A stretch of 64,000 nucleotides of DNA from Streptomyces sp. NBC_00285. Lineage in GTDB: Bacteria; Actinomycetota; Actinomycetes; Streptomycetales; Streptomycetaceae. The notes below the pieces were generated by a model. The model was not told the DNA's origin, searched no databases, and worked only from the letters and a program-made list of their open reading frames with translations. Of the stretch, positions 1 through 64,000 are shown piece after piece. The translations under genes and the position numbers were made by a program. The stretch lies in contig NZ_CP108055.1 of assembly GCF_036174265.1 (NCBI RefSeq), positions 4,526,001 to 4,590,000 on the forward strand, written 5' to 3'. Position 1 is the first letter of the stretch; every line of letters starts with the position of its first letter.

Positions 1-215
1 AGAGCATCCTCAAGCCGGCCGTCAATGACGGCGGCACGGTGCTCGACAGCACGCTCAGCGTGCTGCTGGCCCACATCAACTCCGCGCACCTGGAGGAGTC
101 GCTCGGGCAGCAGGTCACCGATCTGCTGAACCCGGACGCCTACGTGAAGATGCACACCGTCTGGGCGGAGCACCTGCTCACGCCGACCACGGACTTCCTC
201 ACCACCAGCTGCTGA
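1..215 (+). CDS. C-terminal end of an unidentified protein (partial)
   Basis: An open frame enters from the left edge (codons from base 3) and stops at TGA 213-215, leaving about 70 C-terminal residues. Codons have the GC-rich third positions of real Streptomyces genes, and a very strong hairpin follows directly after the stop, which supports a true gene end. The visible part is mostly helical-looking with no motif I recognise and ends in Thr-Thr-Ser-Cys. The function cannot be inferred from this fragment. Confidence 0.6.
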   Translation, partial: SILKPAVNDGGTVLDSTLSVLLAHINSAHLEESLGQQVTDLLNPDAYVKMHTVWAEHLLTPTTDFLTTSC

Positions 216-222
216 CACCTGG

Positions 223-269
223 GTGGACGCCGTTCCGGCCGGGGCTCAGCCGGCCGGAACGGCGTCCAC
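223..269. terminator. Perfect 20-bp stem-loop terminator
   Basis: Bases 223-242 pair without mismatch with 250-269 around a 7-base loop. It begins 8 bases after the stop of the gene entering from the left and precedes the next gene by about 55 bases. No T-tract follows, as is common for Streptomyces terminators. Confidence 0.8.
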
Positions 270-324
270 GGTCATTCTCCACACCCCCGCCACATTTCGG
301 GAACCGCTTTCCAAGGAGTTCGGG

Positions 325-783
325 ATGACAACCGTCACCCTGCCCACCGTTCCTCCGCCCCGCCGTCTCACCGTGGCCCCCGGCCGCTCGCTCGCCGAAC
401 TCACCGCCTGGTACGGGCCGTTGCCGGTACGACGACGGCGGGTGCCGCTCGCCGGGGCCGCCCTGGAGATGTCCGAGGACGCCGCACGGTCCGCGTTCCG
501 CTTCGAGTTCGACCACCGTGAGCTGCGGGCCGTTCTCACCTCCGAGCAGGTCGAGGACCTGCCGGGCGACCGGCTCCAGCTCACCGCCGACCTCGTCCTC
601 GACGACCTCGCCTTTCCCGTCCTGCTGCGGCTGCGCGTGGTCGAGCGGGCGACGGACCGGCTGCTCGTCGTGGGCACGGCCCGGCTGCCGTACCGGCTGC
701 TGCGCCGGGCCACCGGATTCCGGCTGCCGTGGCGACTGCCGGCGACGCGGCTGCGGCTGCTCGTCGCGGGGGAGTTCGCGTGA
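325..783 (+). CDS. Small hypothetical protein upstream of cupredoxin
   Basis: A 152-residue protein. ATG 325 is chosen because AAGGAG lies 6-7 bases upstream, while an open extension to 223 would run through the terminator hairpin. The sequence starts with a Pro/Thr-rich stretch, then alternates charged and hydrophobic segments in a beta-rich pattern that very loosely recalls YceI-like lipid-binding barrels; I do not consider that assigned. There is no signal peptide or membrane helix. Its stop overlaps the GTG start of the cupredoxin gene by four bases, so the two are translationally coupled and probably share a role, perhaps in copper or redox handling at the cell surface. Confidence 0.7.
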   Translation: MTTVTLPTVPPPRRLTVAPGRSLAELTAWYGPLPVRRRRVPLAGAALEMSEDAARSAFRFEFDHRELRAVLTSEQVEDLPGDRLQLTADLVLDDLAFPVLLRLRVVERATDRLLVVGTARLPYRLLRRATGFRLPWRLPATRLRLLVAGEFA

Positions 784-1460
784 GGGGGTTGCTGCGGGCC
801 GCGGCGGCGCTCGCCCTCCTCACCGTGTGGCTGCTGCCGTCGGGACAGGCGTCGGCCGCTGGCTACGCCGTGGCCATGAAGGGGTACGCCTTCTCACCGG
901 CCACGCTCTCCGTCCCGGCCGGTTCCACGGTGACGTGGACCAACTACGACACGGCCCCGCACGACGTGAAGACCACCTCCGGCCCGCTCCCGATCCACTC
1001 CCCGATGCTGAACAAGGGCCAGAGCTGGAGCTTCACGTTCACCACGGCCGGTTCCTACGGCTACGTCTGCACGGTCCACCCGGACATGACGGCCGGGATC
1101 ACGGTCCGCGCGGCGGCCCCCGCTCCGGCTCCCGCGAGGACCTCGGCGGCACCGACCCGGCATGCGCACTCCGGCTCCGCCACCCACCAGGAGGCGACGA
1201 CACCCACGCGGACTCCGTCCCGTGCCCCCCGCTCGGCGCCGGCGATGACGATGCCGATGCCGTCCTCGCCCCCGTCGTCCACGGCGCCCGAGGCGGTCGT
1301 ACCGCAGCCGGCGCAGCTTCCCGCCACGCAGACGGCCGCCTCGACGGCCCGCCCTCTGGACCCCCTGCTGGTGCTGGCCGGACTGGTGGCCGGGGTGGCG
1401 GTCCTGTGTCTCCTGCTGGTGGGTTCACGCACGTCACGGGCACGGGCGGAGGACCTCTGA
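780..1460 (+). CDS. Membrane-anchored cupredoxin (plastocyanin/amicyanin-like)
   Basis: A 226-residue exported blue-copper protein. The start is GTG 780, inside the previous stop, with GGGGGAG just upstream. Residues 1-26 form a signal peptide ending Ala-Ser-Ala. The cupredoxin domain spans about 28-108 and keeps the type 1 copper ligands: His61, then Cys97, His100 and Met103 in the C-x2-H-x2-M loop. A Pro/Ala/Thr/Ser-rich linker (about 109-190) follows, then one C-terminal membrane helix (about 194-214) and a basic tail. It is therefore predicted to sit outside the membrane as a tethered electron carrier or copper-binding protein. The redox partner is not visible here. Confidence 0.88.
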   Translation: MRGLLRAAAALALLTVWLLPSGQASAAGYAVAMKGYAFSPATLSVPAGSTVTWTNYDTAPHDVKTTSGPLPIHSPMLNKGQSWSFTFTTAGSYGYVCTVHPDMTAGITVRAAAPAPAPARTSAAPTRHAHSGSATHQEATTPTRTPSRAPRSAPAMTMPMPSSPPSSTAPEAVVPQPAQLPATQTAASTARPLDPLLVLAGLVAGVAVLCLLLVGSRTSRARAEDL

Positions 1461-1492
1461 CCGTGCGTCCCTGACCCCGTGAAGGGGCCTCG

Positions 1493-1996
1493 TCAGTCCT
1501 TGGCCCGGTACCGCCGCATCTTCGCCCGGGCCCCGCACACCTGCATCGAGCACCACCGCCCCCGCCCCGCCGGACTGCGGTCGTAGTACGCCCAGTGACA
1601 GTCGACGGCCTCGCAGGCCTTCAGCCGGATCCAGGTACCCGCGACCAGGGACTCGGCGACGGCGGCGGCGACGCGGGACACCAGGGGCCCGGCGTCGGCG
1701 GGGACGAGCGCGGCCGAGCCGTCCGACGCGGTGACCGTCAGAACCAGCGGCGCCGACGCCAGCAGGTCCCCCAGCGGTGTCACGGCGCGGTGCGGCGGAT
1801 GGCCCGCGTGGGCCAGCAGCGCGACCCGCAGCGATTCGCGCAGCTCACGCGCCACCGCCGTCTCGCTCCCGGTGAGCCCGAAGTGCGCCCGTCCCTCCGC
1901 TGTGTCCAGGGAGTCGGCACCGGACTCCAGGTCCAGCGTGTTGACCAGGGACTGGACCAGTCCCAGGCCTCCTGGCGCGGGCGATCGCTCACTCAT
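1493..1996 (-). CDS. CGNR zinc-finger protein (ABATE domain), likely transcription regulator
   Basis: A 167-residue protein starting at ATG 1996. The N-terminal two thirds fit the stress-response ABATE-type domain (an L-x-N-T-L-D segment near residue 20). The C-terminus carries the CGNR-type zinc finger: Cys residues in the C-x4-C...C-x4-C arrangement, with the family CGNR signature present as C-G-A-R followed by a basic helix. Proteins of this family are predicted DNA-binding regulators. It faces the VOC genes across a 125-base region holding repeated GGTAACC elements, so it may regulate itself and the VOC pair; that link is inference. Confidence 0.85.
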   Translation of the reverse strand: MSERSPAPGGLGLVQSLVNTLDLESGADSLDTAEGRAHFGLTGSETAVARELRESLRVALLAHAGHPPHRAVTPLGDLLASAPLVLTVTASDGSAALVPADAGPLVSRVAAAVAESLVAGTWIRLKACEAVDCHWAYYDRSPAGRGRWCSMQVCGARAKMRRYRAKD

Positions 1997-2041
1997 GGCT
2001 GCACGCCACCTGTCCGGATGCTTGGTGAATTCCCTTGCGAC

Positions 2042-2104
2042 GTTACCTCCGATGCGGGAGCATGCGGTAACCGTTACTGGTTGCCGAGCTCTACAGGTAA
2101 CCGT
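2042..2104. promoter_or_regulatory. Cluster of GGTAACC elements in divergent promoter region
   Basis: The 9-mer GGTAACCGT occurs at 2066-2074 and again exactly 30 bases later at 2096-2104; the first copy extends to an 11-bp palindrome, GTAAC-C-GTTAC (2067-2077). An inverted GGTAAC lies at 2042-2047. These sit between the CGNR regulator (leftward) and the VOC pair (rightward), which is the usual place for an autoregulatory operator. Confidence 0.5.
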
Positions 2105-2121
2105 GCTTCAAGGAGGAAGCC

Positions 2122-2481
2122 ATGGCCATCGCCGAACTCGGAGTCGTCGTCCTGGACTGTCCGGACCCCCGCGCCCTCGCCGGTTTCTACGCCGCCGTCC
2201 TCGGCGGCACCGTCGAGGGCGACAGCGACTGGGCCGACCTCAAGATCCCCGGCGGACCGGCGCTGGCCTTCCAGGCCGCCCCCGGTCTCGTACCGCCGAA
2301 GTGGCCCGCCCCCGACGCCTCGCAGCAGTTCCACCTGGACCTGACCGTCCAGGACCTGGACGCGGCCGAGGCGAGCGTCCTCGAACTGGGCGCCAAGCCC
2401 CTCGACGCCGACGACCGCTCGCGCGGCTGGCGTGTGTACGCGGACCCGGCGGGGCACCCGTTCTGCCTCTGTGCCTGCTGA
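2122..2481 (+). CDS. VOC-superfamily (glyoxalase-like) protein 1
   Basis: A 119-residue single VOC-fold protein; ATG 2122 has AGGAGG upstream. It shows the family layout of an N-terminal V-V-L-D-C-P-D-P segment, a F-Y-A-A-V-L-G-G helix turn, and a C-terminal D-P-A-G-H-P-F-C-L-C strand. These are the glyoxalase-like (DUF1338-free, single-repeat) proteins frequent in Streptomyces whose substrates are mostly unknown; the fold serves glyoxalases, extradiol dioxygenases and antibiotic-binding proteins. The neighbouring gene is a tandem paralogue, and both probably form one transcript facing the CGNR regulator. Confidence 0.88.
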   Translation: MAIAELGVVVLDCPDPRALAGFYAAVLGGTVEGDSDWADLKIPGGPALAFQAAPGLVPPKWPAPDASQQFHLDLTVQDLDAAEASVLELGAKPLDADDRSRGWRVYADPAGHPFCLCAC

Positions 2482-2509
2482 TGTGCCTGCTGACCCAGGA
2501 GGATCTCCC

Positions 2510-2902
2510 GTGCCTGTAGCGTCTTTTCGTTCCGTGGCGATCGACTGCCCCGACCCCCGCGCACTCGCCCGCTTCTACGCCGGGATCGTGGGCGGCGCCC
2601 CGCAGGACGAGGACCCCGACTGGGTCGTCCTGCAGGTCCCCGGCGGACCCCGGCTGGCCTTCCAGAGCGCACCGGGGTTCACCCCGCCGGAGTGGCCGCG
2701 CGCCGACCGCAACTCCCAGCAGTTCCACCTCGACCTCGACGGCGGGAGCACCTGGGAGGAGATCGAGGCCGCGCAGGCCAAGGTGCTGGAGCTGGGAGCC
2801 CGGCTGCTGCACGCCGAGGACAAGGAGGACTTCCGGGTGTACGCGGATCCGGCGGGCCACCCGTTCTGCCTGTGCCGGATCGACCCGCCGCAGCCCCTCT
2901 GA
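2510..2902 (+). CDS. VOC-superfamily (glyoxalase-like) protein 2
   Basis: A 130-residue paralogue of the preceding protein; the two share the D-C-P-D-P-R-A-L-A start, the G-G-P-x-L-A-F-Q strand and the D-P-A-G-H-P-F-C-L-C end. GTG 2510 is taken as the start because AGGAGG lies 7 bases upstream and similarity to its partner begins here; an upstream in-frame extension would overlap the first gene. VOC proteins act as dimers or two-domain units, so a tandem pair could form a heterodimer. The substrate is unknown. Confidence 0.85.
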   Translation: MPVASFRSVAIDCPDPRALARFYAGIVGGAPQDEDPDWVVLQVPGGPRLAFQSAPGFTPPEWPRADRNSQQFHLDLDGGSTWEEIEAAQAKVLELGARLLHAEDKEDFRVYADPAGHPFCLCRIDPPQPL

Positions 2903-2916
2903 GGGGGCCTAGGGCC

Positions 2917-4029
2917 CTAGCCGTCCAGTTCGGCGATCTTCGCCGTGGACGGCTCGCGCCGCTGCTGGGCCGCGCGGGCGGTGAAGTCCGACCCGCGCAG
3001 CACGCGCTGGACGTTGCCCCAGGTCAAGAGCGCGAGGTCGGTCTCCGTCCAGCCGCGGCGCAGCAGCTCGGCGACGAGGTGCGGGTAGCAGGAGGCATCG
3101 CCGAGTTCCTGCGGATGCGCGGTCCCGGCGTCATAGGTGCCGGACAGTCCCACGCACTCGGCGCCCGCGACCACGCGCACATGGTCGAGGTGATCGGCGA
3201 CGTCCCGGACCGTCGGGCCGGTCTGCTCGGCGGTCAGCGGCACCATGCACAGCCCCTTGGCGGCGCCCACCTCGGCCAGCAGGTCGTCGGGGAGGTTGGC
3301 GGGGTGGGGACGCAGGGCGCGGGCGGCGGAGCGGGTGAACAGCACGGGCGCCTTGGAGACCGCCAGGGCGCGCCGCACGGTGGCGTCGGAGGCGCCGGAG
3401 AGGTCGGCGAGCACACCGAGCCGGTTCATCTCGCGCAGCACCTCCTCGCCGAACCGGGTGAGCCCCGCCTCGCTCGCCCAGCACACCCCGGTCAGGGTGA
3501 GGGCGCGCAGGCCGAGAGCGTGCAGGGAGCGCAGGATGCCGAGCGAGTCACCGAGGGCGGCGGCACCGGCGGGGCCGAGCAGGACGGCGGCCCGGCCGCA
3601 CTTGCGGGCGTCGGCGGTCTCGTCGGCGGTACAGGCGAGCCGCAACCCCTCCGGGTGGTTGCGTACGACCGTCTTCACCAGGTCCAGCTGCTCCAGCGTG
3701 GCGCCCACCGCCGGGTCCCCGTCCAGGCCTTCGGGCAGGTGCAGCGACCACAGCAGGGCACCGACGTGTCCCTCCCTGAGCCGCGGCACGTCCGTGTCGA
3801 CGGCGCTCTCGCCGAGCTCCAGATCGAACCAGGGCAGGTGCCGCAGGGCCCAGGGAAGTCCGCTGTAGCCGTCGGCGACGGGGTGCGTGGCGAGGATGGC
3901 GCGGGCCTGCTCCAGGAGCTCGGTGTCCGGGTCGTGGACGGGGGTGTACAGCTCCGGCACGGCCTCGAAGAGGCGGGGCAGTTCGCCCACCTCGGCCGTG
4001 CCGTGCAGTTCGTCCTGGAGGTCTGCCAT
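2917..4029 (-). CDS. M19 membrane-dipeptidase-like protein lacking the metal ligands
   Basis: A 370-residue protein of the M19 (renal dipeptidase) fold, ATG 4029. It aligns along its length with the intact dipeptidase at 4288-5475, including W-A-L-R near the start and the A-x-L-D-G/A end. However, the zinc-binding H-x-D reads Y-S-G, the bridging-Glu motif G-A-E-G-G reads G-P-A-G-A, the L-T-H motif reads L-T-G, D-L-S-H reads D-L-S-G, F-S-H-S reads F-T-R-S, and G-G-D-Y-D reads S-G-T-Y-D. The frame is fully intact with normal codon use, so it is probably a maintained non-catalytic protein, binding or regulatory, rather than a pseudogene. Confidence 0.85.
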   Translation of the reverse strand: MADLQDELHGTAEVGELPRLFEAVPELYTPVHDPDTELLEQARAILATHPVADGYSGLPWALRHLPWFDLELGESAVDTDVPRLREGHVGALLWSLHLPEGLDGDPAVGATLEQLDLVKTVVRNHPEGLRLACTADETADARKCGRAAVLLGPAGAAALGDSLGILRSLHALGLRALTLTGVCWASEAGLTRFGEEVLREMNRLGVLADLSGASDATVRRALAVSKAPVLFTRSAARALRPHPANLPDDLLAEVGAAKGLCMVPLTAEQTGPTVRDVADHLDHVRVVAGAECVGLSGTYDAGTAHPQELGDASCYPHLVAELLRRGWTETDLALLTWGNVQRVLRGSDFTARAAQQRREPSTAKIAELDG

Positions 4030-4214
4030 GACGGGCTCCGTACGTCGTGATCGCCTGATCGCCGTACGGTCACCGTCGCACGGAGCGCGGGGGCCTTCCT
4101 GGTGGGCGGCGCGTTCGGGGGTACGCCGGCTCAGTGGTCGCGCGCCGCCTCGATGACGTCGTCGAGGGTGTCCGCCGCCCCTGCCCGGCTGCCGCCCCTT
4201 CGGCCCTCAAGAGG

Positions 4215-4262
4215 CCTCGTCCCCGAACGCCGGACGGGCTGCGATCGCCGGCCCGGCGTTCG
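4215..4262. repeat. Streptomyces-type intergenic repeat, inverted pair
   Basis: On the reverse strand 4215-4241 carries the CAGCCCGTCCGGCGTT-type core followed by GGGGACGAGG, a sequence family scattered between Streptomyces genes; a forward partial copy lies at 4251-4266. Together they make a 10-bp perfect stem (4224-4233 with 4253-4262). It lies just downstream of the intact dipeptidase gene and may act as its terminator. A related element is at 39724-39777. Confidence 0.55.
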
Positions 4263-4287
4263 GAGGCGAAGCTCCTGGCCCGGGGCC

Positions 4288-5475
4288 TCAGGCATCCAGC
4301 TCTGTGATGGTCGCGTTGGACGGGGTCCTCGTCGCCCGCAGGTCCCTGGACACGTCTTCCGCCGCGCCGAGCACCCGGACCGCGTTCCGCCAGGTGAGCT
4401 TGGCCAGGTCGGGCTTCGACCAGCCCCGGTCGAGGAGTTCGGCGATCAGGTTCGGATAGCCGGAGACGTCGTCGAGGCCGTCGGGGGTGAAGGCCGTGCC
4501 GTCGTAGTCGCCGCCGATGCCGATGTGGTCCACGCCGGCCACCTCGCGCATGTGGTCCAGATGGTCGGCGACCGTCGAGGCCGTGGCGACCGGGCGCGGG
4601 TGGTGCTCCTCGAAGGCGCGGTGCACCTTCATCGCCTCCGGGGTGGTCGCGAGGTGGTGGAAGCCGTGCTCGCGCATGTTCTCGTCGGCCGCGGCCGTCC
4701 AGTCGACGGCGGCCTGCAGGACGAACTTCGGGACGAAGGTCACCATGGCCATGCCGCCGTTGGACGGGAGCCGTTCCAGCACGTCGTCCGGGACGTTGCG
4801 CGGGTGGTCGCACACCGCCCGCGCGGAGGAGTGGGAGAAGATCACCGGCGCGAGCGAGGCGTCGAGCGCGTCCCGCATGGTCGTCGCCGCCACGTGCGAG
4901 AGGTCGACGAGCATGCCCTCGCGGTTCATCTCCCCCACCACCGCACGGCCGAAGGCCGACAGGCCGCCGACACCGGGCTCGTCGGTCGCCGAGTCCGCCC
5001 AGTCCACGTTGTCGTTGTGGGTGAGGGTCATGTAGCGCACACCGAGCGCGTACAACGCACGGAGCGTGGCGAGGGAGTTGGCGATGGAGTGGCCGCCTTC
5101 GGCACCCATGAGGGAGGCGATACGGCCCTGGGAGCGCGCCGCCTCCATATCGGCGGCCGTCAGCGCGGGCGCCAGCGTCTGCGGGTACCGCGCGATCAAC
5201 TGCCGTACGCAGTCGATCTGTTCCAGCGTCGCCGGGACCGCGCCGGGCAGGTCCGAGCGGACGTACACCGACCAGTACTGCGCGCCGACCCCGCCGGCCC
5301 GCAGCCGCGCCAGGTCGGTGTGCAGGTGGGCCGACTGGTCCGTGGCGATGTCGCGGGCGTCGAGGTCGTAGCCGACCTGTTCGCGCAGTGCCCAGGGCAG
5401 GTCGTTGTGGCCGTCGACGACCGGGAACTCGGCGAGGAGTTCGCGGGCTGTCTCCAGTGCGGTCACGGCCGTCAC
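4288..5475 (-). CDS. Membrane dipeptidase (peptidase family M19)
   Basis: A 395-residue zinc dipeptidase. Its GTG start overlaps the purE stop by four bases. It keeps every family ligand: His23 and Asp25 in D-G-H-N-D-L-P, the bridging Glu in G-A-E-G-G-H-S, His in L-T-H-N-D-N, His in D-L-S-H and His in F-S-H-S-S-A-R, and the G-G-D-Y-D-G loop. No signal peptide or membrane helix is seen, so it is probably a cytoplasmic enzyme hydrolysing dipeptides or related amides. Co-translation with purine genes is odd, but the overlap is direct evidence of a shared transcript. Confidence 0.92.
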
Positions 5476-5996
5476 TTCCCGAAGCCGAAACCGTTGCCCG
5501 GGCTCTCGACCTTGGCCCGCAGGCGCTTGCCCTTCTCGGTGGCCTGGTCGTTCAGCTCCTGCTGGAACTCCCGCATCCGGCCGAGGAGTTCCTCGTCGTG
5601 GGTGGCGAGGATGCGGGCCGCGAGCAGGCCCGCGTTGCGGGCGCCGGCGACGGAGACGGTCGCGACCGGGACGCCGGCCGGCATCTGCACGATGGACAGC
5701 AACGAGTCCATCCCGTCGAGGTACTTCAGCGGGACCGGGACGCCGATGACCGGCAGCGGGGTCACCGAGGCGAGCATGCCGGGGAGGTGGGCTGCGCCAC
5801 CGGCCCCCGCGATGATCACCTTCAGGCCGCGCTCGGCCGCCTGCTCGCCGTACGTGATCATCTCGCGCGGCATGCGGTGCGCGGAGACGACGTCGACCTC
5901 GTAGGCGATCTCGAACTCGTCGAGGGCCTGCGCGGCGGCCTCCATGACGGGCCAGTCGCTGTCCGAACCCATGACGATGCCAACAACGGGGCTCAT
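5472..5996 (-). CDS. purE: N5-carboxyaminoimidazole ribonucleotide mutase PurE
   Basis: A 174-residue class I PurE, converting N5-CAIR to CAIR in de novo purine synthesis. The start ATG 5996 overlaps the purK stop (ATGA), and the protein opens with the family signature [15 protein letters not shown] and the [11 protein letters not shown] loop that holds the substrate are intact. Length fits the family. The last base triplet overlaps the start of the downstream dipeptidase, giving a purK-purE-dipeptidase operon. Confidence 0.96.
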
Positions 5997-7132
5997 TCTG
6001 TGATCGTGCCTCTCAGGTAGCCGGCAGCGTGACGTGCGCGTTCGAGAACGTCGTCCAGGTCGTCGCCGTAGGTGTTGACGTGGCCGACCTTGCGGCCGGG
6101 TTTCACGTCCTTGCCGTACATGTGGATCTTCAGCTTGGGGTCCCGGGCCATGCAGTGCAGGTACGCGGAGTACATGTCGGGGAAGTCCCCGCCGAGGACG
6201 TTGACCATCACGGTCCACTTCGCGCGCGGGCGCGGGTCGCCCAGCGGAAGGTCCAGGACGGCCCGGACGTGGTTGGCGAACTGCGAGGTGATCGCGCCGT
6301 CCATCGACCAGTGGCCCGAGTTGTGCGGGCGCATCGCGAGCTCGTTGACGAGGATGCGGCCGTCGCGGGTCTGGAACAGCTCGACGGCGAGGTGGCCGAC
6401 GACGTCCAGTTCCTTGGCGATGGTGAGGGCGAGCTCCTCGGCCCTGAGCGCGATGAGTTCGTCGAGGCCGGGCGCGGGGGCGATCACGGTGTCGCAGACG
6501 CCGTTCACCTGCTGGGACTCGACGACCGGGTAGGCGACGGCCTGGCCGTGCGGCGACCGTACGACGTTGGCGGCGAGCTCGCGGACGTAGTCGACCTTCT
6601 CCTCGGCGAGGACGGGGACGCCGGCCCGGAAGGGGTCCGCTGCCTCCTCGACGGTGTCCACGACCCACACGCCCTTGCCGTCGTAACCGCCGCGCACGGT
6701 CTTGAGGACGACGGGGAAGCCGTCGCCCTCCTGTGCGAAGGCCGCCACGTCCTCGGGATCGCTGACGATCCGGTGCCGTGGGCACGGGACGCCGATCGCG
6801 TCGAGCCTCGCGCGCATCACGCCCTTGTCCTGGGCGTGCACGAGCGCGTCGGGGCCGGGGCGCACGGGGATGCCGTCCGCCTCCAGGGCTCTGAGGTGCT
6901 CGGTGGGTACGTGCTCGTGATCGAAGGTGATCACATCGCACCCGCGCGCGAACTCGCGCAGCGTGTCGAGGTCGCGGTAGTCGCCGATGACGACATCGCC
7001 GACGACCTGCGCCGCGGAATCCTGAGGAGTGTCACTGAGGAGCTTGAATCTGATGCCGAGCGGGATGCCTGCCTCGTGTGTCATACGAGCGAGCTGGCCT
7101 CCGCCGACCATGCCGACTACCGGGAACGTCAC
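5993..7132 (-). CDS. purK: N5-carboxyaminoimidazole ribonucleotide synthase PurK
   Basis: A 379-residue ATP-grasp enzyme that carboxylates AIR with bicarbonate and ATP, feeding PurE. GTG 7132 is chosen because the protein then begins [14 protein letters not shown], the normal family start; a longer open frame upstream lacks similarity and codon bias. The ATP-grasp features visible are the [14 protein letters not shown] glycine loop and [11 protein letters not shown] near the active site. Upstream it faces the GtrA gene over about 165 bases that should contain both promoters. Confidence 0.95.
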
Positions 7133-7297
7133 GACCCCAGGGTATCGGTCACGCCACGGCGGCCGGATTCCGCGCCTCTTACCCGTGCTCTTACCAGCTT
7201 GTTCCCATGAGTGTGAGTTCATCCACAGGCAACCGCCACGGGGGATGGTTAGCATGGCTGGGTTGACGAAACCAATCGACTGGGGGCCTGTACGACC

Positions 7298-7816
7298 ATG
7301 GGACATGGTTCCTCAGGGCTGCGAAGGGCCGTGCGTGAGGTCGCCGCATTCGGTGCGGTGGGCGGAGTGGGCCTTCTCGTCAACCTCGTCGTCTTCAACC
7401 TCGTCCGGCATCTCACCGGGCTGCCGGTGGTCCGCGCGAGTGTCATCGCCACCGTCGTGGCGATCGTCTTCAACTACATAGGGTTCCGGTACTTCACGTA
7501 TCGCGACCGCGACAAGACCGGCCGTACGAAGGAACTGACGCTGTTCCTGCTGTTCAGCGCGGTCGGCCTGGTCATCGAGAACGGCATCCTGTACGCGGCG
7601 ACCTACGGCTTCGGCTGGGACAGCCCGCTGCAGAGCAACGTCTTCAAGTTCGTCGGCATCGGCATCGCGACCCTGTTCCGCTTCTGGTCCTACCGCAGCT
7701 GGGTCTTCAAGACCCTGCCCGCCCGCGAGGCGGTCGCCAGCGCGGAGTCCTTCCTGGAGGAGGCCGAGCAGGCGGCGGCGCCCGGGGCCCGGCGGCCGAA
7801 GCAGCGGGTCCGCTGA
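7298..7816 (+). CDS. GtrA-family membrane protein
   Basis: A 172-residue membrane protein with four predicted helices (about 18-40, 45-65, 82-102, 112-132), preceded by GGGGG about 10 bases before ATG 7298. It shows the GtrA signatures F-x-x-V-G-G-V-G-x-L-V-N, F-N-Y-x-x-x-R-x-x-T-Y-R and the closing F-R-F-W-S-Y-R-x-W-V-F. GtrA proteins are thought to move lipid-linked sugars across the membrane for cell-envelope glycans. The last 35 residues are an Ala/Glu-rich cytoplasmic tail. No glycosyltransferase partner is adjacent. Confidence 0.9.
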   Translation: MGHGSSGLRRAVREVAAFGAVGGVGLLVNLVVFNLVRHLTGLPVVRASVIATVVAIVFNYIGFRYFTYRDRDKTGRTKELTLFLLFSAVGLVIENGILYAATYGFGWDSPLQSNVFKFVGIGIATLFRFWSYRSWVFKTLPAREAVASAESFLEEAEQAAAPGARRPKQRVR

Positions 7817-7850
7817 GCCGACCGGTTGACGGGGCGGCTGCCTCCTCGGG

Positions 7851-9122
7851 TCAGCGCACCGTCGGCTCGTCTTCCACGACGGTCGACTTCAACGGCGTCC
7901 TGGACAGGAACAGGCCGAAGACCGGCGGCTGAGCCTGCAGCATCTCCAGACGGCCGCCGTCCGCTTCCGCGAGGTCCCGCGCGACCGCCAGTCCGATACC
8001 CGTGGAGTTGCGGCCGCTGATCGTCCGCTCGAAGATCCGCGCACCGAGATCGGCGGGCACCCCGGGACCCTCGTCGGTCACCTCGATCACGGCCTGGTTG
8101 CCGGTGACGCGCGTACGCAGGGCCACTGTGCCGCCGCCGTGCATCAGGGAGTTCTCGATCAGCGCGGCCAGGACCTGGGCGACCGCTCCCGGTGTGCCGA
8201 CGGCGGTGAGGTGCCGTTTGCCGGAGCTGACGATGGCCCGCCCGGCACTGCGGTACGCGGGCCGCCACTCGGCGAGCTGCTGCTGGATGACCTCGTCGAG
8301 GTCGAAGGTGACGGCGTTGCCGGCGCGGGGGTCGCGGGAGTTCGTCAGCAGTCGTTCGACCACGTCCGTCAGCCGCTCCACCTGGGTGAGCGCGACGTTC
8401 GCCTCCTCCTTCACCGTGTCCGGGTCGTCGGTGAGGGTGATCTCCTCAAGGCGCATCGACAACGCGGTCAGCGGCGTGCGCAGCTGGTGGGAGGCGTCGG
8501 CGGCCAGGCGTCGTTCGGCCGTGAGCATGCGGGCGATGCGCTCGGCGGAGGCGTCCAGGACGTCGGCGACCCGGTCCAGCTCGGGGACGCCGTAGCGCTT
8601 GTGCCGGGGCCTCGGGTCGCCGGAGCCGAGCCGTTCGGCGGTCTCGGCGAGGTCGGTGAGCGGCGCGGAGAGCTTGTTGGCCTGGCGGATCGCGAGGAGC
8701 ACCGCCGCGATCACCGCGAGCAGCGCCACCAGGCCGATGATCAGCAGCGTACGGCCGACCTCGCGGGTCACCGAGGAGCGCGGCTCCTGCACGGTGACCG
8801 TCTCGCCCTCCTCGCCCTTCTCCGTGGAGCTGATGACCTCGCCGGACGGCTGGGAGCCGACCTCGATCAGCGGCTTCCCGGGGATCCGGATCACGGCGTA
8901 CCGTTCCTGCGCGACCTGGTCACGCAGTATCTCCGCGGACACGACCTCCGCGGCGAACAACCGGCTGTCCACGATCCCGGCCAGCCGGATCGCCTCGGAG
9001 TCGACGCGCTCCTGGGCGCTGTTGCTGATGGTCCGCGTCTCGACGATGACGAGGGACACACCGAACACGGCGATGACCACGAGCACGACGGCGAGCGTGG
9101 ACTGAATCAAACGGCGACGCAC
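7851..9122 (-). CDS. Two-component sensor histidine kinase
   Basis: A 423-residue membrane kinase. It has a first helix at about 5-27, an extracytoplasmic sensor segment of about 95 residues with many acidic residues, a second helix at about 124-146, then a HAMP region. The phosphoacceptor is His212 in D-A-S-H-Q-L-R-T-P, and the ATP domain shows the N box (E-N-S-L-M-H-G, near 324) and the D-E-G-P-G loop. It lies 79 bases downstream of its cognate regulator gene on the same strand, so both should be one operon. The signal is unknown. Confidence 0.93.
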   Translation of the reverse strand: MRRRLIQSTLAVVLVVIAVFGVSLVIVETRTISNSAQERVDSEAIRLAGIVDSRLFAAEVVSAEILRDQVAQERYAVIRIPGKPLIEVGSQPSGEVISSTEKGEEGETVTVQEPRSSVTREVGRTLLIIGLVALLAVIAAVLLAIRQANKLSAPLTDLAETAERLGSGDPRPRHKRYGVPELDRVADVLDASAERIARMLTAERRLAADASHQLRTPLTALSMRLEEITLTDDPDTVKEEANVALTQVERLTDVVERLLTNSRDPRAGNAVTFDLDEVIQQQLAEWRPAYRSAGRAIVSSGKRHLTAVGTPGAVAQVLAALIENSLMHGGGTVALRTRVTGNQAVIEVTDEGPGVPADLGARIFERTISGRNSTGIGLAVARDLAEADGGRLEMLQAQPPVFGLFLSRTPLKSTVVEDEPTVR

Positions 9123-9201
9123 AAAGCCCTCCGGCCAGGTCCGCTCAGGGGCGGCGCGACCGACCGCGCAGGGCGGTCAGTCGCGCGACGGCCCGTGGCC
9201 C

Positions 9202-9879
9202 CTAGCTCTTCTCGAACCGGAACCCGACACCACGCACCGTGGCGATGTACCGGGGGTTGGCGGCGTCGTCCCCCAGCTTCTTGCGGAGCCAGGAGATGTG
9301 CATGTCCAGCGTCTTGGTCGAGGACCACCACGTGGTGTCCCAGACCTCCCGCATCAGCTGGTCCCTGGTGACGACGCGGCCGGCGTCCCGCACCAGTACC
9401 CGGAGCAGGTCGAACTCCTTCGCGGTGAGCTGGAGTTCCTCGTCGCCCATCCACGCGCGGTGCGACTCGACGTCGATCCGCACCCCGTGGGTGGCGGGCG
9501 GCTGCGCCGGCTCGGCCGCTCCGCGCCGCAGCAGGGCCCGGACCCGGGCGAGCAGTTCGGCGAGCCGGAAGGGCTTGGTGACGTAGTCGTCGGCGCCCGC
9601 GTCGAGACCGACGACGGTGTCCACCTCGTCGGCGCGCGCGGTCAGGATGAGGAGCGGTACGGCGTGGCCTTCGGCGCGCAGTCGGCGGGCCACCTCGAGG
9701 CCGTCCATGCCGGGCAGACCCAGGTCGAGCACGACCAGGTCGATGCCGCCCTGCATTCCGGCGTCGAGTGCGGTGGGTCCGTCCTCACGCACCTCGACCT
9801 CGTACCCTTCCCGGCGCAGGGCGCGGGCCAGCGGCTCCGAAATGGACGCATCGTCCTCGGCGAGCAGTACACGGGTCAT
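9202..9879 (-). CDS. OmpR/PhoB-family response regulator
   Basis: A 225-residue regulator. The receiver domain has Asp9, Asp10, the phosphorylation site Asp52 in V-L-D-L-G-L-P and Lys in Y-V-T-K-P-F; a winged-helix DNA-binding domain follows from about 130, ending in V-R-G-V-G-F-R-F. ATG 9879 gives the canonical M-T-R-V-L-L-A-E-D-D start; the nearest AGGAG is rather far upstream (about 19 bases), so an upstream GTG start adding a short leader cannot be excluded. It precedes its kinase gene and diverges from the peptide transporter. Confidence 0.93.
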   Translation of the reverse strand: MTRVLLAEDDASISEPLARALRREGYEVEVREDGPTALDAGMQGGIDLVVLDLGLPGMDGLEVARRLRAEGHAVPLLILTARADEVDTVVGLDAGADDYVTKPFRLAELLARVRALLRRGAAEPAQPPATHGVRIDVESHRAWMGDEELQLTAKEFDLLRVLVRDAGRVVTRDQLMREVWDTTWWSSTKTLDMHISWLRKKLGDDAANPRYIATVRGVGFRFEKS

Positions 9880-10173
9880 GAGCTGATGGTAGACCGCTCC
9901 TGGCAGATGCTGTGGTGTGATCACCGTCCCGTGATTCTTACCTTTCGACTTACCCGAGCGAACCTGTGTCTGTGGGGTGAGAACCGCAAGGAGGCCTTGG
10001 AAACAGGGTGTACGTTTCCCCCGTTGCCTGTGATCCATCTCTCAAGTCATTCTATTTCCGGCAGTGTCCTGCCGTATGGTGATAGGCGCCTCCAGCACTG
10101 CGGAGACCTTTGGCATGTATTGCGCCGAAGGTCTCTTTCATGTGCGGCACACCTCCACCAGCAAGGAACGACC
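9880..10173. promoter_or_regulatory. Divergent promoter region with a leader stem-loop (10103-10135)
   Basis: This gene-free stretch separates the response regulator from the peptide transporter. It is clearly lower in GC than its surroundings. Bases 10103-10114 (GAGACCTTTGGC) pair with 10124-10135 (GCCGAAGGTCTC), with one G-U wobble in RNA, around a 9-base loop, ending 38 bases before the transporter ATG. It sits where a leader structure would affect the transporter mRNA. No T-tract follows it. Confidence 0.5.
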
Positions 10174-11718
10174 ATGGCGTCCAGCCTGACGAAGGACTCG
10201 GTGACTCCGGGCACCCCCGGTTCCGACAAAGCCTTCTTCGGCCACCCCCGCGGACTGGCCACACTGCTCATGACCGAGATGTGGGAGAGGTTCTCCTACT
10301 ACGGGATGAAGGCCCTGCTCACCCTCTATCTGCTCTCCGGCGGCCCCGATGCCGGCAAGGGCACCATGGGCGGCGGCCTCGCGATGGACCTGGCGACCAC
10401 CACCGTGATCGTCTCCGTCTACTCGGCGATGGTCTATCTGCTCGCCATGCCGGGCGGCTGGCTCGGCGACCGGCTCTGGGGGCCGCGCAGGACCGTCGCC
10501 ATCGCGGCCGTCACGATCATGTCCGGCCACCTCGTGCTCGCGTTGCCCGGCGGCCAGGCGCCGTTCTTCGCCGGTCTCGCGCTCGTCGCGGCCGGTTCCG
10601 GTCTGCTCAAGGCCAACATCTCCACGATGGTGGGCCATCTGTACGACGGCCCGGACGACCCGCGCCGCGACGGCGGCTTCACGATCTTCTACATGGGCAT
10701 CAACGCGGGCGCCTTCTTCGCCCCGCTGGCCATCGGCACCGTCGGCCAGGAGGTCAGCTGGCACCTCGGCTTCGGCATGGCCGCGGTCGGCATGGCGATC
10801 GGTCTGGCCGCGTTCCTGCTCGGCACCCGCAACCTGAGCCCGCGGAGCGCCGTCGTGCCCAAGCCGCTGGCGGCCGAGGAGCGCGCGGCCTGGCTGCGCA
10901 AGGGCCTGCTGTGGGTGATCGCCGCGACCGTCTTCTACGGCGTCGTCGGGGTCACCGGCCACTTCACGCTGAACTGGGCGATGATCCCGCTCACCGTCAT
11001 CGGTCTGGTCGTCCCGGCGGGCGTGCTGCTGCGCATCAAGCGTGACAAGGAGCTCTCGACGACCGAGCAGTCGAAGATGACCGGCTACATCTGGTTCTTC
11101 GTCGCCGCCGCCGTGTTCTGGATGATCTACGACCAGGGCGCGTCCACGGTCCAGGCGTTCGGCTCGAACGACGACAAGTCCGCCGGCTCGCTGCTCGGCT
11201 TCGACTTCCCGACCTCCTGGTACCAGTCGCTGAACCCGCTGTTCATCATGGCGCTGGCCCCGGTCTTCGCCTGGGTCTGGGTGTGGCTGAACCGGCAGGG
11301 CAAGGAGCCCGGCACCATCGTGAAGTTCTCGATGGGCCTGGTGCTGGTCGGTGTCTCGTTCTTCTTCTTCCTGGTCCCGATCGCCATGGCGGCGGGCGGC
11401 ACCGCGGTCAGCCCGATGTGGCTGGTGGGCGTCTACTTCATCCAGACCGTGGGTGAGCTGTGCCTGTCGCCGGTCGGGCTGTCGGTGACGACGAAGATGG
11501 CTCCCGCCAAGTACGCCTCGCAGATGATGGGGGTGTGGTTCCTCGCGGTCACCGCGGGCGACTCGATCACCGGTCTGCTGTCCAACCCGGCGATCGCGGG
11601 GGTCGACCTCAGCGGGACGCCTGCGGTGTTCGGCGAGGCGGCGCTCGCGGCGCTCGCCGGGTTCACGGTGTGGATGTACCGGCGGAAGGTGAAGTCGCTG
11701 ATGGGTGACGTTCGTTAG
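10174..11718 (+). CDS. POT/PTR-family proton-dependent oligopeptide transporter
   Basis: A 514-residue transporter expected to import di- and tripeptides with protons. ATG 10174 has AAGGAA upstream. The proton-coupling E-x-W-E-R-F-S-Y-Y-G motif lies in the first helix, and the family F-Y-M-G-I-N-A-G-A-F-F signature follows in helix 5; about twelve to fourteen hydrophobic helices are visible. Late helices contain F-F-F-F-L-V-P-I-A and G-E-L-C-L-S-P-V-G-L-S, both typical of the family. It is monocistronic, ended by a strong hairpin, and divergent from a two-component system that could control it. Confidence 0.93.
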   Translation: MASSLTKDSVTPGTPGSDKAFFGHPRGLATLLMTEMWERFSYYGMKALLTLYLLSGGPDAGKGTMGGGLAMDLATTTVIVSVYSAMVYLLAMPGGWLGDRLWGPRRTVAIAAVTIMSGHLVLALPGGQAPFFAGLALVAAGSGLLKANISTMVGHLYDGPDDPRRDGGFTIFYMGINAGAFFAPLAIGTVGQEVSWHLGFGMAAVGMAIGLAAFLLGTRNLSPRSAVVPKPLAAEERAAWLRKGLLWVIAATVFYGVVGVTGHFTLNWAMIPLTVIGLVVPAGVLLRIKRDKELSTTEQSKMTGYIWFFVAAAVFWMIYDQGASTVQAFGSNDDKSAGSLLGFDFPTSWYQSLNPLFIMALAPVFAWVWVWLNRQGKEPGTIVKFSMGLVLVGVSFFFFLVPIAMAAGGTAVSPMWLVGVYFIQTVGELCLSPVGLSVTTKMAPAKYASQMMGVWFLAVTAGDSITGLLSNPAIAGVDLSGTPAVFGEAALAALAGFTVWMYRRKVKSLMGDVR

Positions 11719-11727
11719 CGTCCGTCC

Positions 11728-11778
11728 GAACCGACGGGGCCGTCGGAATCCATGCGGGTTCCGGGGCCCCGTCGGTTC
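11728..11778. terminator. 14-bp perfect bidirectional terminator
   Basis: GAACCGACGGGGCC (11728-11741) pairs with 11765-11778, with an inner CGGAA/TTCCG stem. It lies between the convergent transporter gene and the surface-protein gene and can serve both. Confidence 0.8.
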
Positions 11779-11814
11779 ACGTGCTGTGCGCGGTTCCGCG
11801 CGCCCCTGAGCGCG

Positions 11815-13176
11815 TTACCTGGTCCGCCTTCCGGGCATGAACGTGAAGATCGCACCGCCCAGCAGCACCGCCGTTCCCGCGACCAGACCCAGCGCCTTCA
11901 GGGCCGCGTGGTCGTCCGCGCCCGTCGCCGCCAGGCCGCCGCTGGTCGACGAACCGCTCGTGCCGCCCGAGCCGGACGTGCCGCCGGACGCGCCGCCCTC
12001 CTGCTCCTGCGTGGTCAGGGTCAGGGAGGCCTCCGTCTTGTCCGGCGTGCAGGTCGTGGTCGTGCCCAGGGCCTCGATCGTCAGGACACCCGGTGACAGC
12101 GTCGACTCACCCGTCGCGCCCGGCTTGTACGTGCCCGTCATGTCCGAGATCTCTATCGGGTCGCCCGTCTTGATGGCCTCGGTGTTGGTGGGACCCTCGA
12201 CATGGACCGAGCCCTTGTCTGCGCCGCCCAGAACCACCTCCATGGAGGGCTTGACCGAGTTCGCGGGGATGTCGGCCGGGCTGTCCATCGGGGAGTTCTT
12301 GAACTGCACGGTGAGGCCGTAACTGCCGCCGTTCTTCTTGGCGTTGACCTGGATCGTGGAGGTGGCCTTCTTCTCGCCGAGGGGCGACTGGCAGGTGTAG
12401 GGGATGTCGACCGCCTTGCCGGTGAAGTCGGTCTGGCCGTCGTCCGACGCGGTGGCGGTCGGGCTCGCGCTGTCGGTGGGTGTGGCACTGTCCGTCGGCG
12501 TGGCGCTGTCGGTCGGGTCGGGCGACTCGGTCCCGGTCGCCGTAGGTGTCGGGGTCGACGTGCCGTCTCCCGCGGCCACGTCGATGCTCGCCGCCTTCGG
12601 AACCGTCTCCGTCGGCGTGCACACCGTGTTGGTCCCCAGCGCGTTCACCGTGTACGCGCCCGGCGTCAGCGTGAGCTCCCCGGCCGCCGTCAGCTTCAAC
12701 GTGCCCTTCATGTCGGACAGCACCATGGCGCCGCCCTTGGGAATGGCCGGGTTCTTGCGCGTCCCGGTCATCGCGATGTCGGCGCTCTGCGCGCCGGACG
12801 CCTTGAGGGTGCCGCTCGGCTGCACCGAGTCGGCCGGCAGGTCGATGATGTTCGGGTTCTTGGACGCGGCCTGGGTGAACTTCCACACCACGTCGATCTG
12901 GTCGCCGACCTTCGCCGTGGCGGGTGCGGTGATCTCGACCTTGGTGGTGCCGTTGACGGGGTCGAGTCCGACGCCGGCGGGCGGCACGCACCGGGTCGCG
13001 AACGACACCTCCGCGGCCTGGGCGGGCCCGGCGGCCAGGCCGAGGACCGCGCCCGCCCCGGTCAGCGCCAGCACCAGGCCCACCGCGCCCGTTCGTCCAG
13101 GGCCCTTCCGACGGATCTCCGTGGGAGAGGGAGCGGAGTTCGGTGCCTGCGCTCGGCGTGCGGTGTGGCGGGTCAT
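11815..13176 (-). CDS. Sortase-anchored surface protein with two repeated domains (LAATG)
   Basis: A 453-residue exported protein, ATG 13176. After a long twin-basic-rich N-region and a signal helix ending A-Q-A-A, it has two copies of a roughly 140-residue beta domain (about 55-200 and 245-390); both end in a L-T-x-x-A-L-G-T-x-T-x-C-T-P strand and share paired cysteines. A Thr/Pro/Asp/Ser linker containing T-P-T-D-S-A repeats separates them. The C-terminus is a Gly/Ser spacer, the LAATG sorting motif, a hydrophobic helix and an Arg-rich tail. LAXTG is the motif used by class E sortases in Streptomyces. The ligand is unknown. Confidence 0.85.
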   Translation of the reverse strand: MTRHTARRAQAPNSAPSPTEIRRKGPGRTGAVGLVLALTGAGAVLGLAAGPAQAAEVSFATRCVPPAGVGLDPVNGTTKVEITAPATAKVGDQIDVVWKFTQAASKNPNIIDLPADSVQPSGTLKASGAQSADIAMTGTRKNPAIPKGGAMVLSDMKGTLKLTAAGELTLTPGAYTVNALGTNTVCTPTETVPKAASIDVAAGDGTSTPTPTATGTESPDPTDSATPTDSATPTDSASPTATASDDGQTDFTGKAVDIPYTCQSPLGEKKATSTIQVNAKKNGGSYGLTVQFKNSPMDSPADIPANSVKPSMEVVLGGADKGSVHVEGPTNTEAIKTGDPIEISDMTGTYKPGATGESTLSPGVLTIEALGTTTTCTPDKTEASLTLTTQEQEGGASGGTSGSGGTSGSSTSGGLAATGADDHAALKALGLVAGTAVLLGGAIFTFMPGRRTR

Positions 13177-13298
13177 GTGGCGGAGCCACCTGGCCCTTCG
13201 CGCCGTGCGGCGAGGGGGCGCGCCGGGCGTCGCGACGCCGCGGAGATCCATCGGATGGGCCCTGGGCCCGCCGGCCGGTGTGGCTCTCCTTCGCAAGC

Positions 13299-14390
13299 TC
13301 ACTTGGTTCCCTCTCTGGTGGGAGTCGTCGGACTCGTCGGGGTGTCGTCGTGCGGTGCGGAGAGCCGGCCACCGGCCGCGCCCGGATCTGCGTCCGGGGT
13401 GAACCACGGCAGGGTGGGCGTCGGAGTGGCCGCGTGCGCGGCCGTGGAGGGCTTGAATCCCGGTAGGCGCAGGGCGAGTTCGGGCAGTCGCCGGCCGCGG
13501 CGCCGGGCGCCCCGGGCGGGCCGCGGCCGGATCCGGTCCACGACGGCCATGCCGATCCGGAACAGTGCCGCCGGCACGACCAGGCACACCAGGATCCAGA
13601 ACAGGGTCACGCCCCAGGGCCGGCTCACGCCCCAGGGCTGTTCGGCGAGCACCTTGCCGGCGTACTTCAACGACACCGTGTAGTCGCCGTGCGCGCCGCC
13701 CGAGAGCTCGACGGGCAGTTCGACCCGGGCTTTCCCGCCCGGCCGGATCGTGCCGCGCCACTGCTGTTCGTCCCACTGCGGGGCGAACACGCCGTGTGCG
13801 GTGCCGACCTGGAAGACGGGGTTCTTGACGTCGGAGGTGCCGATGTTGCCGACGGTGAAGGCCAGGGTGCGGGCGGGGGGTGCCCCGAACCAGGCCAGCA
13901 GGCCCCCGGAGCCGTCCAGCCGGGTGTCGGTGAGGAGGGACAACCGGCCACCGGAGGTGTCCGCCGGGAGCGGTTCCACGGCGTGTCCGGCCACCTGGAA
14001 GATCACGTCGGCGTCGGCCTTGGCCCCGGTCACGGTGGCCACGTGCACCACGCAGGGGCAGGGCACGGGCGGCTCGGCGACCGGCACCTTCTTGCTGAAG
14101 CGGCCGGCCGAGTCGGTGGTGACGGCGCGGCCGTCGGCGTTGGCACAGGAGTTGGTGCCTCCGGGGACCCCGCGCGAGGGCACGGCCTGTCCGCACATGA
14201 GGATCATCAGCAACGCCCGCTTGCGCCAGCCGTCGCCGCTCACGGTGATCGAACCTCCGGTCCCCGCCTGGGACTTGGACAGCTTCACGCTCGGGCCGTC
14301 CGCAGCGGCCGCCGTCCCCGCCAGGGGCGCGAGCAGCAGCGCGAGCACCGCCGCCCACACCGCCAACCGCGCCTTGCCGCTCGGGCTCAC
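13299..14390 (-). CDS. Exported membrane-tethered protein, neocarzinostatin-like N-terminal domain
   Basis: A 363-residue protein; GTG 14390 is selected because GGGAG sits 7 bases upstream and a signal peptide (about 1-29) follows at once. The first domain (about 30-135) has the G-G-S-I-T-V-S-G-D-G-W pattern and cysteine pairs seen in neocarzinostatin-fold surface proteins; a second beta domain (about 150-270) resembles cell-wall proteins that extend the chain outward. One membrane helix (about 275-300) is followed by a basic segment and a Pro/Thr-rich C-terminal tail. It lies between the two sortase-anchored genes with short gaps and is probably their partner. Confidence 0.78.
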   Translation of the reverse strand: MSPSGKARLAVWAAVLALLLAPLAGTAAAADGPSVKLSKSQAGTGGSITVSGDGWRKRALLMILMCGQAVPSRGVPGGTNSCANADGRAVTTDSAGRFSKKVPVAEPPVPCPCVVHVATVTGAKADADVIFQVAGHAVEPLPADTSGGRLSLLTDTRLDGSGGLLAWFGAPPARTLAFTVGNIGTSDVKNPVFQVGTAHGVFAPQWDEQQWRGTIRPGGKARVELPVELSGGAHGDYTVSLKYAGKVLAEQPWGVSRPWGVTLFWILVCLVVPAALFRIGMAVVDRIRPRPARGARRRGRRLPELALRLPGFKPSTAAHAATPTPTLPWFTPDADPGAAGGRLSAPHDDTPTSPTTPTREGTK

Positions 14391-14652
14391 GTCGTGACTC
14401 CCGTCAACTCGGCTTCCGCACACGGGGATCCGGGTACGGGTTCGGCCGTACGACACCGTCGGCACCGTGTCCTGGACGGCCGTCGTCCCCCGGCGTCGGG
14501 GGCGGACCCCGGCAGGGGACGCGGGAGGGCCAGGGACAGGACACGGGCGGCGGACGGCATGGGCGGCTCCAGCGGGCTCCGGCGAAGGAGGGGCAGCGCG
14601 CAGCGTCTCGCTGAGGGACTGCGCGCGGGCGTACGAGACCGGTACGGGCCGG

Positions 14653-15348
14653 TCAGCGGCGCACGCGGGCCGCCTGGTTGCGCCGGGTCAGCCACAGCGT
14701 GCCCGCCGCGCCCGCGAGCAGCACCGTGCCGCCGAGCGTGCCGAGGGCGATCACCGAGTCCTCGGGACCGGTCTGCGGAAGTGCCCCGCCCGAGTCGTCA
14801 CCACCGCTGTCGCTCTGGGTGCCGCCGGAGGAACCCGAGGCCGCGGTGACGTCCAGGGTCAGCGCGGCGCCGGGGCTGTTGGTCGGCGTGCACGTGGTCG
14901 TCGTACCGAGCGCCTTGATGGTGAGGACGCCCGGGGTGAAGGTGACCTTGCCGGACTTCTTCGGGGTGTACGTCCCGGTCAGGTCGTTGATCTTGATGGG
15001 GGTGTTGGCGGGGACGGTCGCCTGGTTGGCCGGGCCCGTCACGTCGACCGTCCCGCTGTCCGCGCCGCCCACCTTGATGGTGGCGCTCGGGTTCATCGCG
15101 CCCTTGCCGAGGTCGACCGGGCTGGACGAGACGCCCTTCTGCCAGGACATGGTCATCCGGTAGCCGCTGCCGCTCTTGACGCCCTTGATGTCGATGGGCG
15201 AGAGGGCGCTCTTGTCCCCGATCGGTGTCTTGCACTGGTAGTTGACGTTCACGACCGCGGCGTGGGCAGCGGGGGCGGTCATCAGCACCGCCGAGCCGGC
15301 CAGGGCCGCGACGGACGCGAGCGCGGCGGTTCGCTTCGGGTATGACAC
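14653..15348 (-). CDS. Sortase-anchored surface protein with one repeated domain (LPQTG)
   Basis: A 231-residue exported protein; GTG 15348 has GGGGAG 9 bases upstream, whereas an ATG 33 bases earlier lacks a ribosome site. A signal peptide ends A-A-H-A near residue 32. The single domain (about 35-160) matches the second domain of the LAATG protein, including V-N-Y-Q-C near its start and L-G-T-T-T-T-C-T-P at its end. A Ser/Gly/Asp spacer leads to LPQTG, a hydrophobic helix and a basic tail. It is the first gene of the three-gene surface cluster. The different sorting motif suggests a different sortase class or substrate preference. Confidence 0.85.
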   Translation of the reverse strand: MSYPKRTAALASVAALAGSAVLMTAPAAHAAVVNVNYQCKTPIGDKSALSPIDIKGVKSGSGYRMTMSWQKGVSSSPVDLGKGAMNPSATIKVGGADSGTVDVTGPANQATVPANTPIKINDLTGTYTPKKSGKVTFTPGVLTIKALGTTTTCTPTNSPGAALTLDVTAASGSSGGTQSDSGGDDSGGALPQTGPEDSVIALGTLGGTVLLAGAAGTLWLTRRNQAARVRR

Positions 15349-15492
15349 GGTTCCGCTCCCCTTACTCGTTCCTGACGGCACATCAGATCGGCCGTCAAGG
15401 TACGCCGGGGCACCGGAGGAAGGAAGAGATAAGGAAGTGTCGGAACTGTGGGGACACCGCCGGGCGGAGGCCGTCCGGCCGCCCGCCCGGTG

Positions 15493-15987
15493 TCAGGCGG
15501 GTGTTCCCAGTTCCGCCCACACGGTCTTGCCGGCCGTCCCGGGAGTCCGCAGGACGCCCCAGTCCAGACAGAGCCGTTGGACGATGAACATCCCGTGGCC
15601 GCCGGGCCGTCCCGCCTGGTGCGGAGTCCGCGGCGAGGGCTCCCCGGTGCCTGTGTCCGAGACCTCGACCCGGATCACCTTGTTGTCGCAGGAGATCGAC
15701 AGCTGGTCGGGGCCCTCGGCGTGCAGGCAGGCGTTCGTCACCAGCTCGGAGACGACGAGGAGCACGTCCTCCGCCGCGGCCCGCCGGTCCGTGGACGCCG
15801 CGGGCAGCCAGTCCCACGCGTACAACGCCTGCCGGGTGAAGTCGCGGGCGAGCGGAACGACCCCGCTCTCCCCGTCGAAGCTCAGGCGGCGGACCTGCTG
15901 TCCCGTCGGCACGTCGGCCTCGCCGCCTGGCTCCACGCTGGGCTCCGGGTCACGGTCGCCCGGCGTGCAGGGCCGGGTGGTGCTCAT
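15493..15987 (-). CDS. RsbW-like anti-sigma factor / ATP-binding serine kinase
   Basis: A 164-residue HATPase-fold protein. It has the N box E-L-V-T-N-A-C-L-H-A, the G1 box D-T-G-T-G and the G2 segment G-G-H-G-M-F-I. In the partner-switching family such proteins bind a SigB/F-type sigma factor and phosphorylate a STAS antagonist. The STAS gene is immediately upstream on the same strand and a matching sigma gene diverges from it, so the three very likely form one switch (from memory, like the SigI-PrsI-ArsI set of S. coelicolor). Confidence 0.88.
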   Translation of the reverse strand: MSTTRPCTPGDRDPEPSVEPGGEADVPTGQQVRRLSFDGESGVVPLARDFTRQALYAWDWLPAASTDRRAAAEDVLLVVSELVTNACLHAEGPDQLSISCDNKVIRVEVSDTGTGEPSPRTPHQAGRPGGHGMFIVQRLCLDWGVLRTPGTAGKTVWAELGTPA

Positions 15988-16213
15988 CAGCGCTTCACCT
16001 CACCGATTCACCGGTTCACGATGTCAGAACGTCACTGCAAGGTCGCTCACCGAACAGTCAGTACGGATGTCTCCTGCCCGACCGGACCGGTAGAACACCT
16101 CTCCATTCGGGACGTATGTCCGCCAGGAGGAATGTGACACCCGGTGAGTGCCGGTCGAAGGAGACGAGCGGGGCACGAGCGGGGGCACAGGACCCGCCTC
16201 TCGGCTCACCGCC

Positions 16214-16594
16214 TCAGCCTCCGGCCCCGTCCGCCAGGGCCTCGTCCAGGGTGTCGTGCACGGTGAAGACCGCATCGGCTCCCGTGATCTCGAAGACCCG
16301 TGCCACGACGGGCAGCATGCCCGCAAGGTGTACGCCACCCCCCGCCGCCTCGGCTTTCAGCCGCGCCCCCAACAGCACATTGAGACCGGTGGAGTCACAG
16401 AACTCCAGCCGTGTGCAGTCGACGACGAGTCGGCTCGTTCCCTTGGCGAGGCAGGCCTCGAGTGGCTCACGCAACAAATCGGCCGTGTGGTGATCCAACT
16501 CACCAGCCGGAGTCACGACGGCGCTGGAGCCCTCTTGCCGCACCTCAACCAGAAGCCGACCAGACTGTGCGCTGCCGACCGTCCCGCGGTCCAT
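16214..16594 (-). CDS. STAS-domain anti-anti-sigma factor
   Basis: A 126-residue STAS protein; ATG 16594 gives the usual length, with a GGGAGAGAGAG purine tract upstream. The phosphorylatable serine is Ser68 in C-D-S-T-G-L-N-V-L. When unphosphorylated it should bind the anti-sigma kinase and release the sigma factor. It is followed by the kinase gene after about 226 bases, so a second promoter in between is possible, and it diverges from the sigma gene. Confidence 0.9.
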   Translation of the reverse strand: MDRGTVGSAQSGRLLVEVRQEGSSAVVTPAGELDHHTADLLREPLEACLAKGTSRLVVDCTRLEFCDSTGLNVLLGARLKAEAAGGGVHLAGMLPVVARVFEITGADAVFTVHDTLDEALADGAGG

Positions 16595-16713
16595 GCCGTC
16601 TCTCTCTCCCGACGTCGTGGCTGCTTTGACGTCCTCGAACACTACGCCTTCTCCACACCCTCCGACACCCGAACAATCGCCCACAAACGGACATAACCAC
16701 ACAGAACACACTT

Positions 16714-16738
16714 GCGGTCGGCTCGGGAAACCGGGTAG
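16714..16738 (+). promoter_or_regulatory. Weak candidate SigB-type promoter for the sigma gene
   Basis: GGGTAG at 16733-16738 resembles the -10 element of Streptomyces SigB-family promoters, about 105 bases before the sigma start codon. The upstream element (around 16714-16718) is a poor match to GTTT. It would imply autoregulation, but the support is thin. Confidence 0.25.
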
Positions 16739-16843
16739 GGCTAGTACAGACACGTACTCGACACGGCCGGCTTTGGAGGCGCCGCACACCGCAGTGCACG
16801 AACTGGCTTCGGCAGCCTTATGCCGAGAACGATGGAGGACATC

Positions 16844-17746
16844 ATGTCACCCCGGCTCGACGCATCGCATACCCAGCAAGCGACGTCGACATCCCCCCCG
16901 GAACATCTGAATCCCATCGAGCAGGACAGCGACGGCGATGTGCTCGCCGGACTTCCGGACATCCCACCCTTCGAAGAGGTCGGGGCCGTGGACGCGCGGG
17001 CCCTCTCCAAGACCCTCTTCGCGCGGCTGGAGTCGCTGGAGGAGGGCACGTACGAGTACTCGTACGTGCGCAACACGCTCGTCGAACTGAACCTCGCCCT
17101 GGTCAAGTTCGCAGCCTCCCGTTTCCGCTCCCGCAGTGAGCCGATGGAGGACATCATCCAGGTCGGCACCATCGGCCTGATCAAGGCGATCGACCGCTTC
17201 GAACTGAGCCGCGGAGTGGAGTTCCCCACTTTCGCGATGCCAACCATCGTGGGTGAGATCAAGCGGTTCTTCCGCGACACCTCGTGGTCGGTACGGGTGC
17301 CACGCCGTCTCCAGGAACTCCGGCTCGACCTGGCGAAGGCCGGCGACGAACTGGCCCAGAAGCTCGACCGCGCCCCGACGGTGGGCGAACTCGCCGAGCG
17401 GCTCGGGCTGTCCAAGGACGAGGTCGTCGAGGGCATGGCCGCCTCCAACGCCTACACCGCCTCCTCGCTGGACGCCCAGCCCGAGGAGGATGACTCCGAG
17501 GGCGCGCTGGCCGACCGGATCGGCTACGAGGACCACGGCATCGAAGGCATCGAGTACGTCGAGTCCCTGAAGCCGCTGATCGCCGAACTCCCGTCCCGGG
17601 ACCGTCAGATCCTCTCGCTGCGCTTCGTCGCGGGCATGACCCAGTCGGAGATCGGCGACGAACTCGGTATCTCGCAGATGCATGTCTCGCGGCTGCTGTC
17701 GCGCACGCTGGTGCGGCTGCGGAAGGGTCTGACCGTCGAGGAGTGA
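16844..17746 (+). CDS. RNA polymerase sigma factor, SigB/SigF/SigG family
   Basis: A 300-residue sigma factor. Of three clustered ATGs, 16844 is chosen because GGAGG lies five bases upstream. Region 2 is visible as V-K-F-A-A-S-R-F-R-S-R...D-I-I-Q-V-G-T-I-G-L-I-K-A, region 2.4 as F-P-T-F-A-M-P-T-I-V-G-E-I-K-R, region 3 as V-P-R-R-L-Q-E and region 4 as a helix-turn-helix G-M-T-Q-S-E-I-G-D-E-L-G-I-S-Q-M-H-V-S-R. The absence of region 1.1 and the adjacent STAS and kinase genes place it among stress or development sigma factors. The first 50 residues are an acidic, poorly ordered leader. Confidence 0.93.
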   Translation: MSPRLDASHTQQATSTSPPEHLNPIEQDSDGDVLAGLPDIPPFEEVGAVDARALSKTLFARLESLEEGTYEYSYVRNTLVELNLALVKFAASRFRSRSEPMEDIIQVGTIGLIKAIDRFELSRGVEFPTFAMPTIVGEIKRFFRDTSWSVRVPRRLQELRLDLAKAGDELAQKLDRAPTVGELAERLGLSKDEVVEGMAASNAYTASSLDAQPEEDDSEGALADRIGYEDHGIEGIEYVESLKPLIAELPSRDRQILSLRFVAGMTQSEIGDELGISQMHVSRLLSRTLVRLRKGLTVEE

Positions 17747-17774
17747 CGCGTCGGCGCCACTGACCTGCGCGTGT

Positions 17775-17800
17775 GCCCGGTGTCCGATGGGACACCGGGC
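17775..17800. terminator. 11-bp perfect hairpin terminator
   Basis: GCCCGGTGTCC (17775-17785) pairs with 17790-17800 around GATG, 28 bases after the sigma factor stop. Confidence 0.75.
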
Positions 17801-17912
17801 GCCGTGCGTCCGGGGCACCCCGCGGTTACTCGGAGAAACCCTTTCCCCAAGGGTTCGCTTCCCTCACTATGGTCCCTCACAGACTGGCCGGTACGTCAGG
17901 AGGAGGGCGCGC

Positions 17913-19439
17913 ATGGGTCGGGCCGAGGGGGCCGGAGGCGGTGTGCACGCCGGAGCGTCGGACGCCCGGCTCACCGAGCTGCTGCGCGCCGACACCACCA
18001 CGGCGTACACCGCCCTGCTGGAACTCCGCGGCCGCCACCAGCCCGCCGTCCTGGCCTACGCCCGGCTCTGCACGGCGGGCGAGAGCGCCGCCCGGCAGCT
18101 GGCCGCGCAGACCTTCACCCTCGCGGCCCGGGAGACGGCCCGCGGTGTCGACCCCGGCGTCCCCTGGCGCCACCGGCTCCTGCTGCTGACGGCCCGGTCG
18201 GCGGCGGCCTGGGCCGGGGACCAGCGTGCGGCGGGCCTGGACCCGAACGTCCTCCTGCTCCTGAACACGGCGGCGCCGGGGAGCCCGGTACCGCCCATGC
18301 TCGCCGCCTTCGAGTCCCTGCCGGCCCGCACCCAGGGCCTCGTCTGGTACGGCCTGGTGGAGGCCGAGCCGGAACGCCGCACCGCCGACCACCTGGGCCT
18401 CACCCGCGAGGACGTGGTCTACGGCACGGAGGGGGCCCTGCAGTCCCTGGCCCGGACGTGTCTGAAGTTCCGCCTCGCCGCCTCCGACGACCCGCGCTGC
18501 GCGGACTTCCACCGCCTCATCGAGGAGTCCGTACGACCGGACAGCCCCCGGGTCAGCACCGACCTGCACACCCACATGGCCCAGTGCCCGCACTGTGCGG
18601 CGGCGCACGAGGAACTGTGCGCGGTCCGGGACACCCCGAGGACCGCACTGGCCGAGGGCCTGCTGCCGTGGGGCGGGACGGCGTACGTGGGGTGGAGCGC
18701 GGCCGAGCAGGAGACCCGGCCGCGGAAGGGGTCCCATGCGCCCTCCGGCGGGTGGCCGCGCCCGCGTCGGCTCGTCCTGGCGTCGGCGGCACTGGGGGTG
18801 GCTCTGGCACCGCTGCTGCTGTTCCTGGTGTCACAGGGGGACGGACCCCCGGCGGGCGCGTCCGCGTCGGCTTCGGCGGGCGGCGGGGCGCTGCCGAGCC
18901 CACCGCAGGTGACGGTGACGGCGACGGTCCCGCCCTCGGCCTCCCCGTCCACGAGCAGGCCGTCGTCCCCTTCCGCTTCCATCTCCCCGACGAGGAGTTC
19001 GGCGCCGCCCCGAAAGAGCAGCCCGCCGTTCCGCCCGCCGGGCGGCTCCTACGCCCAGGTGGTCAACGTCTCCACGGCCCGCTGCCTGGACGTCTCCGGC
19101 GACTTCACCGACGGCGCGGACGTCGTCACGGCCCCCTGCACCTCGGCCGGCTCGCAGCGCTGGCGCGTCGACACCGCCCGCGGCATCCTGCAGTCCTCCG
19201 CCGACCCCGGCTTCTGCCTCGACAGCCGCGGTGACGTCGACAAGGGCCTTGGCATCTGGTCCTGCGACTCGGTCGACGGCGACCACGGCGACAACCTGCG
19301 CTTCACCGTGGACTCCGACGGGGTGATCCGCCCGGCGATCGCCATCGCGACGGCTCTGACGCCGGGGGGCGGTGGCGGACTCGCGCTTGAACCGCTGACT
19401 GGGGGTGCGGGGCAGCGGTGGCGGGCGGGGGCGTCGTAG
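17913..19439 (+). CDS. Sigma-like / zinc anti-sigma motif / membrane / ricin-lectin fusion protein
   Basis: A 508-residue protein; ATG 17913 has a long AGGAGGAGGG site. Residues about 15-200 look like a degenerate ECF-sigma helical region (helix 2-like A-R-L-C-T-A-G-E-S-A-A segment and a sigma-4-like R-T-A-D-H-L-G-L-T-R-E-D-V turn). His221, Cys225 and Cys228 form the H-x3-C-x2-C zinc motif of anti-sigma factors. A single membrane helix (about 287-306) is followed by a Ser/Pro/Thr linker and an extracytoplasmic ricin-type beta-trefoil half (about 393-508) with two Cys pairs and a Q-R-W motif. It looks like a one-protein carbohydrate sensor with a cytoplasmic transcription-related domain. It lies just after the sigma gene but has its own promoter region. 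Confidence 0.82.
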   Translation: MGRAEGAGGGVHAGASDARLTELLRADTTTAYTALLELRGRHQPAVLAYARLCTAGESAARQLAAQTFTLAARETARGVDPGVPWRHRLLLLTARSAAAWAGDQRAAGLDPNVLLLLNTAAPGSPVPPMLAAFESLPARTQGLVWYGLVEAEPERRTADHLGLTREDVVYGTEGALQSLARTCLKFRLAASDDPRCADFHRLIEESVRPDSPRVSTDLHTHMAQCPHCAAAHEELCAVRDTPRTALAEGLLPWGGTAYVGWSAAEQETRPRKGSHAPSGGWPRPRRLVLASAALGVALAPLLLFLVSQGDGPPAGASASASAGGGALPSPPQVTVTATVPPSASPSTSRPSSPSASISPTRSSAPPRKSSPPFRPPGGSYAQVVNVSTARCLDVSGDFTDGADVVTAPCTSAGSQRWRVDTARGILQSSADPGFCLDSRGDVDKGLGIWSCDSVDGDHGDNLRFTVDSDGVIRPAIAIATALTPGGGGGLALEPLTGGAGQRWRAGAS

Positions 19440-19451
19440 GGGCGGCTGCCG

Positions 19452-20666
19452 TCAGAGCACGCGTGTGCCCCGCCGCCACACCCCGCTGACCAGCGGCACC
19501 CCCGGCCGGTACGCCAGGTGCACATGGCTCGGGGCGTCCAGGAGGATCAGGTCGGCGTAGGCGCCGGGGGTGATGCGGCCGACGTCCTCGCGACGCAGGG
19601 CCGCCGCGCCGCCCGCCGTGGCCGACCACACCGCCTCGTCCGGGGTCATCCCCATGTCCCGCACCGCGAGGGCCACGCAGAAGGGGACGGAGGAGGTGAA
19701 CGAGGAGCCGGGGTTGCAGTCGGTGGACAGGGCGACGGTGACACCGGCGTCCAGGAGCCGGCGGGCATCGGGCCAGCGGGCACGGGTCGAGAACTCGGCG
19801 CCGGGAAGCAGGGTGGCCACGGTCGCACTGTTGGCCAGGGCGTCGACGTCCGCGTCGGTGAGGTGGGTGCAGTGGTCGGCGCTGGCCGCGTCGAGTTCGA
19901 CTGCGAGCTGTACGCCGGGGCCGTGGGAGAGCTGGTTGGCGTGGATCCGGGGGTGCAGGCCCTTCGCCTTGCCGGCCATGAGGATCGCGCGGGCCTGGTC
20001 GCCGTCGAAGGCGCCCTTCTCGCAGAAGACGTCGATCCAACGGGCGTACGGCGCACAGGCGTCGAGCATCTCGCCGGTGACCAGGGAGACGTAGGCCGCC
20101 GGGTCGTCGGCGTGGTCCGGGGACACGATGTGGGCGCCGAGGTAGGTGACCTCGTCGGTGTGGGCGGCGGCGATGCGCAGGGCCCTCGACTCGTCCTCGA
20201 CCGTCAGGCCGTAGCCGGACTTCGTCTCGAAGGTCGTCGTGCCCTGGCGGAGGGCCTCGGCGAGGTAGCGGGTGAGGTTGGCCTCCAGTTCCGCGTCCGT
20301 GGCCGCACGGGTCGCGGCGACCGTGGTGCGGATGCCGCCCGCGCTGTAGGCCCGGCCCGACATGCGGGCGTTGAACTCCTCGGTGCGGTCGCCCGCGAAG
20401 ACGAGATGGCTGTGGGAGTCGACGAAACCGGGGAGGACCGCCCTGCCGGCTGCGTCGACCCGGTTGTCAGTGGCGGGTGCTTTGCTTTGATCACCGGTCC
20501 ACACGACGCGGTCGCCTTCGATGACGACGGCCGCGTCCTGGATCAGTCCGAGGGGGGATCCCTCATCGAGGGAGGGGTTGTTGGTGACCAGGGCTGCGAT
20601 GTTGGTGATGAGCGTGCTGGCGGTGCTCGCGGAGTGGGCGGGGCTGACGGTCGTCGCGTTGCTCAT
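19452..20666 (-). CDS. hutI: Imidazolonepropionase
   Basis: A 404-residue amidohydrolase-superfamily enzyme that opens 4-imidazolone-5-propionate to N-formimidoylglutamate in histidine breakdown. ATG 20666 is the first start with family similarity and has GAGGA upstream. The metal ligands are in [12 protein letters not shown], the substrate Tyr/Lys segment in E-T-K-S-G-Y-G-L, and later His and Asp in H-A-N-Q-L and L-S-T-D-C-N-P-G. It is the last gene of the hut operon and converges with the lectin-fusion gene only 12 bases away. Confidence 0.95.
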
Positions 20667-20731
20667 GGCGTCCTCGGTGGCCTGGTCGGCGGTGGGGGCG
20701 GGTTCGGGCAGGGGGGCGGGCGGCATCCGCT

Positions 20732-22069
20732 TCAGCCGCGCAAGGCCGCGACGGCGTCCGCGAGGGCTTTCGGCACATCCGGCACCAGGACGTGGACCCC
20801 GTCCCGTACGACGTGCCGGCCTCCCACGACCGTGTGCGACACGTCTGCTGCCGACGCGGCGAATACAGCCGTCTCGGCCCCGAGCCGCGGAAGCGGCCCT
20901 GCCGTCCTGACCGAGTCGAGGGCGATGGTGGTGAAGTCGGCGAGCGCGCCGGTCTCCAGGGTGCCCGCACCGTCCCAGCCGAGGGCCGCGTGGCCGTCGG
21001 CCGAGGCCGCCCGCAGCAGGGCCGCCGCCGTCCAGTGACCTCGCCTGCGGGTGCGCAGGCGCTCGTCGAGCTCCATCGCGCGTGCCTCTTCGAGCAGGTC
21101 GATGACGGCATGGCTGTCGGAGCCGAGGGAGAGCGGGGAGCCGGCCTTCTGGAGGGCGACGGCCGGTCCGATGCCGTCCGCCAGGTCCCGTTCCGTCGTC
21201 GGGCACATGCAGGTGCCGGTGCCGCTGTCACCGATCAGGGCGATGTCCTCGTCGGTGAGGTGGGTGTTGTGGACGCCGGTGGTGCGCGGCCCGAGGACGC
21301 CGTGCTCGGCGAGCAGCCGGGTGGGCGTGCACCCGTGGGCCTCGCGGCAGGCGTCGTTCTCGGCGGTCTGCTCGGACAGGTGCACATGGAGCGGGGCCCG
21401 CCGCTCCTCGGCCCACCGCGCCACGGTCGCCAACTGGTCGGCGGGCACGGCCCGTACGGAGTGGATCGCCGCACCGATCCTCGCGTGATCCCGGTCCTTG
21501 AGAACTGAACAGCGTTCGGCCCATTCCTGGGCCGTGCCGTCGGAGAAGCGGAGCTGGTGGGTGTTGGGGGGCTGCCCGAAGCCGGAGGAAAGGTAGGCGG
21601 TGTCCAGGAGGGTGATCCGGATACCGGCGTCGGCGGCGGCCTCGACGAGGGCCTCGCCCATCGCGTTGGGATCGGCGTAGCGGGTGCCGCCGGGGGCGTG
21701 GTGCACGTAGTGGAACTCGCCGACCGCCGTCACGCCCGCCAGCGCCATCTCGGCGTACACGGCGCGGGCCAGCGCGTGGTAGGTCTCCGGCGTCAGCTTG
21801 TCGGCGAACGAGTACATGACCTCGCGCCAGGTCCAGAAGGTCCCGGAGCCGACCTGGACGGTGGAACGCAGGGCCCGGTGGAAGGCGTGCGAGTGGGCGT
21901 TCGCCAGCCCGGGGAGCGTCAGTCCGCGCAGGATCTCGGCGCCGGGCGGCGGGGTGTCGGCGGCCGTGCAGACGGCGGTGACGCGGCCGTCCCGCACGTC
22001 GACGGCCACGCCCGGCTCGACGTGGGTGTCGAGCCAGGCGTGCTCCAGCCAGTAGGTCTTCGGTGTCAC
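20732..22069 (-). CDS. hutF: Formimidoylglutamate deiminase
   Basis: A 445-residue amidohydrolase that turns N-formimidoylglutamate into N-formylglutamate plus ammonia. GTG 22069 overlaps the previous stop by four bases. Metal-binding H-S-H-A-F-H-R lies near residue 60, H-V-H-L-S-E-Q near the middle and L-G-S-D-S-H-A-V towards the end, all fitting HutF. Its presence means the pathway runs through formylglutamate instead of releasing formamide directly. It follows the M20 enzyme and precedes hutI by 65 bases. Confidence 0.92.
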
Positions 22070-23364
22070 CGGCAGGCCAGCCCTTCCAGTACGTCGGCGA
22101 GCGCGAGGACCCCGGCCACGCAGTCGTCCTCGGCGGCGAACTCCGCCGGGGAGTGCGAGACGCCGGTGGGGTTGCGCACGAACAGCATGGCGGTCGGAAT
22201 GCTCCCGGAGAGGATCCCGGCGTCGTGTCCGGCGCCGGTGCCGAGGACGGGCACCGTGAGGCCGGCGTCGGTGCCCAGGACGCGGGCGAGTTCGTCACGC
22301 AGGGCGTGGTCGAACTCGACGACGGGGGTGAAGGACTCCCGGACGATGTCGAGGGCGATGCCGTGGGCGTCGGCGTACTCCCTGGCCGCCTTCTCGACCC
22401 CGCCGACCACCTGGTCCAGGCTCTCCTGGTCGGCGGCACGGGAGTCGAGCCAGCCGCGCACCAGGGAGGGGATGGCGTTGACGCCGTTCGGTTCCACGGA
22501 GATCTTGCCGAAGGTGGCGACGGCACCGGCGAGTTCGGCCTCGCGACGGGCGGCGAGCACGGTCTCGGCGTACGACAGCATGGGGTCGCGGCGGTCCACG
22601 AGGCGGGTGGTGCCGGCGTGGTTGGCCTCGCCCCGGAAGTCGAACCGCCACCGGCCGTGCGGCCAGATGGCACTGGCGATGCCGACCCGGTCGCCGGACA
22701 GGTCCAGTGCCCGGCCCTGCTCGACGTGCAGTTCGACGAAGGCGCCGATGCGGGCGAGCCGTTCGGGGTCGGCTCCGATGGCGTCGGGGTCGTGTCCGGC
22801 GGCCTCCATGGCCTGCGGGAGCGTAACTCCCTCCCCGTCGGTCAGCCGGTGTGCCTGCTCGACGGTGAGCTGTCCGGCGGTGAGCCGCGACCCGACACAG
22901 GCGAGCCCGAACCGGGCCCCCTCCTCGTCGCCGAAGTTGACGATGGCGAGGGGCTTGTCGAACTCGGCGCGCCGCGCCCGGAGTTCGTCGAACGCGGCGA
23001 AGGAGGACACGACTCCGAGGGGTCCGTCGAAGGCACCGCCGTCGGGCACGGAGTCGAGATGCGACCCGGTGACGACGGCGTCCCCTCGGGCGGGGTCACC
23101 GAGCCAGGCCCACTGGTTGCCGTTCCGGTCGACCTCGTAGGCCAGTCCCCGGCTCTCGGTCTGCTCCCTGAACCAGGTCCGGCAGTCGGTGTCGGCACCG
23201 GTCCAGGCGAAGCGCCGGTAGCCCCGGGAGTCGGGGTGCCGTCCGATGGGGAGCAGCTCGCGCCACATGGAGTGGAACGAACTGCCGCCCGGCAGGGTGG
23301 GGGCAGCCGGATCCGCGTCCGGCGACGGGACCGCCCCCACCGAGGAGTTGCCGCGCTCCGTCAC
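22066..23364 (-). CDS. M20-family amidohydrolase (allantoate/N-carbamoyl amino acid type) in hut operon
   Basis: A 432-residue enzyme of the allantoate amidohydrolase/N-carbamoyl-L-amino acid hydrolase group. Metal ligands are in [22 protein letters not shown] and the late S-H-S-P-A-E; H-V-E-Q-G and N-H-A-G-T-T-R mark the substrate and dimer regions. GTG 23364 overlaps the hutU stop, and its own stop overlaps the hutF start, so it is locked into the histidine operon. The family hydrolyses N-acyl or N-carbamoyl amino acids, so it is well placed to act as the missing N-formylglutamate amidohydrolase; that role is inference. Confidence 0.88.
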
Positions 23365-25025
23365 GCCGACTCGCCTTCACGCATCGGCACCCGTACGCCC
23401 CGCTCGTCGGCGACCGACTCCGCGATGTCGTAGCCGGCGTCCACGTGCCGGATGACGCCCATGCCGGGGTCGTTCGTCAGTACCCGCCGGACCTTCTCCC
23501 CGCCCAGCTCCGTACCGTCGGCCACCGTCACCTGTCCGGCGTGCAGGGACCGTCCCATGCCCACGCCGCCGCCGTGGTGGATGGACACCCAGGACGCCCC
23601 CGACGCCACGTTGACCATGGCGTTCAGCAACGGCCAGTCGGCGATCGCGTCGGACCCGTCGAGCATGGCCTCGGTCTCCCGGTAGGGCGAGGCGACGGAC
23701 CCGGCGTCCAGGTGGTCGCGCCCGATCGCCAGCGGCGCCGCCAGCTCCCCGCTCGCCACCATGTCGTTGAACCGCTCCCCTGCCTTGTCCCGCTCGCCGT
23801 AGCCCAGCCAGCAGATGCGGGCGGGCAGGCCCTGGAAGTGGACCCGCTCACCGGCCAGCTTGATCCAGCGGGCGAGGGACTCGTTCTCGGGGAACAGCTC
23901 CAGGAGCGCCTTGTCGGTCTTGGCGATGTCGGACGCCTCACCGGACAGGGCGGCCCAGCGGAAGGGGCCCTTGCCCTCGCAGAACAGCGGCCGGATATAG
24001 GCGGGGACGAAGCCGGGGAAGGCGAACGCCCGGTCGTATCCGGCGAGTTGGGCCTCGCCGCGGATCGAGTTGCCGTAGTCGAAGACCTCGGCCCCGGCGT
24101 CCATGAAGCCGACCATGGCCTCGACGTGCCGGGCCATCGACTCACGGGCGCGGGTGGTGAAGCCCGCCGGGTCCTTGGCGGCGGCGTCGGCCATGTCCTC
24201 GAAGTCGACGCCCACCGGGAGGTACGCGAGCGGGTCGTGCGCCGAGGTCTGGTCCGTCACGATGTCGATGGGCGCGCCCGACGTCAGGAGCTGCGGCACC
24301 AGCTCGGCCGCGTTGCCGAGGACGCCGATGGACAGCGGCCGGCGGGCGTCGCGGGCCTCGACGGCCAGCTGGAGGGCGTGGTCGAGGGAGTCCGCCTTCA
24401 CGTCCAGGTAGCGGTGCTCGATGCGCCGTTCGATGGCCCGCGGGTCGACGTCGATACAGATCGCGACACCGTCGTTCATGGTGACGGCGAGCGGCTGGGC
24501 GCCACCCATGCCACCGAGGCCGGCGGTCAGCGTGATCGTGCCCGCCAGGGTGCCGCCGAACTTCTTCGCGGCGACGGCGGCGAAGGTCTCGTAGGTGCCC
24601 TGCAGGATGCCCTGGGTGCCGATGTAGATCCAGGAGCCGGCGGTCATCTGGCCGTACATGGTGAGGCCGAGGGCCTCCAGGCGGCGGAACTCCTCCCAGT
24701 TGGCCCAGTCGCCGACGAGGTTGGAGTTGGCGATCAGGACGCGCGGGGCCCACTCGTGGGTCTGCATGACGCCGACCGGGCGGCCGGACTGCACGAGCAT
24801 GGTCTCGTCCTGCTTGAGGGTGCGCAGCGTGCGGACCATCGCGTCGAAGGAGCGCCAGTCACGGGCCGCCTTGCCGGTGCCGCCGTAGACGACGAGCTTG
24901 TCGGGGTGCTCGGCGACCTCGGGGTCGAGGTTGTTCTGGAGCATCCGCAGGGCGGCTTCCTGCTGCCATCCCAGGGTGCTCAGTTCCGTACCGCGCGACG
25001 CTCGTACGGGGCGGGGTCCTGACAT
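23361..25025 (-). CDS. hutU: Urocanate hydratase
   Basis: A 554-residue urocanase, hydrating urocanate to imidazolonepropionate with bound NAD. ATG 25025 follows AGGAGG. Family signatures include G-G-T-G-K-A-A near residue 48, the NAD-binding [20 protein letters not shown] and the active-site C-W-L-G-Y-G-E-R region, with H-H-G-G-G-V-G-M-G near the end. It is the first gene of the hut operon. Histidine ammonia-lyase (hutH) is not in this operon. Confidence 0.96.
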
Positions 25026-25068
25026 GGTCTGCCTCCTGAGGGCTCCGGCCGCAGCCTGTTGTTGTCGA

Positions 25069-25093
25069 TATTCACATCCTGGCTTCCTGAATA
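25069..25093. promoter_or_regulatory. Inverted repeat between hut operon and decarboxylase gene
   Basis: TATTCA (25069-25074) and TGAATA (25088-25093) form a 6-13-6 inverted repeat in the 169-base divergent region, which is AT-richer than its surroundings. It could be an operator for the hut operon or the divergent gene; there is no other evidence. Confidence 0.3.
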
Positions 25094-25194
25094 GAACTAG
25101 TCAATACGTTCTCGCGTCAGCGTGAGTGGGGCAGGGATGTTCCGTCGGACACCCGAGGGGGTCCGGGAGCGGGCGACAACAGACAGGAGACGTG

Positions 25195-26565
25195 GTGGAC
25201 GAGTACGGCAACACCGGCGAAGGACGGGCCGCCCGCCGGGACGAGGCGGTGCGCGCGGCCGTGGAACAGGGACTGCTGGGGCCGGACTCCCCCATCGTCG
25301 GGCTTCTCGACGTCACCGGCATCCGGGAGTCGGCCGCGGAGCTCCGCGCGGCCTTCGACGAGGTCACCGCGCCCGGCACCCCGGTGCTGCACGCCTTCGC
25401 GGTGAAGGCCACCCCGCTGGTGCCGGTGCTGCGACTGCTGCGCGAGGAGGGCATCGGCGCGGAGGTGGCGAGTCCCGGCGAGCTGGCACTGGCCCGGGCG
25501 GCCGGAATCCCGCCGGCCCGGACCGTCCTCGACTCGCCCGCCAAGACGCCGGCCGAGCTCAGGGAGGCGCTGGCGCTGGGGATCGCCGTCAACGCGGACA
25601 ACCCTCAGGAGCTGCACCGCATCGACGGCCTCGTACGGTCGGCCGTCAGCCGCTCCCCGCTCGGGATCCGCGTCAACCCGCAGGTCGGCGGCGGTTCCAT
25701 CGGGGCGACCTCCACGGCGACGGCGACCTCGAAGTTCGGGGTGGCGCTGCGGGACGAGGGGGCGCGGGAGTGGGTCGCGCGCGCCTTTGACGAGCGGCCC
25801 TGGCTGAGCCGGCTGCACGCGCACACCGGCTCGCAGGGCATGCCGCTCGACCTGATGGTCCGGGGCGTCGAGGAGACGTACGCGCTCGCCGAGGAGATCA
25901 ACCGCCACATCGGGCGGCCGCAGATCGACACGATCGACATCGGCGGCGGGCTGCCGGTGAACTTCACCTCCGACGTGACGACTCCGACGTACGCGCAGTA
26001 CGCGCGGGCGCTCAGGGCGGCGGTGCCGGGGCTGTTCGACGGGCGGTACGGGCTGGTGACCGAGTTCGGCCGGTCGCTGCTGGCCGAGCACGGCACGATC
26101 GTGGCGCGGGTGGAGTACACCAAGAGCGCGGGCGGCCGGCCGGTCGCGGTGACGCACGCGGGCGTGCAGGTGGCGACGCGGACGGTGTACGCGCCGGGGT
26201 CGTGGCCGCTCAGGGTCGCGGCGTACGACGGCAAGGGACGGCCCAAGAACGGGCCCGTGGTGGTGCAGGACGTGGCCGGCCCCGCCTGCTTCGCGGGCGA
26301 CCTGCTGGCCGAGGGGCGGGCACTGCCGCTCCTGGACCAGGGGGACTACGCGGCCGCGCTGGACACGGGGGCGTACTACTTCGCGCACCACTACGCGTAC
26401 AACTCGCTCGCCCGGCCGGGCGTCCACGGCTTCGCGCCCGACCCGGCGGGACGTGTCGCGTTCGCGACCGTGCGGGCACCGCAGACGATCGCCGAGATCG
26501 TGGCCGAGTCGGGAGGGGCGTACGCCGACGCGCTCACCACCCTTCGCGCACCCGGGAACCGTTGA
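25195..26565 (+). CDS. Fold-type III PLP decarboxylase (diaminopimelate decarboxylase-like)
   Basis: A 456-residue member of the diaminopimelate/ornithine decarboxylase family. GTG 25195 is used because AGGAG sits five bases upstream. The PLP lysine is in F-A-V-K-A-T, the H-A-H-T-G-S-Q segment and the D-I-G-G-G-L-P glycine loop bind cofactor phosphate, and G-P-A-C-F-A-G-D supplies the cross-subunit cysteine. The C-terminal G-A-Y-Y-F-A-H-H-Y-A-Y-N replaces the usual S-M-A-S-N-Y-N, suggesting a substrate other than diaminopimelate. It is divergent from hutU and not next to lysine genes. Confidence 0.85.
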   Translation: MDEYGNTGEGRAARRDEAVRAAVEQGLLGPDSPIVGLLDVTGIRESAAELRAAFDEVTAPGTPVLHAFAVKATPLVPVLRLLREEGIGAEVASPGELALARAAGIPPARTVLDSPAKTPAELREALALGIAVNADNPQELHRIDGLVRSAVSRSPLGIRVNPQVGGGSIGATSTATATSKFGVALRDEGAREWVARAFDERPWLSRLHAHTGSQGMPLDLMVRGVEETYALAEEINRHIGRPQIDTIDIGGGLPVNFTSDVTTPTYAQYARALRAAVPGLFDGRYGLVTEFGRSLLAEHGTIVARVEYTKSAGGRPVAVTHAGVQVATRTVYAPGSWPLRVAAYDGKGRPKNGPVVVQDVAGPACFAGDLLAEGRALPLLDQGDYAAALDTGAYYFAHHYAYNSLARPGVHGFAPDPAGRVAFATVRAPQTIAEIVAESGGAYADALTTLRAPGNR

Positions 26566-26735
26566 CGTGCACCCGGGGGGCTACTGATCAAATTGCCTGT
26601 AAATCAAGGCAAGTTGACCCACTCTAGCCACCCGGAGCATGTTCCACCGGAAAATGCCAGATCCCTCACCCGTCACGCACACGTTGCGTAGTTTCGGCGT
26701 CACTCAGCCGAACCCCAGGCGGGAGGGGAGCCACG

Positions 26736-27149
26736 GTGCAGGGAATCGACGAGTGCCTGCTTGAAGCCATGCGACTGCCAGGTGCGCGGGGCGCCGCGCT
26801 GGTCGACTGGACGAGCGGGCTGGCGCTGGGCGTCGTGGGGGAATCCCCCGGCGGCGACCAGGAGGCGGCCGCCGCGGAGGCCGCCGAGCTCGCCCGGCTG
26901 GCCGCCGAGCAGCGCGCCTTCTCCTCCGGGAGCTCCGCCGCCGAGTCGGATGCCGCGGGGGACGAGCCGGATCCCCCGGTCGAGGATCTGATCCTCAGCA
27001 ACCGGGACAGCTACCACGTCCTGCGGTTCGTGCCGACGTCCTTCGACAGCAGCGTGTTCCTGCATCTGTGGCTGGCCCGCGCGGAGGGCAACCTCGCGCT
27101 GGCCCGGATCCGGCTCGGCGAGATGGCCGGACGGCTGGAGCTCGAATGA
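26736..27149 (+). CDS. Roadblock/LC7-like protein with acidic insertion
   Basis: A 137-residue protein; GTG 26736 follows GGGAGGGGAG. It resembles the Roadblock protein at 28983-29357: both have a helix, then A-L-V-D-x-T-S-G-x-A-L-G, a middle segment ending E-D-L/I-L-I and a hydrophobic strand followed by N-L-A-x-A-R. Here an Ala/Glu/Ser-rich insertion (about 40-85) interrupts the domain. Roadblock proteins usually regulate small GTPases such as MglA or CvnD. Its stop overlaps the next start (ATGA), opening a four-gene operon. Confidence 0.75.
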   Translation: MQGIDECLLEAMRLPGARGAALVDWTSGLALGVVGESPGGDQEAAAAEAAELARLAAEQRAFSSGSSAAESDAAGDEPDPPVEDLILSNRDSYHVLRFVPTSFDSSVFLHLWLARAEGNLALARIRLGEMAGRLELE

Positions 27150-28360
27150 CGACGGTGCGGACCACTCCCGCCACCCCGCCGCCCCGGCTGCCGGTCCGCG
27201 ACAAGGCGGCGGCCCTGGGACGCGGCTGGGGCGGTGTCTCGCCCATGCTGACCCGGCTGGCCGCCGAGCGCGCCACCGGCGTCCTGGTGCGCGAGCGCGG
27301 CACGCTGCACCTCGCCGACGGCAAGGTGGTGCACGCCGAGAGCCCGGCCGCCCCCGGCGCCCACGTCCTCCTCGCCGCCCACGGCACCCTCGACGCCGAG
27401 GTCTGGCGCCGGGCCCTGGCCGAGAGCGCGGCGAGCGCCGCGGGTGCCGCGGATGCCGGAAACCCCGAGAGCGCCGGGCTCGCGGGCGGCGCCGGGATCG
27501 TCGGAACCGGAGCCCATCGCCTCACCGGCGCGGACGTCGTGCACCATGCGGGCCGCCGGCTGGTCGAGGACGGGCTGCTCACCCCGGGTGCCCTGGAGAT
27601 GTGCCGGCTGACCGCCCTGTACGACGCGGCGTACTTCGCGCTCGCCCCGAGCAGCAGCCCGGGCCGCTTCCGCTACGGCACCGAGGACGGGCCCGGCGCC
27701 CCCGGCGGCGAACCCGACGCGCTCGTCGGCGAACACGGCAGCGCACGGGCCGGCGAACCCGGCGGTGTCCACGGCGACGCCCTCACCGGTCCCGGCATCC
27801 CGCATCCCGTCCCGGTCGCCGCCCTGGAGCGCGAGACACTGCGGCGGCGTGACCTGCTGCACCGCATCTGGCCGCACGCGTTGCCGGACGAGGTGCCGCT
27901 GACCCGCGAGTACCGCCCCGCGACCCCGCCGATCCCGGCCCGGCGGCAGGCCGTACTGGCCCTCGTGGACGGCGTCCGCACGGCATCGGACATCGCCCGC
28001 GCGCTGGGCCGCCCGGCGTTCCACACCCTGGTCGACCTACGGCGGCTGGTGGCGGCCGGGGCCGTCTCGCCGTGCCCGCTGCCGGGCCCGCTGGCCGAGG
28101 CGATGGCGGGCCCGTGGTCCGGAGCACCACCCGAGCCGATGCCCGGAGCAATGCCCGGAGCAATGCCCGGACCGATGTCCGGATCGTTGCCCGGTCAGCC
28201 GCCCGGTCAGCTGCCCGTAGCGGTACCCGGACCGATGCCGGGGCAGCTGACCGGCCCCGAAGTCACCCGTCCCCCCGTCGATCTCGTCGGCAGCGTCGCG
28301 CCCGTCGATCCCCACATCACGTTGCTGAAGAGGCTCAGGGATGCGCTGGAGGCCCTTTGA
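27146..28360 (+). CDS. DUF4388 (PATAN-like) domain protein with Met-Pro-Gly repeats
   Basis: A 404-residue cytoplasmic protein overlapping the preceding gene by four bases. Residues about 30-85 fit DUF4388, with A-T-G-V-L-V-R and the turn L-H-L-A-D-G-K-V-V-H-A. A middle helical region (about 255-310) has R-R-Q-A-V-L-A-L-V-D-G-V-R-T-A-S-D-I-A, resembling the winged-helix part that often follows DUF4388. The C-terminal part carries degenerate M-P-G-x repeats encoded by a 12-base tandem repeat. DUF4388 proteins often accompany gliding or GTPase switches. Function here is unknown. Confidence 0.75.
   Translation: MTTVRTTPATPPPRLPVRDKAAALGRGWGGVSPMLTRLAAERATGVLVRERGTLHLADGKVVHAESPAAPGAHVLLAAHGTLDAEVWRRALAESAASAAGAADAGNPESAGLAGGAGIVGTGAHRLTGADVVHHAGRRLVEDGLLTPGALEMCRLTALYDAAYFALAPSSSPGRFRYGTEDGPGAPGGEPDALVGEHGSARAGEPGGVHGDALTGPGIPHPVPVAALERETLRRRDLLHRIWPHALPDEVPLTREYRPATPPIPARRQAVLALVDGVRTASDIARALGRPAFHTLVDLRRLVAAGAVSPCPLPGPLAEAMAGPWSGAPPEPMPGAMPGAMPGPMSGSLPGQPPGQLPVAVPGPMPGQLTGPEVTRPPVDLVGSVAPVDPHITLLKRLRDALEAL
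28139..28250 (+). repeat. 12-base tandem repeat inside the DUF4388 gene
   Basis: About nine units related to CCCGGAGCAATG run in phase with the reading frame and encode Met/Leu-Pro-Gly-x tetrapeptides. The first three units are nearly identical and later ones diverge. Because the period is a multiple of three, changes in copy number would keep the frame. Confidence 0.8.
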
Positions 28361-28394
28361 ACGGCAGCGGTTCCGCGCCGAGAGGAGAGACCTG

Positions 28395-28961
28395 ATGGCA
28401 GCAGCGCAGGACGGGATCCTGGAGGAGCTGCGTCGGCTCAGAGCCCGTGTGCCGCAGCTCACGGGCGCCCTCGCGGCCGACGTCGACGGTCTCGTCCTGG
28501 CCCAGGACACCCCGGGCGTCGACCCGGAGACCGTGGCCGCGCTCACCGGGGCCACCCGGGCACTGGCCGCACAGCTGGCCGACGAGACCGGCCAGGGGGA
28601 CCTGCGCGAACTCCTCGTGCGTGGCGTGTACGGCTATGTCGCCACGTACGCGGCGGGCGCCGGGGCCGTCGTCACGCTGCTCGCCCAGGACCGCGTCAAC
28701 GTCGGCCGCCTGCACCTGGAGGGCCGGCGGGCGGGCGCCCGGATCGGGGAGCTCGTCGACTTCGCCGCGACCGACCCCACCGGCCCCACCGGCCCCACCG
28801 AACAGTCCGAACGGACCGAACACACCGAGACCACCACGAAGGCGCCCGCGAAACCCGCTCCGGCACGTGCCAGAGCGGCCCGCACGTCCCGGGCCAAGCC
28901 CACGGACACCCGCGCCACGGCCACCGCTCCGACGGTGGCCCGCACCACCACCGAAAGTTGA
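28395..28961 (+). CDS. Roadblock/LC7 domain protein with basic Ala/Thr-rich tail
   Basis: A 188-residue protein; ATG 28395 has AGAGGAGAG upstream. Residues 1-120 fit a Roadblock domain: L-E-E-L-R-R-L-R-A-R-V-P helix, A-A-D-V-D-G-L-V-L-A-Q-D strand, and a long central helix with A-A-Q-L-A-D-E. The last 65 residues are low-complexity (Thr, Ala, Arg, Lys, Pro), possibly a flexible or nucleic-acid-contacting tail. It is third in the four-gene operon. Confidence 0.8.
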   Translation: MAAAQDGILEELRRLRARVPQLTGALAADVDGLVLAQDTPGVDPETVAALTGATRALAAQLADETGQGDLRELLVRGVYGYVATYAAGAGAVVTLLAQDRVNVGRLHLEGRRAGARIGELVDFAATDPTGPTGPTEQSERTEHTETTTKAPAKPAPARARAARTSRAKPTDTRATATAPTVARTTTES

Positions 28962-28982
28962 GAGAACCGAGGAGACACAGTC

Positions 28983-29357
28983 ATGGCCAACACCGAAACC
29001 GCACTGAAGGAGGCCCTCGCCTCCATCGAGGGCGCGACCGGCGTCGCCCTCGTCGACTACACCAGCGGCATGGCGCTCGGCACGATGGGCGGCAGCAAGG
29101 GCTTCGACCTGAACGTGGCCGCCGCCGGCAACACCGACGTGGTCCGCGCGAAGATGCGCACGATGGAGCACCTCGGGCTCAAGGGCCAGATCGAGGACAT
29201 CCTGATCACCCTGTCCGACCAGTACCACCTGATCCGCCTGATCGCCGGGCGCGGCGGCAACGGGCTCTTCCTCTACCTGGTCCTCGACGCCAAGAGGTCC
29301 AACCTGGCGATGGCCCGCCACCAGCTGAAGGCGATCGAAGCGGACCTGGAGGTGTGA
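28983..29357 (+). CDS. Roadblock/LC7 domain protein (MglB/CvnB-like)
   Basis: A 124-residue protein preceded by GAGGAGA. It is a clean single Roadblock domain with G-V-A-L-V-D-Y-T-S-G-M-A-L-G, a central helix and E-D-I-L-I-T-L, then G-L-F-L-Y-L-V-L-D and a closing amphipathic helix. Conservon CvnB proteins look similar but are normally followed by a DUF742 protein and a small GTPase, neither of which is present. It is the last gene of the operon before a double hairpin. Confidence 0.85.
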   Translation: MANTETALKEALASIEGATGVALVDYTSGMALGTMGGSKGFDLNVAAAGNTDVVRAKMRTMEHLGLKGQIEDILITLSDQYHLIRLIAGRGGNGLFLYLVLDAKRSNLAMARHQLKAIEADLEV

Positions 29358-29428
29358 CCGAGCGCTAAGGGGGGCGTGTTTCGAAGGTCCCTCCTGCCTG
29401 GAAGGCATCCCGGCCGCGTTGCCGGACT

Positions 29429-29497
29429 CGCCCCCGATACACCCGGTATCGGGGGCGGCCCGGCGCCGTGCGCTCGCACGCACCGGACGGCGCCGGG
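29429..29497. terminator. Two consecutive hairpins between convergent genes
   Basis: The first stem is 12 bp (29429-29440 with 29446-29457, loop ACCCG). The second is 11 bp (29459-29469 with 29487-29497), with a nested GTGCG/CGCAC. Placed between the Roadblock operon and the leftward membrane gene, they can terminate both. Confidence 0.8.
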
Positions 29498-29525
29498 GCC
29501 GACGCCGCTCCTGCCGAAACCCGCC

Positions 29526-30119
29526 CTACACCAGTGCCGCGCTGCGGCGGCGCGACCCGCCGGGGGCCGCGTCGCCCGCCGCGATACCCGTGCCGCGGTA
29601 CGCCTTCACCGTCTTGCCGGCCGGGCGCCCGCCGTTCGCGGCGAGCCAGTCGACCCGCACCCACAGCAGCGCGTCGCCGGCCCGCTCCTGCCGTCCCAGC
29701 CAGGCGGCCTTGAGCATGAGTCCCGTACCGCACCCGGCGAGCAGCATGCCGCCCGCGACGGGCACGGCGAACGAACTCAGCAGTGCCACCAGCCAGGCCC
29801 CCAGCAGCCACCAGCGGTGTCCCCGGCGCCAGTTGCGCACACTGACCGCACGGTCCTGGAGCACGTCGTGCTTCCCGGCCCGGGCGGCCGCCCGCCCGAG
29901 TGTCGTGTACCGCTCGCGACGGCTGTACGACACCACGGCCGCGGCGACGATGAACAGCGCCGCTCCCGCCATCACGCCGATCCGGCGTCCGGTCAGCCCC
30001 GGCACCAGCAGCCCGATCCCCGCCGCGAACACCCCGAGCCACCACAGCGGCGCCGCCCCGGCGCGCACGACGACGGCCACCCGGGCCAGCCCTTGAGCCC
30101 TGCGATCTCCGTGTGCCAC
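29526..30119 (-). CDS. Four-helix membrane protein, hypothetical
   Basis: A 197-residue protein with GTG 30119 and AGGAGG upstream. Four hydrophobic helices are visible (about 23-43, 48-66, 102-118, 120-137); the segment R-Y-T-T-L-G-R-A-A-A-R-A-G-K-H joins the pairs. The C-terminal part is cytoplasmic and basic. I do not recognise the family. Confidence 0.7.
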   Translation of the reverse strand: MAHGDRRAQGLARVAVVVRAGAAPLWWLGVFAAGIGLLVPGLTGRRIGVMAGAALFIVAAAVVSYSRRERYTTLGRAAARAGKHDVLQDRAVSVRNWRRGHRWWLLGAWLVALLSSFAVPVAGGMLLAGCGTGLMLKAAWLGRQERAGDALLWVRVDWLAANGGRPAGKTVKAYRGTGIAAGDAAPGGSRRRSAALV

Positions 30120-30203
30120 GTCCTGCCTCCTCGTCGTCCCGGCACAGTCCTGATGGGCGGGGAGGGTAACGAGCGAACGTGAGACAAGGCTGAGAAAGGC
30201 CCG

Positions 30204-31064
30204 CTATTCCACGAACAGTCCTCGCGCCGCGGCCCCGGCGTCGAACTGCTCCAGCCGGGCCTGCGCGTCCGGCAGCTCGTCGCACATCGCCTCCAGCAGC
30301 ACCCGGCCCAGCAGCATCGGCGCGCAGGCGGTGTCGAAGGCGAGGCCGGTGCCGACCGCGGCGGGCAGGAGGAGGTCGGAGACCTTGGCGACCGGTGCGA
30401 AGGCGGAGTCGGCGACCGTGACGACACTCAGGCCGGCCTCCTTGGCGTAGGCGAGCGTGTCCACGACCTCACGGGGATGCCGGGGCAGCGCGAAGCACAG
30501 CAGCGTCGAGGCGCCCGCGCGGACGGCGGCGTCGATGCGGTCGTGGATCATCGTGCCGCCCTCGTTGAGCAGCCGTACGTCCGGGTGGACCTTGGCGGCG
30601 AAGTACGCGAAGCCGTACGCCTGGGAGGCCGCGGCCCGCAGCCCGAGGACCGGCAGCGGGCGGGAGGCGGCCAGCAGCCGGCCGGCCCTCTGCACCGGCC
30701 GCGGGTCGGCGAGGATCTCCGCCAGGTGCCTCAGGTTCTCGATCTCGGCCTCGACGGCCTGCTGGTACTCGTTGTACGACGCGGAGGCCGCCGTCTGTTC
30801 GGCGGGTGTGACCTCGCGCAGGTGCCGGCGCAGCGCGGGGTAGCCGTCGAAGCCGAGGGCGACGGCGAAGCGGGTGACGGAGGGCTGGCTGACCCCGGCG
30901 AGTTCGGCCAGCTCCACGCTGGACAGGAACGGCACGTCGGCGGCGCGCCGCACCATGCTGTGCGCGATGCGCCGCTGGGTCGGCGTGAGCCGATGCCCCT
31001 CGAACAGCGCCTGTAGACGTCCCGCGGGAGTGTCCGCCACACCCGCACCGGCCATGTCGCTCAT
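30204..31064 (-). CDS. RpiR-family transcriptional regulator
   Basis: A 286-residue regulator; ATG 31064 overlaps the lyase stop. The N-terminal helix-turn-helix is L-S-S-V-E-L-A-E-L-A-G-V-S-Q-P-S-V-T-R-F-A, and the C-terminal SIS (sugar isomerase) domain spans about 125-260 with G-L-R-A-A-A-S-Q-A and C-F-A-L-P-R-H-P-R-E. SIS domains bind phosphosugars or related effectors. Translational coupling to the ammonia-lyase-like gene suggests that it controls that gene, and perhaps the divergent transporter. Confidence 0.9.
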   Translation of the reverse strand: MSDMAGAGVADTPAGRLQALFEGHRLTPTQRRIAHSMVRRAADVPFLSSVELAELAGVSQPSVTRFAVALGFDGYPALRRHLREVTPAEQTAASASYNEYQQAVEAEIENLRHLAEILADPRPVQRAGRLLAASRPLPVLGLRAAASQAYGFAYFAAKVHPDVRLLNEGGTMIHDRIDAAVRAGASTLLCFALPRHPREVVDTLAYAKEAGLSVVTVADSAFAPVAKVSDLLLPAAVGTGLAFDTACAPMLLGRVLLEAMCDELPDAQARLEQFDAGAAARGLFVE

Positions 31065-32764
31065 GCCTCGCTCCCCCTCCAGATCTGCGTGAACCGGTCG
31101 AGCAGTGCGACCGCGGCCGTCACGTCGCCCGTGAGCGGCCGGTCGGCCGGGTCGTCGTCGAGCACCGCCTCGGCGAGCTCCAGCGCGCGGCCCACCGGAA
31201 GGTCCGGGCCGGGCCGCAGGTCGCGCTGGCGCAGCGCCCGTACGGCGGCGACGAGTTCGCAGCCGACGACGAGACGGTACGCGCCGCACGCGCGCAGTGT
31301 CTGGCGGGCGGCGAGCGAGGCGAAGCTGGCCTGCTCCTCGACGCCCCGGGAGAGTACAGCGTGGCCGAGCGAGGCGGGCGCGGAGAAGGCCCGCAGATCT
31401 CCGAGGGCGGCGCCGGCGGCGTACTCCAGGATCATCACGCCGGAGGAGGCGGGCTCCTGGTCGGCGAGGAAGGGCCGCAGGCGGGTGAAGGCGGGCTCGT
31501 TGAGCGTGGAGAGCCGGGAGGTGGAGAGGCGGGCGACCTGGGTGAGCGCCAGCCTGAAGTGGTCCAGGGCGAGGGCGAGTTGGGCTTGGTAGAAGCCGCC
31601 GTGGTGGTAGGCGGCCATGTCCTCGGGGCAGATGAGGGGGTTCTCGGCGGCGGCGTTGATCTCGATGGCTAGGACCTCCTCCAGGACGTCGGCGGCGTCG
31701 TGTGCCGGCCCGTGGATCTGGGGCAGGCAGCGGAAGCCGTACGGGTCCTGGATCCGGCCCAGCGGCGGGGTGGGCCGGTCCTCCGCCCCGATCAACTCCC
31801 GCATCTTCCGGGCCACTTCGGAGGAGCCGCGGTGCGGCCGGGCGGCGTGCACGGGGGCGGCGTACGCCTCGTGCGATCCGTCCACGGCGAGCAGCGACAG
31901 GGCGCCGACGATCTGCGTGGCCTCGATGAGCCCGCGCAGTTCGTGCAGGGCGAGGGCGGCCTGGCCGAGGGTGAGGGCGTTGCTGCTGATGAAGGCGAGG
32001 GCGTCGTTGTTGTCGAGCGACTGGGGCTCGGGGGCGCCGGTCACCTCACGCGCCCCGCCTGAAGCACCGGCTCCCCGGCCACCACGAGCGCCCGCAGCCG
32101 AACCCGCACCCGCACCGACCGCGACGTCCGCGCCCGAGCCGAGCGAGCCTCCCGCGCCCGACCCGCCGGAGACAGAACCCCCGGCGGCATCAGCCACCCG
32201 CACCTCGGCGCCCCCCGGCCCCCCGGCGTTCCGCCAGGGATGCTCCCCCACCAGCGCCAGCCCCGCCTGGGCCAGCGCCGCGATGTCCCCGGTGCCCACG
32301 GACCCGAACTCGTTGACCACCGGGTAGGCGCCGCTCTCCAGCGCCTCGCACAGCGCCGTCACCACGGTCGGCCGCAGTCCCGCGCCCCCCGCGAGCAGCT
32401 GGTTGGCCCGTACCGCGAGCATCGCGCGGACCTGCCGGGCGGGTAGTTCCTCGCCGATGGCACCGGCGTGGCTGCGCAGCAGCCGCAGGCCGTGCTCGGC
32501 GGCCGTGTCGGTGGGCACGTCCTCGTTCCGGTTGGCGCCGACGCCGGTCGAGCGGCCGTAGACGCGCCCGGTCGCGGCGATCTGCCGGGCGGCGTCCCAG
32601 GACTCGTTCACCCGCTTCATCGCCTCGGTCCCGGCCACCGGTCGGGCGGTTCCGTCGGCGAGAGCGACGACATCCGCGACGGCCAGCCCGATCCCGTCGA
32701 GGACCACGAGACCGGTGCGCCCGACCGGCACGACATACAAGGTGTCCACGATTCGAGACGACAT
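31061..32764 (-). CDS. Aromatic amino acid/histidine ammonia-lyase family protein without MIO motif
   Basis: A 567-residue member of the HAL/PAL family, ATG 32764. Family elements present are Y-G-x-S-T-G-V-G with the catalytic Tyr69, Q-D-P-Y-G-F-R-C-L-P-Q, and E-N-P-L-I. The cofactor-forming A-S-G triad, normally in G-S-x-G-A-S-G-D, is replaced by G-T-G in G-S-V-G-T-G-D (154-160), one residue shorter. An extra Gly/Ala/Ser-rich stretch (about 181-245) is inserted just after. The N-G-T segment also differs (S-S-N). The MIO prosthetic group should not form as in classical lyases, so hutH is not assigned. The frame is intact. Confidence 0.85.
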   Translation of the reverse strand: MSSRIVDTLYVVPVGRTGLVVLDGIGLAVADVVALADGTARPVAGTEAMKRVNESWDAARQIAATGRVYGRSTGVGANRNEDVPTDTAAEHGLRLLRSHAGAIGEELPARQVRAMLAVRANQLLAGGAGLRPTVVTALCEALESGAYPVVNEFGSVGTGDIAALAQAGLALVGEHPWRNAGGPGGAEVRVADAAGGSVSGGSGAGGSLGSGADVAVGAGAGSAAGARGGRGAGASGGAREVTGAPEPQSLDNNDALAFISSNALTLGQAALALHELRGLIEATQIVGALSLLAVDGSHEAYAAPVHAARPHRGSSEVARKMRELIGAEDRPTPPLGRIQDPYGFRCLPQIHGPAHDAADVLEEVLAIEINAAAENPLICPEDMAAYHHGGFYQAQLALALDHFRLALTQVARLSTSRLSTLNEPAFTRLRPFLADQEPASSGVMILEYAAGAALGDLRAFSAPASLGHAVLSRGVEEQASFASLAARQTLRACGAYRLVVGCELVAAVRALRQRDLRPGPDLPVGRALELAEAVLDDDPADRPLTGDVTAAVALLDRFTQIWRGSEA

Positions 32765-32841
32765 AAGACAGTAACTCCCCTCAAACCGGACGATCGATCT
32801 TGCTCTTCGGTCATCCGTAACCGCGGATTAACACCAGGCCG

Positions 32842-32872
32842 TTGACAATCCATTCAGCTACAGAGAACTCTG
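32842..32872. promoter_or_regulatory. TTGACA element and 12-base palindrome in divergent region
   Basis: A perfect TTGACA lies at 32842-32847, and CAGAG-AA-CTCTG at 32861-32872, between the lyase-like gene and the transporter operon. The palindrome falls where a -10 region would be, as expected of an operator; I could not identify a clear -10 hexamer. Confidence 0.35.
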
Positions 32873-32906
32873 CATGACGTTATACAGCCGGGCAAGGGAC
32901 AACCAC

Positions 32907-33941
32907 ATGATCCAGTTCGACGCGGTCCACAAACGCTTCCCCAACGGCACGACAGCAGTGCACGACCTCACCCTCGACATGCCGGAAGGCGGCGTGACCG
33001 TCCTCGTCGGATCCTCCGGTTGCGGCAAGACGACCACCCTCAGGATGATCAACCGGATGGTCGAGCCGACCTCCGGCACCATCAAGGTCGGTGGCAAGGA
33101 TGTCACCCGCCAGGACGCGGCCGAACTGCGGCGCTCCATCGGGTACGTCATCCAGCAGTCGGGCCTCTTCCCGCACCGCACGGTCCTGGACAACATCGCC
33201 ACGGTCCCGCTCCTGCTGGGCCACGGCCGCCGCAAGGCCCGTGCGCGGGCGGCGGAACTGCTGGAGACCGTCGGCCTGACCGCCGACGCCGGCAAGCGCT
33301 ACCCGCACCAGCTCTCCGGCGGCCAGCAGCAGCGCGTCGGCGTCGCCCGCGCCCTGGCCGCCGACCCGCCGGTGCTGCTCATGGACGAGCCCTTCGGCGC
33401 GGTCGACCCGGTCGTGCGCACTCAGCTCCAGGACGAACTGCTGCGACTCCAGAAGGAGTTGAACAAGACCATCGTCTTCGTCACGCACGACATCGACGAG
33501 GCGGTCCGGCTCGGCGACCGCATCGCGATCTTCCGCACCGGCGGTCACCTCGTCCAGTGCGCCCCGCCCACCGAACTCCTCGCCCGTCCGGCCGACGACT
33601 TCGTGGCCGACTTCCTCGGCGCCGAGCGCGGCCTCAAGCTGCTCTCGCTGAAGACCCTGGCCGAGGTCCCGCAGGGCCCGGCGCCGCACGACAGCGGCTG
33701 GACCCTCATGCTCGACGCCGGCGACAGGCCCCTGCACTGGTCCTCGAAGGACGCCGAGATCCCCGTACGGCCGCTGCGGGACGGCGACTCCCTGCTCGCG
33801 GCCCTCAACGAGTCCGTCTCCTCCCCGACCGGCCTGGTCGCCCGCGTCGACGCCGACGGCGTGCTCACCGGCGTCACGTCCCGTGACGACATCCACCGGC
33901 ACGCGGGCCGGGCGCACTCGGAAGCCCGGGTGGTCGTATGA
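32907..33941 (+). CDS. Osmoprotectant ABC transporter ATP-binding protein (OpuCA/ProV type)
   Basis: A 344-residue ATPase; ATG 32907 has AAGGGAC upstream. It shows Walker [11 protein letters not shown] loop, signature L-S-G-G-Q-Q-Q-R, Walker [12 protein letters not shown] and H loop V-T-H-D. Beyond the ATPase core, residues about 240-340 form a divergent CBS-like tail, including [12 protein letters not shown], as in OpuA/OpuC ATPases that sense ionic strength. It energises uptake of glycine betaine, choline or similar solutes through the two permeases that follow. Confidence 0.93.
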
Positions 33942-34579
33942 CCATCGACTGGTCGTGGATCTCCGGCCACACCGACGACCTGACCACCCTGACGGTCTCC
34001 CACCTCCAGGCAGCCCTGAGCGCCGTCTTCTTCGGCCTGCTGATCAGCCTGCCCCTCGCCGTGGTGGCCCACCGGGTCCGCCCGCTGCGCGGCTTCCTGC
34101 TCGGGCTCTCGAACGTCCTGTTCACGATCCCGTCGATCGCGATCTTCGTGCTCCTGCTGCCGATCAGCGGTCTGACCCGCACCACGACCGTCATCGGTCT
34201 GACCGTCTACACGCTGGTCGTGCTGCTGCGGAACACCGTCGAGGGCCTCGACTCGGTCCCCGCGAAGACGAAGGAGGCAGCGAAGGCGATGGGCACCCGC
34301 CCCCTGCGCACGCTCCTCACCGTCGAACTCCCCCTCGCACTCCCCGTGATCATGGCGGGCGTGCGGATCGCGACCGTCATGTCGATCTCCCTCGTCTCCG
34401 TCGCCACCTACATCGGCGACGGCGGCCTCGGCCAGCTCTTCACCGACGGCTTCCAGCGCGACTTCCCGACCCCGGTGATCGTGGGCGTGGTCCTCACGCT
34501 CCTGCTCGCCGTGGTCGCCGACGCCCTGCTGGTGGCCCTCCAGTACGTCCTGACCCCGTGGCGGCGGAGGCGAGCCTGA
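33938..34579 (+). CDS. Osmoprotectant ABC transporter permease 1
   Basis: A 213-residue membrane protein overlapping the ATPase gene by four bases (ATGA). Five hydrophobic helices are visible, with the ATPase-contact loop E-A-A-K-A-M-G-T-R-P-L-R-T-L-L-T-V-E-L-P-L-A and the late G-D-G-G-L-G-Q-L-F segment typical of OpuCB/OpuCD subunits. It forms the channel with the next permease. Confidence 0.92.
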   Translation: MTIDWSWISGHTDDLTTLTVSHLQAALSAVFFGLLISLPLAVVAHRVRPLRGFLLGLSNVLFTIPSIAIFVLLLPISGLTRTTTVIGLTVYTLVVLLRNTVEGLDSVPAKTKEAAKAMGTRPLRTLLTVELPLALPVIMAGVRIATVMSISLVSVATYIGDGGLGQLFTDGFQRDFPTPVIVGVVLTLLLAVVADALLVALQYVLTPWRRRRA

Positions 34580-34580
34580 C

Positions 34581-35243
34581 ATGTACGAACTCCTCAAGAA
34601 CCTCGGCGACTGGCTGACCAGCGGCGCGAGCTGGTCCGGTACCGACGGCATCGCCCACCGGCTCGCCGAGCACCTGCAGTACTCGCTGCTGGCCACCCTC
34701 GTCGCGGCCGCGATCGGCCTCCCCCTCGGCCTGCTGATCGGCCACACCGGCAAGGGCGCCTTCGTCGCGATCAACCTCGCGTCCTTCGGCCGTGCCCTGC
34801 CCACCGTCGGCCTGGTGGTGCTGGTCTTCCTGGCCGGCGGGCTGTCCATGCTGCCGGTCTACGTCGCCCTGGTCGCCCTCGCGGTCCCGGCGATCGTCAC
34901 CAACACCTACGCCGGCATGACGGCCGTGGACCCGGACGTGAAGGACGCCGCCCGCGGCCAGGGCATGCGCGGCCACCAGGTCCTCCTCCAGGTCGAACTG
35001 CCCCTCGCGCTCCCCCTGATCATGACCGGCCTGCGCCTGGCACTGATCCAGGTCGTCGCCACGGCGACCATCGCGGCCTACGTCTCCTTCGGCGGCCTCG
35101 GCCGCTACGTCTTCGACGGCCTCGCCCAGCGCGACCTCGTCCAGGTCCTCGGCGGTGCGGTGCTGGTCGCCGTGGTCGCCGTGACCCTCGACCTGCTGCT
35201 CTCCGGCCTCCAGCGCCTCCTCTTCCGCCACCGCACCGCCTAG
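34581..35243 (+). CDS. Osmoprotectant ABC transporter permease 2
   Basis: A 220-residue permease starting one base after the previous stop. It has about six helices and the E-A-A-like loop D-A-A-R-G-Q-G-M-R-G-H-Q-V-L-L-Q-V-E-L-P-L-A-L-P-L, followed by F-G-G-L-G-R-Y-V-F. Two distinct permeases plus one ATPase and one binding protein match the OpuC layout. Confidence 0.92.
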   Translation: MYELLKNLGDWLTSGASWSGTDGIAHRLAEHLQYSLLATLVAAAIGLPLGLLIGHTGKGAFVAINLASFGRALPTVGLVVLVFLAGGLSMLPVYVALVALAVPAIVTNTYAGMTAVDPDVKDAARGQGMRGHQVLLQVELPLALPLIMTGLRLALIQVVATATIAAYVSFGGLGRYVFDGLAQRDLVQVLGGAVLVAVVAVTLDLLLSGLQRLLFRHRTA

Positions 35244-35252
35244 GGACCCCAG

Positions 35253-36188
35253 ATGAACCGACGTACGCTCCTCGGCGGCCTCCTCGCGGCGGCCTCCGTC
35301 CCCGTCCTCTCGTCCTGCTCCGGCGGTGTCACCTCCCTCGACGGTCAGGGGAGTTCGGCCGGCGGCAGCGGCTCCAGCAAGGGCGGGCTCACCATCGGCA
35401 CCGCCAACTTCACCGAGAACCAGGTGCTGGGCTACCTCTACGCGGCGGTGCTCCAGCAGGCCGGCGTGAAGGTGAAGGTCCGCCCGAACCTCGGCACCCG
35501 CGAGATCGTGATCCCCGCGCTCAAGGCGGGCGACATCGACCTGCTGCCCGAGTACCAGGGCGCCCTCCTCAACTACCTGGCCCCGAAGGACGCCTCGTCG
35601 GAGCCCGGCACCATGCAGAACGCCCTCACCCTGGCCCTGCCCGCGGGCCTCCAGGTACTCCCCTACAGCGAGGCGGCCGACTCCGACTGCTTCGCCGTCA
35701 CCCGGGAGACCGCCCGCAAGTACGGCCTCGTCACCCTCGCCGACCTCGCCAAGCAGAACGGCAAGCTCGTCATCGGCGCCGCGCCCGAGGTCAAGAAGCG
35801 CCGGGTGGGCGCGATCGGACTGAAGGACGTGTACGGCGTCGAGTTCAAGGAGTTCAAGTCGCTCGACTCGGACGGCCCGCTGGTCAAGGGCGCCCTGAAG
35901 AAGGGCGACGTGGACGTGGCGAACCTCTTCACCACCGACACCGACATCGCGGCCAACGGCTGGGTGGTGCTGACCGACCCGAAGAACCTCATCCCCAGCC
36001 AGCACATCGTTCCCCTCATCGCCGACCGCAAGGCCGACGACACGGTCCGCAAGGCCCTCGCCCGGCTCGGCAACGTCCTGACCACCGAACAGCTCACGCA
36101 GCTCAACAGCCAGGTCGACAACGACAAGAAGGACCCGGAGGACGTGGCGAACGCGTACGCGAAGCAGCACGGGCTGGCGAAGTCCTGA
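35253..36188 (+). CDS. Osmoprotectant-binding lipoprotein (OpuAC/OpuCC-like)
   Basis: A 311-residue lipoprotein. The N-terminus has a twin Arg (N-R-R-T-L-L-G) and a lipobox L-S-S-C near residue 23, so export may be by Tat followed by lipid attachment. A Ser/Gly linker precedes the binding domain, which opens I-G-T-A-N-F-T-E-N-Q and contains L-P-E-Y-Q-G-A, the motif near the quaternary-amine aromatic cage. It closes the four-gene transporter operon. Confidence 0.92.
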   Translation: MNRRTLLGGLLAAASVPVLSSCSGGVTSLDGQGSSAGGSGSSKGGLTIGTANFTENQVLGYLYAAVLQQAGVKVKVRPNLGTREIVIPALKAGDIDLLPEYQGALLNYLAPKDASSEPGTMQNALTLALPAGLQVLPYSEAADSDCFAVTRETARKYGLVTLADLAKQNGKLVIGAAPEVKKRRVGAIGLKDVYGVEFKEFKSLDSDGPLVKGALKKGDVDVANLFTTDTDIAANGWVVLTDPKNLIPSQHIVPLIADRKADDTVRKALARLGNVLTTEQLTQLNSQVDNDKKDPEDVANAYAKQHGLAKS

Positions 36189-36256
36189 GATCCCGACTCC
36201 GAACAGGGGGGCTATCCCCAGTGCGGCGCGCGCGTCCGTTTCCTACCGTGGAGCCC

Positions 36257-36694
36257 ATGACCGGAATGGATGCGCGGGACCCCGAACTCACGAAGGAACT
36301 CAACGCCACCCTGCATGCGCGCAGGGAACTGGGCGAGGAGTACGAGTCCGCGCTGGTCGACTCGTTCCTGGAGAAGGTCGACCAGCGGATCGACGGCGTC
36401 GTGGACCGCCGGGTGCGCCGGCAGCTCGCCGAGCAGCAGATGGTGTCGGCCCGGGGCGCCCGTTCACCCAAGTCCACCGACTCCTTCGGTGAACGCTTCG
36501 GCTTCGGCATCGTCTCCATGGTGCTGGCGATCCCGCTCTCCGCGATCGGCGGCGGCATCGCCCACCTGCCCGGCCTCCTGGTGGCCTGGGCGGGCATCGT
36601 CGGCGTGAACGCCTTCCAGGCCGCGAAGTCCAACCCGGAGATCTTCCGCGGCCGCCGCCACCGGCAGACCCAGGACAGCGACTGGGAGGGCTGA
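36257..36694 (+). CDS. Small membrane protein with charged N-terminal helix
   Basis: A 145-residue protein. ATG 36257 follows GTGGAG closely; a second ATG nine bases later is possible. Residues 1-80 are charged and helical (D-x-F-L-E-K-V-D-Q-R-I-D-G-V-V-D-R-R-V-R-R-Q-L), and two adjacent hydrophobic helices (about 88-126) follow, then a basic tail. Related small proteins are common in Streptomyces but I cannot assign a function. Confidence 0.75.
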   Translation: MTGMDARDPELTKELNATLHARRELGEEYESALVDSFLEKVDQRIDGVVDRRVRRQLAEQQMVSARGARSPKSTDSFGERFGFGIVSMVLAIPLSAIGGGIAHLPGLLVAWAGIVGVNAFQAAKSNPEIFRGRRHRQTQDSDWEG

Positions 36695-37141
36695 CCCGAC
36701 GCACACCCCGGCCGGGTCGGCAGCACCATGACCCGACGCAGGTTGACGTGCCGGGGGCGGCTGCAACAGCTGGGGAACCGGGCGACAGCCCGCTGAAGCG
36801 CAGAAAAAAGTATGCGCGGGGACCGCCGCACCCCCGTTGCCGGGGGGCGGGACGACGGCGGTCCCCGCGAGAGGCGTCGACCGGGTCAGGCCTGGTCTGA
36901 CGCCCAGCGTCCTTGGAGGTCCGGGAGCCGCTCCGGAGGTCCTTGGACGTTCGGTGTCGGCTGGGGCGGGGAGCCGCTCCCGCCCTGCCGACATCCACTA
37001 ATGTGCCCGACTCGTGTTAAGCGTGTGCTGCGTGGACGTGACGCGCTCGTACCAGTTCCGCGAAGTCCACCCTTTCGGTGGGAAACCGGAAGTCCGCCGC
37101 GCCCACGCCCTGTTCACCGGACGTTTTCCCGCAGGATGCGC
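36695..37141. other. Gene-free region containing terminator and short repeats
   Basis: I see no convincing coding frame. The stretch holds the nested terminator at 36804-36869, the duplicated GGGAGCCGCTCC element at 36923-36934 and 36969-36980, and unassigned sequence next to the cystathionine beta-synthase stop. Confidence 0.6.
36804..36869 (-). terminator. Nested 14-bp stem with T6 tract, reading leftward
   Basis: CGCGGGGACCGCCG (36815-36828) pairs perfectly with 36856-36869, with an inner CCCCCG/CGGGGG stem around TTGC. On the reverse strand it is followed by CATAC and six T residues (36804-36809), a good intrinsic terminator for the leftward cystathionine beta-synthase transcript, whose stop is about 270 bases away. 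Confidence 0.8.
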
Positions 37142-38530
37142 TTACTTCCCGCCCTTGGCGAGAAAAGCCAGCAGGTCCTGCCGGCTGATCACTCCGGTGG
37201 GCTTGCCCTCCACGAGGACGATCGCCGCGTCCGCCGAACCCAGCACCTGCATCAGGTCGCCGACCGGTTCGCCGGAACCGACCTGGGGCAGCGGGGACGA
37301 CATGTGCTTCTCCAGCGGGTCGCCGAGGGAGGCCCGCTGGGTGAACAGCGCGTCCAGCAGCTCCCGCTCCACGACCGACCCGACGACCTCCGCGGCCATC
37401 ACGTCCGGGTGGCCGGCGCCCGGCTTGACGATCGGCATCTGCGAGACGCCGTACTCCCGCAGCACCTCGATGGCCTCGCCGACGGTTTCGTCCGGGTGCA
37501 TGTGGACGAGGGAGGGGATGGCGCCGTGCACCTTGTCGTTGAGGACGTCGGCCACGCGGGCGCTCGGGCCCTCGTCCTCCAGGAAGCCGTAGTCGGCCAT
37601 CCACTCGTCGTTGAAGATCTTGGAGAGGTAGCCGCGCCCGCTGTCGGGGAGCAGGACCACCACGACGTCGTCCGGGCCGAGCCCCTCGGCGACCCGCAGC
37701 GCCGCGACGACGGCCATGCCGCAGGAACCGCCCACCAGCAGGCCCTCCTCCTTGGCGAGGCGGCGGGTCATCTGGAAGGAGTCCTTGTCGGACACGGCGA
37801 CGATGCCGTCGGCGACGCTGCGGTCGTAGGCGGTCGGCCAGAAGTCCTCGCCGACGCCCTCGACGAGATACGGCCGCCCGGAGCCGCCCGAGTACACGGA
37901 CCCCTCGGGGTCGGCGCCGACGACCTGGACCCGGCCGTCGCTGGCGTCCTTCAGATACCGCCCGGTCCCGGAGATGGTGCCGCCGGTGCCGACGCCCGCC
38001 ACGAAGTGGGTGATCCGCCCCTCCGTCTGCTCCCACAGCTCGGGGCCGGTGGAGTGGTAGTGGGAGAGGGGGTTGTTGGCGTTGGAGTACTGGTCCGGCT
38101 TCCAGGCCCCCGGCGTCTCACGGACCAGCCGGTCGGAGACGTTGTAGTACGAGTCGGGGTGCTCGGGGTCGACGGCCGTGGGGCAGACGACGACCTCGGC
38201 GCCGTAGGCCCGAAGCACGTTGATCTTGTCCGTGGACACCTTGTCGGGGCACACGAAGATGCAGTGGTACCCCTTCTGCTGCGCGACGATGGCGAGCCCG
38301 ACCCCGGTGTTTCCGCTGGTCGGCTCGACGATGGTGCCCCCGGGCTTCAGTGCCCCGCTCTCCTCCGCCGCCTCGATCATGCGCAGCGCGATGCGGTCCT
38401 TCACGGAACCGCCGGGGTTGAAGTACTCGACCTTGGCCAGGACGGTTGCCCGGATGCCCTTGGTCACGCTGTTGAGCCTCACCAGCGGGGTGTTGCCGAC
38501 GAGGCTGATCATCGAGTCGTGGAATTGCAC
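37142..38530 (-). CDS. Cystathionine beta-synthase
   Basis: A 462-residue PLP enzyme that condenses serine with homocysteine in transsulfuration. GTG 38530 is chosen because GGAG lies six bases upstream; a TTG seven codons earlier has no site. The PLP lysine is Lys44 in N-P-G-G-S-V-K-D-R, the phosphate loop is G-T-G-G-T-I-S-G-T-G, and S-G-N-T-G lies near residue 70. A C-terminal pair of CBS domains (about 330-455) follows, as in eukaryotic-type enzymes, giving possible control by adenosyl ligands. No haem domain is present. Confidence 0.93.
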   Translation of the reverse strand: MQFHDSMISLVGNTPLVRLNSVTKGIRATVLAKVEYFNPGGSVKDRIALRMIEAAEESGALKPGGTIVEPTSGNTGVGLAIVAQQKGYHCIFVCPDKVSTDKINVLRAYGAEVVVCPTAVDPEHPDSYYNVSDRLVRETPGAWKPDQYSNANNPLSHYHSTGPELWEQTEGRITHFVAGVGTGGTISGTGRYLKDASDGRVQVVGADPEGSVYSGGSGRPYLVEGVGEDFWPTAYDRSVADGIVAVSDKDSFQMTRRLAKEEGLLVGGSCGMAVVAALRVAEGLGPDDVVVVLLPDSGRGYLSKIFNDEWMADYGFLEDEGPSARVADVLNDKVHGAIPSLVHMHPDETVGEAIEVLREYGVSQMPIVKPGAGHPDVMAAEVVGSVVERELLDALFTQRASLGDPLEKHMSSPLPQVGSGEPVGDLMQVLGSADAAIVLVEGKPTGVISRQDLLAFLAKGGK

Positions 38531-38689
38531 CGTTGTCTCCGGATGCTGCAAGGAAGTGGTCGAAATGGTTCCGCCAGCCTATGGCCTGATCGGGCGCCAT
38601 GACGGCCGTTCACTCCCCGTTGGGATTGGGCCACGGTCCGTGCGGGGCAAGGAGTGTGTGTAGCGGGTACGACGGAGGTGGCGCAACGT

Positions 38690-39718
38690 ATGACGAGCAT
38701 GTCGAGGGCGAGGGTGGCCCGGCGGATCGCGGCGGGCGCAGCCTACGGCGGCGGCGGGATCGGCCTGGTCGGCGCCGCGGCCATGGGGCTGTTGCTGGCG
38801 GAGGCACGGCTGGCGAGACGGCAGGTGGGCAACGGCGTGACGCCGCACGTCCCCCAGGCCGAGGGCCGGTACGGCCATGTCTACGCCACGCCCGGTGAAC
38901 CCGCCCTGCGGCTGGTGATGCTGGGCGACTCCACGGCCGCGGGCCAGGGTGTGCACCGGGCGGGCGAGACGCCGGGTGCGCTGCTGGCGTCCGGCCTGGC
39001 CGCGGTGGCGGAACGGCCGGTGGAGTTCCGTAACGTCGCCCTGCCCGGGGCCACGTCCGACGATCTGGACCGCCAGGTGGCGCTGACGCTGGCGGACCCC
39101 GGGGGGGTCCCCGACATCTGCGTGATCATGATCGGCGCGAACGACGTGACGCACCGGATGCCCGCGACGCGCTCCGTGCGCCACCTGGCCTCGGCGGTAC
39201 GGCGTCTGCGCACGGCCGGTGCCGAGGTCGTCGTCGGCACCTGTCCCGACCTGGGCACGATCGAGCCGGTCCAGCAGCCCCTGCGCTGGCTGGCCCGCAG
39301 AGCCTCCCGCCAGCTGGCGGCCGCCCAGACGATCGGCGCGGTCGAGCAGGGCGGCCGCACGGTGTCCCTGGGCGACCTGCTGGGCCCGGAGTTCGCGGCG
39401 AACCCACGGGAGCTGTTCGGCCCGGACAACTACCACCCCTCCGCGGAGGGGTACGCGACAGCGGCCATGGCGGTGCTGCCGACGGTGTGCGCGGCCCTGG
39501 GCCTCTGGCCGGCGGACGAGGACCGTCCGGACGCCTCGCGCCGTGAGGGCTTCCTGCCGGTGGCCAGGGCGGCGGCGGAGGCCGTGTCCGAGCCCGGCAC
39601 GGAGGTCGTGGCGGCGATGCCGACGGGCCCGAAGGGGCCTTGGGTCCTGCTGAAGCGCAGGCGCAGGCGGCGGGTCCGGGCGACGGAGCCGTCACCCACC
39701 AGCCCGTCCGGCGTCTGA
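38690..39718 (+). CDS. SGNH/GDSL-type hydrolase, membrane-anchored or secreted
   Basis: A 342-residue protein; ATG 38690 has GGAGGTG nine bases upstream. A hydrophobic N-terminal helix (about 18-40) serves as signal or anchor. Block I is G-D-S-T-A-A-G-Q-G with the catalytic Ser, block III is G-A-N-D, and the Asp/His pair lies in D-N-Y-H-P-S. The enzyme is a lipase or esterase; its substrate is unknown. A basic C-terminal tail rich in Arg ends the protein. Confidence 0.9.
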   Translation: MTSMSRARVARRIAAGAAYGGGGIGLVGAAAMGLLLAEARLARRQVGNGVTPHVPQAEGRYGHVYATPGEPALRLVMLGDSTAAGQGVHRAGETPGALLASGLAAVAERPVEFRNVALPGATSDDLDRQVALTLADPGGVPDICVIMIGANDVTHRMPATRSVRHLASAVRRLRTAGAEVVVGTCPDLGTIEPVQQPLRWLARRASRQLAAAQTIGAVEQGGRTVSLGDLLGPEFAANPRELFGPDNYHPSAEGYATAAMAVLPTVCAALGLWPADEDRPDASRREGFLPVARAAAEAVSEPGTEVVAAMPTGPKGPWVLLKRRRRRRVRATEPSPTSPSGV

Positions 39719-39723
39719 CCTCA

Positions 39724-39777
39724 TTCAGCCCCTCCGGCGTTTGAGGAGCGGGGGTCCAGGGGGCGGAGCCCCCTGGA
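39724..39777 (+). repeat. Streptomyces intergenic repeat ending in a hairpin
   Basis: The core CAGCCCCTCCGGCGTTTGAG begins at 39726 and is followed by TCCAGGGGGC (39755-39764) pairing perfectly with 39768-39777. This is the same family as the element at 4215-4262 and is widely scattered in Streptomyces genomes, from general knowledge. It lies right after the hydrolase stop and can act as its terminator. Confidence 0.65.
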
Positions 39778-39926
39778 GGACGGGACGGGTAGGGGCGGCG
39801 GGGGCGAAAAAAGCAAGCGCTTAGACATAGGTCACACCGCGACGCCCGTGACCTGGGCCATACGTCCGGGTAACTTCGCAAGCAGCCACGCCCGGAAGAA
39901 CACCCCCGCATGCCAATGGAGCCGTG

Positions 39927-41147
39927 ATGCCCGAAGCAGTGATCGTCTCGACCGCCCGCTCCCCCATCGGCCGCGCCGTCAAGGGCTCACTCAAGGACCT
40001 GCGCCCCGACGACCTCACCGCCACGATCATCCAGGCCGCCCTCGCCAAGGTCCCCGAGCTGGACCCGCGGGACATCGACGACCTGATGCTCGGCTGCGGT
40101 CTGCCCGGCGGCGAGCAGGGCTACAACCTGGGCCGGATCGTCGCCGTGCAGATGGGCATGGACCACCTGCCGGGCTGCACGATCACCCGTTACTGTTCCT
40201 CCTCGCTGCAGACGAGCCGCATGGCCCTGCACGCCATCAAGGCCGGCGAGGGCGACGTCTTCATCTCGGCCGGTGTCGAGATGGTCTCCCGCTTCGCCAA
40301 GGGCAGCTCCGACGGCCTCCCGGACACCACCAACCCGCTCTTCGCCGAGGCACAGGCCCGCACCGCCGCCACCGCCGCGTCCGAGGGCTCCTCCTGGCAC
40401 GACCCGCGCGAGGACGGCCTGCTCCCCGACCCGTACATCGCGATGGGCCAGACCGCGGAGAACCTGGCCCGCACCAAGGGCGTCACCCGCCAGGACATGG
40501 ACGAGTTCGGCGTCCGCTCGCAGAACCTCGCCGAGGAAGCCATCAAGAACGGCTTCTGGGAGCGCGAGATCACCCCGGTCACGCTTCCCGACGGCACCGT
40601 CGTCTCCAGGGACGACGGCCCGCGCGCCGGCGTCACCCTGGAAGCCGTCCAGGGCCTGAAGCCGGTCTTCCGCCCCGACGGTCTCGTCACGGCGGGCAAC
40701 TGCTGCCCCCTCAACGACGGCGCCGCCGCGGTCGTGGTCATGTCCGACACCAAGGCCCGCGAGCTCGGCCTCACCCCGCTCGCCCGCATCGTGTCGACGG
40801 GTGTCTCCGGCCTCTCCCCCGAGATCATGGGCCTCGGCCCGGTCGACGCCAGCAACCAGGCCCTGCGCCGCGCCGGCCTCACCATCGACGACATCGACCT
40901 GGCCGAGATCAACGAGGCGTTCGCCGCCCAGGTGATCCCCTCCTACCGCGACCTGGGCATCCCGCTGGAGAAGGTGAACGTCAACGGCGGCGCCATCGCC
41001 GTCGGCCACCCCTTCGGCATGACCGGCGCACGCATCACGGGCACGCTCATCAACTCCCTCCAGTTCCACGACAAGCAGTTCGGTCTGGAGACCATGTGCG
41101 TGGGCGGCGGCCAGGGCATGGCGATGGTCATCGAGCGCCTGAGCTGA
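39927..41147 (+). CDS. Acetyl-CoA C-acyltransferase (thiolase)
   Basis: A 406-residue thiolase. ATG 39927 is preferred over the overlapping GTG 39924 because GGAG is five bases upstream. The acyl-accepting Cys90 is in T-R-Y-C-S-S-S-L-Q, the base His in [16 protein letters not shown], and the second Cys in [10 protein letters not shown]. It fits the FadA-like degradative group acting in fatty acid beta-oxidation. It is monocistronic, followed by a strong hairpin, with no fadB partner adjacent. Confidence 0.92.
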
Positions 41148-41203
41148 TCAACACCCCATATCCGTACGGAAAGTAGCCGCGCGGGAACACAGCGCCACCC
41201 TCT

Positions 41204-41238
41204 GGCCCAGAACCCGGGAAACTCCTGGGTTCTGGGCC
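41204..41238. terminator. 12-bp perfect hairpin terminator
   Basis: GGCCCAGAACCC (41204-41215) pairs with 41227-41238, followed by CGTTTG, 57 bases after the thiolase stop. The remaining 200 bases up to the next gene hold no recognisable element. Confidence 0.78.
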
Positions 41239-41436
41239 CGTTTGTGATCCAATCTCCCCCAGGATGTGACCTATCTCCCTTCCAGAAGGGATGTGCGCAG
41301 GTCAGAGCCGTTTCACCACCAAACCCCGGGTCCAAAGTCCTGTCCGTTTCGTGACGTTACGCACTGACAGCTGGATAGTCCGCCCTTCAAGCTGATGTAG
41401 GAAGTCGGGGGTCGACTTTGAACCGGGAGTACGTCA

Positions 41437-42228
41437 GTGAGCGCCATGCCGATCGCATTGCTGGTCACCACGGCCGCCACCGGCGCCGTGGGCGTCGCCG
41501 TCCTGCGCACCCTCATGGTGCTGCGCCGACAGGTCGCCGCCCTGCACACCGAGCTCGCCAAGAACAACACCGTGCCGCTGCGGGGCCTCGTACCGGCCGC
41601 CCGCCCCGCCACCGACGTCGACGAGATACGCGCCGCCGTGGCCGAGGCCCTCGCCGAGGAACGCGAGCGTGAACTCGCCGAGGCGCGTGCCTTCTGGGCC
41701 GCCCAGGAGTCCCGTGACGCCTCCGAGGCGCCCTCACTGCTCGGCCTGCCCGACAGCGAGCTGTTCCTGCCCCGGCAGACCGACTTCGTGGGCCTGGAGC
41801 CGCTGGAGTCGGTGACGGAGCCGTCCACGGAAGCGGACGAGTTCGCCGGGGACAGCCCCGAACTGGCCGCGGCCCGCCGCCGTCACCCCTCCCACCCGGA
41901 CTTCGTCCCGGTCGGCTCACCCACCGTCGGCGACCACGAACGCACGGTGGCGACCCTGGAGGACCTGGCCGCCTCCGGCACCGAACTGGCCGACGTCCGT
42001 CCGGGTCCGCTCGGCACCCTCGACGTCTACGTCTTCGCCGACGGCACGACCCTCTGCATGACCCCGGGCCACCGGGAGACGGCGGAACGCCTCTCAGCGG
42101 CCCTGCGCGCGGGCCAGACCCCGGTCCTGCTGGGCGGCTCGGGCATCTCGGGCGCGTACACGCTGACGTTCGCGTGCGGCGAGGAGAACGTCTACATTCT
42201 CGCGGACCGGGTCATAGCGAGCCTCTAG
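41437..42228 (+). CDS. Membrane-anchored protein with long coiled segment, hypothetical
   Basis: A 263-residue protein; GTG 41437 has GGGAG eight bases upstream. An N-terminal hydrophobic helix (about 5-25) is followed by R-R-Q-V-A-A-L-H-T-E-L-A-K-N-N and an Ala/Glu helix (about 62-100) that looks coiled-coil, then a more compact C-terminal domain (about 165-262). I recognise no catalytic motif. Confidence 0.75.
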   Translation: MSAMPIALLVTTAATGAVGVAVLRTLMVLRRQVAALHTELAKNNTVPLRGLVPAARPATDVDEIRAAVAEALAEERERELAEARAFWAAQESRDASEAPSLLGLPDSELFLPRQTDFVGLEPLESVTEPSTEADEFAGDSPELAAARRRHPSHPDFVPVGSPTVGDHERTVATLEDLAASGTELADVRPGPLGTLDVYVFADGTTLCMTPGHRETAERLSAALRAGQTPVLLGGSGISGAYTLTFACGEENVYILADRVIASL

Positions 42229-42285
42229 GGGCCGTAGCGGTGTGGGCGCGACCGGCCCTCACCGGCCCGCGGTCGCCGCCGAACC

Positions 42286-42597
42286 TCAGACGCCCGCCCG
42301 CTTCTGCGCTTCCTCCACCAACCGCACAGCCTCGGAAACCTGGCCCTCGTCATCGAGCACGAGGGCCAAGTCGTGCACCGCGACGGTGATTTGGTCGGCC
42401 GCGGCGAACATCCCCGCATCCGGCATCTCGCGGAGCTCGGTACCCGGCTCCTCCAGAACCTGCGTCCGACGGACGAACTCCCGGGCCAGCCCCAGCGCCT
42501 CAGCGGCGGCGCCCCGCTGCAGACGGGACTGCGGCGCGGCCCGCAACCGGTCGGCGAATTGGTCCACGGCCTGGGTCAGACGCTCGGTATCAGCCAC
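42286..42597 (-). CDS. Small helical protein, hypothetical
   Basis: A 103-residue all-helical protein with GTG 42597; the ribosome site is weak. Charged heptad-like helices (L-T-Q-A-V-D-Q-F-A-D-R-L and A-E-A-L-G-L-A-R-E-F-V-R-R) suggest a small bundle. It converges with the preceding gene. No family is recognised. Confidence 0.65.
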   Translation of the reverse strand: MADTERLTQAVDQFADRLRAAPQSRLQRGAAAEALGLAREFVRRTQVLEEPGTELREMPDAGMFAAADQITVAVHDLALVLDDEGQVSEAVRLVEEAQKRAGV

Positions 42598-42699
42598 CCG
42601 GCAACCGTACGCGTCCCACCGGGACTGTTGCCAACGCGCGAACGCTCAGGCACGGTGACCTGAAGGACCGGCTTACAGCCCATGCGCACGGAGGCGCCG

Positions 42700-42930
42700 A
42701 TGTCCCAAGTTTTCTCCGAGGAGACCCACCGCAACATGCTCGCCCGCATCCCTCACTGCACCGGTCGTGAAGTGTCCGACTGGCTCCGCACCGTCGACGA
42801 AGGCCCGGCTCTCTTCCGCTTCGAGGAGAAGGTCAGCTGGCTCCGCCACGAACACAACCTCGCGTACGGCCACGCGAAAGCGCTCATCCACGAGTACGAC
42901 CTGAGGAGGGCCGCGCGCAGGTACTTCTAG
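42700..42930 (+). CDS. DUF4287-family small protein
   Basis: A 76-residue protein. ATG 42700 is chosen because GGAGG is five bases upstream; an earlier in-frame ATG at 42682 lacks one. It shows the DUF4287 pattern with F-S-E-E-T-H-R-N-M-L, T-G-R-E-V-S-D-W and the closing L-A-Y-G-H-A-K-A-L-I-H-E-Y. The function is unknown; related domains occur next to DUF5655 proteins. Confidence 0.85.
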   Translation: MSQVFSEETHRNMLARIPHCTGREVSDWLRTVDEGPALFRFEEKVSWLRHEHNLAYGHAKALIHEYDLRRAARRYF

Positions 42931-42942
42931 CCGCGCACACGG

Positions 42943-42976
42943 GAAAGGGCCCCGGGTAGGAACCCAGGGCCCTTTC
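42943..42976. terminator. Bidirectional 10+4-bp hairpin terminator
   Basis: GAAAGGGCCC (42943-42952) pairs with 42967-42976, with inner GGGT/ACCC. A/T runs at both ends suit termination of both convergent genes. Confidence 0.82.
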
Positions 42977-43005
42977 GCACGCCGCGTGTGTACTACGCGT
43001 GTGTA

Positions 43006-43878
43006 CTAGTCGTTGCTGTTGAGGATCGCGATGAGCCTCAGGAACTCCATGTAGATCCACACCAGCGTCAGCGTCAGACCGAACGCCGCCAGCCACGCCT
43101 CCTCGCGCGGGGCGCCGTAGGCGATGCCGTCCTCGACCTGCTTGAAGTCCAGCGCCAGGAAGCACGCGCCGAGCAGGACGCCGATGATGCCGAACATGAT
43201 GCCGAGGCCGCCGCTGCGGAAGCCGAGGCCGTCACCGCCGCCGAAGACGGCGAACAGCATGTTGACCATCATCAGCAGGACGAAGCCGAGCGCGGCCGCC
43301 ATGACGAAGCCGTAGAACCGCCGGTTGACGCGGATCCAGCCGGCCCGGTACGCCACGAGTACGGCGGTGAAGACCGCCAGGGTGCCGATCACGGCCTGCA
43401 TGGCCGCGCCGGACGCGATGCGGTTGTCGACGACGCTGGAAACGACCCCGAGGAACACGCCCTCGAACGCGGCGTACGACAGGATCAGCGCGGGCGAGGC
43501 CTTGCGCTTGAAGGACTGGACGAGCGCCAGGACCATGCCGATCAGCGCGGCGCCGATACCGATGCCGTACGAGCGGCCGATGTTGGCGTCGTCGACCGGC
43601 AGCAGCGCCCAGGCGAGCGCGGCCGTGACGACCAGGATGCCGAGCGTGGTGCCGGTGCGCATGACGACGTCGTCCATCGTCATCCGGCCGGTGGTCACCG
43701 GGGCCTGCGGCGGCGCCCCCTGCTGAAGGTCCTGCTGGGCGTAGGGGTTGCTCGCGTACGGGTTGGTGCCCTGCGCGCCTACGGCTGCGCCCCCGGCCTG
43801 CGGCGCGGTGTTGAAGCCCGCGTAGCCGTTGTCGCGGCTGAAGCCCCGTCGCGAGAAGACCGGGTTGCTGCTCCTCAT
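43006..43878 (-). CDS. Bax inhibitor-1 / YccA family membrane protein
   Basis: A 290-residue membrane protein with GGAGGAG before ATG 43878. A Gly/Ala/Gln/Pro-rich cytoplasmic N-terminus (1-70) precedes seven helices; family features include D-D-V-V-M-R-T at the start and E-G-V-F-L-G-V-V-S-S in the third segment, and a final charged helix W-I-Y-M-E-F-L-R-L. Family members form pH-sensitive calcium leak channels in the membrane. Role in Streptomyces is unproven. Confidence 0.9.
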   Translation of the reverse strand: MRSSNPVFSRRGFSRDNGYAGFNTAPQAGGAAVGAQGTNPYASNPYAQQDLQQGAPPQAPVTTGRMTMDDVVMRTGTTLGILVVTAALAWALLPVDDANIGRSYGIGIGAALIGMVLALVQSFKRKASPALILSYAAFEGVFLGVVSSVVDNRIASGAAMQAVIGTLAVFTAVLVAYRAGWIRVNRRFYGFVMAAALGFVLLMMVNMLFAVFGGGDGLGFRSGGLGIMFGIIGVLLGACFLALDFKQVEDGIAYGAPREEAWLAAFGLTLTLVWIYMEFLRLIAILNSND

Positions 43879-44027
43879 TTCACTCCTCCGTGGCCACCGT
43901 GTGTGGACCTTGCCTCAAGAGTAATAGGTAGGCAAAGGAATGACCCTAGTGCTTGAGGAGGATCTTCCCTCGATGTGCTGGCCAACACGCTACGCGTACG
44001 CGTGATTCCCGGCACCGGAGGGGCCGC

Positions 44028-45203
44028 TCACTCGAAGGGGAAGCCGGTGTACCCCTCGGCGAGGTCGGTCTCGGCCGCCGTCGACCCGGCGATCCGCTCC
44101 AGCCGGGCCCGCTGCATCCGGTCCTCGAAGGCGGTGGCGTCGGGCGCCCGGTGCAGAAGGCCCGTCATGTCGTACGAGAACCGTTCGGCCTGCCACACCC
44201 GGCGCAGGCAGGTCTCGGAGTAGGCGTCGAGGCGCTCCGCCGAACCGGTCTCCCTCTTGTGCGCCAGCGCCCTCGCGAAGGTCACGACGTCACCGACGGC
44301 GAGGTTCAGTCCCTTGGCACCGGTGGGCGGCACGATGTGCGCCGCGTCACCCGCGAGGAAGAGACGGCCGTGCCGCATGGGCTCGTGGACGTAGGAGCGC
44401 ATCGGGGTGACGGACTTCTGGGTGATGGGCCCCCGGTCGAGCGTCCAGTCGTCGTCGGTCTCGAAGCGGCGTTCCAGTTCGTCCCAGATCTCCTCGTCGC
44501 CCCAGCTCTCGGCGTCCGTGCCCTCCGGGACCTGGAGGTAGAGACGGGAGACGGACGGGGAACGCATCGACAGAAGGGCGAAGCCGCGGTCGTGGCGGGC
44601 GTAGACGAGTTCGTCGTGGGAGGGCGGGACGTCGGCGAGGATGCCGAGCCATGCGAAGGGGTACGTCCGTTCGAAGACCTGGGTCAGTTCGGCGGGGATC
44701 GCCTTCCTCGCGACACCCCAGAAGCCGTCGCAGCCGACGACGTACTCGCACTCCAGGGCGTCCTCGCGTCCCTCGTGCCGGTAGCGGATCCGGGGGCTGT
44801 CTCCGTCCGCCCCCTCGACGGCGAGGGCCTCCGCCTCGAACAGCAGCGGGCCGCCGTCCTTGAGCTGGAGGGCGATGAGGTCCTTGCAGACCTCGGTCTG
44901 GGCGTAGACCATCACGGACCGGCCGCCGGTGAGGGCGGGGAAGTCGACGCGGTGGCGCTTCCTGTCGTAGCGCAGTTCGATGCCGTCGTGCGGGAGCCCC
45001 TCGCGGTCCATGCGCTCACCGGCGCCCGCCTCGCGCAGCACGTCGACCGTGCCCTGCTCCAGGATCCCGGCGCGCTGGCGGTGCTCGACGTAGTCGCGGT
45101 CGCGGCTCTCCAGGACGACCGAGTCGATACCGGCGCCATGGAGGAGCCGGGCGAGGAGGAGACCGGCGGGGCCGGCTCCGATGATGCCGACGGTGGTACG
45201 CAT
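44028..45203 (-). CDS. pobA: 4-hydroxybenzoate 3-monooxygenase
   Basis: A 391-residue FAD enzyme that hydroxylates 4-hydroxybenzoate to protocatechuate with NAD(P)H and oxygen. It shows G-I-I-G-A-G-P-A-G at the N-terminus, the Y-V-V-G-C-D-G-F motif for FAD and NAD(P)H, the ring-binding S-M-R-S-P-S-V-S-R-L-Y segment and G-D-A-A-H-I-V-P-P-T-G-A-K-G-L-N. ATG 45203 gives the family start with AAGGGAA upstream. It is monocistronic; the pca genes for the next steps are not in this window. Confidence 0.95.
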   Translation of the reverse strand: MRTTVGIIGAGPAGLLLARLLHGAGIDSVVLESRDRDYVEHRQRAGILEQGTVDVLREAGAGERMDREGLPHDGIELRYDRKRHRVDFPALTGGRSVMVYAQTEVCKDLIALQLKDGGPLLFEAEALAVEGADGDSPRIRYRHEGREDALECEYVVGCDGFWGVARKAIPAELTQVFERTYPFAWLGILADVPPSHDELVYARHDRGFALLSMRSPSVSRLYLQVPEGTDAESWGDEEIWDELERRFETDDDWTLDRGPITQKSVTPMRSYVHEPMRHGRLFLAGDAAHIVPPTGAKGLNLAVGDVVTFARALAHKRETGSAERLDAYSETCLRRVWQAERFSYDMTGLLHRAPDATAFEDRMQRARLERIAGSTAAETDLAEGYTGFPFE

Positions 45204-45270
45204 CGGGGGGTTCCCTTCGGAGACCTTGGTTCTCGGCTGACGTCAGCGACTGCACCTGCGATTGTTCGCA

Positions 45271-45290
45271 AGGTGAAGTTTCTTTCACTT
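45271..45290. promoter_or_regulatory. Operator-like inverted repeat upstream of pobA
   Basis: GTGAA (45273-45277) and TTCAC (45284-45288) form an inverted repeat with a six-base centre that extends to 7-6-7 with one mismatch. It lies about 70-85 bases upstream of the pobA start, where an IclR- or MarR-type regulator could bind. Confidence 0.4.
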
Positions 45291-45338
45291 TTGTGTCCTG
45301 AGTCTGCGCTCGGGGTCTGCCGATGTCAACGGTCTGCG

Positions 45339-45381
45339 CGGCCGTCCGGCCCGCGGAAGGCTGCCGCGGGCCGGACGGCCG
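45339..45381. terminator. Perfect 18-bp hairpin
   Basis: Bases 45339-45356 pair without mismatch with 45364-45381 around a 7-base loop, six bases beyond the stop of the leftward secreted-protein gene. Confidence 0.82.
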
Positions 45382-45386
45382 ACGGG

Positions 45387-46061
45387 TCAGCGGCCGGGCC
45401 AGCCGTCCAGGTGGCGGTGCATGGTGACGTCGTCCTGTGCGTCACCCTTCGGGGCGTCGGCCACGGCGTCCTTGAGGACGGCGTTGACCTCGGCGGCGAG
45501 GCCGTCCGCCTGGGTACGCAGGTCGGCCGCGGGGACCTTGGAGCGGGTCAGCGCGTCCAGCCGGCGGTGGATGTCGGCGAGTTGGCGGCGATGGGCGGAG
45601 TCGAGGGTGAGCGGGGTGGGCGTGGACACCACGAACTGGTAGGCGCCGGCCAGGGTCTGGCAGCCGGTGCAGTTCTTGTTGGCGGCGTCGCTGAGGTTCA
45701 CGGCGTTCAGACGTGTCTGCTCGCCGGCGAACGTGACGATCTGGAAGGACAGCGCGACCGAACGGCATTCGTCGTCGGCGGAGCAGCCCGACGAGACCGC
45801 GTTGGCCTGGTTGCGTACGGCGGCGGCGTTCACCTTGCCGTACTGCCGGATGGTGAACGAGTCCTTCGTCTCCGTGTGGTCCAGCCGGTTGGCGTGGCTG
45901 AAGACATGGTCCGACGCGACGGCGGGCCGCGACGGCCCGCCGGTGGCGGCCTGCGCCGGCACGGCACTCGCCACACCGGCGACCCCGGCGGCGAACAGCC
46001 CCACGCGGACGGCACGCCGGGTGAGCGGAGAGGTGGGACGCGGTTTTCGGTGACTGCTCAA
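45387..46061 (-). CDS. Secreted protein with paired cysteines, downstream of M50 protease
   Basis: A 224-residue exported protein. The start is TTG 46061, supported by GGAGATCCC spacing and a signal peptide (basic residues to about 20, hydrophobic 21-37, A-Q-A cleavage). The mature part has two close cysteine pairs (S-G-C-S-A-D-D-E-C and N-C-T-G-C), Asn-rich segments and a C-terminal helical region. I do not recognise the family. It follows the protease gene on the same strand after 195 bases that contain weak hairpins, so co-transcription is possible but not certain. Confidence 0.75.
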   Translation of the reverse strand: MSSHRKPRPTSPLTRRAVRVGLFAAGVAGVASAVPAQAATGGPSRPAVASDHVFSHANRLDHTETKDSFTIRQYGKVNAAAVRNQANAVSSGCSADDECRSVALSFQIVTFAGEQTRLNAVNLSDAANKNCTGCQTLAGAYQFVVSTPTPLTLDSAHRRQLADIHRRLDALTRSKVPAADLRTQADGLAAEVNAVLKDAVADAPKGDAQDDVTMHRHLDGWPGR

Positions 46062-46256
46062 GGGATCTCCTCAGGTTCATGGATCAGTGCGGATGTGGGG
46101 GGCGCAGCCCCCGATTCGGGGCCGCCCTCGGTTCCGGCCGGGCCTGACGACGGCCCGGGTCGGGACCGGCCGCGCTCCTCGCTCCGGGGTCTGTCCCGAT
46201 CCCGACCTGAGGTCGGCCGCGCCCCCCACCCCCGAGCCGTTCACGGCGTCAGTCGG

Positions 46257-48188
46257 TCAGGGCGTTGCCGGGGAGGCGGCGGACGGGGGTGGGGACGGGG
46301 AGTCGACCGGGGAGGGCGGGACGCTCTCCGAGGGGATCGGGGACGGGGCCGGGCTCGTGCCCTCACCCGTGCCAGGTGACGACGGTTCCGGGGCCGCCGA
46401 GGTGCCCTGGGCCGGGGACGCCGGCCCGCGGGAGGTGCCCCCGGCAGACGTGCCCGGAGCCGACGCCGACGCGGCCGGTGAGGCGGACGCCGACGCGGCG
46501 GCGGAGCCACCGGAGGAGGGGGCGCCGGAGCCCGAGGGACGGCCCGCCGAAGACGGCGCGGCCGTACCGGAACCGCTGACCGCAGGGTCGTTCGCGGTGT
46601 CCCCGCCCGACGTCGACGCGTCGCCGTCGGGAGTCGCCGCCTGACGGGGCGCTGGTTCCTCCGTCGAGACCCCGGGCTGCAGGATCGGCGCGATCGGGGG
46701 CTTCTTCGGGAGCGGCTGGGGTGTCAGTCCGGACGTCCAGGCATAGCTGAGGCCTGTCAGCCCGGCGAGGACCACCGCGCACAGTGTCACCCGCAACAGG
46801 GGCCGCTCCGCCGTGGACCGCTTCGCCGCGCGGAGGATCCGCCCGCCGATCTTCACGGAGAGGTAGACGACCCCGCCCATCGGGATCAGCAGCATCAGAC
46901 AGCCCAGCACCCCGACGAGCCCGTCGACGACCTTGCCGTCCGCGAGGGCCGCCCCGGTGCCGGAGAACTGCTCGACCATGGACCGGGTCATCGTGGCGAG
47001 GATCCTGGGCAGGTTCCAGAGCGCGTAGCCCATCTCGCCGATGATCAGCGGCACCATGGTCAGCACCCACACGGCAACGATGGTCCGCGCCGACTTCTTC
47101 AGTCCGGCGACCTCTTTGCGCGCGGCCCGTCCCTTGCTCCCCGGCACCAGGCCGAGCAGGATCGGCTTGATCTTGCCGTAGAGATCGGGGACGCCCGCGA
47201 GGTCGCCCAGGATGTAGTAGCCGTCCAGCCGCACGGCCGGCATCAGCTGTTCGAGGATCTCGAAGTGCCCGAGGTAGACCGCCGCCAGGAAGAACTGCTC
47301 CCCCGTGGCGAAGTACAGCCCGGCCATGCCCAGCATGAAGACGACGTTGAAGTAGACCCCGCCCAGGTCGGTCCTGATCCGCCCGCCGCGTCCGATCCGG
47401 TAGACGTCGGTGACGTCGGTGTACATGGACGGCCAGATGAGGAAGATCCCGCAGCCGATGCAGCCGGGCCGGGCGCCGCCGTATCTGCACGCGGAGGCGT
47501 GGCCGAACTCGTGGAAGACGAGCGAGGCCACGGTCAGCCCGAACACGAGCAGGATGAGCACCGGCTGGTCGAGGACCTCCAGGACCGGCTCGATCGCCCC
47601 GAAGAAGCCGAACAGCCACACGTCCAGGGCCACGGCCGAGAGCAGCACGGCCGTGACCACGACCGGCCGGTGCAGCCAGCCGAGCGTCCGCGCGATCCGG
47701 TCCGTGCGCCGCTCGTTGAAGATGACCCGGTGCCCCTTGAGCGCGAGCAGCAGGTCGGAGCGGGGTGCGTCGACCTCGTCGCTCTCCTGGCCCTCGGGGA
47801 CGGTCACCCCGAGCGGTTCGAGTTTCTTCTCCACCAGGTAGCGGATGTTGTCGGAGCTGACCTCGCGGCCGAATCGCGCGCTCACCCGGTGGGCGATCGA
47901 CTCGATGTCGCGCAGGCCGTCGACCGACGACGCCACGAGATGCAGCAGCCGTGACAGCTGCACGACCTGCCCGTCCCCCCGACGGGCGATGTACTTGGGC
48001 TCGGTGAATCCCGACCCCTGGTACTCGCCGTGCAGCCGCAGTCCCGCGCTCAGCCGGGGCACCAACCGCTGTTCGACGACCGGCAGGCTGCCCGTCGCCA
48101 CCTGCTCGTAGGTCACCGGCCAGCCGCCGGGCCCGGGCACCGGCCCGGAGTCGTACAGCGTCGGGGTCCCGCCTCCGAGCACCGTCAT
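46257..48188 (-). CDS. M50 membrane zinc protease with N-terminal PqqD/RRE-like region
   Basis: A 643-residue membrane protein; ATG 48188 follows GGGGGGAG by seven bases. Residues about 42-128 resemble a PqqD-type peptide-recognition domain (P-R-L-S-A-G-L-R-L, then Q-V-V-Q-L, a V-D-G turn, D-I-E-S-I-A-H-R-V-S-A-R-F-G and a final helix). The M50 core has zinc ligands His226, Glu227 and His230 in H-E-F-G-H and Asp322 in R-L-D-G-Y-Y, embedded in several membrane helices (from about 175 to 480). A Ser/Ala/Gly/Pro/Thr-rich tail (about 503-643) ends it. It lies directly downstream of two peptide genes and is their probable maturation protease. Confidence 0.87.
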   Translation of the reverse strand: MTVLGGGTPTLYDSGPVPGPGGWPVTYEQVATGSLPVVEQRLVPRLSAGLRLHGEYQGSGFTEPKYIARRGDGQVVQLSRLLHLVASSVDGLRDIESIAHRVSARFGREVSSDNIRYLVEKKLEPLGVTVPEGQESDEVDAPRSDLLLALKGHRVIFNERRTDRIARTLGWLHRPVVVTAVLLSAVALDVWLFGFFGAIEPVLEVLDQPVLILLVFGLTVASLVFHEFGHASACRYGGARPGCIGCGIFLIWPSMYTDVTDVYRIGRGGRIRTDLGGVYFNVVFMLGMAGLYFATGEQFFLAAVYLGHFEILEQLMPAVRLDGYYILGDLAGVPDLYGKIKPILLGLVPGSKGRAARKEVAGLKKSARTIVAVWVLTMVPLIIGEMGYALWNLPRILATMTRSMVEQFSGTGAALADGKVVDGLVGVLGCLMLLIPMGGVVYLSVKIGGRILRAAKRSTAERPLLRVTLCAVVLAGLTGLSYAWTSGLTPQPLPKKPPIAPILQPGVSTEEPAPRQAATPDGDASTSGGDTANDPAVSGSGTAAPSSAGRPSGSGAPSSGGSAAASASASPAASASAPGTSAGGTSRGPASPAQGTSAAPEPSSPGTGEGTSPAPSPIPSESVPPSPVDSPSPPPSAASPATP

Positions 48189-48224
48189 ACGTGGTCTCCC
48201 CCCATGTCCTGCCCCCGTCATGGC

Positions 48225-48264
48225 CGCCGGGGCGGACCGCACCTGTGCGCGGTCCGCCCCGGCG
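48225..48264. terminator. 16-bp stem-loop between peptide gene and protease gene
   Basis: CGCCGGGGCGGACCGC (48225-48240) pairs perfectly with 48249-48264 around an 8-base loop, 18 bases after the first peptide stop and before the protease start. It could be a partial terminator that keeps peptide transcripts more abundant than protease transcripts. Confidence 0.75.
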
Positions 48265-48282
48265 GGCGTCGTCAGCGCAGGG

Positions 48283-48501
48283 TCACTGGTTGACGGAGAT
48301 CGACTGCGAGGCCTGCGACTCGGCGGCCGACCACGCGGAGTGGTCGTTGACGGCCGCGGACTGGTTGTCGGCGTGGACGTTCGCGATGTGCTTGGTGACG
48401 TTGGTCGTCCGGTTGAAGCTGAACTTCAGCTTGCCCAGGGCCTCCCGGCCCGGCAGCAGCTCCGCGGACTCGGTGTCGAGCTCGTGCATGTCCATGCTCA
48501 T
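48283..48501 (-). CDS. Putative precursor peptide A
   Basis: A 72-residue peptide, ATG 48501 with AAAGGA upstream. Residues 3-38 are almost identical to its tandem paralogue, including E-L-L-P-G-R-E-A-L-G-K-L-K-F-S-F and N-R-T-T-N-V-T-K-H. The C-terminal 34 residues vary but keep a spaced Asn/Ala/Ser pattern and end I-S-V-N-Q. No signal peptide and no cysteine are present. A conserved front and variable back next to a protease gene fits a leader-core precursor. Confidence 0.8.
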   Translation of the reverse strand: MSMDMHELDTESAELLPGREALGKLKFSFNRTTNVTKHIANVHADNQSAAVNDHSAWSAAESQASQSISVNQ

Positions 48502-48553
48502 GATGGATGTCCTTTCAGGTGGTGACGACGGCTGTGGAGGTGGTGCGCGGGAG

Positions 48554-48769
48554 CTACTGGTTGACGCTGATGGCCTGCGAGGCGCCGGAGCTGGCCACGG
48601 ACGACACGGAGTGGTCGTTGAGGGCCAGGGACGAGTTGTGCGCCTCGACGTTCGCGACGTGCTTGGTCACGTTGGTCGTCCGGTTGAAGCTGAACTTCAG
48701 CTTGCCCAGGGCCTCCCGGCCCGGCAGCAGCTCCGCGGACTCGGCCTCGAGCTCGTGCATGTCCATCAT
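48554..48769 (-). CDS. Putative precursor peptide B
   Basis: A 71-residue peptide beginning at ATG 48769 with a GAGGGG site; a long upstream in-frame extension lacks similarity. It matches peptide A over the leader (M-D-M-H-E-L then S-A-E-L-L-P-G-R-E-A-L) and shares the framework N-D-H-S, A-S-Q and I-S-V-N-Q in the C-terminal part, where the other positions differ. It stops 52 bases before peptide A starts, on the same strand, so it is first in the transcript. Confidence 0.8.
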   Translation of the reverse strand: MMDMHELEAESAELLPGREALGKLKFSFNRTTNVTKHVANVEAHNSSLALNDHSVSSVASSGASQAISVNQ

Positions 48770-48831
48770 GATCAAGTCCCCCTCAGGGATGGGCAATTCC
48801 GGTCGGACCGAGTCAGGTTCCCCCCGCACTC

Positions 48832-48872
48832 TGTCCAACTTGGTCGGACGTGCTGTCCAACGAGATTGGACA
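48832..48872. promoter_or_regulatory. TGTCCAA/TTGGACA operator-like palindrome
   Basis: TGTCCAA-CGAGA-TTGGACA (48854-48872) is a perfect 7-5-7 palindrome, and another TGTCCAA begins 22 bases upstream at 48832 next to TTGG. GGTCGGAC also occurs twice (48801-48808 and 48842-48849). The cluster lies between the leftward peptide genes and the rightward helix-turn-helix gene, a likely binding place for that regulator. Confidence 0.55.
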
Positions 48873-49001
48873 CTAGGGCCTCGCGGGGCCGTCGCGCAAC
48901 CCGTTCGGGGAATCACCCTTTCGATGCGGGGTGGGGCCGCCCGTAGAATCGGCCCCGACATGGACGGTTCCGCCGAGCGGCAAGCAGGAAGTGACCCACC
49001 C

Positions 49002-49406
49002 GTGGCCAACGCACTCCAGCAGTTGATCCGTGAGCGCCTGGACCGCAAGGGCTGGTCCTACGGCGATGTGGCGCGCCGCGGTGGCATCCCGCGCTCCACC
49101 GTCCACCACCTGGCGACCGCCGAGCGCGTCGTCCGCATGCCCCAGTCGACCACCCTGGAGGGCCTGTCCAAGGGACTGGAACTCCCGTTGGACACCGTGC
49201 GCCGCTCCGCCGCCGAGGCCTGCGGCATCCACGTGTACGGCACCCCGGCCGGCCAGGACTCCGAGGGCGCCGCCCGCCCGGCCGACCCCGAGGTGGATCT
49301 GCTGATCGCCAGCGTCCAGCAACTCTCGGCCGACGACCGCCGCCACGTCGCCGCCCTCGTGGAGTCCCTCCTGGACCGCTCCACGCCCCCCGCACCGAAG
49401 AAGTGA
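49002..49406 (+). CDS. XRE-type helix-turn-helix regulator
   Basis: A 134-residue protein if started at GTG 49002, which has AGGAAG ten bases upstream; an in-frame ATG at 48960, preceded by a TAGAAT hexamer and no ribosome site, is a possible leaderless alternative. The DNA-binding region is R-L-D-R-K-G-W-S-Y-G-D-V-A-R-R-G-G-I-P-R-S-T-V-H-H-L (written in parts of a Cro/C1-like fold), followed by an acidic linker and a helix ending L-V-E-S-L-L-D-R. It diverges from the peptide operon and probably controls it. Confidence 0.82.
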   Translation: MANALQQLIRERLDRKGWSYGDVARRGGIPRSTVHHLATAERVVRMPQSTTLEGLSKGLELPLDTVRRSAAEACGIHVYGTPAGQDSEGAARPADPEVDLLIASVQQLSADDRRHVAALVESLLDRSTPPAPKK

Positions 49407-49747
49407 CCCCGGGCCGCGGAGCAGAGGCCCGGCCGTCAACCGGCCGCACCGCTACCCGCAGGCCCCGCCCCGACAGAACCCACCACCCGAGCTCCGCCCC
49501 CACCCGGCGCAACCCGTTCCAGGACCACGCCCAGGGCCCCGCTCAAGATCCGGCGCGAGACCGCGCCCCCGGCCAAGGAAGTGACCGTCCGGAAGCCGGT
49601 CCCGGCGCTCCGCGACCGCGGATGTTCACTCTTCCGTGCAGTCGGAAAAAGAATTCGACTGCGCCCGAAAGTGCCGGTCCTGCCCGCTAGTCTCTCGTCC
49701 TGCCCGAGGAGCGAGAGACGCACGACCCCGGGCTCCCAGGGGGGAAT
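49407..49747. other. Gene-free stretch with two hairpins
   Basis: No coding frame is convincing here. GCAGTCG (49638-49644) pairs with 49656-49662, and GTCTCTCG plus TCCT (49690-49701) pair with 49707-49719 with one bulged base; the second lies 29 bases before the next start codon and may be a leader structure. Confidence 0.5.
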
Positions 49748-50008
49748 GTGTTGTTCGTGCATGGCGGTCCGGCCACGGTCGTGGTCCGTGGACCTGCCGG
49801 TGAGTCGGTCGTTCTGCTCTCCGGTGAACTGCCCGACGTACTGACCGACGAGTCAGTTACCGAACTCATGGAACTGGCCGCCGCCGTCCTGGACGCGGAC
49901 GAGCTGCCCCTCTTCCACACCTGTCTGAGAACACTGCGCCGCGACGGCTTGCGCGCGGGCCGCCGGATTCAGATCGACGGTGCGGTACTGACCGTGTACG
50001 AGGGGTGA
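49748..50008 (+). CDS. Small hypothetical protein next to bldA
   Basis: An 86-residue protein with GTG 49748 and GGGGGGA a few bases upstream. It has beta strands at the start (T-V-V-V-R-G-P-A-G-E-S-V-V-L), an acidic helix in the middle and a basic turn R-A-G-R-R-I-Q-I-D-G near the end. No family is recognised. It ends 38 bases before the tRNA on the opposite strand. Confidence 0.7.
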   Translation: MLFVHGGPATVVVRGPAGESVVLLSGELPDVLTDESVTELMELAAAVLDADELPLFHTCLRTLRRDGLRAGRRIQIDGAVLTVYEG

Positions 50009-50046
50009 CGGCCCACGGGTGGAGAACCACCACGTGGGCGCGAAAG

Positions 50047-50130
50047 TGCCCGGAGCCGGACTTGAACCGGCACGCCCGCGAAGGGGCAGCGAGGTTTAAG
50101 CTCGCCGTGTCTGCATTCCACCATCCGGGC
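50047..50130 (-). tRNA. bldA: tRNA-Leu (anticodon UAA), bldA
   Basis: An 84-base leucine tRNA on the reverse strand. The acceptor stem GCCCGGA pairs with TCCGGGC, with A as discriminator; the anticodon stem GCGAG/CTCGC holds the loop CTTAAAC, giving anticodon UAA (bases 50098-50096); a long variable arm and GGTTCAAGTCC T-loop follow. CCA is not encoded. This is the only tRNA reading UUA and in Streptomyces is the bldA regulator of development and antibiotic genes. Confidence 0.96.
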
Positions 50131-50520
50131 AGGTCATGGGCTCCGCGTTTGAAGTTCCGAGCCTATCGGGACGCATCCTTCCAACAGCGGGCGGGCGGAC
50201 CGATGTTGTCTTATTTTATTGATGTCTGAGGGTGCATCAGACCATGGAACAGGCCATCCGCACTTGCCAATAGCCTTGCGCGGGGCACCCGGCCACGCAT
50301 GCGGAATGACGGAATTTCACCGTCCGAACGAGGACGCTCCACCTGTTCTCTGCACGGGCCCCGATCAGGGCCCCCGTCATCCCCAGGTATGACGGCGAGC
50401 CGTGCTGTCCGTCCGAAGTCTGCCCCCGGAACCAGGACTGCGGCTGACTACACGGCAGGGACCGGACAGCACGATGGGAGACGTCCTTCAACGATGTCGT
50501 CCCGCTAGGAGTTCCATCCT
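50131..50520. other. Gene-free region upstream of bldA and of the ABC exporter
   Basis: I see no gene. The stretch includes an AT-rich patch (TTATTTTATT at 50212-50221), GGGCCC repeats near 50357-50373, and an 11-bp inverted repeat whose arms are CGTGCTGTCCG (50401-50411) and 50463-50473, 51 bases apart, just before the exporter start. It must carry the bldA and exporter promoters. Confidence 0.55.
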
Positions 50521-51290
<770 letters not shown>

Positions 51291-51291
<1 letters not shown>

Positions 51292-53819
51292 TGTTCCGCA
51301 CCGCCCTGCGCAACGTGTTCGCGCACAAGGCCAGACTGCTGATGACCGTGCTCGCCGTGATGCTCGGCGTGGCGTTCGTGTCCGGCACGCTGGTCTTCAC
51401 CAACACCATCTCCGAGGCCTACCAGAAGAGTTCGGCCAAGGGCTTCGGCCAGGTCGACGTGGCCGTCACCGCCAAGTCCGAGGAGGACAAGGGCAACACG
51501 ATCGGCAAGAGCCACAAGCTGACGCAGGCTCTGCTGGACCGGAGCGCCGAGGTGCCGGGCGCGGCCAAGGCGATCGGCGTCGTCAGCGGCTTCACCGCCA
51601 TCGCCGACAAGGACGGCAAGCTCATCGGCGGCGGATTCCAGTCGCAGGGCGGCAACTACTCGGGCACCGAGGACCCCCGGTACCCGCTGGCGAAGGGCTC
51701 GGCGCCGCACGGCGCGAACCAGGTCGCGATCGACTCCGAGACGGCGAAGCGGACCGGCTACAAGATCGGCGACACCGTGCGCCTCTCGGTCGACGGCCCG
51801 GTCCTGAAGCCCACCGTCACCGGCATCTTCACCACCGACGACGGCAATGTCGCGGCCGGCGGCAGCCTCGCGCTGTTCGACACGGCCACCGCCCAGAAGC
51901 TGTTCGGCAAGCCGGGAACGTACGACGAGATCGACGTGAAGGCAGCCGCCGGCACCTCCCAGAGCGCGTTGCAGGCCGCTCTGCTCAAGGCGCTCCCCGC
52001 CGACCGGGTGGAGACCACGACCGGCAAGGAACTCGCCGACTCCCAGGCGAAGTTGATTTCCTCGCAGATGAGCGGGATGAAGCAGGGCCTGCTGGTCTTC
52101 GCGGGCATCGCGCTGTTCGTCGGCACCTTCATCATCACCAACACCTTCACCATGCTGGTCGCCCAGCGCACCAGGGAACTCGCGCTGCTGCGGGCGGTCG
52201 GCGCGTCCCGCAGGCAGGTCACCCGGTCGGTACTGGCCGAGGCGTTCCTGGTCGGTCTGGTGGCCGCCGTGACGGGCCTGGTCGCCGGTATCGGCATCGG
52301 GGCCGGACTGCGCTCGCTGATGGGCTCGCTCGGCGCCACCGTCCCGGACGGGCCGCTCGTCATCACGCCGGGCACCATCGGCGCGGCCCTCGCGGTCGGC
52401 GTCCTGATCACCATGCTCGCGGCCTGGCTGCCGGGCCGCAGAGCGGCGAAGATCCCGCCGGTCGCCGCGATGAGCAGCCTGCACGCGAAGGCGACCACCA
52501 AGTCGCTGGTGCTGCGCAACACGCTGGGCGCGCTGTTCAGCGGCGCGGGTGTCGCCGTCGTCCTCGCGGCGACGACGATGGAGGGCTCCGACGGTCAGGC
52601 CCCCATGGGCATGGGCGCGGTCCTGCTGATCATCGGCGTCTTCATCCTCACCCCGCTCCTCTCCCGCCCGCTGATCGCGGCGGCGGCCCCGGCCATGCGC
52701 GTGTTCGGCATCTCGGGGAAGCTGGCCCGTCAGAACTCGGTGCGCAACCCGCGCCGTACGGCCGCCACCGCCTCCGCGCTGATGATCGGCCTCACCCTGA
52801 TCACCGGGATGACGGTGATGGCGGGCAGCCTCCAGAAGTCGATCGACAAGATGGCGACGTCGGCGATCAGGGCGGACTACGTCGTCTCCATGGCGAACGG
52901 CAACGAGCTCTCGCCGGACGTCGAGAAGAAGCTGCGGAACGTCGCCGACGTCACCGCGGTGAGCCCGCTGCGCAACGCGGTCGCCCGCATCGACGGCGAT
53001 ACCGAGTACCTGACCGGCGTGAACGGCTCGGCCATCGGCGCTCTGACCGACCTGAAGGTCGACGACGGCGCGTTCGAGGTCGGCGGCACCAAGGTGGTCG
53101 TGGACAAGGACAGGGCCAAGTCCTTCGGCTGGAGGGCGGGTTCGACCTTCACCGCCCACTACGAGGACGGCAAGGCGCAGAAGCTCACGGTCTCCGGGGT
53201 CTACGAGGGCAACGAGCTGATCAGCGGCATCATGCTCGACACCGCGACGGTCTCACCGCACCTGACCGACGTGACCGACATGCAGGTCATGCTGAAGACG
53301 TCGGGCGGTGTCTCCGACGCCACGAAGGACAGGCTGGAGAAGGCCCTCGGCTCCAACCCGGCCATCAAGGTCCAGGACAAGAAGGACCTGTCCGACTCCA
53401 TCGCGCAGATGTTCACGCTGATGCTGAACATGCTCTACGGCCTGCTCGCCATGGCGGTGATCGTCGCCGTTCTCGGGGTCGTCAACACCCTGGCGATGTC
53501 GGTCTTCGAGCGCTCCCAGGAGATCGGCATGCTCCGCGCGATCGGCCTGGACCGCAAGGGCATCAAGCGGATGGTCCGTCTGGAGTCCCTGGTCATCTCG
53601 CTCTTCGGCGGGGTGCTCGGCATCGGTCTGGGCGTGTTCTTCGGCTGGGCGGCCGGTGAGCTCCTCGGCACGAAGATGCCGACGTACGAACTCGTCGTGC
53701 CCTGGGCCAGGATGGCGGTCTTCCTTCTCCTGGCGGCGACGGTGGGCATCCTCGCGGCGCTGTGGCCGGCCCGCAGGGCGGCCCGGATGAACATGCTGGC
53801 CGCCATCAAGGCGGAGTAG
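51291..53819 (+). CDS. FtsX-family ABC transporter permease, duplicated
   Basis: An 842-residue membrane protein overlapping the ATPase gene (TGATG). It has an N-terminal helix, a large extracytoplasmic domain (about 45-260), an FtsX block of three helices with R-E-L-A-L-L-R-A-V-G-A-S-R-R-Q-V, a second half with another external domain (about 500-690) and a second FtsX block with E-I-G-M-L-R-A-I-G-L-D-R-K-G. Such Streptomyces exporters often remove lipids or antimicrobial peptides. The substrate is unknown. Confidence 0.92.
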
Positions 53820-53832
53820 CCGTACGGCGGTC

Positions 53833-53863
53833 GGGGCCCGTTGCCGGTCAACGGGCCCCTTTT
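53833..53863. terminator. 11-bp hairpin plus T4 terminator
   Basis: GGGGCCCGTTG (53833-53843) pairs with 53849-53859 and is followed by TTTT, in the 50 bases between the convergent exporter and cfa genes. Confidence 0.88.
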
Positions 53864-53869
53864 CGCTGC

Positions 53870-55168
53870 TCAGTTCCAGGTGCGGGCGCGCAACGGCAGC
53901 CCGGAGGCGCCGGACTCGGGAGCTCTGACGGCGAGGACCTGGTTGACGCCGATGCGGTTGCGTTCGAAGGCGAGGGCGCAGGCGGCCATGTACAGCAGCC
54001 AGACCCGGGCCCGGCCGGCCCCGGCGAGCCGCGCCGCACGCGTCCACTCGCCCTCCAGGTTGGTGACCCAGCCGCGCAGGGTGAGGGCGTAGTGCTCACG
54101 GATCGACTCGACGTCCCGCACCTCGAACCCGGCGCGCTCCAGTTGGGTGACGGTGGTGCCGAGGGGGGCGAGTTCGCCGTCGGGGAAGACGTAGGCGTCG
54201 ATGAACCCGTCGAGGGTGTACGCCGATTCGTCGCGGTGCGGGCGCCTGGCGATCTGGTGGTTGAGCAGCCGCCCACCCGGCTGGAGCAGCTTCAGCAGGT
54301 CCTCGGCGTACTCCAAGTACCGTTCGGCGCCGACGTGTTCGGCCATACCGATGGAGGAGATCGCGTCGTACGGCCCGTCGGCGACGTCCCGGTAGTCCTG
54401 CACCCGGATCTCGATCCGGTCGGTGAGCCCTTCCTCGGCGACGCGCTTGCGGGCGTAGGCCGCCTGCTCGTGGGAGAGGGTGACGCCGACGACGCTCGCG
54501 CCGTACTCGCGGGCGGCGTGGACGGCCATCGAGCCCCAGCCGCAGCCGACGTCGAGGAGCCTGTGTCCGGGCCGGAGTCCGAGCTTGCGGCAGACGAGGT
54601 CGAGCTTGTCGCGCTGGGCGCGCTCCAGGGTGCCGTCGGGCCCGGGGGCCTCCCAGTAGGCGCAGGAGTACACCATCGACGGCCCGAGGACGAGCTCGTA
54701 GAAGTCGTTGCCGACGTCGTAGTGGTGGCTGATGGCGCGTCTGTCGGAGCGCTTGGTGTGCAGATGACGGCGCGGCCTGCGGACCTCCTCGGGAGGCGGG
54801 GCGGGCGGCAGCGGCGGTCCGGCGAGGGCGACGAGCCCGCGTACGGCGGCCCGGACCTCGGGGTCACGCAGCGCCTGGCGGAGACCGCGGGCGTCCTCGC
54901 CGCGCTCCCACACCAGCCCCGAGATCAGTCCGAGGGCGGTGTACAGGTCCCCTTCGATGCCCAGGTCCCCCGCCACCCACGCCCGCGCGAGTCCCAGCTC
55001 ACCCGGCTTCCACAGCAGCCGGCGTACGGCCCGCCGGTTGCGCACGACCAGCACGGGCGCGTTCGGGGGCCCGGCCTCCGACCCGTCCCAGGCGCGGACC
55101 CGCACCGGTAGCGGTACTCCCAGCAGCTTTTCGAAGAGTTCTCTGAGCCGCTGCGCGACATCTGCCAT
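53870..55168 (-). CDS. cfa: Cyclopropane-fatty-acyl-phospholipid synthase family methyltransferase
   Basis: A 432-residue enzyme that methylenates unsaturated acyl chains using S-adenosylmethionine. ATG 55168 has GGAGG eight bases upstream. The N-terminal lipid-contact domain includes W-K-P-G-E-L-G-L-A-R-A-W-V-A-G-D-L; the methyltransferase part shows H-Y-D-V-G-N-D-F-Y, S-C-A-Y-W, L-D-V-G-C-G-W-G-S, the active-site E-H-V-G region and I-H-like R-E-H-Y-A-L-T-L at the end. It lies alone between two terminators. Confidence 0.93.
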   Translation of the reverse strand: MADVAQRLRELFEKLLGVPLPVRVRAWDGSEAGPPNAPVLVVRNRRAVRRLLWKPGELGLARAWVAGDLGIEGDLYTALGLISGLVWERGEDARGLRQALRDPEVRAAVRGLVALAGPPLPPAPPPEEVRRPRRHLHTKRSDRRAISHHYDVGNDFYELVLGPSMVYSCAYWEAPGPDGTLERAQRDKLDLVCRKLGLRPGHRLLDVGCGWGSMAVHAAREYGASVVGVTLSHEQAAYARKRVAEEGLTDRIEIRVQDYRDVADGPYDAISSIGMAEHVGAERYLEYAEDLLKLLQPGGRLLNHQIARRPHRDESAYTLDGFIDAYVFPDGELAPLGTTVTQLERAGFEVRDVESIREHYALTLRGWVTNLEGEWTRAARLAGAGRARVWLLYMAACALAFERNRIGVNQVLAVRAPESGASGLPLRARTWN

Positions 55169-55306
55169 GGCGCACACCTCCGTGACGAGGATTCCGGTTT
55201 TGTCCACCTGGTCAAACATCGACACGGCGGGGTGCAGTCCCGGTACCCGGTCACGCCTGGGCAAAAAAGATGCCGTAGCCACACATGCCTGTCGGGTCGC
55301 GGAACG

Positions 55307-55348
55307 CCGAAGGACCTCCCGCACCACGGATGGCGGGAGGTCCTTCGG
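55307..55348. terminator. Perfect 16-bp hairpin downstream of ndh
   Basis: CCGAAGGACCTCCCGC (55307-55322) pairs with 55333-55348 around ten bases, 23 bases after the ndh stop on the reverse strand; a run of six A (T6 in that transcript) follows about 40 bases further. Confidence 0.82.
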
Positions 55349-55371
55349 GGTGGATCAGCGACCGGAACCGG

Positions 55372-56748
55372 TCAGGAGGCCTTCGCCTCGGTCTTCTTCG
55401 GCTCGGCGGCGGGCACGGGGCGCGCGGCCTCGTAGAACTCCTCGCGCGGGTGCTCCATCGCGCCGAGGGAGACGACCTCGCGCTTGAGGAACATACCGAG
55501 GGTCCAGTCGGCGAAGACGCGGACCTTGCGGTTCCAGGTCGGCATGGCCAGACCGTGGTAGCCACGGTGCATGTACCAGGCGAGACGGCCCTTGACCTTG
55601 ATCTTCATCTTGCCCATGACGATCATCGCGACGCCCTTGTGCAGGCCGAGACCCGCGACAGCGCCCTTGTTGCCGTGGCTGTACTCCTTCTGCGGGAAGC
55701 CCCGCAGACCGGAGATCACGTTGTCACCGAGGACGCGCGCCTGACGCAGGGCGTGCTGGGCGTTCGGCGGGCACCAGGCGTTCTCGTTGCCGGCCTTGCG
55801 GCCGACGAGGTCCGGGACCTGGGCGTTGTCGCCGGCGGCCCAGATGTAGTCGGTGCCCTGCACCTGGAGCGTGGCCTGGGTGTCCACGTGGCCGCGCGGG
55901 CCCAGCGGGAGGCCGTAGCGGGACAGGACCGGGTTCGGCTTGACGCCGGCGGTCCACACGATGGTGCTGGAGTCGACCTCCAGGCCGTTCTTGAGCACCA
56001 CGTGGCCGTCGACGCAGGAGTCCATCGAGGTGGAGAGGTAGATCTCCACGCCGCGGCTCTCCAGGTGCTCCTTGCCGTACTGGCCCAGCTTGGGGCCGAC
56101 CTCCGGCAGGATCTTGTCGGCGGCGTCGACGAGGATGAACCGCATGTCCTCGCGCGAGACGTTGGTGTAGTACTTGGCCGCGTCGCGGGCCATGTCCTCG
56201 ACCTCGCCGATGGTCTCGGCGCCCGCGAAGCCACCGCCGACGAAGACGAAGGTGAGCGCCTTGCGGCGGATCTCCTCGTCCTTCGTGGAGTCGGCCTTGT
56301 CGAGCTGCTCGAGGACGTGGTTGCGCAGGCCGATGGCCTCCTCGACACCCTTCATACCGATGCCCTGCTCGGCGAGGCCGGGGATCGGGAAGGTGCGGGA
56401 GACCGCGCCGAGCGCGATCACCAGGTAGTCGAAGGGCAGCTCGTACGCCTCGCCGACCAGCGGGGCGATCGTGGCGACCTTGCGGTCCTGGTCGATGGTG
56501 GTGACCCGGCCGGTGAGGACCTCCGCCTTGGGCAGCACGCGTCGCAACGGGACGACGACATGGCGCGGGGAGATGTTGCCGGCGGCGGTTTCGGGAAGGA
56601 AGGGCTGGTAGGTCATGTACGACCGGGGGTCGACGACCGTGACGGTCGCCTCGCCGTAGCGCATCTTCTTGAGGATGCGCCGAGCTGCGTACAGGCCTAC
56701 GTACCCACCGCCTACTACGAGGATCCTGGGACGCTCCGTGGTGCTCAT
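55372..56748 (-). CDS. ndh: Type II NADH dehydrogenase
   Basis: A 458-residue single-subunit NADH:quinone oxidoreductase that feeds electrons to menaquinone without pumping protons. ATG 56748 gives the family start; the ribosome site is weak. The first dinucleotide fold is I-L-V-V-G-G-G-Y-V-G-L-Y-A-A, the second is F-V-F-V-G-G-G-F-A-G-A-E, and W-A-A-G-D-N-A-Q-V-P closes the FAD site. The A-W-C-P-P-N-A-Q-H-A-L-R-Q segment is typical. C-terminal amphipathic helices should hold it on the membrane. Confidence 0.95.
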   Translation of the reverse strand: MSTTERPRILVVGGGYVGLYAARRILKKMRYGEATVTVVDPRSYMTYQPFLPETAAGNISPRHVVVPLRRVLPKAEVLTGRVTTIDQDRKVATIAPLVGEAYELPFDYLVIALGAVSRTFPIPGLAEQGIGMKGVEEAIGLRNHVLEQLDKADSTKDEEIRRKALTFVFVGGGFAGAETIGEVEDMARDAAKYYTNVSREDMRFILVDAADKILPEVGPKLGQYGKEHLESRGVEIYLSTSMDSCVDGHVVLKNGLEVDSSTIVWTAGVKPNPVLSRYGLPLGPRGHVDTQATLQVQGTDYIWAAGDNAQVPDLVGRKAGNENAWCPPNAQHALRQARVLGDNVISGLRGFPQKEYSHGNKGAVAGLGLHKGVAMIVMGKMKIKVKGRLAWYMHRGYHGLAMPTWNRKVRVFADWTLGMFLKREVVSLGAMEHPREEFYEAARPVPAAEPKKTEAKAS

Positions 56749-56987
56749 GGCATCGAGTATCCACCCGCCCCAGGGGGGTCGCTCGTGCGCCCCTTCACAA
56801 GCTCTTGCAGAGGGTGTGTTATCCTCCGCGACTCGCGTGATCCAGGTCATGGCGCGAAGTGGGAACCACGGTGTACGGATCACCGTTGTCAATGCCGCGT
56901 GAGCTGCCCCTCCGTGCCGAAGACCCCCCGCCGGAGACTCTCGCAGCCCCCTCACGCACTCCTCGCGCGAGGTCCGCATCCCACCGT

Positions 56988-57003
56988 TTTGAACGTGTTC
57001 ACA
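56988..57003. promoter_or_regulatory. Rex operator (ROP)-like palindrome upstream of ndh
   Basis: TTTGAACGTGTTCACA matches the published Streptomyces Rex consensus TGTGAACGCGTTCACA at 14 of 16 positions. Rex senses NADH/NAD+ and represses respiratory genes including, from memory, ndh. A second, weaker site (TGTGAAGAACTTCACG, 57068-57083) lies 64 bases further upstream. Confidence 0.7.
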
Positions 57004-57189
57004 GGGGTGTCGGGCCCCCGGAAGGGCCAACCGGACCACATTCCTCGTCCGACGGAGCCCAATTCCTTGTGAAGAACTTCACGAACTTTCTCGGCGGCAC
57101 GAGAACGAGGGGCCCGGAAGGACCCCTCGGACCCGCTCATACGTTGTTCTCCCTGCTCAGGGGAGGGCAACAGCAGGGGCCAGGCAACG

Positions 57190-57211
57190 GACCACGCGAT
57201 GCCGTCGAGGA
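57190..57211. repeat. Direct repeat, left copy (of 57829-57850)
   Basis: This 22-base sequence, ending GCCGTCGAGGA, is identical to 57829-57850 inside the 3' end of ppx; similarity continues imperfectly for about 12 bases to the left of both. On the reverse strand it would encode L-D-G-I-A-W-S, the end of the Ppx protein. The two copies flank the toxin-antitoxin genes. Confidence 0.85.
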
Positions 57212-57246
57212 GTTCCCACGAACGAAACACGACCCATCCCGGCCGC

Positions 57247-57268
57247 GTGTACACACATGTGCGTACAC
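57247..57268. promoter_or_regulatory. 22-bp palindrome and -10 element of the toxin-antitoxin operon
   Basis: The sequence from 57247 to 57268 is palindromic at 10 of 11 pairs (GTGTAC at one end, GTACAC at the other). TACACT at 57264-57269 is a good -10 hexamer, placing the transcript start at or next to ATG 57276, so the mRNA may be leaderless. Antitoxins of this type commonly repress their own promoter through such palindromes. Confidence 0.6.
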
Positions 57269-57275
57269 TGACGTC

Positions 57276-57548
57276 ATGACCGAGGACACCGTGACCATAC
57301 GGGAAGCCCGCGCCCATCTCGCGGAGCGCATCAACCTGGCCGAGGAAGGCACCCCGACGGTCATCACTCGCAACGGCACTCCGGTGGCTGCCGTGGTGCC
57401 GATCGCGGACTTCGAAGCCCTGGAAGAGGCGGCCGACGTCATGTTGGCCCGAGAGGCCGAAGCGGTCCTGGCCGCGAACGGCCCCACCGTGACCATGGCC
57501 GAGCTGCTGGCAGATCTGTTCACCGAGCACGGTGAAGGCGCCGCGTGA
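57276..57548 (+). CDS. Phd/YefM-family antitoxin
   Basis: A 90-residue protein at ATG 57276, which has no ribosome site but lies at the expected start of transcription. It has the Phd/YefM fold start (T-V-T-I-R-E-A-R-A-H-L-A-E-R-I-N-x-A) and the strand T-V-I-T-R-N-G-T-P-V-A-A-V-V-P, then a helical C-terminus that would wrap the toxin. Its stop overlaps the toxin start by four bases. Confidence 0.9.
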   Translation: MTEDTVTIREARAHLAERINLAEEGTPTVITRNGTPVAAVVPIADFEALEEAADVMLAREAEAVLAANGPTVTMAELLADLFTEHGEGAA

Positions 57549-57814
57549 AGTACGCCTTCCGGTTCACCACGGCGGCGCAGCGGCAGCTCCGGGCCATCAG
57601 TCGATTCGACGCCATGCGCATCCTGACCGCGCTGACCGCACTCGGTGACGACCCGTATCGCGAGGACGCCGACGTCAAGAAGCTCACCGGCCCGTCGGGG
57701 CTCTACCGGCTGCGGGTCGGAAGCTACCGGGTCGCCTACCAGATCAACGATGGCGAACTCGTCATCCTCGTCGTCAAGGTGGGCGACCGGCGGGACGTGT
57801 ACCGCAACCTGTAG
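57545..57814 (+). CDS. RelE/ParE-family toxin
   Basis: An 89-residue basic protein starting at GTG 57545 inside the antitoxin stop. It shows the RelE layout: A-Q-R-Q-L-R-A-I helix near the start, D-P-Y-R-E-D-A-D-V-K-K-L-T-G, then L-Y-R-L-R-V-G-S-Y-R-V-A-Y and the last strand V-G-D-R-R-D-V-Y-R-N-L. Relatives cleave mRNA in the ribosome or inhibit gyrase. It ends four bases before the convergent ppx stop. Confidence 0.9.
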   Translation: MKYAFRFTTAAQRQLRAISRFDAMRILTALTALGDDPYREDADVKKLTGPSGLYRLRVGSYRVAYQINDGELVILVVKVGDRRDVYRNL

Positions 57815-57818
57815 GCGG

Positions 57819-58760
57819 TCAGGCCAAAGACCACGCGATGCCGTCGAGGATGTCGTGCTCGCTCACGACGACCTCCTCGGCGCCGATCCGCTCCATGATC
57901 GACAGCAGTACGAGAGCCCCCGCGCCGATGACGTCCACGCGCCCCGGATGCATCGCCGGATGTGCCGCGCGCTGTTCATGGGTGGCCTTGAGGAGGGCGT
58001 CGCTGATGCCCTTCACTCGATCGCGGCCGATCCGTGAGTGGTGGATCCTCGCGGAGTCGTACTCGTCCAGTCCCAGCGCGATCGCCGCGACGGTCGTGAC
58101 CGAGCCGGCCAGTCCGACCAAGGTGCGCGCCTCGCGCAGCGGCACGGTCTCCTCGGCCAGGTCGAGAGCGGCCTCGATGTCGGCGCGCATCGCCGCGATC
58201 TGCTCCGCGGTGGGCGGGTCGGTGATCTTCCCGTCCAAGACCAGGTGCCGCTCGGTCATCCGCACACAGCCCACGTCCACGGAACGTGCGGCGCGCACAT
58301 GGTCGTCGCCCACGACGAACTCCGTCGAACCGCCCCCGATGTCCACGACCAGGTACGGCCTGGCGAGGTGGTCGCTGCCGGTGAGCTCCTTGGTCGCCCC
58401 GGTGAAGGAGAACCCGGCCTCCTGGTCGCCGGAGATGACCTCGGGCTCGACCCCGAGGATGTCGATGACCCCACGGACGAACTCGTCCCGGTTCTCGGCG
58501 TCCCGGGAGGCCGAGGTGGCCACGAACCGCAGCCGCTCGGCGCCGAGCTCCTTGATGACCGCCGCGTACTCCCGGCACGCGGCGAAGGTCCGCTCCAGCG
58601 CCTCGGGGGCGAGCCGGCCGGTCCGGTCGACGCCCTGGCCGAGCCGCACGATGGTCATCCGCCGGTCCAGGTCGACGAGCTCACCCGTCCGCGGGTCGGC
58701 GTCGGCGACGAGAAGCCGGATGGAGTTCGTACCGCAGTCGACGGCGGCGACGCGGGTCAT
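57819..58760 (-). CDS. Ppx/GppA-family exopolyphosphatase
   Basis: A 313-residue phosphatase acting on polyphosphate or pppGpp. ATG 58760 overlaps the DUF501 stop and has GGAGGAG upstream. The actin-like ATPase fold shows D-C-G-T-N-S-I-R-L-L near the start, the catalytic E in the S-G-D-Q-E-A-G-F-S-F segment and D-I-G-G-G-S-T-E-F phosphate loop. Its last codons are part of a direct repeat whose second copy lies beyond the toxin-antitoxin genes. Confidence 0.92.
   Translation of the reverse strand: MTRVAAVDCGTNSIRLLVADADPRTGELVDLDRRMTIVRLGQGVDRTGRLAPEALERTFAACREYAAVIKELGAERLRFVATSASRDAENRDEFVRGVIDILGVEPEVISGDQEAGFSFTGATKELTGSDHLARPYLVVDIGGGSTEFVVGDDHVRAARSVDVGCVRMTERHLVLDGKITDPPTAEQIAAMRADIEAALDLAEETVPLREARTLVGLAGSVTTVAAIALGLDEYDSARIHHSRIGRDRVKGISDALLKATHEQRAAHPAMHPGRVDVIGAGALVLLSIMERIGAEEVVVSEHDILDGIAWSLA
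57829..57850. repeat. Direct repeat, right copy within ppx 3' end
   Basis: Identical for 22 bases to 57190-57211, 639 bases to the left. The copies bracket the toxin-antitoxin pair, resembling an attachment-site duplication or a duplication made during insertion. Confidence 0.85.
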
Positions 58761-59293
58761 CGGGTCTCCTCCTCGGCCGAGGCCGACGTCACGCACGGCC
58801 CCTTCGCCCACCACTGCGGCAGCATCGCGATCGCCTCGTCGCCCAGCGGGTTGACCCCCGGGCCCGCGGCCAGCGAGTGTCCCACCAGGACGTGCAGGCA
58901 CTTCACCCGGTCCGGCATGCCGCCCGCGCTCGGGAAGCCCTCCAGGACCTCGATGGCGTCGCGGCGCGCGATGTAGTCCTCGTGCGCGGCCCGGTAGGCC
59001 GCCGCGAGCTCAGGGTCGGTCTGCAGCCGCTCCGTCATCTCCTTCATGACGCCGTTCGCCTCAAGGGTGCCGATCGCCGAGGCGGCGCGCGGGCACGTCA
59101 GGTAGTACGTCGTCGGGAAGGGCGTGCCGTCGGGGAGGCGCGGGGCCGTCTCCACCACGTCCGGCTGTCCGCAGGGGCAGCGGTGCGCGATCGCCCGCAG
59201 TCCGCGCGGCGGCCGTCCGAGCTGCTGCTTGAAGGCCTCGACATCCGCGTCGGTCGGCTCGGTGCGGGGGGTGGAGGGCGGGGGCGTTTCCAT
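58757..59293 (-). CDS. DUF501 protein
   Basis: A 178-residue cytoplasmic protein. It shows the DUF501 features R-G-L-R-A-I-A-H-R-C-P-C-G-Q-P near residue 35, the T-T-Y-Y-L-T-C-P motif, L-E-A-N-G-V-M and the closing K-C-L-H-V-L-V-G-H-S-L-A. Conserved cysteines suggest metal binding. It is translationally coupled to ppx and lies in the conserved eno-divIC-DUF501-ppx order of actinobacteria. The function is unknown. Confidence 0.92.
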   Translation of the reverse strand: METPPPSTPRTEPTDADVEAFKQQLGRPPRGLRAIAHRCPCGQPDVVETAPRLPDGTPFPTTYYLTCPRAASAIGTLEANGVMKEMTERLQTDPELAAAYRAAHEDYIARRDAIEVLEGFPSAGGMPDRVKCLHVLVGHSLAAGPGVNPLGDEAIAMLPQWWAKGPCVTSASAEEETR

Positions 59294-59303
59294 GCCTGTC
59301 TTT

Positions 59304-59359
59304 CTACGGGGCTACGGGGCTACGGGGCTGTGGGTCCGTGGGTCTGTGGATCTGTGGGT
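59304..59359. repeat. Seven tandem 8-base units between divIC and DUF501 genes
   Basis: Three perfect CTACGGGG units (59304-59327) are followed by CTGTGGGT, CCGTGGGT, CTGTGGAT and CTGTGGGT. They fill the whole gap between the divIC stop and the DUF501 leader, so copy-number change would alter the spacing between the coupled genes. Confidence 0.85.
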
Positions 59360-59836
59360 TCAGCGGTCGGAGGCGTCGGACTTGTCGACGCCGTCCCAGA
59401 CGTTGGTGTACCAGGGCCGGTCGGCCGCGCCGAGGTCGGTGCGGGACTGCTTGGCCGCGTCCGGGTCGACGACGATGAAGCCCGTCTCCCCCGGCATCAC
59501 GTAGTGCAGCCGCTGCCGGATCTGCTGCTCCGCGTACGCGTCGTCCTGCCAGCGTGCCTTGAGGTCGCGCAGCTTCTCGACCCGCGCGGCGGCCTGCGCC
59601 TGCTCCCGCTGGAGGTCGGCGATCTCAGCGCGCTGGGAGACGTACTGCCTTATCGGGTACGCCAGCGCCACCACCAGCGTGCACAGCACGAGGGCCAGCA
59701 GCGCGGCCCGGCCGGTCAGCCGGGAACGGCGCGCCTGCCGTTTCGTCTGGGAGCGGTAGACGCGGGCCGCCGTCTGTTCGCCGAGCAGCTTGATCCTGGT
59801 CGTGGTGGAGAACCGGTCCCGGTCCTTCACGGCCAT
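59360..59836 (-). CDS. divIC: Septum formation initiator, FtsB/DivIC family
   Basis: A 158-residue bitopic division protein with GGGAGG before ATG 59836. A basic cytoplasmic N-terminus (1-42) precedes one membrane helix (about 43-62), then a coiled coil (I-A-D-L-Q-R-E-Q-A-Q-A-A-A-R-V-E-K-L) and the family W-Q-D-D-A-Y-A-E-Q-Q-I-R-Q-R-L-H-Y-V-M-P-G-E end. It joins FtsL and FtsQ in the divisome. It follows eno, as usual in actinobacteria. Confidence 0.92.
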   Translation of the reverse strand: MAVKDRDRFSTTTRIKLLGEQTAARVYRSQTKRQARRSRLTGRAALLALVLCTLVVALAYPIRQYVSQRAEIADLQREQAQAAARVEKLRDLKARWQDDAYAEQQIRQRLHYVMPGETGFIVVDPDAAKQSRTDLGAADRPWYTNVWDGVDKSDASDR

Positions 59837-59858
59837 GTCCCGCCTCCCCTTCTACGTG

Positions 59859-59903
59859 CGTACGTCCCCGCACACGGTACGGGACCGGGTACGGGGACGT
59901 ACG
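59859..59903. terminator. 12-bp hairpin between eno and divIC
   Basis: CGTACGTCCCCG (59859-59870) pairs with 59892-59903 across 21 bases. It lies 86 bases after the eno stop in the leftward direction and 22 bases before the divIC start, so it could stop eno transcription or shape the divIC leader. Confidence 0.6.
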
Positions 59904-59989
59904 TACGACTGGCTATGGGGCTGTGCCTTGACCCGGGTCGGGTCAGCCCTTGCTGTGCCCGTGGTCCGCGCAGCGGACGTGGGGAAGGC

Positions 59990-62485
<2,496 letters not shown>

Positions 62486-62649
62486 CCGACGGGGCTCGGG
62501 TTGCCGAGCGGTCACGACCGTAGACACGCGCCCGGCGGAATTTCAAAGACGATCAGGGCTTCTGAGACTCATCCCACACTTTCACCAAAGTGGACATTCA
62601 GTGGCGAAGTATGACGCGAACTCCCGTTGTTTTTCTGGACTTTTCAGCC
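62486..62649. promoter_or_regulatory. Promoter region of the first rpf gene
   Basis: This AT-richer stretch between the second rpf stop and the riboswitch must hold the promoter for the riboswitch transcript. CACTTT-CACC-AAAGTG (62577-62592) is a small perfect inverted repeat. No T-tract terminator for the second rpf gene is evident. Confidence 0.45.
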
Positions 62650-63642
62650 CTATTCAGCCCCTGTGTCTAGCGTCTGACCGGCGGCGATGTCGCTCGGGTC
62701 GGAGCCGATGCGGTCCTTGTTCTCGGCATAGAGGGCACGCCATCCGCCGTCGAGGCCAAGGGAGTCGGCGATGGAGGCGAGGGAGTCGCCTTCCTGGACG
62801 GTGTAGGTCTGTGCGGCATGGCGACCCGCGACGGCGGGCGCGCTCTTCGTCGCGACCTCGCCGGCGCTGTCGCCGCGGTGCTTGCCGGAGCCGAGGGAGC
62901 CGACGTCGACGAGGGCCGAAGCGCCGCCCTGCTGCCACGACTTGTCCGCTTCGTCTTCTTCCGGGCTCACAACGGGCGAGCCGCTGGAAGGCTGCGCACT
63001 CTCCGCGGCGGATCCGTCGGATCCATCCGATCCGGAAGGACTGGATTTGCCCGACTTGCCGGAATCGTCATCACCGCTGGACGAAGAGGTCGACGGCGAA
63101 GGCGTCGCGGCTGATCCGTCCAGCGAGTCGAGCAGACCGGAAGAGTCCTCGGAGTCCGACGCGTTGGAATCAGACGAACCGGATGAACCGGATGATTGCG
63201 ATGAACCCGACGCTGAGGCCGAGGGCGTTCCGCTCCCCACACCCGTGTCGACGTCGGCCGCGCTCGAGTCCTTGCTGAGCCCGGCGAGCAGGCCGCAGGT
63301 CGGCCACGCGGCGATGCCCTGGTCGTCGAGGAGCTTCTCGGCCACGGCTATCTGCTGGTTGCGGCTGGCCTGGTCCGCGGTCTCGGCGTACGAGAGGCCG
63401 CCGTACTTCTCCCAGTTCGTCTGGGACATCTGCAGGCCGCCGTAGTAGCCGTTGCCGTCGTTCGCGCTCCAGGAGCCGCCGCTCTCGCACTCCGCGACGT
63501 GATCCCAGGTGGTGCCGGTCGCAGCGCTCGCCCCGGTCGCTCCGAGCAGTGGGATCGCAATGGCTGATCCCGTCACACCGGCTGCCACGAGGAGAGCCGG
63601 AGCCTGACGGGGGCGACGGTGACGACCGTTCCCGGAGAGCAT
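62650..63642 (-). CDS. Second resuscitation-promoting factor with LysM domain
   Basis: A 330-residue secreted protein, ATG 63642 with AAAGG upstream. A signal peptide ends near residue 40 (A-S-A-A). The Rpf domain has W-D-H-V-A-E-C-E-S-G-G-S-W with the catalytic Glu, G-Y-Y-G-G-L-Q-M and W-P-T-C-G. A long Ser/Asp/Gly/Pro linker (about 120-270) separates it from a C-terminal LysM-like domain (T-Y-T-V-Q-E-G-D-S-L-A-S-I-A). It is a paralogue of the next gene but with a longer, more acidic linker and no visible riboswitch. Confidence 0.92.
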   Translation of the reverse strand: MLSGNGRHRRPRQAPALLVAAGVTGSAIAIPLLGATGASAATGTTWDHVAECESGGSWSANDGNGYYGGLQMSQTNWEKYGGLSYAETADQASRNQQIAVAEKLLDDQGIAAWPTCGLLAGLSKDSSAADVDTGVGSGTPSASASGSSQSSGSSGSSDSNASDSEDSSGLLDSLDGSAATPSPSTSSSSGDDDSGKSGKSSPSGSDGSDGSAAESAQPSSGSPVVSPEEDEADKSWQQGGASALVDVGSLGSGKHRGDSAGEVATKSAPAVAGRHAAQTYTVQEGDSLASIADSLGLDGGWRALYAENKDRIGSDPSDIAAGQTLDTGAE

Positions 63643-63711
63643 GGAGGGACCTTTCCCGAGGGAGCAGAAACGCGCGCGGAGCTCCACGAGAGCACCGCGC
63701 TGGTCCGTGAA

Positions 63712-63741
63712 CGTATAGGGGTTCGATCACTTGTCACAAGT
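63712..63741 (-). promoter_or_regulatory. Candidate promoter of second rpf gene with 13-base palindrome
   Basis: On the reverse strand TATACG (63717-63712) is a plausible -10, and the -35 area falls in ACTTGT-C-ACAAGT (63729-63741), a perfect palindrome around one base. The arrangement suggests a bound regulator covering the -35. Confidence 0.4.
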
Positions 63742-63797
63742 TAATGCCGCGTAGATCACGTGAAGATCACAGACTTGAGTGCGTGTCATGTTTAAGC

Positions 63798-63813
63798 GGC
63801 CCTTCACCGGGCC
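63798..63813 (-). terminator. Short hairpin after the P450 gene
   Basis: GGCCC (63798-63802) pairs with 63809-63813, followed on the reverse strand by GCTTAAAC, 21 bases after the P450 stop. The stem is short. Confidence 0.5.
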
Positions 63814-63833
63814 AGCCCGGACGTCTCGGTCGA

Positions 63834-64000
63834 TTACGGCACGGGCGTGAACTCCACGGGCAAAGTGCGTAGTCCGCGCATGATGAGTCCGCCGCGCCAG
63901 CGCAAATCAGCTGAATCCACCGCGAGTTGCAGGTCGGGGAGGCGGGTGAGGAGCGTCGCGAGCGCGGTCTGCCCTTCCAGTCGGGCGAGCGGGGCACCGA
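63834..64000 (-). CDS. Cytochrome P450, C-terminal fragment (partial)
   Basis: The reverse-strand frame ending at TAA 63836-63834 gives 54 residues and runs off the right edge. It has the post-haem helix of P450s (G-A-P-L-A-R-L-E-G-Q-T-A-L-A-T-L-L) followed by R-L-P-D-L-Q-L and the closing R-G-L-R-T-L-P-V-E-F. The haem-binding cysteine loop would lie just outside the window. The substrate cannot be judged. Confidence 0.85.
   Translation of the reverse strand, partial: GAPLARLEGQTALATLLTRLPDLQLAVDSADLRWRGGLIMRGLRTLPVEFTPVP

What the first reader, a model, noticed from the sequence alone, without database searches (positions are those of the whole stretch)
46257..48769. Possible undescribed peptide-maturation system: tandem precursor peptides plus an RRE-like/M50 membrane protease
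Two adjacent 71-72-residue peptides share an almost identical first 38 residues (with ELLPGREALGKLKFSF) and differ in a Ser/Asn/Ala-rich C-terminal half that ends I-S-V-N-Q. The next gene encodes a membrane M50 protease (H-E-F-G-H) whose N-terminal 90 residues look like a PqqD-type leader-recognition domain. Leader-like conservation, variable core and a peptide-binding protease together suggest a ribosomally made, cleaved and exported peptide. No known RiPP-modifying enzyme (radical SAM, YcaO, LanM) is adjacent, so modification, if any, would be new or elsewhere.
Basis: partly seen in the sequence, partly recalled or inferred. Interest (0 to 1): 0.86.

Follow-up and report, generated by a model that had tools for sequence, protein, structure and literature searches.

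The report
Protease-matured beta-strand peptide cassette
This soil bacterium carries a small conserved gene set that makes leader-bearing peptides, a membrane protease that probably recognises and cuts them, and a secreted partner protein built from the same kind of folded unit, which together look like an undescribed way of building a structure outside the cell.

Summary
Two tandem 71/72-aa peptides (PEP) share a near-identical leader, and the next gene is an M50 membrane protease whose N-terminal domain is modelled as beta3-alpha3 and matches PqqD/RRE structures. The cassette is larger than the finding: downstream lies a secreted protein (C4, 45387-46061), upstream a cassette-specific operator. 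C4 follows M50 in 33 of 36 Streptomyces loci and 71 of 80 loci of a second, overlapping set; the others end at contig edges. In 12 of 29 divergent actinobacterial loci M50 and C4 are one protein, each time beside a 210-285-aa PEP.

The 'variable core' is not random: over two stretches nearly every second residue is invariant, the mark of two beta-strands. C4 has three strand-turn-strand units of the same pattern (profile score above 200 of 200 shuffles). No modifying enzyme or exporter is conserved.

Best reading: an RRE-site-2-protease removes the leader (and may export), releasing a beta-arch subunit that assembles outside the cell, with C4 as covalent multi-rung nucleator, cap or anchor. 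RRE-guided cleavage and PEP-C4 pairing are likely; fibre formation is inference. A modified RiPP is not excluded but lacks its defining enzyme.

The parts
48554..48769 (-). PEP1, 71-aa precursor peptide: acidic leader with ELLPGREAL (residues 13-21), linker, then beta-arch core (strand residues 43-51, turn S54, strand 59-71)
48283..48501 (-). PEP2, 72-aa paralogue; leader 36/40 identical to PEP1, last 31 residues 20/31
46257..48188 (-). RRE-M50 (site-2 type) membrane protease, 643 aa, with long Pro/Ser/Thr-rich C-terminal tail; longer ORF start at 48242 less likely
47820..48038 (-). RRE/PqqD-like domain of the protease (residues 51-123), modelled beta-beta-beta-alpha-alpha-alpha
   Evidence: AF2 model; Foldseek; Pfam
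47499..47513 (-). HEFGH zinc-binding motif (residues 226-230)
45387..46061 (-). C4: secreted partner protein, 224 aa, signal-peptide-like N-terminus (read by eye), three strand-turn-strand units, helical hairpin, C-terminal strand
45621..45713 (-). C4 third unit (residues 117-147) that aligns without gaps to the PEP core
45726..45827 (-). C4 second unit (residues 79-112), same pattern, with Cys...Cys turn
45834..45923 (-). C4 first unit (residues 47-76), degenerate, no Cys
48854..48872 (-). palindromic operator-like site TGTCCAATCTCGTTGGACA between regulator and PEP1
   Evidence: TGTCCAAN5TTGGACA in 25 of 25 divergent HTH-PEP intergenics, 24 exact; GTCCAAN5TTGGAC at one place in own genome
48224..48265 (-). 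strong stem-loop between PEP2 and protease gene, no T run; may favour PEP transcript over protease
   Evidence: stem of 12 or more pairs in 33 of 36 loci, longer than in all 20 shuffles in 30 of 36; no terminator-like site found
49002..49406 (+). divergent HTH (Xre-like) regulator, cluster c1; ORF could start at 48960
   Evidence: Pfam HTH_3 E 2.1e-5; within 8 genes of the protease in 35 of 36 loci
49748..50008 (+). c3, 86-aa protein of unknown family downstream of the regulator
   Evidence: within 8 genes of the protease in 32 of 36 loci; no credible Pfam match

Best explanation
A three-part peptide maturation and assembly system. (1) Each PEP is made with an acidic leader carrying LPx(R/K)E. 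(2) The RRE domain of the M50 protease binds this leader on the cytoplasmic side, and the intramembrane zinc site cuts the leader off; since no exporter is conserved, the same protein probably also passes the product outward, as proposed for EpeP. (3) The released product (roughly 30-45 residues in the window) is an unmodified, or only lightly modified, beta-arch whose conserved face is a ladder of Asn/Ser/Ala/Gln residues, able to stack with copies of itself. (4) C4, secreted separately or fused to the C-terminal side of the protease, carries three such units in one chain plus a helical cap and serves as nucleator, cap or anchor for the stack. (5) The stem-loop after PEP2 keeps subunit expression above protease expression, and the local HTH regulator controls the operon through the operator. 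Shown from sequence: parts, linkage, alternating conservation, PEP-C4 similarity, fusion. Supported by models: RRE fold and C4 fold. Inferred: cleavage, export, stacking into fibres, and the roles of C4, regulator and stem-loop.
For: Alternating conservation: over PEP1 residues 43-51 every odd position has entropy 0 in 31 sequences and every even position 0.95-1.93 bits; over 59-71 odd positions 0-0.96, even 1.28-2.94. PEP core vs C4 profile: hhalign score 16.7, gap-free over 25 columns; 200 column-shuffled C4 profiles mean 7.6, maximum 13.2. C4 AF2 model pLDDT 87.7, pTM 0.84: six strands in three pairs, then two helices. Linkage: C4 follows M50 in 33 of 36 loci (3 at contig edges) and in 71 of 80 of an overlapping set (9 at contig edges); in 29 divergent loci 16 have a separate C4 near M50, 12 a fused M50-C4, 1 a C4 elsewhere on a contig that ends inside M50. 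All 12 fusions pair with a 210-285-aa PEP. In the 29 divergent loci no family other than PEP and C4 is within six genes of M50 in more than 6 (a lipoprotein, 6; next 4). RRE and M50. Closest precedents: MpaP, an RRE-dependent intramembrane peptidase (PMC10036551, passages); EpeP, thought to cleave and export (PMC10885120, passages; PMC7614699, passages).
Against: No experiment. No match of PEP or C4 to curlin or any other amyloid family. Foldseek of C4 gives FapC amyloid first but at E 0.021, prob 0.04, TM 0.10, which is not significant; CsgA fibril is rank 29. hhalign probability for PEP-C4 is low (4-6%) although the score is above all shuffles. Four of 30 PEP relatives hit Pfam Gasdermin weakly, best E 0.0057 (two long PEPs among the hits), so membrane-inserting strands are not excluded. 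Hydrophobic-segment counts vary (5-8; 6 in the window), so the outer position of the M50 C-terminus is not settled. In the RRE test an enzyme of other function, GdmN, scores as high (prob 0.96, E 0.10), and PqqD is reached only at E 0.45 by sequence profile in the PDB. One locus (L210) has PEP and C4 with no M50 found, and two genomes carry an extra C4 away from M50.
Confidence: 0.5

Rival explanations
1. A modified RiPP: the leader is read by the RRE protease, but an enzyme encoded elsewhere (or an unrecognised one) first modifies the core, and the product is a small bioactive peptide.
For: Leader/core layout, RRE fused to a site-2 protease as in daptides; invariant Ser/Asn/Gln positions could be modification sites.
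Against: No modifying enzyme recurs: besides PEP, C4, the HTH and c3, no family lies within eight genes of the protease in more than 14 of 36 loci, and those 14 are one synteny group; in 29 divergent loci none but a lipoprotein (6) exceeds 4. Products of the 12 fused loci would be roughly 185-260 aa. The core pattern is shared with a secreted protein.
Confidence: 0.17
2. A two-peptide bacteriocin or contact-dependent inhibitor made of beta-stranded peptides, perhaps pore-forming, with C4 or c3 as immunity protein.
For: Two different peptides in most Streptomyces loci; amphipathic alternating strands; weak Gasdermin hits in 4 of 30 relatives; EpeP and MpaP relatives mature peptides thought to act on membranes or the cell envelope.
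Against: The conserved face is polar and largely kept over distant taxa, unlike fast-diverging toxin cores; no conserved transporter; C4 looks like a multi-copy relative of the peptide and is fused to the protease in 12 loci.
Confidence: 0.13
3. A signalling system: the protease releases a peptide pheromone that is sensed through C4 or the HTH regulator.
For: M50 proteases release peptide signals elsewhere (recalled); a dedicated local regulator and unique operator.
Against: The HTH and c3 profiles found nothing in the 20 divergent stretches scanned with them, and no HTH family recurs beside M50 in more than 4 of 29; the operator was not searched there. The mature part is long and structurally constrained.
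Confidence: 0.08
4. PEP stays cytoplasmic as a regulator or inhibitor of the protease, whose real substrate is C4 or another membrane protein.
For: PEP has no signal peptide (by eye); a protease-binding leader would also fit an inhibitor.
Against: One to four PEP copies with a conserved C-terminal pattern matching a protein that has a signal-like N-terminus.
Confidence: 0.07

Closest known systems
Daptide peptidase MpaP (NCBIfam NF041824)
   Same: RRE fused N-terminally to an intramembrane site-2 protease, short leader-bearing peptides encoded near it (PMC10036551 passages); window protease matches the model at E 9e-20
   Different: 71 bits against a curated cut-off of 300; no MpaB/C/D/M-like enzymes recur nearby; leader motif LPxRE, not ELExMEAP; core ends in Gln, not Thr; no C4-like partner mentioned in the passages seen
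Epipeptide protease EpeP/YydH/LiaK (NF058609)
   Same: M50 protease thought to cleave and export a ribosomal peptide (passages); E 4e-9
   Different: 36.5 bits against cut-off 225; no radical-SAM epimerase or EpeAB transporter recurs in the cassette
Curli / Fap functional amyloids
   Same: short strand-turn-strand units with Asn/Gln/Ser/Ala ladders (curlin pattern recalled); a multi-unit partner resembling a nucleator (recalled for curli); C4 model's first Foldseek hit is FapC, not significant
   Different: no curlin or Fap family match; leader and protease route instead of an outer-membrane secretion channel (recalled); fibres not shown
Chaplins and rodlins of Streptomyces
   Same: small secreted assembling proteins of Streptomyces (recalled)
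   Different: made with signal peptides and no RRE protease (recalled); not compared by a call

Membership tests
RRE-fused site-2 leader peptidase | N-terminal RRE (beta3-alpha3 winged helix) | tested here: met
   AF2 model; Foldseek 5v1u prob 0.98, 5sxy PqqD prob 0.95, with E only 0.18 and 0.45; Pfam PqqD 6 of 32, best E 0.0014
RRE-fused site-2 leader peptidase | HExxH and DG motifs in membrane helices | tested here: met
   HEFGH and LDG invariant in 23 homologues; SpoIVFB 8vjl prob 0.85, E 0.19
RRE-fused site-2 leader peptidase | removes the leader of the neighbouring peptide | not testable with these tools
   needs biochemistry
Daptide system | reaches curated cut-off of NF041824 | tested here: not met
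   71.1 bits vs 300
Daptide system | oxidative decarboxylase, aminotransferase, methyltransferase genes | tested here: not met
   no further gene family recurs beside the protease beyond one synteny group
Epipeptide system | NF058609 cut-off and adjacent radical-SAM epimerase | tested here: not met
   36.5 bits vs 225; no recurrent enzyme
RiPP in general | dedicated modifying enzyme or modified product | tested here: inconclusive
   no enzyme conserved in 36 and 29 loci; product not measurable
Curli-type amyloid | match to curlin repeat family | tested here: not met
   0 of 30 PEP and 0 of 30 C4 members list it with the limit at E 10, though HMMER filters drop most matches above about 0.1
Functional amyloid in general | cross-beta fibres of the subunit outside the cell | not testable with these tools
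   alternating conservation and C4 model are only compatible with it

The most novel reading that the evidence does not exclude
A new class of extracellular assembly system, widespread in Actinomycetota: ribosomal, leader-guided beta-arch peptides matured and exported by a single RRE-site-2-protease, without a modification enzyme or ABC exporter, that polymerise on a covalent three-rung template (C4), which in many lineages is part of the protease itself so that cutting, export and templated assembly happen in one protein.
Probability: 0.38. Interest if true: 0.92.

Novelty: new variant of a known kind. Interest (0 to 1): 0.8.

Why it matters
RRE domains are used as markers for hidden RiPP natural products (PMC10036551, passages). 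Here one seems to serve a structural, unmodified subunit, so the leader-RRE-protease logic would reach beyond RiPP chemistry. In the members tested, PEP and C4 have no credible Pfam or NCBIfam match, yet C4 occurs across Actinomycetota (16 of 296 phylum-wide genomes, own included). Extracellular amyloid has been reported for Gram-positive bacteria such as Geodermatophilus obscurus (PMC3035280, passages); those passages name no gene for it, and this cassette is a candidate to test. Whether G. obscurus carries it was not tested.

Tried and rejected
Rejected: daptide and epipeptide membership (curated cut-offs not reached, enzymes not recurrent). The ABC transporter pair at 50521-53819 as exporter: it is near the cassette in only 13 of 36 loci, one synteny group. 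Defence system: of four window proteins, PADLOC hits only the HTH, weakly. Curlin family: no match. Weak Pfam hits of single PEP or C4 members (Mei5, Thioredoxin_3 and others) judged chance; Thioredoxin_3 is weak in 5 of 30 C4s, best E 0.048, probably through the CxxC. A first reading that two loci (L114, L121) lack C4 was a gene-calling error of my script; a six-frame search of 8 stretches found it.

Led nowhere: a regular expression for the repeat missed several members; PDB sequence search with C4 and PEP profiles; hydropathy topology. Paper searches: RRE + M50 + Streptomyces; functional amyloid, Actinobacteria, M50 metalloprotease; daptide + precursor peptide + M50: none; curlin repeat + Actinobacteria: none. 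None of the listed titles and abstract openings names this cassette. The decRiPPter paper (PMC7794033, term search only) has neither M50 nor RRE in its main text. The daptide paper (passages) says one of several RRE families with co-occurring short ORFs was chosen, so this one may sit unnamed in such lists; supplements could not be opened.

Rows left out: of 37 same-genus genomes with a PEP match, the surroundings of 31 (window's genome included) were examined; 6 (G141, G189, G201, G235, G242, G292) were not. The 80 genome-contig loci are the best 80 of 134 and overlap the first set (same contigs recur), so the two counts must not be added. Five of 34 divergent stretches held no M50: L190 and L200 (extra C4 copies), L208 (contig ends at C4), L210 (PEP and C4, no M50 found), L217 (C4-like piece only).
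Full report
What is there. On the minus strand the window encodes PEP1 (48554-48769), PEP2 (48283-48501), an M50 protease (46257-48188, ORF to 48242) and, not in the finding, a secreted protein C4 (45387-46061). Divergent from PEP1 lie an HTH regulator (49002-49406, Pfam HTH_3 E 2.1e-5) and an 86-aa protein c3 (49748-50008). The genome is 10.3 Mb and Streptomyces by its relatives; only two PEP copies and one C4 were found in it.

Conservation. The PEP profile is in 37 of 295 same-genus genomes at E<=0.01, own included. In 36 stretches (35 fetched from 30 of those genomes, plus the window) a PEP directly precedes M50 in 36; C4 follows in 33 and the other 3 contigs end at the protease. The HTH is within eight genes in 35, c3 in 32; every other family is in 14 or fewer. 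A second scan, of named genomes with the protease profile, gave 134 relatives, of which the best 80 were kept: Streptomyces, Streptacidiphilus, Peterkaempfera, Actinacidiphila, Actinospica and a few less precisely named records. There C4 follows M50 in 71 of 80; the other 9 contigs end 1-46 bases (8 loci) or 352 bases (L146) after M50; PEP is near M50 in 79, the last (L114) at a contig edge. The two sets overlap.

Beyond Streptomyces. The C4 profile is in 24 of 296 class-wide genomes at E<=0.01 and, rebuilt with divergent members, in 16 of 296 phylum-wide genomes at E<=1e-4, own genome included in both. Of 34 stretches fetched 29 contain the protease: 16 have a separate C4 near it, 12 have M50 and C4 in one protein, 1 (L205) has C4 elsewhere on a contig that ends inside M50; PEP is near M50 in 26 and the other 3 are at contig edges. 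In all 12 fusions PEP is 210-285 aa: one leader, then two repeat-rich halves with a linker; in the others it is about 64-82 aa, apart from one call of 117 aa that probably starts early. Within six genes of M50 in the 29 loci, PEP recurs in 26 and separate C4 in 16; next come a lipoprotein (6) and a dehydrogenase-like family (4). In L201 a MinD/ParA-like ATPase lies at the C-terminus of M50 (Pfam CbiA E 3.4e-10), and by eye also in L202 and L203.

The protease. NCBIfam places it near daptide_HExxH (E 9e-20, 71 bits, cut-off 300) and YydH/LiaK (E 4e-9, 36.5 bits, cut-off 225) but in neither. Its AF2 model (429 residues, 47 sequences, pLDDT 84.9, pTM 0.73) starts with three strands and three helices (residues 51-123), followed by membrane helices. 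Foldseek finds lasso RRE protein TbiB1 with leader (prob 0.98, target TM 0.62, E 0.18), PqqD (0.95, 0.59, E 0.45) and SpoIVFB (0.85, E 0.19); GdmN, an enzyme of other function, is also high (0.96, E 0.10). No hit is below E 0.001. Pfam PqqD is the commonest match (6 of 32, best E 0.0014); a profile search of PDB sequences lists PqqD 3g2b only at E 0.45, below several unrelated chains. I take RRE as well supported by the fold, moderately by sequence.

The peptide core. In 31 Streptomyces PEPs, positions 43, 45, 47, 49 and 51 do not vary at all while 44, 46, 48 and 50 have 0.95-1.93 bits; positions 59-71 repeat this with odd entropies 0.21, 0, 0.35, 0, 0, 0.96, 0 against even 1.28-2.94. This is what two beta-strands with one buried, polar, ladder-like face give. 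The leader motif LPxRE holds in most distant PEPs; in the fused-type loci it is LPxKE, and L205 lacks the Pro.

C4 and PEP. Aligned C4s show units N-x-A-x-A...C...C-x-(T/S)-x-A-x-(A/S)-x-Q-x-(I/V). Profile comparison puts the PEP core on the third unit without gaps: score 16.7 (probability 5.5%) against a mean of 7.6 and maximum of 13.2 in 200 column-shuffled controls; an earlier run with Streptomyces members alone chose the same place, E 0.01, probability 4%. The C4 model (193 residues, 30 sequences, pLDDT 87.7, pTM 0.84) has six strands in three pairs over these units, then a helical hairpin and a last strand. Foldseek's best PDB hit is amyloid FapC (E 0.021, prob 0.04, TM 0.10), not significant.

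Regulation. TGTCCAAN5TTGGACA lies in 25 of 25 divergent HTH-PEP intergenics among the 36 stretches, exact TGTCCAATCTCGTTGGACA in 24; GTCCAAN5TTGGAC occurs at one place in the genome, so the regulator looks cassette-specific. A stem-loop lies between the last PEP and M50: 12 or more pairs (one mismatch allowed) in 33 of 36, longer than in all 20 shuffles in 30 of 36. The consensus scan found no promoter or terminator; a TTGCGC/TAGTGT promoter overlapping the operator is my reading by eye.

Mechanism. RRE-dependent intramembrane leader removal is described for MpaP (PMC10036551, passages), and EpeP is thought to cleave and export (PMC10885120 passages; PMC7614699 passages). With no exporter and no modifying enzyme conserved, the simplest account is that this protease cuts and releases PEP, whose folded core then pairs with C4. 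C4 fused to the protease's C-terminal side in 12 loci supports a direct hand-over. Stacking into a fibre is inference from the repeat geometry. Probabilities: RRE-guided leader cleavage about 0.85; PEP and C4 of one fold and partners about 0.8; extracellular assembly about 0.5.

Verdict. Observation confirmed and enlarged; interpretation partly supported. The maturation logic is of a known kind; its use on a structural beta-arch subunit with a covalent multi-unit partner was not found in the paper searches listed under Tried and rejected.

Noticed in passing
L201:5334-7625, L202:5483-7777, L203:6683-8902: In one group the M50 protease carries a MinD/ParA-like ATPase domain at its C-terminus (Pfam for L201; by eye for L202, L203) instead of the Pro/Ser tail or C4 domain.
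   Followed up: partly
L042:10600-11440, also in L036, L039, L040, L043, L129, L132, L134, L137, L138, L147: Downstream of C4 in one Streptomycetaceae lineage lie small genes like IS3 transposase pieces (HTH_Tnp_1; HTH_21 with no or degenerate catalytic domain) and a small protein c18, in similar order across loci: possibly domesticated regulators.
   Followed up: partly
L205:8612-8812, L206:11828-12034, L209:7107-7325, L189:5719-5883: Leaderless, basic or mixed 54-72-aa ORFs with a PEP-like core pattern next to the PEP genes; function unknown.
   Followed up: no
L033, L034, L035: Second PEP copy 6-8 kb from the first, with sigma-factor-like and HTH genes between (by eye), in three Streptomyces loci.
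   Followed up: no
window 50046-50130: tRNA-Leu with anticodon TAA (the bldA type, name recalled) sits beside the cassette here and in L046, L050 and L053, but in none of the other 18 loci scanned; synteny of one group.
   Followed up: yes
L041:6997-8012, also L045, L047, L049: Pair of rodlin-like secreted proteins (likeness recalled; no Pfam match) beside the cassette in one Streptomyces lineage.
   Followed up: partly
L210:8361-10374: PEP copies directly followed by C4 with no M50 found in the stretch.
   Followed up: partly
L184, L187, L193, L194, L206, L207: A lipoprotein-like gene (by eye) of about 220-270 aa follows C4 in six divergent loci.
   Followed up: no
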